Assembly (NCBI GenBank): GCA_020724765.1
Contig: DYGJ01000007.1
Location: 1 to 33,010 of the forward strand
Direction of reading: 5' to 3'
DNA: 33,010 nt
From: Thermotoga sp.
GTDB taxonomy: Bacteria > Bipolaricaulota > Bipolaricaulia > Bipolaricaulales > Bipolaricaulaceae
Positions 1 to 33,010 of this stretch are shown in pieces. The stretch's first letter is position 1. Each line of letters begins with the position of its first letter. The notes under the pieces were generated by a model. The model was not told where the DNA came from. It saw only the letters and a program-made list of their open reading frames with translations, and ran no database searches. A program made the position numbers and the translations under genes.

Positions 1-135
1 GGCCCACCGCTCGGGCTCCTCCCCGAACCGGGGAGCGAGCGCCCGCATCCCCGCCTCCACGGCGAGCATGTGCTTCACGAGGTTCTTCGTCTTCACCCTA
101 TCCTGGACGAGGGTCAGAGCTTCCTGTCGGTTCAT
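1..135 (-). CDS. HD-domain (HDIG-type) hydrolase, N-terminal fragment cut by the window edge
   Basis: Minus strand reads MNRQEALTLVQDRVKTKNLVKHMLAVEAGMRALAPRFGEEPERWA, like the N-terminus of HDIG phosphohydrolases; overlaps the nth stop by ATGA. Confidence 0.6.
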   Translation of the reverse strand, partial: MNRQEALTLVQDRVKTKNLVKHMLAVEAGMRALAPRFGEEPERWA

Positions 136-815
136 CGGGTCTCCTTTCGCGGCGGGGATTGTACGCCGGACGATGCGCCGTGCGGACAGAGGTCGAGGAG
201 CGGGCAGTCCGGGCAGCGGGGGGCGCGGGGGCGACACAGTTCGCGGCCGAGCTGGATGAGGTGGAGGTGGAGGTCCAGTTCCTCTCCTGGCGGGACGAGC
301 GGAGCAAGGGTGTCGTGGGGGTCACCCCTGCCGTCCCACAGCCCCAGGCGCTGCGTGACGCGCGCGATGTGCGTGTCCACCGGGAAGAACGGCCGGCTGA
401 ACCCGAACAGGAGCACGACGTACGCCGTCTTTTTCCCCACGCCAGGCAGGGAGAGAAGCCACTCCACGGCCCTGTCGTCGGAGAGCTTCGCGAGGAAGTC
501 CAGGGACAGGGTTCCCCGCTCGTCTTGGACCCGGCGCAGCACGTTCTGGATTCGCGCCGCCCGCTGGTGGTGGAGCCCCGCCCCCCGGATCGCGTCCGCC
601 ACCGCCTTTGTCGGGGCAGCCCGCACCTCCTCCCACGTCGGGAACGCCTCGCGCAGCGCAGCGTAGGCCACGTCCCGGTTGCGGTCCGAGGTGTGCTGGG
701 AAAGAATGGTCCGCAGGAGCAGCTCCAGCGGACCGTTGTTGGGGCCGGTGCGGGTTGGCCCCAATGCTGTCTGTAGGCGGCGGGCCACCTCGCGGAGAAC
801 CCGTGGCTGTGGCAT
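132..815 (-). CDS. nth: Endonuclease III
   Basis: HhH motif LPGVGKKTAYVV, catalytic VDTHIAR, and C-terminal CX6CX2CX5C Fe-S motif CRPRAPRCPDCPLLDLC. Start at MPQPRVLREV. Confidence 0.92.
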   Translation of the reverse strand: MPQPRVLREVARRLQTALGPTRTGPNNGPLELLLRTILSQHTSDRNRDVAYAALREAFPTWEEVRAAPTKAVADAIRGAGLHHQRAARIQNVLRRVQDERGTLSLDFLAKLSDDRAVEWLLSLPGVGKKTAYVVLLFGFSRPFFPVDTHIARVTQRLGLWDGRGDPHDTLAPLVPPGEELDLHLHLIQLGRELCRPRAPRCPDCPLLDLCPHGASSGVQSPPRKETR

Positions 816-843
816 GGCTCCGAGGATAGGGCAAGAGGGGGAT

Positions 844-2179
844 ATGGACCAGGCAACCCGGCTGCGCGCCAACGCGTGGAGGATCGCCCACGCTGCGCTG
901 AGAGCGGTAGACCCGGCCGCGGCGGTGGGCCGCGCTCTGTCCCGGGAGGGCGACCGGTTGCGGGTGGGGGAGAGGGTTTACGACCTCCGCCGGACGCGGC
1001 GCGTCGTGGTGGTGGGGCTGGGCAAGGCCGCGGCGCAGATGACGCGCGCGGTGGAAGAGATCCTCGCCGACCGGGTCGAGGCTGGTCTCGCGGTCACCGC
1101 CGATGGCTGTGCTGTTCCTACGACGCGGGTCGAGGTGGTCGAAGCCGGTCACCCGGTGCCGGACGCGCGCGGGCTCGCCGCTGCCCACCGGATCGCGGCG
1201 CTGGTGGACGGTGCGGGAGAGGACGATCTCGTGATCGTCCCCATCTCCGGCGGCGGCTCGTCGCTGCTGCCTCTGCCCGCGGGCGGCCTGTGCTTGGAGG
1301 ACCTTGCCCGGGTGGGCGCGCTGCTGCTCACCAGCGGAGCGCCGATCGAAGAGGTGAACGCGGTTCGTAAGCACCTGTCTGCGATTCAAGGCGGGCAGCT
1401 CGCCCGGCGGGCAGCCCCGGCCCAGGTGGTGGCCCTGATCCTGTCCGATGTTCCGGGCGACCCGTTGGATGCGATTGCCTCCGGCCCCACCGTCCCCGAC
1501 CCCACCACCTACGCGGATGCGGAACGGGTCCTCCGCGGTTACGCTCTGTGGGAAAGGGCCCCCGTCTCCGTGCGGAGGCACATCGCAGCCGGGATAGCGG
1601 GAAGCCTTCTCGAAACCCCCAAGCCCGGAGATCCTTTATTCACGCGGGTGCTGAACGTGCTGGTGGGCACGGGGAGATCAGCGGCGGAGGCGGCGCTGGC
1701 AGAGGGGGAAGCCCTGGGGTACCGAGGGATCATCCTCACCACCACCCTTGCCGGCGAGGCGCGGGTGGTGGGAAAGGTGATCGCCGCTGTGGCCCAGGAG
1801 GCGGTGCGGTTCGGCCGACCGGTGAAGAGCCCTGCGCTTCTCGTGGCAGCCGGGGAGACCACGGTCACCGTACGCGGGTCGGGCACGGGAGGCCGAAACC
1901 AGGAACTCGCCCTGTCCGCGGCCTGGGGGATCCGCGGGATCCCCGGGGTCGCGATCTGTGCCCTGGGCACCGACGGCCGGGACGGGCCCACGGATGCCGC
2001 GGGGGCGATCGTGGACGGCCAGACCGTGGATCGGATCCGGCGCAAGGGGATCGACGTTGGCGAAGCATTGGCTCAGAACAACGCGTACAGGGCGCTGGCG
2101 GCCGCGGAGGACCTGATGATTACCGGACCCACCGGGACGAACGTGGCCGACCTGTGCCTCGTGCTGATGGAGGAGGATG
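844..2179 (+). CDS. Glycerate 2-kinase (GckA/MOFRL family); the reading frame lacks a stop at the expected end and stays open to 2748
   Basis: SGGGSSLLPLP, NAVRKHLSAIQGGQLA, LILSDVPGDPLDAIASGPTVPD and C-terminal GPTGTNVADL are typical of the family. Confidence 0.85.
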
Positions 2180-2182
2180 ACG

Positions 2183-2602
2183 ATGACCAAGGCGGAGAGC
2201 GGTTCGATCGTGGTGGTGCGGTGTCAGGATGGGGAGAGACTTCCCGAGGTTCTTCTCGGCGTCGGACTTGGAGCCGCGGGCCTGGTGGCGGGGATCGGGA
2301 TGCTGCGCGACCTCGTCCTCGGGTACTGGGACGGGGAGAAGTACGTCGAGGAGAGGGTCGCGGAGCCGGTGGAGCTCCTCTCTCTCCAAGGGAACCTTGG
2401 CGACGAGGCGGGGAAGCCGGTGCTCCACGCCCACGTCGTCGCTGGGCGGAAGGGCGGCGAGGCGATCGGGGGGCACCTCCTGTCGGCGACCGTCCACAAC
2501 ACCGCAGAGATCCTGTTCCTCCGGCTGCCCGGCGTCCGCCTCGCTCGACGCCGCGGCGCGAACGGGCTTCTCGGCCTCTACCCCGAGGTCGCGGAGGGTT
2601 GA
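2183..2602 (+). CDS. DUF296/PPC-domain protein
   Basis: LPEVLLGVGLGAAGLVAGIGMLRDLVLGYWDG...HAHVVAGRKGGEAIGGHLLSATVHNTAEILF; GGAGGAGG Shine-Dalgarno before ATG 2183 (ATG 2177 is an alternative). Confidence 0.8.
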   Translation: MTKAESGSIVVVRCQDGERLPEVLLGVGLGAAGLVAGIGMLRDLVLGYWDGEKYVEERVAEPVELLSLQGNLGDEAGKPVLHAHVVAGRKGGEAIGGHLLSATVHNTAEILFLRLPGVRLARRRGANGLLGLYPEVAEG

Positions 2603-2634
2603 CGCGTCTGTCGGGTGGGGCTACAACCGAACGG

Positions 2635-2719
2635 GCGAAGGTGGCGGAACTGGCAGACGCGCTGGCCTTAGGAGCCAGTGCCGCAAGGCGTGCGGGTTCG
2701 AGTCCCGCCCTTCGCACCA
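2635..2719 (+). tRNA. tRNA-Leu (anticodon UAG), CCA encoded
   Basis: Acceptor GCGAAGG/CCTTCGC, anticodon arm CTGGC-CTTAGGA-GCCAG, T-arm GGTTCGAGTCC. Confidence 0.95.
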
Positions 2720-2743
2720 CCTGGCCTCAAGCGAATCTGCCCG

Positions 2744-2749
2744 TATAAT
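2744..2749 (+). promoter_or_regulatory. -10 box (TATAAT) upstream of tRNA-Gly
   Basis: CCGTATAATCC, 11 bp before the tRNA 5' end. Confidence 0.55.
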
Positions 2750-2760
2750 CCAAGGGTCAA

Positions 2761-2836
2761 GCGGGAATAGCTCAGTTGGTAGAGCGCCACCTTGCCAAGG
2801 TGGAGGTCGCGGGATCGAATCCCGTTTCCCGCTCCA
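2761..2836 (+). tRNA. tRNA-Gly (anticodon GCC), CCA encoded
   Basis: Cloverleaf GCGGGAA...TTCCCGC with loop TTGCCAA. Confidence 0.95.
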
Positions 2837-2842
2837 AGTAGT

Positions 2843-2926
2843 GCCGAGGTGGCGAAACTGGCATACGCAGGGGACTTAAAATCCCCAGAGCGAAAGCTCG
2901 TGCGGGTTCAAATCCCGCCCTCGGCA
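2843..2926 (+). tRNA. tRNA-Leu (anticodon UAA)
   Basis: GCCGAGG...CCTCGGC, anticodon loop CTTAAAA, long variable arm; CCA not encoded. Confidence 0.95.
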
Positions 2927-2928
2927 CA

Positions 2929-3005
2929 AGCGGGGTGGAGCAATTAGGCAGCTCGCCGGGCTCATAACCCGGAGGTTGCTGGTTCAAGTCCAGCCCCCGC
3001 AACCA
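2929..3005 (+). tRNA. Initiator tRNA-fMet (CAU), CCA encoded
   Basis: A1xA72 mismatch, GGG/CCC anticodon stem around CTCATAA, close to the E. coli initiator layout. Confidence 0.93.
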
Positions 3006-3081
3006 GAAGGGCGGTGGGCCGGTTCACGGTTTCCGGTTTGAACCTGCAAACCGGGAACGGGTGAACCGGTGACCGGTTTTC

Positions 3082-3155
3082 GGCGGTGTAGCTCAACCGG
3101 CAAGAGCGCGCGGCCCATAACCGCGAGGTTCAGGGTTCGACTCCCTGCGCCGCCA
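3082..3155 (+). tRNA. tRNA with CAU anticodon (elongator Met or Ile2)
   Basis: Full cloverleaf GGCGGTG...CGCCGCC with loop CCCATAA; CCA not encoded. Position 33 is C. Confidence 0.88.
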
Positions 3156-3236
3156 GAGGGGCAGTTCGCAGGTTCAGCGGTTGACGGTTTCGGGAACTGA
3201 CGAACCTGGGACTGACAACCGCCCAACCGAAGTTCC

Positions 3237-3312
3237 GGGGATGTAGCTCAGTTGGGAGAGCGCCGCGTTCGCAACGCGGAGGTCGGCGGTTCGAATCCGC
3301 TCATCTCCACCA
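3237..3312 (+). tRNA. tRNA-Ala (anticodon CGC), CCA encoded
   Basis: GGGGATG...CATCTCC, anticodon loop TTCGCAA. Confidence 0.94.
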
Positions 3313-3329
3313 GACCCGGTTGAATGTAG

Positions 3330-3749
3330 AACCGACGGCTGGGTATCCATCTCCGGCCGAACTGGCAACCTGTACTCGATCTCGATCCGCCGGTCGTCCA
3401 CGATGATCATCTCGATCAACCCCGCCAAGAACGCCTTCCTCTCCGACTGCGACCCACCCTCCAGTGTCCTCTCAAGTTCCTCGGCGTAGCGGAGGACCGT
3501 CTCCAGGTCGACGCGGACCACCTGCATTGTCTACATCTCCTCAAGCATCGTGTCCCGCATCTCTTCAAGCGCGCTGACCGTCTTCCGCAGCTCGCGGATC
3601 CGCGGCCCGAGGTCGCCGAGGTCCACCTTCCCCGTCTCGATCGCCTCGATCAGGCGCCCCAGACGCGCCCGCAGCCCCACCAGTTCCTGGTCGAGCCCCG
3701 CCACCCGATCTTCCCTGGCTCTCCGCCTCTGCGGCGAGCTCTTGCCCAT
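3330..3749 (-). pseudogene. C-terminal remnant of a large serine recombinase, interrupted by an in-frame TAG
   Basis: Coiled-coil RLGRLIEAIETGKVDLGDLGPRIRELRKTVSALEEM, then TAG at 3531-3533, then in the same frame TMQVVRVDLETVLRYAEELERTLEGGSQSERKAFLAGLIEMIIVDDRRIEIEYRLP. Confidence 0.65.
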
Positions 3750-3804
3750 CTTCTACAGTTGGTTTTGAGGAGTTGTCTTCTGCAGGGCACTTCAGGAGAC
3801 AGAC

Positions 3805-5166
3805 TCAGGCCTTGGCACCAGGGGGGAGGGTTCGCCTCATCGGTGGAGGGACAGCCACGCCCACGGCCCCGAACACCTTGCCGACTACGCCCTTGAGCGG
3901 GGGCCGCAGGATGTAGTCCTTCCCCCGGTGACGGACCTCGACTTCCCGCACCTCGCCGAGGTCCCGCACCACGTCTTCCCACTCCAGCGCGTGCCCCTTC
4001 CTCGTGAGGCGCGCGCAGAGCTCGTGCCGCACCGCCAGGGCCAGGAAGCTCACGAAGATGTGCCCGGCGATCGTTGCGGCGTACTTGTGGAAGATCGGCC
4101 GCGTCTCGAGAAGATCCTTCGCCGCCCGGAAGAACCGCTCCACGGTGAGCAGACGCTTGTACTGAACTGCCACCTCGCCTGCCGGGAGGTCGGTGTTCGT
4201 CCGCAAGACCCACTTCCCGTTGTACCGGTCCTCGGCCTCCACCTTGCGGGGATCGATCCGAACGGAGTGCTTCTCCACCCGGAGGTACCGCCGGAACCCG
4301 CGGTTGCCCACGAGAGCCTTCGCCCCGTGGGTGAGCTTCTCCTGGAGAGCCTCCAGGATCAGCTCGCGGTCGGCCTTGTCCTTGGCCTCCTCGTCGGGGT
4401 TCAGGCACACGATGTACCGCCGGTCCTCGACCTTCACCTCCTTCACCCGGAGGTTGTCCTCGACCACCCGGTACCGCCCAGGATGGGACAGCACCACGTC
4501 CCGGACCTCCTTGGCCCGCCTGAGGCGCATCCCCAAGATGTACCCCAGACCCCGTTCTTCAAGACCCTCGATCACCTCGTCGCTCACCATCCCCCGGTCG
4601 GCGACGAAGCACACCTCCTGGAGAGCGAACCTCTCCCGCGCTCGGTCCACCACCGGCAGAAGCGCCCGCACGTCCGTCTGGTTCCCCCGGTACACCTCGC
4701 AGCTGATCGGCCGGCCGTCCCCGGAGAGCAGCGCCCCCACCACCACCTGGTGGAGCTCCGGCCGGTGATCGCGGGAGTGCCCCCGCGCCCCCAGCTCTCC
4801 TCCCTCCCCGTGGAAGTAGAGGCTCGTCGTGTCGAAGAACACGAGCCGGAGGTCTGTGAACAGGTCGCGGTTCCTCGCGAAGAGCTTCTCCTCGATCCGG
4901 TCCTTGTCCTCCCCCAGGAACCGCATCGCCCGGTACAGGTGGTGGAGCTCCAGGGAGTCAGATCCGGGGACGGCCACGTCCCGCAGGAACCGTACCGCCT
5001 GACGGTCGGACCCGGACTCGAACAGGCGGTGCAGCACACTGGCGAACACAGCCCGCTCCTCATCGAACGTGTACTTGCGCCCCTCCAGAACCTCCCCCAA
5101 CACTTGGTCGACTCCGAGGTCTCGCCACACCCTCCCCACCACCAGGGCCGGACCCACGGACCGAAC
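3805..5166 (-). pseudogene. IS4/IS1634-type DDE transposase, 5'-truncated at the IS3 junction
   Basis: VVGRVWRDLGVDQVLGEVLEGRKYTFDEERAVFASVLHRLFESGSDRQAVRFL...LVFFDTTSLYF...VCFVADRGMVS...VERFFRAAKDLLETRPIFHKYAATIAGHIFVSFLAL. Residues upstream of about 5166 are antisense to the IS3 element. Confidence 0.8.
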
Positions 5167-5220
5167 TGGAGTTGACCCGGTTTCGTGGACACCCTTAGGC
5201 TTGCACGGGAGGTGTTGACG

Positions 5221-5554
5221 ATGCCGAGGACACGGACGCCGTACCCGCCGGAGTTTCGGCCTGCCTGCAGCAGGCAGGCGGCAGATGGTGGAGCTGGTTC
5301 GGGCAGGACGGACAGCGCGGGAGCTGGCGCGCGAGTTCGAGTCCTCGTACGAGACGATCCGGGGTTGGGTCAGGCAGGCCGACCGAGATGAGGGTCTCGA
5401 CCCTTCGGGGATGACGACGGGGGAGCGGGAGGAGGTGCGCCGGCTGCGCCGTGAGAACCGACAGCTCCGCCTGGAGCGGGAGATCTTGGCAAAAGCCGCG
5501 GCCTGGTTCGCTCGGGAGACCGGCTCGGTACCGCCCGAGTCTACGAGTTCATGA
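5221..5554 (+). pseudogene. IS3-family OrfA (HTH), frameshifted by a 19-bp palindrome
   Basis: MPRTRTPYPPEFR in frame 1; after 5260-5278 the frame resumes as RQMVELVRAGRTARELAREFESSYETIRGWVRQADRDEG. Confidence 0.8.
5260..5278. repeat. 19-bp palindrome CCTGCCTGC-A-GCAGGCAGG
   Basis: Perfect 9-bp arms; removing it restores GAG TTT CGG | CGG CAG ATG. Confidence 0.85.
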
Positions 5555-6462
5555 GCGCACACCAGGCTCGCTACCCGGTGGCCACGATGTGCCGCGTACT
5601 GGAGGTCTCCCGCAGCGGGTACTACGCGTGGCTAGGGCGGTTCCCGTCGCGGCGGGCGCGGGAGGACGTGCGGTTACAGGAACAGGTCGAGGCGATCCAC
5701 GCCCGGAGTCGGGAAACGTACGGAGCACCGCGGATCCACGCCGAACTGAGGGCGGAAGGGATCCGGGTGGGCCGCAAGCGCGTGGCGCGGCTGATGCGGG
5801 AGGCGAGGCTGGAGGGGGTGAGCCGACGGCGGCGCCGGGGGACGACGAAGCGCGACCCGGAAGCTGAACCGGCGGCGGACCTGGTGGAACGAGAGTTCAC
5901 CGTTCCTGCCCCGGACCGGCTGTGGGCAGCAGACATCACGTACATCCCGACTGGGGAAGGGACCCTGTACCTGGCGGCGGTGGTGGACGCGTTCAGCCGG
6001 CGGGTGGTGGGGTGGGCGATGGAGGCGCATCTGCGGACGGAACTCGTGCTCAAGGCCCTGAACATGGCGATCGGACAACGTCGTCCGCGGGGAGTGATCC
6101 ATCACTCGGACCACGGGAGTCAGTACACCGCAGTGGAGTTCGGGAAGAGGTGCCGGGAGGCCGGGATCCGGCCGTCGATGGGATCCGTGGGGGACTGCTA
6201 CGACAACGCGCTGTGTGAGAGCTTCTTCGCGACCTTGGAGTGCGAACTTCTCGACCGGCGGACCTTTCGGACCCGGGATGAGGGGCGACGGGAGGTGTTC
6301 GCGTTCATCGAGGGCTGGTACAACCCGCACCGACGGCACTCCGCGTTGGGGTACGAAACCCCGGCGGGGTACGAACGGAGGTACCACCGGGAAGGGAGCG
6401 TTGCCGAGGAGACGGCGGAACCCGTCGATGTAGCGTCATTTGAACACAGGGGTCACGGATGA
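5551..6462 (+). CDS. IS3-family OrfB transposase (DDE integrase core)
   Basis: RLWAADITYIPTGEGTLYLAAVVDAFSRRVVGWAM, VIHHSDHGSQYTAVEF, GSVGDCYDNALCESFFATLECELL; ATGA overlap with orfA. Confidence 0.93.
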   Translation: MSAHQARYPVATMCRVLEVSRSGYYAWLGRFPSRRAREDVRLQEQVEAIHARSRETYGAPRIHAELRAEGIRVGRKRVARLMREARLEGVSRRRRRGTTKRDPEAEPAADLVEREFTVPAPDRLWAADITYIPTGEGTLYLAAVVDAFSRRVVGWAMEAHLRTELVLKALNMAIGQRRPRGVIHHSDHGSQYTAVEFGKRCREAGIRPSMGSVGDCYDNALCESFFATLECELLDRRTFRTRDEGRREVFAFIEGWYNPHRRHSALGYETPAGYERRYHREGSVAEETAEPVDVASFEHRGHG

Positions 6463-6644
6463 CGACCACGGTCAGGCCGACGGCGTGGGCGTCAAGCGGT
6501 AGACTGTCCACCAAAGCGGGGCAACTCCACCCGAGTACTGAGCCATGCATCGGAGTACAACACCGAGTATCCTCACAGCGCTCCAGCCTACTTCCCGCCT
6601 GCACCTGAGGCGTTGACACTCCCGAGTTGAGGCGTAGTAGACCA

Positions 6645-6775
6645 CCTTGGAGAGCGCACTACCACCGGGAGCAGGCCAGTGAAGCGCCGCGTGTTCCCGA
6701 ACACGTGCTCGGTACTACCGTCGAGCGCTGCGAGTTCTTCCTTGCTGACGTCGACTCCGGGCTTGATCCGTTGAG
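6645..6775 (-). pseudogene. IS110-family transposase N-terminal fragment
   Basis: Minus-strand RIKPGVDVSKEELAALDGSTEHVFGNTRRFTGLL resembles the N-terminal G(V/I)DVSK...F.N...G..LL signature. Confidence 0.45.
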
Positions 6776-6984
6776 AAGCGACAAGTCGATCGGAACCCGT
6801 TCTGTGGGGGCTACGAGAGGTCTTCCAGACGCCTCGACGAGCTGGCTGATATTGGCCGGTGCGGAGCGTCAGCGGGAGACGATGGGGCAGGCAGAGCCCG
6901 ACATGTCGATGGACTGGCGGTGTGAGAAGACGGGGAGCCCGTGGAACCGATCGCCCTCGTATCAGTCGGGATCTTCGTCTGCAC

Positions 6985-7082
6985 GGGACACTGAATCCCA
7001 GGAATTCAGAAGGGATGCTCCCTAGGATGCTCAGGATCTCGCGAAGTTTTGCGGGATTGGTGGTCCCGAGGAGGACCTTCAC
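6985..7082 (-). pseudogene. rdgB: Truncated RdgB/HAM1-type NTP pyrophosphatase, N-terminal part only
   Basis: GTG start overlapping the oppF stop (GTGA); [32 protein letters not shown] is the typical N-terminus, then recognisable sequence ends. Confidence 0.65.
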
Positions 7083-8116
7083 GCCACCTTGACCCCGCGC
7101 AGGGAGAGCGAGGTCGCGAAGTGGCAGGCGGTGTAGTGTTCCGCGCCTTGGTCCACGAGCTTGGGGATCTGCTGGGAGCAGATCTCCTTGGCGTAGGAGC
7201 ACCGCGGGTGGAACCGGCAGCCGGGGGGAGGGTTGACCGGGCTCGGCACATCGCCCTCTAGGAGGATCCGATCGGACTCGTAATCCGGGTTGGGCACGGG
7301 CACCGCGGAGAGGAGTGCCTCGGTGTACGGGTGCAGCGGGTGGGTGAACAGGGTCTCCGTGGGCGCCAGCTCGACGATCACCCCGAGGTACATCACGGCC
7401 ACCCGGTCCGAGATGTGCTTGACCACGGACAAGTCGTGGGCCACGAACAGGTAGGTGAGGCCGAAGTTCGCCTGGAGGTCTTCGAGCAAGTTCAACACCT
7501 GAGCCTGGATCGACACGTCGAGGGCTGAGACGGGCTCGTCGCACACCACGAGCTGGGGGTCGAGAGCGAGGGCCCGGGCGATCCCGATGCGTTGACGCTG
7601 GCCGCCGGAGAACTCGTGGGGGTAGCGCCGCATGTGCTCGGGCTTGAGGCCGACCGCCTCCAGGAGCTGCGCCACCCGCTTCCGCATCTCTTGGCCCCGG
7701 GCGACCCGGTGCACGATGAGGGGCTCGCCGATGATGGCGCCGATCGTCATCCGCGGGTTCAGCGACGAGTACGGGTCCTGGAAGATGATCTGCATCTCCC
7801 GGCGCAGAAGCTTCATCTGGCGGCGGTGGATCGTGGCCACGTTGACCGTGCCGTTCAGGGTTTTAGAGCGGAACCACACCTCGCCGGCGGTCGGCTCGAT
7901 GAGGCGGAGGATGGACCGACTGCACGTGGTCTTGCCGCAGCCTGATTCCCCGACCAGGCCCAGGGTCTCCCCTTGGGGGATGAACATGTCTACGTCGTCC
8001 ACGGCCTTGACCCAACCCACCGTGCGCCGGAACACGCCCTTCTTCACCGGGAAGTACTTCTTGAGGCCGCTTACCTTCAGCAGGATTCCGTCCATGGCTG
8101 GTGTCTCGACGGTCAT
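7079..8116 (-). CDS. oppF: Oligopeptide/dipeptide ABC transporter ATP-binding protein, OppF/DppF type
   Basis: [61 protein letters not shown]-terminal [14 protein letters not shown]. Start MTVETPAM overlaps the oppD stop. Confidence 0.92.
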
Positions 8117-9102
8117 GCCGTCTCCTTGTACAGCCAACACGCGGTCTTGTGCTCGGGGCCCACCGCGATCAACGGGGGCATGTCTTTCGTGCACACCTCC
8201 ATCACATGGGGGCAGCGCGGGTTGAACGGACACCCCGGCGGGGCGTCCAGAGGATCGGGTACAACGCCCGTAATCGGTTCCAGCCTCTGTTTCTTCGTCG
8301 CCAGCGACGGGATGGAGTGGAGAAGTCCCTGGGTGTAGGGGTGCTTCGGGTCGTGGAACAACGGGCGGACCGGAGCCTGCTCGACAACCTTACCCAGGTA
8401 CATCACCACAACGTCCTGGCACATCTCGGCAACCACGCCGAGGTTGTGGGTGATGAACATGATTGAGGAGCGGAACCGCTTCTGAATGTCGCGCATCAGG
8501 TCGAGGACCTGGGCTTGGATCGTCACGTCGAGGGCGGTGGTGGGCTCGTCGGCGATGAGAAGCGAGGGGTTACAGGACAGGGCCATGGCGATCATCGCCC
8601 GCTGCCGCATCCCTCCCGACAGCTGGTGGGGGTACTCGTCCACGCGCTGCTCAGGGAGGGGGATTCCCACCTGGCGCAGGACCTCGATTGCCCGCTGGCG
8701 GGCCTCTTTCTTCCGTGTCCTCTGGTGGAGCCGGATCGCCTCCATGATCTGGTAGCCGATCGTGAACACGGGGTTCAACGAGGTCATCGGCTCCTGGAAG
8801 ATCATCGCGATCTCCTTGCCCCGGATCGAGCGGTACTCGCGGCCTTTCGGATTGAGCGAGGTGAGGGTGACCGGATGGCTGTTGCGGTGGAAGACGATCT
8901 CTCCCCCGGTGATCTTCCCCGGCGGCATGGGCACGAGGCCCATGATGGACAAGGCGGTCACGCTCTTCCCGCACCCCGACTCCCCGACCACACCCAACGT
9001 GCGCTCGGGCTTGATCGCGAACGACACGCCGTCCACGGCCTTCACTACGCCGTCTTCAGTGTAGAAGTGGGTATGCAGATCGCGGAGTTCGACGAGGGAC
9101 AT
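8113..9102 (-). CDS. oppD: Oligopeptide/dipeptide ABC transporter ATP-binding protein, OppD/DppD type
   Basis: [72 protein letters not shown]. Confidence 0.92.
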
Positions 9103-9114
9103 GACGCCTCCTCG

Positions 9115-11028
<1,914 letters not shown>

Positions 11029-11048
11029 AGGGCCGGGGGGGAGTTCCT

Positions 11049-11150
11049 GGGTCCGGGGACCGACGGTGCGCGGGCCACCAGCGCAGCGATCCCCGCTGGA
11101 CACCACGCAACCCCGGTCGGCACAGGTGCTCGCCGCTGCGGGCGCCGCGA
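11049..11150. repeat. 102-bp repeat, inverted partner of 16138-16239
   Basis: Manual alignment to the reverse complement gives one mismatch in 102. Confidence 0.9.
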
Positions 11151-11291
11151 TGGTGTAGCATCGCAGCGTGTCTGCGCACGACCGCAGTCCACCGCCGAGA
11201 TCGCAGAGAAGTCCCGAACGGAATGGGTAGGACTATGGCCACAAGGTCCGGCTGGTCGGTGTTCTCTGCGGTGAAGATCCCGTCCGCGATG

Positions 11292-11317
11292 GCGTCGGGG
11301 ACGAGCCCCGACGCTAC
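11292..11317 (-). repeat. GTAGCGTCGGGG hairpin unit
   Basis: Minus strand GTAGCGTCGGGGCTCGTCCCCGACGC; CGTCGGGG/CCCCGACG stem. Confidence 0.8.
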
Positions 11318-11382
11318 GACGCGAGGTGTGGGTTGCGTAGCGGCAGACCTGGTGTCCGCCGGCCGTTTCCGGAACCGAACCG

Positions 11383-11465
11383 CCGTCGGGGACAAACCCC
11401 GACGCCACGCTCTCCCCTCTGCGGTGGATCGCTGCCCAGCCGCGGGGATCCGATCTGCTCCGCGC
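11383..11465. repeat. 83-bp repeat, inverted partner of 15876-15958; contains a hairpin unit
   Basis: About 77/83 identical by manual alignment. Confidence 0.85.
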
Positions 11466-11501
11466 AGTCGAAGGATCCGCGGGCCGTTTCTGGCTCTGTC
11501 C

Positions 11502-12128
11502 TTGGCGTTCACGGGCTTGTTCACGCTCACCGCGGCGGGGCAATCGGTGCAGGCGGAGGCCCCGTGGCTGACCGTGTACGACGAAACAGGTCGGCCGAAA
11601 TGGGAGGTGCGGATGGAGACGCTCGTCCGCACCACCGACGGCTGGGAAGGGAAAGCCGTCGAGGTCCAGCTCTACCACGAAGGTGCTCCGCGCCTGGTGC
11701 TTCGCGCGCCGCGGATCCGCGCCGATCGCTACGGCCGCGAGTGGACCCTGTTCACCGACGAACCGTCAACCGACGAACCGATTGTTGGCGAGGGCGAAGG
11801 ATTCTCGTTCACGTGCCAGGAGGCACGGTGGACCGGGGGCCTGCTGCTCGTCCACCTCACGGCTGAGGGACGGGGGGTGGCCTTGTCATCGGTGGAGGCG
11901 CGGTGGGACGTTGGGGACACGGTCCACCTCGCCGGGGCAGAGGTGGAGTTCGGGGGGTGGCAGCTGACGTTCGAAACCGGGCGGTACGAGCTCCAGCACG
12001 ACCGGTTGGTGGCGGGCGAAGTGCGTGCAGCTGGTCATGGGGTAACACTTACAGGCACAGCGCTGGTGGCTTGGCCCGAGCAGGGGAAGCTCCACATCGA
12101 GGAGGCCCACCTTGTCCGAACTCCTTGA
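11502..12128 (+). CDS. LptC/LptA-like lipopolysaccharide export-associated protein, start uncertain
   Basis: N-terminal hydrophobic signal (LAFTGLFTLTAAGQSVQA) and beta-rich protein immediately upstream of lptB. No ATG near the signal; TTG 11502 is a candidate. Confidence 0.5.
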   Translation: MAFTGLFTLTAAGQSVQAEAPWLTVYDETGRPKWEVRMETLVRTTDGWEGKAVEVQLYHEGAPRLVLRAPRIRADRYGREWTLFTDEPSTDEPIVGEGEGFSFTCQEARWTGGLLLVHLTAEGRGVALSSVEARWDVGDTVHLAGAEVEFGGWQLTFETGRYELQHDRLVAGEVRAAGHGVTLTGTALVAWPEQGKLHIEEAHLVRTP

Positions 12129-12828
12129 GGGACTGGACCTCGTCCGGGCGTTCGGCCGCCGCCGGGCGGTGGACGATCTCACGGTTGCGTTCCGGGCCGG
12201 CGAGGTCACTGGGCTCCTCGGTCCGAACGGCGCGGGCAAGACGACGACCCTGTACCTCCTCGTGGGGTTCCTTCGCCCCACGGACGGGTCGGTGCGGCTG
12301 GATGGCCGGGAGATCACCCGGCTTCCGTTCTTTCTCCGGGCGCGAGCCGGGGTCCACTACCTGCCCCAGGAGCCCTCGGTGTTCCTCCGCACCACAGTGA
12401 AAGGAAACCTGCACCTGGCTTTGGAAGGGCTGCGTCTCAACTGGAACGCGCAGGTCGAGGTTGTGGTGAACGAGCTGGGACTGACCGACCTCCTCGGCCG
12501 CCCGGTCGGGAAGCTGTCGGCAGGAGAGCGCCGCAAGGTCGAGGTGGCGCGAGCCCTCGTGGCCCGGCCGGCGTTCCTGCTCCTCGATGAGCCGTTCTTG
12601 GGCGTGGACCCGCTTACTGTGGCTGAACTGGCCGCGCTGCTCCGGCGGCTGGCGCACTCCGGCATCGGAATCGCGGTCTGTGATCACAACGTGCGCGACA
12701 CGCTCCGTATCACGGACCGGGCGTACCTCATTCATCAGGGAAGGCTTCTCTGCGCAGGGACGCCCGACGAGATCGTTGCGGATCCTCAAGCGAGGTTGGC
12801 GTACCTCGGCGAAGGTTTTTCGCTGTAG
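12112..12828 (+). CDS. lptB: LptB-type ABC transporter ATP-binding protein
   Basis: GLLGPNGAGKTTTLYLLVGF, HYLPQEPSVF, LSAGERRKVEVARAL, LLLDEPFLGVDPLTV; TTG start. Confidence 0.8.
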   Translation: MSELLEGLDLVRAFGRRRAVDDLTVAFRAGEVTGLLGPNGAGKTTTLYLLVGFLRPTDGSVRLDGREITRLPFFLRARAGVHYLPQEPSVFLRTTVKGNLHLALEGLRLNWNAQVEVVVNELGLTDLLGRPVGKLSAGERRKVEVARALVARPAFLLLDEPFLGVDPLTVAELAALLRRLAHSGIGIAVCDHNVRDTLRITDRAYLIHQGRLLCAGTPDEIVADPQARLAYLGEGFSL

Positions 12829-12878
12829 CGTCGGGGTTCACGCCCGACGGGATTTCGTCGCACAAAGTGCGACGCTAC
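12825..12878. repeat. 54-bp foldback element GTAGCGTCG...CGACGCTAC
   Basis: 9-bp perfect terminal inverted repeats; its first bases contain the lptB TAG stop (12826-12828). Confidence 0.8.
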
Positions 12879-12962
12879 GGAACCCAGGAGATCTCACCGC
12901 CGAGCACGCGGAGGACGCCGAGAATGCGTCCCTGACTGGCTATACGGATGACGGCCGACGGA

Positions 12963-13427
12963 TCACGGATACGAACCGGCGCCCTCCAGGGCGAGGAGGC
13001 GCTTCTTCCAGTTCAATCCTGGTCCGAAGCCGCCCAGCCCTCCGCTCGCGGGCAGGACGCGGTGGCACGGGATGAGGATCGGAACCGGGTTCGCCCCCAC
13101 AGCCTGCCCCACGGCCCGCGCCGCGCGGGGTCGCCCCACCCGAGCTGCCAGTTCACCATAGGCAACCGCAGCCCCGTACGGGATTCGCGCGAGTTCGCGC
13201 CACACGGCTCTCTGGAATTCGGTCCCGTGGAGGGCAAGGGGGAGATCGAACGCCGTACGCGTGCCGCGGAAGTACTCCCCGAGCTGGCGGGTGAGCGTTT
13301 TCACGACAGGGGGAGGAGGCCGTAGCTCACCGGGCGGGGGGCCGGGGAACCTCAATTCGACGAGGTTCTCTCCTTCCGCTGCTGCGTAGAACTCCCCCCA
13401 CGGGGTGGCGACCTGCGCCCAGGGCAT
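12963..13427 (-). CDS. ogt: Methylated-DNA--protein-cysteine methyltransferase
   Basis: FQRAVWRELARIPYG, ARAVGQAVGANPVPILIPCHRVLPASGGLGGFGPGLNWKKRLLALEG. Confidence 0.92.
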   Translation of the reverse strand: MPWAQVATPWGEFYAAAEGENLVELRFPGPPPGELRPPPPVVKTLTRQLGEYFRGTRTAFDLPLALHGTEFQRAVWRELARIPYGAAVAYGELAARVGRPRAARAVGQAVGANPVPILIPCHRVLPASGGLGGFGPGLNWKKRLLALEGAGSYP

Positions 13428-13494
13428 GGGCGCATCGTACCGATCCCGGCGGCGTTGGGCAACGGAGCGTGTTGGCCTGTTCTCCCCCTGTCCG

Positions 13495-13500
13495 TACAAT
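13495..13500 (+). promoter_or_regulatory. -10-like TACAAT, 7 bp before ATG 13508
   Basis: ccgTACAATggccacgATG. Confidence 0.45.
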
Positions 13501-13507
13501 GGCCACG

Positions 13508-14830
13508 ATGCGGGTTCTCGCGCTGGGGTGGGAGATCGAAGGGGCGGGCGTGTTGCGGGCGGAGTTCGCTTCCGCCGACTCGCTCGCGAGCTACGATGCT
13601 GTGTTGATCGACCCGGAGCCATTGCCCTCTCTTTGGCTTCTCCAGGCTGTGCTTGAGCCGGACGGGGTGTGGCGCCTTCACCCCGGCCGGGACCTCGGTC
13701 TGTCCCGAGCCCTGGACAACCTCGTCTCCGCTCGTCGGGCGGAGGTCGAGGACCTCCTTCTCCGCGGGGGAGGGGTGGTGGTCGTCCGCGTGCGGGCGCC
13801 GGGAGAGGGTGTTGAGATCACGGGAAACCCACCCCATCGCTTGGATCGGTACGCGTTTCTTCCCCGGACGTCCCTCGTTTCCGGCCCCCACCACCTCGGT
13901 CTTCCTGGAGGGTTGAAGATCGTCCCCCGCCGAGGCCGCGACCTTGCGGTATCGGACCGGGCGCACCCGGTGGGCCCCTACCTTGATGCGTTCGCTCCGC
14001 TCGGCTACGAAGCCGTGCTCGTGGCAGCTCTCGGCGCTCCCCTCGCCTCGTTTGGGCGGGTGTTGGCCACCAACCGCGTCGGCGACGTGATCGCGTGGGA
14101 GCTGCCCCTCGGAGCAGGGCGGATGCTGTTTCTCCCTTCGTTCCCGGGCGCATCTCCGGCCGAGGTTGGTGAGCGTCTCCTGCCGGTGGTGGCGGCTCTC
14201 CTGGACGAGCCGTTGCCGGTGGAGCTTCCGGACTGGATCTCGGGGTTCGATCTTCCGGGCGAGGACGAACTCCGCCGCAACGAGGAGGCGTTGGCCCGGG
14301 AACAGGAGAGGCTGCACCGGAAACAGGCGGACCTCGGGGAGACGCGCCGGAGCTACGACGTCCTGCGCGCCCTCCTCGCCCCGCGGGGAGTCCTCGGCCT
14401 GGCTCAGGCCGTCCAGGCGGCGTTCGATCGTTTGGGGTTCACCGTTTCCCCGCTCCACGAGGCCCCGGCCACGGTGGTGGCCGCCTCTCCCGACGGGGAC
14501 CTCCTCGTGCGGGTGGCCGTGTCGCTGTTCGGCCCGGTCGGACCCGAGGAGCACCGGGCCCTCCTTCTGGACCTCGACCGGCTCCGGGCGGAGGGTGGGC
14601 AGGATGTCCGGGGGATGCTCGTCTGCTTGGCCGAGCCGCGGCTGGATCCCCGTCGGCGGGGTCCGCAGTGGGCGGAGTCCGTGCGCCGCGGGTGCCGGGA
14701 CCACAACCTCCTCCTCACGTCGTCGGCGGACCTGTTCCGGGCTGTACGGCACGTGCTATCCCATGGCGACGCTGACGAGGTAAGGAAGGACCTCGTATCG
14801 GCGGCGGGGGAGTGGCGGTGGAAGAGCTGA
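13508..14830 (+). CDS. Uncharacterised protein: N-terminal alpha/beta domain, central coiled coil, C-terminal possible PD-(D/E)XK-like domain
   Basis: Long coherent ORF; coiled coil DELRRNEEALAREQERLHRKQADLGETRRSYDVL; C-terminal FDRLGFTV...DGDLLVRVAVSLFG. Confidence 0.75.
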   Translation: MRVLALGWEIEGAGVLRAEFASADSLASYDAVLIDPEPLPSLWLLQAVLEPDGVWRLHPGRDLGLSRALDNLVSARRAEVEDLLLRGGGVVVVRVRAPGEGVEITGNPPHRLDRYAFLPRTSLVSGPHHLGLPGGLKIVPRRGRDLAVSDRAHPVGPYLDAFAPLGYEAVLVAALGAPLASFGRVLATNRVGDVIAWELPLGAGRMLFLPSFPGASPAEVGERLLPVVAALLDEPLPVELPDWISGFDLPGEDELRRNEEALAREQERLHRKQADLGETRRSYDVLRALLAPRGVLGLAQAVQAAFDRLGFTVSPLHEAPATVVAASPDGDLLVRVAVSLFGPVGPEEHRALLLDLDRLRAEGGQDVRGMLVCLAEPRLDPRRRGPQWAESVRRGCRDHNLLLTSSADLFRAVRHVLSHGDADEVRKDLVSAAGEWRWKS

Positions 14831-15819
14831 CGCTGGGGCTCATCCTCGCCCTGGCGGTCGTGCCGGTAGCGGCCTGGGGAAGCCCGCGGTTTGCCCGCCG
14901 GATTCGGGCTGGCCAGCGGATCCGACCCGAAGGGCCTGTTGATCATCAGGGCAAGACCGGCACGCCGACGATGGGCGGCATCGTCCCCCTCGCCCTCGTC
15001 TTCGCCGGGACGGGCGTGGTGTGGGCCCTCGGTCCGGGCCCGTCGACGGCGGGCGTCTTCGTGCTCCTCTCCACGGCCGCCGGGAGCCTGATCGGGCTCG
15101 TGGACGACCTCCGTTCTCAGCGGCGGGGCGCCTCAGTCGGGTTCTTCCCCCATCAGACGCTCCTTGCCCAGGTGCTCTGCGCAGGGCTCCTCTGCCTCCT
15201 CGTGCCGAGCCTGAGAGAGCTGGAGTTCGCCGTTCCCTTTTCTGTAGCACGCCTGCCCCTTTCAGTGCTTCCTCTGTGGGCCTGGGTGCCACTCGTGATC
15301 GTGGGGTTCATGGGCGCGATCAATGGGGTCAACTTTGCCGATGGGCTCGACGGTCTCGCCAGCGGGGCCTGGATCCTCGCCGTGCTGGGACTCCTGCTCA
15401 TCAGCAGAGGGGCTGAGCTGCAGGGGATTGCCCTCGTTGCGTTGGGGGCAGGTGGGGGCTTCCTGTGGGCGAACACATTCCCGGCCCGCGTGTTCATGGG
15501 AAACGTGGGTTCAATGGGCCTGGGCGGTTTTCTGTTCGGGTTTTCGTTTGCATCGGGCGGCCTGTTCTTCCTTCCCCTCGCGGGAGGGTTGTTCGTGTTG
15601 ATGGTCCTTTCCGTGATCCTTCAGGTTGGAAGCTACAAGCTGACCGGCGTTCGGCTGTTCAAGATGGCGCCGTTCCACCACCACTTCGAAGCGGGATCGG
15701 TGCCCTGGCCGCACCGGATCCGGAGTCCCGGGTGGCCGGAGCCGAAGGTCGTGGTCCGCTTGTGGGTGCTGGGAGGAGCGTTCGCCCTTCTGGGCGTGCT
15801 CGCCGGCACGTTCGGCTAG
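14812..15819 (+). CDS. mraY: MraY-like phospho-N-acetylmuramoyl-pentapeptide transferase homolog
   Basis: KTGTPTMGGI, GLVDDLRS, NGVNFADGLDGLA, FMGNVGSMGLGG, FKMAPFHHHFE; many TM segments. Confidence 0.85.
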   Translation: MAVEELTLGLILALAVVPVAAWGSPRFARRIRAGQRIRPEGPVDHQGKTGTPTMGGIVPLALVFAGTGVVWALGPGPSTAGVFVLLSTAAGSLIGLVDDLRSQRRGASVGFFPHQTLLAQVLCAGLLCLLVPSLRELEFAVPFSVARLPLSVLPLWAWVPLVIVGFMGAINGVNFADGLDGLASGAWILAVLGLLLISRGAELQGIALVALGAGGGFLWANTFPARVFMGNVGSMGLGGFLFGFSFASGGLFFLPLAGGLFVLMVLSVILQVGSYKLTGVRLFKMAPFHHHFEAGSVPWPHRIRSPGWPEPKVVVRLWVLGGAFALLGVLAGTFG

Positions 15820-15856
15820 CAGTCCGTGTGAGCATGGCCCGCGGGGCCTACGGCCA

Positions 15857-15876
15857 CCTGTCTGCCGACAGGCAGG
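15857..15876. repeat. Short palindromic repeat CCTGTCTGCCGACAGGCAGG, related to the 5260-5278 palindrome
   Basis: CCTGTC/GACAGG arms around TGCC; shares CCTG.CTG...CAGGCAGG with the copy in orfA. Confidence 0.6.
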
Positions 15877-15958
15877 CGCGGACAAGATCGGATCCCCGCG
15901 GCTGGGCAGCGATCCACCGCAGAGGGGAGAGTGTAGCGTCGGGGCTCGTCCCCGACGG
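15876..15958. repeat. 83-bp repeat, inverted partner of 11383-11465
   Basis: About 77/83 identical to the reverse complement. Confidence 0.85.
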
Positions 15959-16031
15959 CCGGAAAGGCGGTTTGCCGGTTGGCGGTTCGCTGGTTCCGTG
16001 AACGGCCGTCGGACACAGGGTCCGCCGCTAC
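15933..16031 (+). repeat. 99-bp GTAGCG...CGCTAC unit with internal TCGGGG/CCCCGA hairpin
   Basis: GTAGCGTCGGGGCTCGTCCCCGACGG...GGGTCCGCCGCTAC. Confidence 0.7.
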
Positions 16032-16056
16032 GAAATCGGGGTGGTTTCGGGATTAC

Positions 16057-16129
16057 GTAGCGTCGGGGTTCATCCCCGACGGCAGTTCGGTTCCGGAGAC
16101 GGCCGGTGGGCACGAGGTTCGCCTCCACG
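16057..16129 (+). repeat. GTAGCGTCGGGG hairpin repeat unit
   Basis: GTAGCGTCGGGGTTCATCCCCGACGGCAGTTCGGTTCCGGAGACGGCCGG; similar to the reverse complement of 11340-11409. Confidence 0.7.
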
Positions 16130-16137
16130 TACCCCCC

Positions 16138-16239
16138 TCGCGGCGCCCGCAGCGGCGAGCACCTGTGCCGACCGGGGTTGCGTGGTGTCCAGCGGGGATC
16201 GCTGCGCTGGTGGCCCGCGCACCGTCGGTCCCAGGACCC
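16138..16239. repeat. 102-bp repeat, inverted partner of 11049-11150
   Basis: 101/102 identity to the reverse complement. Confidence 0.9.
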
Positions 16240-16295
16240 GAGGCTTCCCCCGCGGACTACCAGTCGCATGAGAAGGCCGTGGTCCGATCCTGCAC

Positions 16296-17129
16296 CTAGG
16301 CCGGGGGACGGGGAAGCTGGGGGTTGGCGTAGCAGTACAGGCATCCGCCTGGACAGCACATCGTGTAGGAGCCGATGTCCACGCTTTCCGTGCACAGGCA
16401 GTTCGCTCTCTGGCCGCGGTCTCGTCGATGGGGAGCGATCTCGCGTCGCGGGTGGAGTCTGGTGAGGCGGGTTCCGTCGATGCACGGCGAGCGAAGGATG
16501 CCCGCCTGCTCGAGGCTTGGATCGCTGCACGCGGTGAGGCGGACCCCGTGGATGCGGGCGATGTCCAACAATTGGGCTGCGATGTGGGACTTCTCCTCCG
16601 CGGAGGGGTCGTACCCGTTCACCTTTCGGCGAAGGATCTTCCCGTACAGGGTGGCGAAGCTCACCCGGATGTTCTGGATCCCTGCGCGGGAGCATCGCTC
16701 GAACAAGGGCTCGGCATAGGGAAGGTTGCTCTTGATTCGGCTCCCGTCATGCCAATGAACGATCGGGTCGAACCGCACCACCACCCGTTCCGGGGACCCG
16801 CACAGGCCGATGAGGTCCGGGAGCTGAAGAATCGCGATCTCCCATGGGGGCACGCCTGGCTCCAACCGGCTCCCTCCCAGGCCGGTCACGGTGAAGTGGA
16901 CGAACAGCTGGTCGTGCTGATCCAGGATGGCCCGCAGCTCTCGATCCGCCAGAAGACGGGAGTAGTCCTTCGACCACAGGACGAGGGTGTGGACCTCTTT
17001 CGGCCGTAGGGGCACGGTGCGGCGCCCTCCGTAGGGAAGGTGGACGGTCGCCTCACCCCGTTGAAGGACTGCCTTCAGCCAAGGAAGGTGCCACCGGGGG
17101 AGGTCGGTACGGCGAGAGGCGGAGATGAT
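16296..17129 (-). CDS. DUF1848-family protein
   Basis: IISASRRTDLPRW, HTLVLWSKDY, FHFTVTGLGG-like core, C-terminal cysteines NCLCTESVDIGSYTMCCPGGCLYCYANP. Start codon unclear. Confidence 0.75.
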   Translation of the reverse strand: MISASRRTDLPRWHLPWLKAVLQRGEATVHLPYGGRRTVPLRPKEVHTLVLWSKDYSRLLADRELRAILDQHDQLFVHFTVTGLGGSRLEPGVPPWEIAILQLPDLIGLCGSPERVVVRFDPIVHWHDGSRIKSNLPYAEPLFERCSRAGIQNIRVSFATLYGKILRRKVNGYDPSAEEKSHIAAQLLDIARIHGVRLTACSDPSLEQAGILRSPCIDGTRLTRLHPRREIAPHRRDRGQRANCLCTESVDIGSYTMCCPGGCLYCYANPQLPRPPA

Positions 17130-17146
17130 CCGCCGCGGAAGAGGTG

Positions 17147-17234
17147 TGCCGGGGGTGGGACTTGAACCCACACAGGGAGTGGATACCCCACTGGATCCTG
17201 AGTCCAGCGCGTCTGCCAATTCCGCCACCCCGGC
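17147..17234 (-). tRNA. tRNA-Leu (anticodon CAG)
   Basis: Minus-strand GCCGGGG...CCCCGGC, anticodon arm CTGGA-CTCAGGA-TCCAG, long variable arm; CCA not encoded. Confidence 0.95.
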
Positions 17235-17312
17235 TCGGCTCCATTCTATGGCGAGGGGAAGGGGGGCACAAGATTTGACGCCGCTCCCCGAGATCCGTAG
17301 ACTGTCGCCCGG

Positions 17313-17999
17313 GTGAGGGACAACATGGCCGAGCTCAAAGACTTCCGCGTGTTCGCGGACCTGAAACCGGACGACCTGAAGAAGTTGGGTGCGTTGGTAC
17401 GATCCATCGACTACGGCGCGGAAGAGCTTCTGTTCATGGAAGGGGCCCCCGCGTTCGGGTTCTACCTCGTGTTCTCCGGCGCGGTGAAGCTCGTCAAACG
17501 CTCGTCCAAGGGCAAGTCCCAGATCCTGAAGATCGTCGGCCCGGGCGGGCTGGCCGGAGAGACGACCCTCTTTGACAAAGGCCTCCACAACGCGTACGCG
17601 AAGACCCTCATCCCGTCCAAGATCGGGTTTATCGAGCGCGGGGACTTCTTCTACTTCCTCGAGCACTACCCGAAGACCGTGTTCCGCTTTTTCGAGCACA
17701 TCTCTCAAGAGCTGAAGGCTTTTCAGAACAAGCTTGCCGAGCGGTCGTACGCCTCGTCCAAAGAGCGGCTGTCCCGTCTCATCCTCGCCTTGGATCGGCT
17801 TCATCTCGAGCTGTCGCGAGCCGAGCTGGCCGAGATGGCAGGCGTCTCTTCGAAGACCGCGATTCGGACGCTCGGGGAACTTGAGTCCCGGGGCATCGTC
17901 GCCATCAACAACCGGCGGATCTCGGTTCTCAAGGAAGACTACCTGAAACGCCTCATCGAACCATACTCCGTCCACAACGACGAAGCCGTGATCATCTGA
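17313..17999 (+). CDS. Crp/Fnr-family transcriptional regulator
   Basis: Cyclic-nucleotide-binding fold (GAEELLFMEGAPAFGFYLVFSGAVKLVKRS) and HTH LSRAELAEMAGVSSKTAIRTLGELESRGIV; ATG 17325 is an alternative start. Confidence 0.88.
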   Translation: MRDNMAELKDFRVFADLKPDDLKKLGALVRSIDYGAEELLFMEGAPAFGFYLVFSGAVKLVKRSSKGKSQILKIVGPGGLAGETTLFDKGLHNAYAKTLIPSKIGFIERGDFFYFLEHYPKTVFRFFEHISQELKAFQNKLAERSYASSKERLSRLILALDRLHLELSRAELAEMAGVSSKTAIRTLGELESRGIVAINNRRISVLKEDYLKRLIEPYSVHNDEAVII

Positions 18000-18020
18000 T
18001 CCTCGATTTGCAGGGACGGG

Positions 18021-19940
18021 GTGATCCGTGTCCTTGGCGGAGGGTTGGTGATTAGGGATAGTCGGGCGATGTCACGCGAGAAGCTGACCCAACGCAGGCG
18101 GATGTGGGTAGCGGTGGGTCTGTACGTGGTATGCGCTTCAGTCCTGTGGGGAACTGCAATCCCGTTCGGATGGGACATGGCTGTGGGAGCGGAGCTTCCT
18201 GTCCTGCTGTCCGTGCTGGGCGTGGTTCTGTTCATCGTGTCGTTTCTGTTGGGGTGGTCTGGGACGCTCGTTGCCTGGGCGGGGGCGGGGCTGCTGACGC
18301 TGCCGCTCTTGGTGATCCCGGAGTTCATGCTCTCCCAGCCGGTGATGGGGGCGGTGATCCCGGTTCTGTTTGCGGGCATCGCTGTTCTCGGGAGAGGCGT
18401 GGGGTTCTTGTGGGGCCAACGGACTTGGCACCGAGAGACCCGCGAGATGGTGGAGGACTGCTACGGCCGTGACCTGTTCGAGAACTCGCTCAACATCATC
18501 CACGTGGTGAGCAACCGAGGGAACGTGAACCGACGCAACCGGCGGTCGCGGGAGCTGTTGGGTTGGCCTGATCGGCAGTCGCTCCAGATTTCGGCGTACG
18601 TGCACCCTGAGGACACTGACCACTTCAAAGACCTGTTGAAGACCCTCTTCGAGCGGGGCGAGTTGCGCCAGGAACGGCTGCGCTTCCGATCAGAGGGAGG
18701 CCGTGCGATCACCGTGGACATCCAAGGGCGGCGGGTCACGGGCACGGTGGCCGTGCTCGAAGCCCAGGACCGATCCGAGGTTCAATCCCTCGAACACAAG
18801 CTGCGCGAGCAGGAGGCGCGGTATCGGTTCTTGATCGAGGACGGGATCGACACCCTCGATCTGGGTGTCATCCTGTGGGACGAGCGGAAGCGCATGCTGT
18901 GGGCGAATCAGGCGGTGAACGAGCTGTTTAGGATCGACCGCGATGAGCTGGTCGGATTGCCCGCGGATCGCGTTTGGGGAAGAATCGCCGCGCTTCTCGA
19001 CAACGCGGATGACTACGTGGCCCTGGTCAGGGACGCGTACCGGTCTGGCGCAGGGGTGGAGCACTTCGTGACGCGCATTCGCCCTGGCTCCGGCGCGGTG
19101 GAACGGGTTATCCAGTACCGCTCCATCCCCATCGAGACAGCCCGCTACCGCGGGGGGCGCATTGACTACTACGCGGACATCACCGAGCTCAAGCGATTGG
19201 AAGAGGAGTTGCGCCAGGAGAAGGCCCAGCTCGATGAGGTGAACAAGAACCTGAGGAACTTCAGCGACGTGGTGTCGCACGACCTGCGCAACCCGACGCG
19301 CACCGCCCTCGGCTACCTCACCTTGATCCTCGATCGTCACAGCAATGGCGAGCTTCCTCCTGAGGTGCGCGCTGACCTGGAGAAGGCTCAAGCCCGGTTG
19401 AGGCGGCTGGACCAGCTCATCGTGGACCTCACCAAGTTCTCCCAAATGAGGGTCGATCCGTTCCGGTTCGAAGAGGTCGACGCGGGGAAGCTGGTCCAAG
19501 AGGTATGCGAGGATCTGGGCGACCGGATCAAATCGGTGAGCGTGACGATCGCCGACGACCTGCCCCGGGTGTGGGCGGTGCCGTCGCTGTTGCGGGATGT
19601 GTTCCAGAACTTGATCTACAACGCCGCCAAGTTCAACGACAAGGCGTTGCCGATGGTGGAAGTGGGATGGAAGCCCTATCGCGGGGACTCATACCTCTTC
19701 TACGTGCGGGACAACGGTCCTGGCATCGAAGCCGACTATCTGGACATCATCTTCAAGATCTTCGAGAAGCTGGATACGAAAACCGAAGGCACCGGGGCCG
19801 GCTTGGCGATATGTCGCCGGATCGTGGAAGAGCACGAGGGGCGGATATGGGCGGAGTCGGAAATTGGCATCGGAACCACGTTCAGCTTCACGATTCCCCG
19901 GGTGCCGGCGAACAAAGGGGTGGAGAGCGATGCCCGTTGA
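18021..19940 (+). CDS. PAS-containing membrane sensor histidine kinase
   Basis: N-terminal TM segments, PAS-like regions, FSDVVSHDLRNPTRTALGYL, N-box NLIYNAAKFND, G-boxes VRDNGPGIEA and GTGAGLAICRRIVEEH. Confidence 0.88.
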   Translation: MIRVLGGGLVIRDSRAMSREKLTQRRRMWVAVGLYVVCASVLWGTAIPFGWDMAVGAELPVLLSVLGVVLFIVSFLLGWSGTLVAWAGAGLLTLPLLVIPEFMLSQPVMGAVIPVLFAGIAVLGRGVGFLWGQRTWHRETREMVEDCYGRDLFENSLNIIHVVSNRGNVNRRNRRSRELLGWPDRQSLQISAYVHPEDTDHFKDLLKTLFERGELRQERLRFRSEGGRAITVDIQGRRVTGTVAVLEAQDRSEVQSLEHKLREQEARYRFLIEDGIDTLDLGVILWDERKRMLWANQAVNELFRIDRDELVGLPADRVWGRIAALLDNADDYVALVRDAYRSGAGVEHFVTRIRPGSGAVERVIQYRSIPIETARYRGGRIDYYADITELKRLEEELRQEKAQLDEVNKNLRNFSDVVSHDLRNPTRTALGYLTLILDRHSNGELPPEVRADLEKAQARLRRLDQLIVDLTKFSQMRVDPFRFEEVDAGKLVQEVCEDLGDRIKSVSVTIADDLPRVWAVPSLLRDVFQNLIYNAAKFNDKALPMVEVGWKPYRGDSYLFYVRDNGPGIEADYLDIIFKIFEKLDTKTEGTGAGLAICRRIVEEHEGRIWAESEIGIGTTFSFTIPRVPANKGVESDAR

Positions 19941-20370
19941 GAGGCGAATGATTGTCCTCGTGGTGGAAGACGACGAGTCTCACTACGAGCTGATCGAAAG
20001 GTCCGTGCGCGGCCTCGAGAAGGCCGGGACGCGGTACGACCTACATTGGGTCCAGGACGGGGCCGAGGCCTTGGACTTCCTGTTTCGCAAAGGGAAGCGC
20101 AAGGAGGCTCCCCGTCCGAACCTCGTGCTGCTTGACCTCCGGCTTCCCAAGAAGTCGGGGCTAGAAGTCCTCGAGGAGATCAAGAAAGACGAGAAACTCC
20201 GCAAGATCCCGGTGGTGGTCCTCACCGTGTCCACGAGCGACGAGGAGATGGCGCGGGCGTACGATTCCGGGGCGGCGGGGTTCCTCAACAAGCCGGCGAG
20301 TCAGGACGATTTCGATCGCCTTCTGAACACGGTTTGGGACTACTGGCGGATCGTTCGCGTTCCTGACTGA
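19930..20370 (+). CDS. Single-domain response regulator, Rcp1-like
   Basis: VVEDDESHYELI, LVLLDLRLPKKSGLEVLEEIK, VVVLTVSTSDEE, GFLNKPAS; overlaps the kinase 3' end. Confidence 0.9.
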   Translation: MPVERRMIVLVVEDDESHYELIERSVRGLEKAGTRYDLHWVQDGAEALDFLFRKGKRKEAPRPNLVLLDLRLPKKSGLEVLEEIKKDEKLRKIPVVVLTVSTSDEEMARAYDSGAAGFLNKPASQDDFDRLLNTVWDYWRIVRVPD

Positions 20371-20390
20371 GCCAGGGGTCTGCGGCGGTG

Positions 20391-20419
20391 GGCGCACGTG
20401 CGGCATCACGCGGTGCGCC
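20391..20419 (+). terminator. Hairpin downstream of the kinase/regulator pair
   Basis: GGCGCA-CGTG...CACG-TGCGCC followed by TTGTCCTTT. Confidence 0.5.
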
Positions 20420-20575
20420 TTGTCCTTTGGAATCGAGCCCGGGGGAGTAGGGTAAGGAAGAGGCACGGCCGCGGCAAGCTTGGTAGCCGAGCGGGGTTCC
20501 TAACCCACAGGATACCGCTCAGATCAGTGCGGCGCGCGGTCGAGATCCGCTTCCTGGCCTCCTGTTCCTCGCCTC

Positions 20576-20610
20576 GGGGAGGGACTCCGGTCCCTCCCCC
20601 CTCTCTTTTC
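20576..20610 (+). terminator. Strong Rho-independent terminator
   Basis: GGGGAGGGAC-TCCG-GTCCCTCCCC (10-bp perfect stem) followed by CCTCTCTTTTC. Confidence 0.8.
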
Positions 20611-20767
20611 TTGCACGCACGATCGGGTGGGCGTTTCAGGTGCTGCTGAAGGGGTTAGGGTCGGTCTGGATTCCTGTTTTCACGCGTTGTCCTCTGTCCC
20701 CAACAGGGGTAGAATCCTCCCACCGGGCGCGGACGCTCGGAACATCCTAACCAAGGGGGGATCTGCG

Positions 20768-21928
20768 GTGCGTAAGTGGCTGGGTTTGGCGTTGGTCGTG
20801 ATGTTGGCGGCAACGCCGGTGTTTGCCGGCAAAGTGGCGGTGGTCCTCGACGTCGGCGGACGAGGCGACCTCTCGTTCAACGACATGGGGTTCAAGGGTA
20901 CGGATCAGGCGGCCGACGACTTCGGCCTGGAGATGGTCGAGGTTCAGAGCGCAACGGCGGCGGACTACCTGCCGAACCTGCGCAACCTCGCCCGAACCCG
21001 CGAGTACGACCTCATCATCTGCGTGGGGTTCCTCCTCGGCGACGCGCTCGACCAGGCGGCGGCGGAGTTCCCGAACCAGAAGTTCGCGATCATCGACTCG
21101 GTCGTCGATGCGCCGAACGTGATGAGCATCGTGTTCCGCGAGAACGAGATGTCTGCTCTTGTGGGCGCGCTCGGGGCGATGGCCGCCGCTCACTACGGCT
21201 ACCCGAACGTGGGCGTGGTGCTCGGGATCGAGATCCCGGTTTTGTACCACTTCGAGGCCGGGTACCGGTTCGGCATCGACTGGGGGAACAAGAAGTACGC
21301 CGCGGTGACGGGAACGGCAAAACCGACGGGCCTTCTGTACACGTACACTGGGTCGTTCAGCGACATCGCGCTGGGGAAGGCGGCCACCGAGGCCATGCTC
21401 GCCCAGGGCGCGGTCGGGGTGTACAACGTGGCGGGGCCGCTCGGGATCGGCGACCTCGAGGCGATCACCGAGTTCCACCGCAACAAGGGAACCAAGTCCG
21501 GCCCGCCGTACTACTTTGGTGTGGACGCGAACCAGGACTGGCTTGGGAAGGCCATGCACGCGCTTGCGAGCGGGATGAAGCGGGTGGATACCGGCTGCTA
21601 CACCGCGGTGAAGGCCGTGGTGGAGGGGACGTTCGTCGGTGGCATCACCAGCCTCGGCCTCGCCGAGGGTGGCGTGGGAATCAGCAAATTCATCGATCTC
21701 CTTGAGTTCATCGACTTCGGCATCTCTGCCGGCGCGCTGAGGCTCGAGGACCGCGACGAGACCCTTGCTAACTGGGCGGTCAACCGTGGGACGATCCCTG
21801 CGTGGATCTGGCGGGCGGTTGATGAGCTCGAGGCCGGGATCCTCGACGGGACGATCCTTGTTCCGACCGCGGATACGGGGGCCGAGATGCAGGCCATCCG
21901 CGCCCGGTACACGCTGGGCGCGCCGTAG
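20768..21928 (+). CDS. BMP-family ABC transporter substrate-binding protein
   Basis: GTG start, signal peptide KWLGLALVVMLAATPVFA, KVAVVLDVGGRGDLSFNDMGFKG, IICVGFLLGDALDQAAAEFPNQKFAIID. Confidence 0.9.
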   Translation: MRKWLGLALVVMLAATPVFAGKVAVVLDVGGRGDLSFNDMGFKGTDQAADDFGLEMVEVQSATAADYLPNLRNLARTREYDLIICVGFLLGDALDQAAAEFPNQKFAIIDSVVDAPNVMSIVFRENEMSALVGALGAMAAAHYGYPNVGVVLGIEIPVLYHFEAGYRFGIDWGNKKYAAVTGTAKPTGLLYTYTGSFSDIALGKAATEAMLAQGAVGVYNVAGPLGIGDLEAITEFHRNKGTKSGPPYYFGVDANQDWLGKAMHALASGMKRVDTGCYTAVKAVVEGTFVGGITSLGLAEGGVGISKFIDLLEFIDFGISAGALRLEDRDETLANWAVNRGTIPAWIWRAVDELEAGILDGTILVPTADTGAEMQAIRARYTLGAP

Positions 21929-21951
21929 GCTCAGTTCAGTGAGAAAGCACA

Positions 21952-21982
21952 GGGGAGAGGGCGCCCAGCGCACCCTCTCCCC
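21952..21982 (+). terminator. Hairpin after the substrate-binding protein gene (partial terminator or mRNA stabiliser)
   Basis: GGGGAGAGGG...CCCTCTCCCC, 10-bp stem followed by TTGTTCTTCC. Confidence 0.6.
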
Positions 21983-22017
21983 TTGTTCTTCCTGCGTCAG
22001 CGTCCGGAGGCGCGTGC

Positions 22018-23625
22018 ATGAGCCAGACCTCAAACCGTAGCGACACAGAGAAAGGAGACGGGTACTTCCTTCGGGCGGAGGGGATCAGCAAGATCTACTC
22101 TGACGGCACGGTTGCACTTCGGGATGCGACCGTGGAGCTCCGTCCCGGGGAGATCGTGGGTCTCCTCGGTGAGAACGGGGCAGGCAAGACCACCCTCACC
22201 AAGATCCTGTCCGGACTTCTTCCCCCGACACGGGGCAGGGTGGTATCTCCGCGAGGCCAGGTGAAGTTCGCCAGCCCGCGCGAGGCCCTCGACTTCGGGA
22301 TCGGGATGGTCCACCAGCACTTCGCCCTCGTAGGCACGTTCACCGCGGTGGAGAACGTGGCGTTGTCCCACGAGCGCCCGTTCGTGCCCCTCACCCTGTC
22401 GGCAACGCGGGAGCGGCTGGAGGGGCTGATGGCGGAGAGCGGGCTCAAGGTCCCGCTCGATGTTCCTGTGGAGAAGCTCGCCGTGGGCGAGCAGCAGCGG
22501 GTGGAGATCCTCAAGGTTCTGTCCCAGAACGTGAACCTCCTCATCCTCGATGAGCCCACCTCCGTGCTCACCCCGCTCGAGGTCGATGAGCTGTTCAAGC
22601 TCCTACGGCGACTGCGGGACGAGGGGAAGGCGATCGTCCTCATCACCCATAAGCTGAAAGAGGTGGGTTCGATCACCGACCGCGTGATCGTCCTGCGCAA
22701 GGGCGCGGTGGTGGGCGATGTGCAGATGGCTGAAGTGACGAAAGAGGAACTGGCCCAGCTCATGGTGGGGAAGGAGATCGGGACTCGGGCCGCGCAGGCG
22801 GTCGAGCTCTCAACCGACGCCATCCCCGTCCCCATCAGCCGGCACAAGGAAGAGGCCAAGCGAGGATCTGGAGTTCTCCACGTCGAGAACCTGTCGGTCG
22901 CCGGGGATACGAAGTCGAAGGCCGTGGATGGTCTCACGTTCGATGTCTTCGGCGGGGAGATCTTCGGGATCGCTGGGGTAGAGGGCAACGGCCAGACCGA
23001 GCTTGTCGAAGCGCTGACCGGGCTCCGCCCCGCGATGGAGGGAACGGCGACGATCCACGAGAAGAACATCCTCGGCTTGGATCCTCGCCAGATTTACAAG
23101 CTCGGGGTGGCGCACATCCCTGAGGATCGCTGGGTGCTGGGGCTTGTCCTCCCATTCACCCTCGCCGAGAACGCGATCCTCGGCGTCCACCGGTGGGAGG
23201 AGTTCCGGGGCCCTCTGTCCATCCTCCGCTGGGGGAAGATCAACGCCCACGTGCGGGCGCTCATGGAGCGGTTCGAGATCCAGGCCACCGGCCCCAGCGC
23301 TCCAGCGAAGAGCCTGTCGGGCGGCAACCAACAGAAGTTGATCGTGGGGAGGGAACTCGCCAAGGACCCGGCGATTGTGATCGCCTCCCAGCCCACGCGC
23401 GGTCTGGACGTGGGAGCGGCCCAGTACATCCGGGACACTTTGGTCGAGATGCGCGATCGGGGGCGCGCGATCCTCCTCGTATCGGCGGACCTCGACGAGG
23501 TGCTCGCCCTATCCGATCGGGTGGCGATCATGTACGAGGGGAAGTTCATGGCCGTGGCCCGGCCCGAGGAGCTGGACCGGCAGAAGGTGGGGATGCTCAT
23601 GGGCGGCGTAGGGGTGAAAGGATGA
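22018..23625 (+). CDS. Nucleoside-type ABC transporter ATPase with two ABC domains
   Basis: GLLGENGAGKTTLTKILSGL, VAVGEQQRVEILKVL, second domain GVEGNGQTELVEAL, LSGGNQQKLIVGRELAKDPAIVIASQPTRGLDVGAA. Confidence 0.93.
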   Translation: MSQTSNRSDTEKGDGYFLRAEGISKIYSDGTVALRDATVELRPGEIVGLLGENGAGKTTLTKILSGLLPPTRGRVVSPRGQVKFASPREALDFGIGMVHQHFALVGTFTAVENVALSHERPFVPLTLSATRERLEGLMAESGLKVPLDVPVEKLAVGEQQRVEILKVLSQNVNLLILDEPTSVLTPLEVDELFKLLRRLRDEGKAIVLITHKLKEVGSITDRVIVLRKGAVVGDVQMAEVTKEELAQLMVGKEIGTRAAQAVELSTDAIPVPISRHKEEAKRGSGVLHVENLSVAGDTKSKAVDGLTFDVFGGEIFGIAGVEGNGQTELVEALTGLRPAMEGTATIHEKNILGLDPRQIYKLGVAHIPEDRWVLGLVLPFTLAENAILGVHRWEEFRGPLSILRWGKINAHVRALMERFEIQATGPSAPAKSLSGGNQQKLIVGRELAKDPAIVIASQPTRGLDVGAAQYIRDTLVEMRDRGRAILLVSADLDEVLALSDRVAIMYEGKFMAVARPEELDRQKVGMLMGGVGVKG

Positions 23626-24770
23626 CCACAACAGACGTTCGTCCGCGGGGGCGATGGGTGCGGGGGGTGCACCGCACGCTCACCGGGCTCCATCCCGCGT
23701 TGGAGTCGGTGCTGGCGGCGGTAGTGGGGCTGCTGGTGGGGGCGGTGCTCATGTACATCTGGGGGTACGACCCGTGGCGGGCGTACTGGGCCCTCTTGCG
23801 GGGGGCGTTCGGCGGGGACTACGAGATCGCCAGTTCCATTGCCCGAGGCGTTCCACTCATCTTCACCGCGCTCACGTTCTCGATCTGTCTGCGGGCGGGG
23901 ATGTTCAACATCGGCGCCGAGGGCCAGATGTACATCGGGGCGGCAGCCGCGGTGTGCGTGGCCTACTTCCAGCTCCCGGCCGGGCTCCACCTCTTCGTGG
24001 GGATCCTGTTCGCCGCCGTGGCCGGAGCCGTGTGGAGCCTCGGGCCGGCCCTTCTCAAACTCACCCGGGGGGTGAGCGAGGTCATCTCCACGATCATGTT
24101 CAACTGGATCAGCCGGTTCCTCGTGTTCTACCTCGTGGCGTTCGTTCTCGTCGACCCGCGCCAAGCCCAGCGCACGGTGCGGATCCCCGTCTCGGCGCGG
24201 TTCCCGATTCTTGTCCAAGGGACCGACCTCTCGTACGCGGTGTTCATGGCGGTGGCGTTCGCCCTGCTGGTGTACGTGGTCCTGTGGCACACGGCGGTCG
24301 GGTACGAGGTGCGGGCAGCCGGTCTTACCCCCACGGCGGCCCGCTACGGCGGGATCTCGATCAAGCGCACGATGTTGTTGAGCTTCGCCCTGGGCGGCGT
24401 GGCCGCAGGGCTCGCCGGTGCGGCGACGACGATGGGACTCCCCCCCACGTTTGCCATCATCAGCGGGCTCCCCGAACTGATGAACCTCGGGTTCGACGGG
24501 ATGGCGGTGGCGATGGTGGGCCGGAACCACCCCATCGGGATTTTGTTTGCCGCCCTGTTCTTCGGCGGCCTCAACGCCGGAGGGCGGGTGATGCAGTTCT
24601 ATGGGTCGAATCCCGTCCCTCTGGAGATGGTGCGGGTGGTGATGGGGGCGATCGTGCTGGCGATGGCGATCCCTGAGCTGATTCGGCTGTTCCCCGCGCT
24701 GGCCGAAGCGGGACGTGGACTGGCGCGAACCATCGCCCGGCGGAAGCCGGCGACAGAGGAGGGAGCATGA
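23622..24770 (+). CDS. ABC transporter permease, BMP/nucleoside-associated, permease 1
   Basis: FSICLRAGMFNIGAEGQMYIGA, ISTIMFNWI, GLPPTFAIISGLPELMNLGFDGMAVAMVGRNHPIGI. Confidence 0.9.
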   Translation: MTTTDVRPRGRWVRGVHRTLTGLHPALESVLAAVVGLLVGAVLMYIWGYDPWRAYWALLRGAFGGDYEIASSIARGVPLIFTALTFSICLRAGMFNIGAEGQMYIGAAAAVCVAYFQLPAGLHLFVGILFAAVAGAVWSLGPALLKLTRGVSEVISTIMFNWISRFLVFYLVAFVLVDPRQAQRTVRIPVSARFPILVQGTDLSYAVFMAVAFALLVYVVLWHTAVGYEVRAAGLTPTAARYGGISIKRTMLLSFALGGVAAGLAGAATTMGLPPTFAIISGLPELMNLGFDGMAVAMVGRNHPIGILFAALFFGGLNAGGRVMQFYGSNPVPLEMVRVVMGAIVLAMAIPELIRLFPALAEAGRGLARTIARRKPATEEGA

Positions 24771-25660
24771 ACTGGAGCTACGTCCTTGATCTTCTGCGGA
24801 TCTCCCTCCACGCGATGGTGCCGATCACCCTCACCGCGGTGGGGGAGATCATTGGAGAGACCGCGGGCCTGTTCAACATCGGGCTCGAGGGGATCCTCCT
24901 CATTGGCGCGTTCGTGGGGGCGCTCGGGGCGAAGGCCGGCGGCCCGGTCGTCGGTTTGCTGACAGGGATGGGTGTGGGGATGGCGATCGGGCTGGTGTTC
25001 TCCATCATCTCCGCTTACTGGAAGGGAACCCAGATGATCGCCGGAATCGGGATCAACCTGTTCGCACTGGGGTTCGTGGCGTTCGGGCTGATCAAGCTCG
25101 GCGCGCCCGGGTTCCACGCCGTCCCCGCCGAGGCCCAGCTCCTCAAGCTGCGCACGCCGATGGGTGCGCTCTCGCCCCTGATCCTCGTTGCCCTCGTCGT
25201 GCCGTTCCTGGCGTACTGGTTCCTGAAGCGAACCCGCGCCGGGCTCATCCTCAAGGCCGTCGGGGAGAACCCCGAGGCGGCGGACGTGGCGGGGATCAAC
25301 GTCAACCTGACTCGGCTCCTGGCCACGACGTTCGGCGGGGCGCTGGCGGGCCTGGCCGGGGCGTACATGTCGGTGGCATGGTTCGGATCGGTGACCAAGG
25401 AGCTGTCCGCGGGTCGCGGGTTCATCGCGTTGGCCACGGTGGTGTTCTCTGGGCTCAACCCGCTCCTTGCCCTTGTGGGAGGGTTCATCTTCGGGTTCTT
25501 CCAGAGCCTTGCCACGTGGATCAAGACCCTGCCCGCCAAGACGATCCCCTGGCAGTTCGTGGACATGCTCCCCTACATCGTGACCCTGCTCGTCGTGTCG
25601 GGGGTCGTGGGGCGGGTGCGGTTCCCGAAGGCGCTTGGGGTGCCGTACAAACGGGAGTGA
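24767..25660 (+). CDS. ABC transporter permease, BMP/nucleoside-associated, permease 2
   Basis: AVGEIIGETAGLFNIGLEGILLIGAFVGA, QMIAGIGINLFALG, GENPEAADVAGINV, GRGFIALATVVFSGLNPLLALVGGFIFGF. Confidence 0.9.
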   Translation: MNWSYVLDLLRISLHAMVPITLTAVGEIIGETAGLFNIGLEGILLIGAFVGALGAKAGGPVVGLLTGMGVGMAIGLVFSIISAYWKGTQMIAGIGINLFALGFVAFGLIKLGAPGFHAVPAEAQLLKLRTPMGALSPLILVALVVPFLAYWFLKRTRAGLILKAVGENPEAADVAGINVNLTRLLATTFGGALAGLAGAYMSVAWFGSVTKELSAGRGFIALATVVFSGLNPLLALVGGFIFGFFQSLATWIKTLPAKTIPWQFVDMLPYIVTLLVVSGVVGRVRFPKALGVPYKRE

Positions 25661-26640
25661 GGGCGCATCCGATCGTCGCCCTGCTGGGCGATCTGAACGT
25701 AGACGTGACGATCCAGGCGGGTGCGGTGCCTCCGCCGGGTGGCGAGGCGCACGCCGAGACCGCTCTGTCCGTGGGAGGCTCCGCGGCGCTCACCGCACGC
25801 TGGCTCTCCGTGCTCGGATGCGAGGTGCGGCTGGCGGCAGCGATCGGCGAAGACCCGTTTGGAGATTGGGTCCACAGCGCGTTGTCTCAGGAGGGCGTCC
25901 TGACCTCGTGGCTTCAGCGCGTTCCGGACAAGCCGACTGGGCTCTGTTTCGCCCTTGTCCACCCTGGCGGGGAGCGAACGCTGCTCGCCTCGCCCGGCGC
26001 CGCGCGGGATCTCTCGTGGGGTGCGATCCCGACGTCCTGGCTGGACGGAGCCGACTGGCTGCACCTCTCCGGGTACGCCTGGGCGGGGGAGGGGGAGTGC
26101 GACGCGGCGGAGCGAGCGCTCCGCCTCGCTCGAGAGAGGGCGGTTCCGGTGAGCCTCGATCCAGGAGCCGTAGCCGGAACCCTCTGTACCGCCCTCGATC
26201 CGCTGCCAGCGTTCGAGCTCGTGCTTCCCAATCGCCGGGAGATCCGGGATCTGACCGGAGAGGGCGATCCGCAGCGTGGGGCGGCGCAGCTCCGTGGTCG
26301 CGGCGTGGGGTCGGTGGCGGTGAAGCTCGACCGGGAGGGGTGCCTCATCTCCGTTCGGGTGGGCGAGGCCCGCGTTCCTGCCTTCGCGGTGGACGCGGGG
26401 AACACGACCGGCGCGGGGGACGCGTTCAACGCGGGAGCGATCGTAGGGACCCTCTCGGGCTGGGACCCTGCGGCGATTGGCGCCTTGGCGAACCTTCTCG
26501 GCGGGGCGGCGGCGCGCGTTGGAGGGGGAGGCGCTCTGCCCTCGCTTCCCGCTCTTCTCTCTCTTCTCGAACAGGCGCCGGGGGGGAGTACCCTGGGGAC
26601 GTGGCTTCAGGAACGATGGAAGGGGGACACATGGCGGTAG
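25657..26640 (+). CDS. PfkB-family carbohydrate kinase (substrate unknown)
   Basis: GDLNVDVTIQ near N-terminus, SVGGSAALTARWLSVLGCEVRLAAAIGEDPFGDWV, DAGNTTGAGDAFNAGAI; GTG start overlaps the upstream TGA. Confidence 0.88.
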   Translation: MRAHPIVALLGDLNVDVTIQAGAVPPPGGEAHAETALSVGGSAALTARWLSVLGCEVRLAAAIGEDPFGDWVHSALSQEGVLTSWLQRVPDKPTGLCFALVHPGGERTLLASPGAARDLSWGAIPTSWLDGADWLHLSGYAWAGEGECDAAERALRLARERAVPVSLDPGAVAGTLCTALDPLPAFELVLPNRREIRDLTGEGDPQRGAAQLRGRGVGSVAVKLDREGCLISVRVGEARVPAFAVDAGNTTGAGDAFNAGAIVGTLSGWDPAAIGALANLLGGAAARVGGGGALPSLPALLSLLEQAPGGSTLGTWLQERWKGDTWR

Positions 26641-27482
26641 AGTGGAAGAGACGGTGGGATGAGCTGCGGATCGCGTCGCTGCGCGATTTGTTCGGGGTCG
26701 AGGTGCCGGTGATCGGGATGGTCCACCTGTGGCCCCTTCCCGGCGCGCCGGGGTACACCGGGTACGGGATGGACGCGATCCTCGACGCTGCCCTCGCCGA
26801 CGCGCGGGCCCTTGTTCGGGGAGGGGTGGATGGGCTGATCGTGGAGAACATGTGGGATCTCCCGTTTCACGTGGGGAAGGCCGTGCCTCCCGAGGAGAGC
26901 GCGTGTCAGGCTGTGGCCGCCCGAGCGGTGGCCGAGGAGGTCTCGGTCCCGGTGGGGATCAACGTCGTCCACAACGGAGGCGCGGTCGCCCTGGCGATCG
27001 CCGTTGCCAGCGGCGCAGCATTCATGCGCGTGTGCCTCCTCACCGGGGCCCAGGTTTGGGACACGGGCGAGTTCGACCACGGCTGCGCCGCGGAGCTTAT
27101 GCGCAAGCGGAAGGAACTCCACGCCGAGCACATCAAGCTGTTCGCCGACGTCGACAAGAAGCACGCCGTGCGGTTTCCGGGGATCGACCTCGCCACCCAC
27201 ATCGAATGGACCGAGTTCTACGGTGCGGATGCCCTCATCGTCTCCGGCCGGATGACCGGGAACGCCCCCGACGTGGAGAAGGTCCGCGCGGCGAAGGAGC
27301 TTGCCCACCGCCCTGTTCTCGTCGGGTCGGGAGCGAACGAGCGGAACATCGGGGCATTCCTGCGCTGGGCGAACGGGGTCATCGTTGGGTCGAGCCTGAA
27401 GGCCGATGGAGACCCTACGAACCCGGTGGACGAGGAGCGGGTGGTGCGGTTCGTGGCCGCCGCCCGTGCGGGGGGGTGTTGA
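26631..27482 (+). CDS. BtpA/SgcQ-family TIM-barrel protein, copy 1
   Basis: PVIGMVHLWPLPGAPGY, GVDGLIVENMWDLPF, GINVVHNGG, KLFADVDKKHAV, ADALIVSGRMTGNAPDVEKV, PVLVGSGANERN. Confidence 0.88.
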   Translation: MAVEWKRRWDELRIASLRDLFGVEVPVIGMVHLWPLPGAPGYTGYGMDAILDAALADARALVRGGVDGLIVENMWDLPFHVGKAVPPEESACQAVAARAVAEEVSVPVGINVVHNGGAVALAIAVASGAAFMRVCLLTGAQVWDTGEFDHGCAAELMRKRKELHAEHIKLFADVDKKHAVRFPGIDLATHIEWTEFYGADALIVSGRMTGNAPDVEKVRAAKELAHRPVLVGSGANERNIGAFLRWANGVIVGSSLKADGDPTNPVDEERVVRFVAAARAGGC

Positions 27483-28279
27483 CCGTGCCGCTTTCGTGGC
27501 CCCCGAGCTCCCGTCCGTTGATCGGGGTGATCCACCTGCCTCCCCTTCCCGGGACGCCGCGGTGCCCGGGGGGCGGGCTCGAACCGATCCTCGCCCGAGC
27601 CCGGGCGGATCTCGCGGCCCTCGAGGCCGGCGGAGCGGACGGGGCGATCGTGGAGAACTACGGCGACGCTCCGTTCCGCAAGCGGGCGGACTTGGTTACG
27701 GTGGCCGCGATGGCGATCGTCGTCCGCGAGCTCGCCCAGGCGGCGCGGATCCCGTTGGGGGTGAACGTTCTTCGCTCCGACGGCCCGGCCGCGATGGCGA
27801 TCGCTTCCCTGGCCAGGGCGGCGTTCATCCGCGTGAACGTGTTCGCCGGGGTCGCGCTCACCGATCAGGGCCTGATCGAAGGTCAGGCACGGGAAGTCCT
27901 CGACCTCCGCCGTGCCTTGGGTGCCGGTGTGGTCGTGCTCGCCGATGTCCACGTGAAGCACGCCGTGCACCTCGACACCCTGGAGGCCGCGGCGCGGGAC
28001 GTCGCCCGCAATGGGCCCGACGCCCTGATCGTCACCGGCGGTGCGACGGGAGATCCCGCGCTTCCCGAGGACGTGCAGGCGGCGAAGGCCGCCTCCGGGC
28101 TCCCCGTGTTCGTGGGGAGCGGCATCGGCCTGGACAACATGGGGCTCTACGCGCACGCCGACGGGTTCATCGCGGGGACCGCCCTCAAGGTGGACGGGAC
28201 GACGGCGAACGCGGTGGACCCGGATCGGGTTCGGGCGCTCGTCCGGGCGCGGGATCGCCTCGTCCGAGCGGAGGAGTAG
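27476..28279 (+). CDS. BtpA/SgcQ-family TIM-barrel protein, copy 2
   Basis: PLIGVIHLPPLPGTPRCPGG, GADGAIVENYGDAPF, LGVNVLRSDG, VVLADVHVKHAV, DALIVTGGATGDP, FVGSGIGLDN; GTG start overlaps copy 1. Confidence 0.9.
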   Translation: MLTVPLSWPPSSRPLIGVIHLPPLPGTPRCPGGGLEPILARARADLAALEAGGADGAIVENYGDAPFRKRADLVTVAAMAIVVRELAQAARIPLGVNVLRSDGPAAMAIASLARAAFIRVNVFAGVALTDQGLIEGQAREVLDLRRALGAGVVVLADVHVKHAVHLDTLEAAARDVARNGPDALIVTGGATGDPALPEDVQAAKAASGLPVFVGSGIGLDNMGLYAHADGFIAGTALKVDGTTANAVDPDRVRALVRARDRLVRAEE

Positions 28280-28291
28280 GTCTACGGAGGG

Positions 28292-28297
28292 TATAAT
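28292..28297 (+). promoter_or_regulatory. -10 TATAAT upstream of the phnD-like gene
   Basis: gagggTATAATgcg, about 24 bp before GTG 28322; AGGAGGTGG Shine-Dalgarno follows. Confidence 0.55.
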
Positions 28298-28321
28298 GCG
28301 TCACACCTAGGAGGTGGTGCT

Positions 28322-29335
28322 GTGAAGCGGATTCTGCTGGCAGCGTTGGTAACGTTGGTGGCGCTCGGGGCGACGGGCCTCGCTCAGGCGCTCGGCACGC
28401 GGGACAACCCGATCATCTGGGTGTTCCCCCCGTCCACGCGCGCTGAAGTGATCGAGACGACGGCGAAGCAGATCGCCGAGGCGATCGGGAAGGCGACCGG
28501 GCTATACATCATCCCGAGGGTGATGCCGGACTACGCGGCCCTGATCGAGGCGTTCAAGGCCGCGGAGGGGAACGTGATGGGCACCCCGACCACGGACCAG
28601 TACGCGCGGATCTCCGTGGAGACGAACTTCGGGGCCCACGCCCGCCTGGCGGCGGTGCGCCGCGGGTACTCGTTCTACTTCTCCAGCATCTACGTCCCCC
28701 GCGCCGCGGGCTACACCTCGATCCAGGACCTCGCCGGGAAGATCTGGATCTACAACGACGAGGGATCCACTTCGGGCTACGTGTTCCCGAAGGGCGTGTT
28801 CGACGACGAGGGGATCGTGGTCGGCGGCGTCGTGAAGTCGGGTGGACACACGAACTCGATGATCGCGCTCCTCAAGGGACAGGGCGACTTCTGCACAAGC
28901 TACGGCTCGCCGCCGGAGCCGTATGCAGGCTACGAGGGTCCGAAGTGGGACTACGGGATGGACCCCGAGATGTGGCTGTGGGACAAGGAGAACAACGCCC
29001 TCTACCCGCCCGAGCTGCTCGGCACGTGCGTCGACCTGAGGCAGGCGGCATCGCGGGTCGAGGGGATGGGCACCCTGGCCGAAATCATCGAGAAGATCAC
29101 GGTTCTTGATACCATCGGCCCTCTGCCGAACGACTGCATCGCGTTCAGCGCCGGGTTCCCGATCCGCGTCGAGAACGCGATCGTGGCTGCGATCATCGCC
29201 CACATCCGCTCTCCAGAGGGCTACGCCCTGTGGAGCAACCCCAACTTCTACGAGTGGACGGACGTCGAGCTCATCGACGACTCGTACTACGCTACCTACC
29301 GGACGATCATCGGGTTGCCGAACCCGGAGCGGTAG
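28322..29335 (+). CDS. PhnD-like ABC transporter substrate-binding protein
   Basis: Signal peptide; MPDYAALIEAFKAAEGNVMGTPTTDQYA, SFYFSSIYVPRAAGYTSIQDLAGKIWIYNDEGSTSGYVFPKG. Confidence 0.85.
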   Translation: MKRILLAALVTLVALGATGLAQALGTRDNPIIWVFPPSTRAEVIETTAKQIAEAIGKATGLYIIPRVMPDYAALIEAFKAAEGNVMGTPTTDQYARISVETNFGAHARLAAVRRGYSFYFSSIYVPRAAGYTSIQDLAGKIWIYNDEGSTSGYVFPKGVFDDEGIVVGGVVKSGGHTNSMIALLKGQGDFCTSYGSPPEPYAGYEGPKWDYGMDPEMWLWDKENNALYPPELLGTCVDLRQAASRVEGMGTLAEIIEKITVLDTIGPLPNDCIAFSAGFPIRVENAIVAAIIAHIRSPEGYALWSNPNFYEWTDVELIDDSYYATYRTIIGLPNPER

Positions 29336-29361
29336 GCTCAGGTTGTGAGAACAGCGAGTAG

Positions 29362-29390
29362 CCGTGGGGGAGGGTACGCCTCCCCCACGG
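29362..29390 (+). terminator. 12-bp perfect hairpin between the phnD-like and phnC-like genes
   Basis: CCGTGGGGGAGG-GTACG-CCTCCCCCACGG followed by TTTGACT. Confidence 0.6.
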
Positions 29391-29400
29391 TTTGACTCCC

Positions 29401-30174
29401 ATGCCGACCCCCTACCTGGTCATCGACGGGCTGACGAAGGTCTACGAACGCGGTCAGGTTCACGCCCTGCGCGGTCTAAGCTTCAGCGTCGAGAAGGGCG
29501 AGTTTCTGGTGGTCATCGGGCTTTCCGGTTCGGGGAAGTCCACCCTGCTGCGGTGCATCAACCGCCTCATTGAGCCGACCGAGGGGAAGATTTGGCTGGA
29601 TGGCACAGACGTGGCGCGCCTGTCCGCCAAGCGGATGCGGCGCGTGCGCCGCCGGATCGGGATGATCTTCCAGCAGTTCAACCTTGTCGATCGGGCCACG
29701 ACCGTGCGCAACGTGCTTACCGGGCGGCTGGGGTACATGCCGGGATGGAGGTCGCTCCTCGGCCTGTTCTCGTCCCAGGATAAGCAGACGGCGCTGGCCA
29801 ACCTAGAGCGGGTCGGGTTGCGCGACAAGGCGTACGCCCGTGTGGACGAGCTGTCCGGCGGGCAGCGGCAGCGGGTGGGAATCGCCCGGGCCCTGATGCA
29901 GAAGCCGGAGATCCTCCTCGCCGACGAGCCCGTGAGCGCCCTCGACCCAGCGACCTCGCACTCCATCATGCAGTACCTGGAGCAGATGAACCGCCAAGAC
30001 GGGGTGACCGTGATCGCCAGCCTCCACTTCCTGTCGCTGGCCCGGCGCTACGGGACGCGGATCATCGCGCTCAAGGACGGCCAGCTCGTGTTCGACGGCC
30101 CGCCGAAGACGATCGACAACGCCAAGTTCAAAGAGATCTACGGCGAGGACGCCGAAGAAGTCGAGGTAAGGTGA
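29401..30174 (+). CDS. PhnC-like ABC transporter ATP-binding protein
   Basis: [92 protein letters not shown]. Confidence 0.9.
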   Translation: MPTPYLVIDGLTKVYERGQVHALRGLSFSVEKGEFLVVIGLSGSGKSTLLRCINRLIEPTEGKIWLDGTDVARLSAKRMRRVRRRIGMIFQQFNLVDRATTVRNVLTGRLGYMPGWRSLLGLFSSQDKQTALANLERVGLRDKAYARVDELSGGQRQRVGIARALMQKPEILLADEPVSALDPATSHSIMQYLEQMNRQDGVTVIASLHFLSLARRYGTRIIALKDGQLVFDGPPKTIDNAKFKEIYGEDAEEVEVR

Positions 30175-31448
30175 GCTCAACGCCGGGAGGGACGGGCGCT
30201 CCGCAGGACCGCCTGAAGGTCCTCTCCCGCCGCGCGTTTTCGTTCCTTCTTGACTGGATGGCATGGGGATACGTCGCGTACTGCGTGATGTACCTCCTCA
30301 ACTACTACTGGTACACCGTCCACGTGGACTGGTGGGGGACGCTCACCCTTCCGTCCTGGGGCTGGCCGGTGGTGATCCTCTCCACGCTTGAGCTCGCGGT
30401 GTGGTGCCGCTCGCTCGGGCGCAGCCTCGGCCAGCGAGCGATCGGCGTGGCCCTCCGGCCTGTGGCGGGGGAGCGCATCCGCCTCGGTCGAAGGGTCCTG
30501 CGTGGGTTCCTCTGGCACCTGTCCGTGCCCTTTGCCCCGGTGTGGATCGCGCGGGGGGAGGAACCTCTCCACGACCGGCTGACGCAGGTGGGTCTGCGAA
30601 CGGAGACCCCAGATCCCGAGCGGCCTGGCCGCCGGGCGATTCTCACCCAGTGGGGGTTCTTCTCCCTGTTCCTCGCCGCCCTCACGATGTGTGTGGGGTG
30701 GCTCATCATCGGAATCAACCTCCAAGTGTTGATCCGCCGGGCGCCTCAGGCGGGCCGGATCTGGGGCGAGATGCTCCGCCCCGACTTCCGTTACTTCACC
30801 GCTCCGGATCCCGTATTCCACCTGCGCGCGCTCAGCTACTCGATCCTCGACCTCACCGTCGTCACCGTGTTCATGGCTCTTGTGGCGACGGTACTCGGCG
30901 GAGTGATGGCGTTTCCGCTGTCGTTCCTCGGGGCGCGGAACGTGATGGGATTCAGCCCGGCGGGCTGGGCGACGTACGGCGTGATCCGCGGGTTCTTCAA
31001 CGTGTTTCGCTCGATCGAGACGATCATCTGGGCGTCGATCTTCGCGATCTGGGTCGGCTACGGAACCGTCCTCGCCGGGATCCTCGCCCTCACCATCCAC
31101 ACGATCGCCGCCCTGGGGAAGCTCTACTCCGAGCAGGTGGAGGGCGTGTCCCCCGGTCCGCTGGAGGCGGTGTGGGCTGCCGGCGGGAGCCGGATTCAGG
31201 TGGTACGCCACGCCGTGATCCCCCAAGTCCTCCCGAGCTTCTGGGCGTTCACCCTCTACCGGTGGGACATCAACGTGCGCATGGCCACCGTGATCGCCCT
31301 CGTGGGCGGGGGCGGAATCGGGGACATGTTGTTCTACTACAAGAACCAGGGTGACTGGTCGAAGGTGGGAGCGGTGGTGATGGTGATCGTCGCCGTGGTG
31401 TGGGCGATGGACTACATCTCCGGCCGCCTCCGGGAGCGGATCGCATGA
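30171..31448 (+). CDS. PhnE-like permease with an N-terminal RDD-like membrane domain, copy 1
   Basis: C-terminal FRSIETIIWASIFAIWVGYG...EAVWAAGGSRIQVVRHAVIPQVLPSFWAFTLYRWDINVRMATVIALVGGGGIGDML; N-terminal RRAFSFLLDWMAWG...GRSLGQRAIGVALRPV. Confidence 0.85.
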   Translation: MSSTPGGTGAPQDRLKVLSRRAFSFLLDWMAWGYVAYCVMYLLNYYWYTVHVDWWGTLTLPSWGWPVVILSTLELAVWCRSLGRSLGQRAIGVALRPVAGERIRLGRRVLRGFLWHLSVPFAPVWIARGEEPLHDRLTQVGLRTETPDPERPGRRAILTQWGFFSLFLAALTMCVGWLIIGINLQVLIRRAPQAGRIWGEMLRPDFRYFTAPDPVFHLRALSYSILDLTVVTVFMALVATVLGGVMAFPLSFLGARNVMGFSPAGWATYGVIRGFFNVFRSIETIIWASIFAIWVGYGTVLAGILALTIHTIAALGKLYSEQVEGVSPGPLEAVWAAGGSRIQVVRHAVIPQVLPSFWAFTLYRWDINVRMATVIALVGGGGIGDMLFYYKNQGDWSKVGAVVMVIVAVVWAMDYISGRLRERIA

Positions 31449-32698
31449 CCGGCTACCCCGAGGGCTACACCTCCCCGCGGCCGGCGTGGACGACCGGACG
31501 GGGCCTGTACAACGCCCTCGCCCGCCGGGCCGACGTCGCGGCCAAGTACTTCGCCGTGTTCCTCCTGGATGCAGGCGGGCTCGCCGCCCTATGGCTCCTC
31601 GTCACCTACGCCTACGCCTGGTACGTGCTCGACATCACCGCTTACATCCTCGTTCCATGGTGGGTGTTCGCCTTGGGCGTGGTGGAGGGGGCGATCCTGT
31701 GGGAGAGCTTGGGCAGATCGTGGGGCCAGAAGGCGCTCGGCCGCGAGCTCACCCCTGTCTCAGCCGAGGCGACGCCCATTCGGAGGCTCCTCTACTTCGT
31801 CCTCTGGAACCTGTTCAGCCTCACCGGGATTGGGTTCGTCTTCGTTCCGCCGCTGCACGAGCGGTGGTCCGGGCTGGGGCTGCGGCGCGAGCGACCGTCC
31901 TCTCAGGCCCCGGTCCCGTGGTACCGAACATCGGCGGGCTTGTTCGTCGCCGTGCTTCTGGTCGTCACCCTGGTCTCCGCATTGGGAGTCACGCTGACGT
32001 GGGAATCGTTGCGGCGCCTGTTCACCCAGGCCGGGCAGACCGTCGAGTTCTGGCGGGCCCTCGTTCGGCCCGATACCACGATCCTTCTCGACGCGATGCG
32101 GGACATGATCGTCACCGTGTTCATGGCGGTGTTGGCCACGTTGTTCGCGGTCGCGGTATCGGTCCCCTTGTCGTTCCTCGCCGCGCGGAACCTCATGCGC
32201 GGCCCGGTCGGGCGGCCCATCTACACGATCATCCGCGGCGCGATGAGCGTCGCCCGCTCTATCGAGCCGATCGTGTGGGCGATCATCTTCCTCGTCTGGG
32301 TGACCGCGTTGCGGTCCCCGTTCGCGGGGATCCTCGCCCTGTGGGTGCACTCCATCGCCGACCTCGTGAAGCTCTACGCCGAGCGGCTCGAGGCGATCGA
32401 CCAGGGGCCGATCGAGGCGATCACCGCCACCGGCGCCGGGCGCCTGTCCGTCCTGCGCTACGCGATCGTTCCCCAGATCGTGAACCCTTACATCTCGTTC
32501 ACCCTGTACCGGTGGGACATCAACATCCGCATGGCGACCGTGGTCGGGCTCGTGGGCGGCGGCGGGATCGGGCAGAGGCTCATCAACTACATCTGGGGTG
32601 TGCAATACCGCCAGGCGGGGACCGTGATGATCCTCATCGTGATCCTCGTGTGGGCGATCGACTACCTCTCCGCCCGGCTGCGGGCCAAGCTGGCGTAA
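31445..32698 (+). CDS. PhnE-like permease with an N-terminal RDD-like membrane domain, copy 2
   Basis: Start MTGYPEG; ARSIEPIVWAIIFLVWV...EAITATGAGRLSVLRYAIVPQIVNPYISFTLYRWDINIRMATVVGLVGGGGIG; N-terminal YFAVFLLDAGGLAALW...GRSWGQKALGRELTPV. Confidence 0.85.
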   Translation: MTGYPEGYTSPRPAWTTGRGLYNALARRADVAAKYFAVFLLDAGGLAALWLLVTYAYAWYVLDITAYILVPWWVFALGVVEGAILWESLGRSWGQKALGRELTPVSAEATPIRRLLYFVLWNLFSLTGIGFVFVPPLHERWSGLGLRRERPSSQAPVPWYRTSAGLFVAVLLVVTLVSALGVTLTWESLRRLFTQAGQTVEFWRALVRPDTTILLDAMRDMIVTVFMAVLATLFAVAVSVPLSFLAARNLMRGPVGRPIYTIIRGAMSVARSIEPIVWAIIFLVWVTALRSPFAGILALWVHSIADLVKLYAERLEAIDQGPIEAITATGAGRLSVLRYAIVPQIVNPYISFTLYRWDINIRMATVVGLVGGGGIGQRLINYIWGVQYRQAGTVMILIVILVWAIDYLSARLRAKLA

Positions 32699-32704
32699 CA
32701 AGAC

Positions 32705-32732
32705 AGTCGCAAGTCCCAAGTCGCAAGTCGAG
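32705..32732 (+). repeat. Heptameric tandem repeat AGTCGCA-AGTCCCA-AGTCGCA-AGTCGAG
   Basis: Exact 7-bp period over four units. Confidence 0.7.
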
Positions 32733-32773
32733 AACACCACACCTGTAAAGCACGTTGTAGACGTGAGTACAGC

Positions 32774-32808
32774 GTTATACATCCGTGTGTTATACAGCTT
32801 TGTATAAC
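32774..32808. promoter_or_regulatory. Candidate operator upstream of the phosphorylase: GTTATACA x2 plus inverted TGTATAAC
   Basis: GTTATACA(32774) 7 bp GTTATACA(32789) GCTT TGTATAAC(32801). Confidence 0.55.
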
Positions 32809-32866
32809 GTGCGCTGCGAGGATCTGTGGGCAGGGCCATCCTGACTGCAGTAGGATCAGGGTGATC

Positions 32867-33010
32867 ATGCGCGCGGTGGATCTGATCGAGAAGAAGCGCG
32901 ACGGGGGCGAGCTCGCCCCAAGCGAGATCGGCTGGCTTGTCGCGGAGTACGTGGCGGGCCGCGTGCCCGACTACCAGATGTCGGCGTTCCTCATGGCCGT
33001 CTACTTCCGG
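32867..33010 (+). CDS. Pyrimidine-nucleoside/thymidine phosphorylase, N-terminal fragment cut by the window edge
   Basis: MRAVDLIEKKRDGGELAPSEIGWLVAEYVAGRVPDYQMSAFLMAVYFR matches the family N-terminus. Confidence 0.85.
   Translation, partial: MRAVDLIEKKRDGGELAPSEIGWLVAEYVAGRVPDYQMSAFLMAVYFR

Follow-up and report, generated by a model that had tools for sequence, protein, structure and literature searches.

A conserved gene block in Bipolaricaulota that joins a BMP-type importer, a PfkB-family kinase and two BtpA-family proteins, with a most likely role in nucleoside import and sugar processing

In the archaeon Thermococcus kodakarensis, a BMP importer supplies nucleosides to the pentose bisphosphate pathway (PMC12628685). 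Proteins of the BtpA/SgcQ family are widespread and are present in E. coli, cyanobacteria, rhizobia and archaea. In NCBIfam, photosystem I biogenesis is the only role named for the family, and a literature search on BtpA, SgcQ, COG0434 and PF03437 revealed no biochemical study and no established reaction. Described here is a conserved block in which a predicted nucleoside importer, a PfkB kinase and two BtpA genes are joined, and which most likely functions in nucleoside import and processing of the sugar.

The block is found on the forward strand of the window, i.e., the whole 33,010-nucleotide stretch of DNA analyzed. It begins with a BMP/PnrA-type nucleoside-binding protein (20768..21928; PF02608, 145 bits), followed by the double ABC ATPase of the importer (22018..23625; two ABC_tran stretches), permease A (23622..24770) and permease B (24767..25660), both BPD_transp_2, a PfkB-family kinase (25657..26640; PF00294, 156.7 bits), BtpA1 (26631..27482; PF03437, 250 bits) and its paralogue BtpA2 (27476..28279; PF03437, 266 bits), whose exact start is uncertain. 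All seven genes are where the sequence-only reading had placed them, and the family assignments are well above the Pfam cut-offs. The overlaps claimed between genes can be read in the sequence: ATGA at 23622, where the start of permease A overlaps the ATPase stop, ATGA at 24767, GTGA at 25657, the BtpA1 start ATG at 26631 ahead of the PfkB stop TAG (26638-26640), and the BtpA2 start GTG at 27476 ahead of the BtpA1 stop TGA (27480-27482). The seven-gene cassette is thus real but incomplete, as a PhnD-PhnC-PhnE-PhnE set (28322-32698) and a phosphorylase gene (from 32867) had been missed. The start of the latter, a pyrimidine-nucleoside phosphorylase (32867..33010; TIGR02644 match at 32876-33010), is truncated by the contig end; complete copies are present 3′ of the second PhnE in genomes of the genus.

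The eleven genes from BMP to the second PhnE are in identical order in six genomes of the genus, and four further genomes keep this order for whatever part their contigs cover; the arrangement is therefore not due to chance. No genus genome with a contig across the whole region departs from this order. For some high-GC loci (e.g., L036, L040 and L042), where a simple ORF caller made opposite-strand calls, synteny was determined with tblastn.

The PhnD-like binding protein (28322..29335) scores 85.3 bits with PF12974 (cut-off 27) and 50.4 with the equivalog model TIGR03431 (cut-off 261.1); it has a conserved STSG motif, and a profile search matches PtxB/PhnD structures at 7e-8. It is followed by a PhnC-like ATPase (29392..30174), assigned from ABC_tran and synteny, and two PhnE-like permeases with BPD_transp_1 domains (30171..31448 and 31445..32698). 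The first permease carries an N-terminal RDD-like part (22.8 bits, just under the cut-off of 24.1). A phosphorus oxyanion or a phosphonate is the probable cargo of this set. PhnJ, PhnI and PhnP were not found in the ∼70% of one genus genome (G004) that was read gene by gene.

The block may represent two independent neighboring units, with BMP-PfkB-BtpA1 serving nucleosides and BtpA2-PhnDCEE handling a phosphorus compound unrelated to them. The two modules are separate at one locus (L043), where they are ∼6 kb apart and flank a pyrimidine biosynthesis operon, and at another (L044) BtpA2-PhnDCEE adjoins NadC, NadA and NadB. In addition, the 42-base gap upstream of PhnD contains TATAAT; matches in a promoter search were near chance level. 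However, the eleven-gene order is fixed genus-wide, and PfkB is likewise a partner of BtpA2 and its relatives, so that two units are considered possible but the less favored arrangement. In some Bipolaricaulota, BtpA2 adjoins PfkB and no BMP gene was found nearby.

The importer has the architecture of the BMP/PnrA family, i.e., a PF02608 binding protein, a double ATPase and two BPD_transp_2 permeases. A phmmer search of the PDB with the BMP protein yields 4pev (5e-59), PnrA/TmpC (2fqw, 3e-26), BmpD and BmpA. When aligned with PnrA, for which the roles of pocket residues have been described (PMC13325309), the protein displays SFN (from 36), FEAG (162), SFSD (196), GVD (251) and MKR (270), and the aromatic sandwich and polar pocket residues of the family are present. 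Together with the neighboring nucleoside enzymes here and in distant relatives, these residues point to a nucleoside-type importer, as had been predicted. The ATPase and permeases also resemble putative vitamin B6 and monosaccharide transporter models, and BtpA is found at ribose-type and FGGY sugar loci. A non-nucleoside substrate such as a modified sugar or vitamin, with the cassette serving ordinary sugar catabolism, is nonetheless improbable, given the retained nucleoside pocket and the adjoining phosphorylase. A vitamin B6 importer was rejected, since the B6 models score far short of their cut-offs (42.8 versus 400 bits for the binding protein).

The PfkB-family kinase retains the GAGD catalytic motif at residue 252 but is far under every curated kinase cut-off. 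The best models are ribose-1-phosphate kinase (NF053626, 117.8 bits; cut-off 330) and ribokinase (99 bits; cut-off 300), its sequence matches in the PDB include ribokinases, and the PfkB partners in other BtpA loci have a ribokinase score equal to or higher than that of the protein here. As the block includes a phosphorylase, the released pentose, ribose-1-phosphate or ribose, is the likelier substrate. Alternatively, the protein could be a nucleoside kinase forming a nucleoside 5′-phosphate that BtpA would cleave or rearrange, analogous to pseudouridine kinase and pseudouridine-5′-phosphate glycosidase. The PfkB family does include nucleoside kinases, with weak matches here to inosine/guanosine and pseudouridine kinase; HisA/PriA, among the closest BtpA folds, work on phosphoribosyl compounds; and in rhizobial loci PfkB and BtpA are accompanied by TenA and amidohydrolases, which could process a released base. 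This alternative is unlikely, however, as the phosphorylase already separates base from sugar, the ribose-1-phosphate kinase and ribokinase matches are much stronger, and the gene order RbsB-BtpA-RbsD-PfkB-RbsC-RbsA at a distant locus (L071) suggests free ribose.

Both BtpA proteins are over the cut-offs for PF03437 and TIGR00259. The AlphaFold2 model of BtpA1 (pLDDT 96) is a phosphate-binding TIM barrel whose nearest folds by Foldseek are TrpA, HisA and ThiE, and the fold resembles enzymes that bind phosphorylated ligands. A sequence search of the PDB yielded no BtpA-family structure; its matches were confined to the C-terminal phosphate-binding half of TrpA and to similar barrels. Eight polar residues, E72, N73, D76, R133, D173, K177, T209 and K257, are 97-100% conserved in 58 diverse members and are kept in both BtpA1 and BtpA2. 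This conservation argues against a non-catalytic assembly or regulatory function of the kind suggested for cyanobacterial photosystem I biogenesis. Although that is the family's one named role, the corresponding model NF045918 scores 221.7 and 243.9 against a cut-off of 400, and the named relatives are Bipolaricaulota, which are not known to be photosynthetic; a non-catalytic role is very improbable. In the tree, the BtpA1 subfamily is common to Chloroflexota and archaea, and the BtpA2 clade is found in Bipolaricaulota only, within this sampling.

The BtpA1 subfamily recurs next to PfkB kinases in Chloroflexota and in archaea of the Thermoproteota and Nitrososphaeria, and several of these loci also carry BMP importers, nucleoside phosphorylases, a nucleoside hydrolase or DeoC. 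In Chloroflexota, the gene next to BtpA encodes a PfkB or FGGY kinase at 15 of 22 loci, compared with 8 of 37 in Thermoproteota and 19 of 27 in other Bipolaricaulota; among 617 distant genes from the same loci, which served as a control, there is one kinase. A sugar kinase therefore adjoins the sampled BtpA genes far oftener than it adjoins distant genes, and the PfkB-BtpA linkage extends across phyla. The sequence-only reading had also expected co-occurrence of BtpA with BMP transporters elsewhere. This is found in archaea (a BMP gene in 6 of 37 sampled Thermoproteota loci) but is weaker in Chloroflexota (1 of 22 sampled loci), where BtpA1 is mostly paired with PfkB and BMP is not nearby. A uridine-phosphorylase-like protein is present in distant loci L138 and L148, and nucleoside hydrolase and DeoC are found in L148, L209 and L210. 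As the neighbor of BtpA is in some cases an FGGY kinase or PurD, and in others no relevant gene is adjacent, the family cannot be attributed to nucleosides generally.

The enzyme content of the genus was also analyzed. DeoB phosphopentomutase is missing in 12 of 12 genus genomes, and the classical deo pathway is rejected on this ground. Because a search of five genus genomes revealed no IF-2B family protein (R15P isomerase), membership in the known pentose bisphosphate pathway is rejected. PurD was not found above cut-off in any of the 12 genomes, and PyrD is often missing. G004, in the part read, encodes Upp, Prs, Tdk, RpiA, transketolase and DeoC. Each genome has two PGM/PMM-family proteins, which could be a source of phosphopentomutase activity.

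It is hypothesized, with somewhat better than even confidence, that the block is a nucleoside-salvage locus that couples import and phosphorolysis to handling of the released pentose by PfkB and BtpA. The BMP importer would take up nucleosides, and the block-terminal phosphorylase would convert pyrimidine nucleosides to base and (deoxy)ribose-1-phosphate. PfkB would then form ribose-1,5-bisphosphate from ribose-1-phosphate, or ribose-5-phosphate from ribose. BtpA1 and BtpA2 would act on the phosphorylated pentose and pass it to central metabolism or PRPP supply, in the place of DeoB or R15P isomerase, and PRPP-dependent enzymes, e.g., Upp, would rebuild the liberated bases. The low kinase scores of PfkB, the two PGM/PMM-family proteins, the BtpA genes with other neighbors and the BtpA2-PfkB pairs with no BMP gene found nearby speak against this reading. 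The outline of the earlier proposal (nucleoside import, PfkB phosphorylation and BtpA action on the product) is partly supported by the pocket residues, the nucleoside-enzyme neighbors and the cross-phylum linkage, but it lacked the phosphorolysis step. More tentatively, BtpA may catalyze an undescribed step on a nucleoside-derived phosphopentose, such as TrpA-like retro-aldol cleavage or isomerization, and substitute for the missing DeoB or R15P isomerase in a pathway common to Bipolaricaulota, Chloroflexota and archaea.

The conserved sugar-kinase link, combined with nucleoside import and cleavage in one cross-domain subfamily, results in a short substrate list and makes the BtpA reaction directly testable. 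The locus also bears on how sugars are recovered from imported nucleosides in small genomes that have no genes for de novo synthesis of purines and, in many cases, of pyrimidines.

In comparison with the closest known systems, the PhnD/PtxB phosphonate and phosphite importers have the binding-protein family and STSG motif in common with the block, but here the proteins are under equivalog cut-offs, one permease has the RDD-like N-terminus, and C-P lyase core genes were not found in the part of G004 analyzed. In the E. coli sgc operon, BtpA (SgcQ) adjoins sugar transport genes and SgcX, which encodes an M42-type peptidase, and one sampled locus (L169) is similar in this respect; the operon differs in its PTS transport and SgcE epimerase and in having neither a BMP importer nor a PfkB kinase. 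With the bacterial deo pathway (DeoA, DeoB, DeoC), the genus shares a pyrimidine-nucleoside phosphorylase and DeoC, but has PfkB and BtpA and not the phosphopentomutase. The archaeal pentose bisphosphate pathways (PMC9700705, PMC12628685) likewise combine nucleoside import, a phosphorylase and a PfkB whose top-scoring model is ribose-1-phosphate kinase, but here the kinase is under the model cut-off and BtpA is present instead of an R15P isomerase family member (five genus genomes). The BMP-family importers (PnrA of Treponema and Streptococcus, BmpA/BmpD of Borrelia and NupDABC of T. kodakarensis) have the binding-protein family, pocket residues, double ATPase and two permeases in common with the block; the block differs in that PfkB, the two BtpA proteins, PhnDCEE and the phosphorylase accompany the importer, with its predicted nucleoside ligand.

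The gene block that begins at 20768 is very probably concerned with nucleoside import and salvage. The open reading frames and overlaps described in the sequence-only reading are borne out: direct reading of the sequence confirms the starts and stops at 23622, 24767, 25657, 26631 and 27476, and a Pfam search confirms the family of each gene, i.e., BMP (20768-21928), the ABC ATPase (22018-23625), PermA (23622-24770), PermB (24767-25660), PfkB (25657-26640), BtpA1 (26631-27482) and BtpA2 (27476-28279). The end of the block had been placed too early, at BtpA2. A PhnD-like binding protein gene starts 42 bases past the end of BtpA2 and is followed by PhnC and two PhnE-like permease genes, these three chained by overlaps (PhnDCEE, 28322-32698). 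Beyond them lies the N-terminus of a pyrimidine-nucleoside phosphorylase (match 32876-33010), with an ATG at 32867 and a frame open to the contig end; the window is the entire contig 112 of a 1.70 Mb genome in 121 contigs.

The PhnE-like permeases (30171-32698) are ∼420 amino acids each, and the first has an N-terminal RDD-like stretch slightly below the Pfam cut-off. A strong GC-rich hairpin (21951-21983) separates BMP from the ATPase gene; hairpins of this kind can lift expression of a binding protein above that of the membrane part. Directly upstream of BMP (17313-20370) are a Crp-like regulator, a PAS histidine kinase and a response regulator, which stay beside the block in several genus genomes; the same three clusters adjoin BtpA in locus L070. 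A candidate CTP synthase (PyrG) frame at 9439-11028 was recognized by eye from its hallmark N-terminus.

Named relatives are Candidatus Acetothermia/Bipolaricaulota. Two BtpA genes are present in 11 of the 12 genus genomes searched, that of the window included, and the sole exception is 73% complete. The order BMP-ABC-PermA-PermB-PfkB-BtpA1-BtpA2-PhnD-PhnC-PhnE1-PhnE2 is found in six of the loci fetched from ten other genus genomes; the remaining four are cut by contig ends and agree wherever readable. The phosphorylase lies within ∼1.4 kb downstream in the genus genomes checked. The surroundings of BtpA in three further loci are nucleotide-metabolism contexts: in two members of the same family (L043, L053) the pyrimidine-synthesis genes pyrBICFKDE adjoin the BtpA genes or separate them, and in L044 PhnE2 is followed by NadC, NadA, NadB and part of a phosphorylase. 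By the pyrimidine genes, directly upstream of BtpA2, is a TudS-related putative desulfidase (L053:9345-9908, L043:3566-4141; NF045597, 41 bits vs. a cut-off of 130), with thiouracil or thiouridine salvage as a possible function.

Two other phyla were surveyed, 151 genomes in each, entered via L138 (Chloroflexota) and L148 (Thermoproteota, as we read the scheme of the genome collection). BtpA is found in 25 Chloroflexota and 45 Thermoproteota genomes, and sixty neighbourhoods were read. The gene next to BtpA encodes a PfkB or FGGY sugar kinase at 15 of 22 loci in Chloroflexota, 8 of 37 in archaea and 19 of 27 in Bipolaricaulota other than the genus itself, vs. a single kinase among the 617 genes lying more than four positions from BtpA in the same three sets. 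The proposed association of BMP with PfkB and BtpA held in part, with BMP genes in 6 of the 37 archaeal loci and in just one of the 22 from Chloroflexota. In L148 and L209, with L101, L210 and L218 much alike, BMP and/or the importer's ATPase and permeases are joined by one PfkB gene or two, a pair of BtpA genes, a uridine-phosphorylase-like protein, a nucleoside hydrolase and, in most, DeoC. The Anaerolineae locus L138 reads GntR-BMP-ABC-PermA-PermB-isochorismatase-PfkB-phosphorylase-aldehyde dehydrogenase-BtpA-DUF7916. BtpA is also found in FGGY kinase loci, in a PfkB-BtpA-PurD arrangement, inside a ribose operon (L071) and, on rhizobial plasmids, with PfkB, TenA and amidohydrolases.

The PfkB-BtpA-PurD triads occur with a GntR regulator (L054:8616-11616, L169:7166-11293), followed in L169 by an M42 peptidase and then a BMP importer; their PurD homologue may have a role other than ordinary purine synthesis. 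A 418-amino-acid protein adjoins PermB in two archaeal BMP-PfkB-BtpA1 loci (L192:16648-17901, L211:3776-5029), and that of L192 matches the central domain of L-arabinose isomerase below threshold.

In a rapid maximum-likelihood tree covering 112 BtpA proteins, the BtpA1 clade (18 members, SH-aLRT 100) has representatives in Bipolaricaulota, Chloroflexota, archaea and one Myxococcota MAG, and for most of them PfkB, BMP or nucleoside enzymes are encoded close by. The BtpA2 clade, also of 18 members, is exclusively from Bipolaricaulota. FGGY-linked and PurD-linked BtpA form groups of their own. The deep branching order is unreliable, as the tree was made without bootstrap and some branches are long.

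The AlphaFold2 model of BtpA (mean pLDDT 96, pTM 0.93) is closest among solved folds to TrpA, HisA/PriA, ThiE, NanE, RPE, KDPGal aldolase and TrpF; normalized to the query, the TM-scores are at most ∼0.6. The ligands of these proteins are phosphorylated. Nine residues (E72, N73, D76, R133, D173, K177, T209, S233 and K257) show conservation of at least 97% among 58 BtpA sequences and are present in both BtpA1 and BtpA2. Strand 2 ends in a Glu with an Asp after it, reminiscent of the catalytic region of TrpA; this likeness is only a lead. The substrate of BtpA is probably a phosphorylated pentose or a phosphoribosyl compound, and any single named reaction is unlikely. The kinases that accompany BtpA at other loci have scores similar to those of the PfkB described here, with ribokinase on top in some; the chances are about even that the substrate of the present PfkB is the released pentose and not the nucleoside.

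R15P isomerase (IF-2B family) was found in none of the five genus genomes tested; DeoB is missing in all twelve, and none of the twelve has a PurD above the cut-off. The PyrD family is missing in seven of the twelve, strong in two and weaker in three, this genome among the three. The genus therefore appears to rely on import for its purines and, in several members, for pyrimidines too; the usual ribose-1-phosphate routes are missing, unless a PGM/PMM protein fills the role. In most members the genome holds a single strong gene of the PNP/UDP family and two genes of the PGM/PMM family. The part of G004 that was read encodes DeoC, RpiA, transketolase, RPE, Prs, Upp, Tdk and a cytidine-deaminase-like protein. 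Single absences weigh little because the majority of the assemblies are incomplete; genus-wide agreement, which includes the single-contig genomes G004 and G009, weighs more.

In Thermococcus kodakarensis, the BMP-family NupDABC brings in nucleosides for the pentose bisphosphate pathway (PMC12628685), and in haloarchaea a PfkB ribose-1-phosphate kinase works with R15P isomerase (PMC9700705). The locus resembles both systems but differs in that BtpA occupies the place expected for the R15P isomerase.
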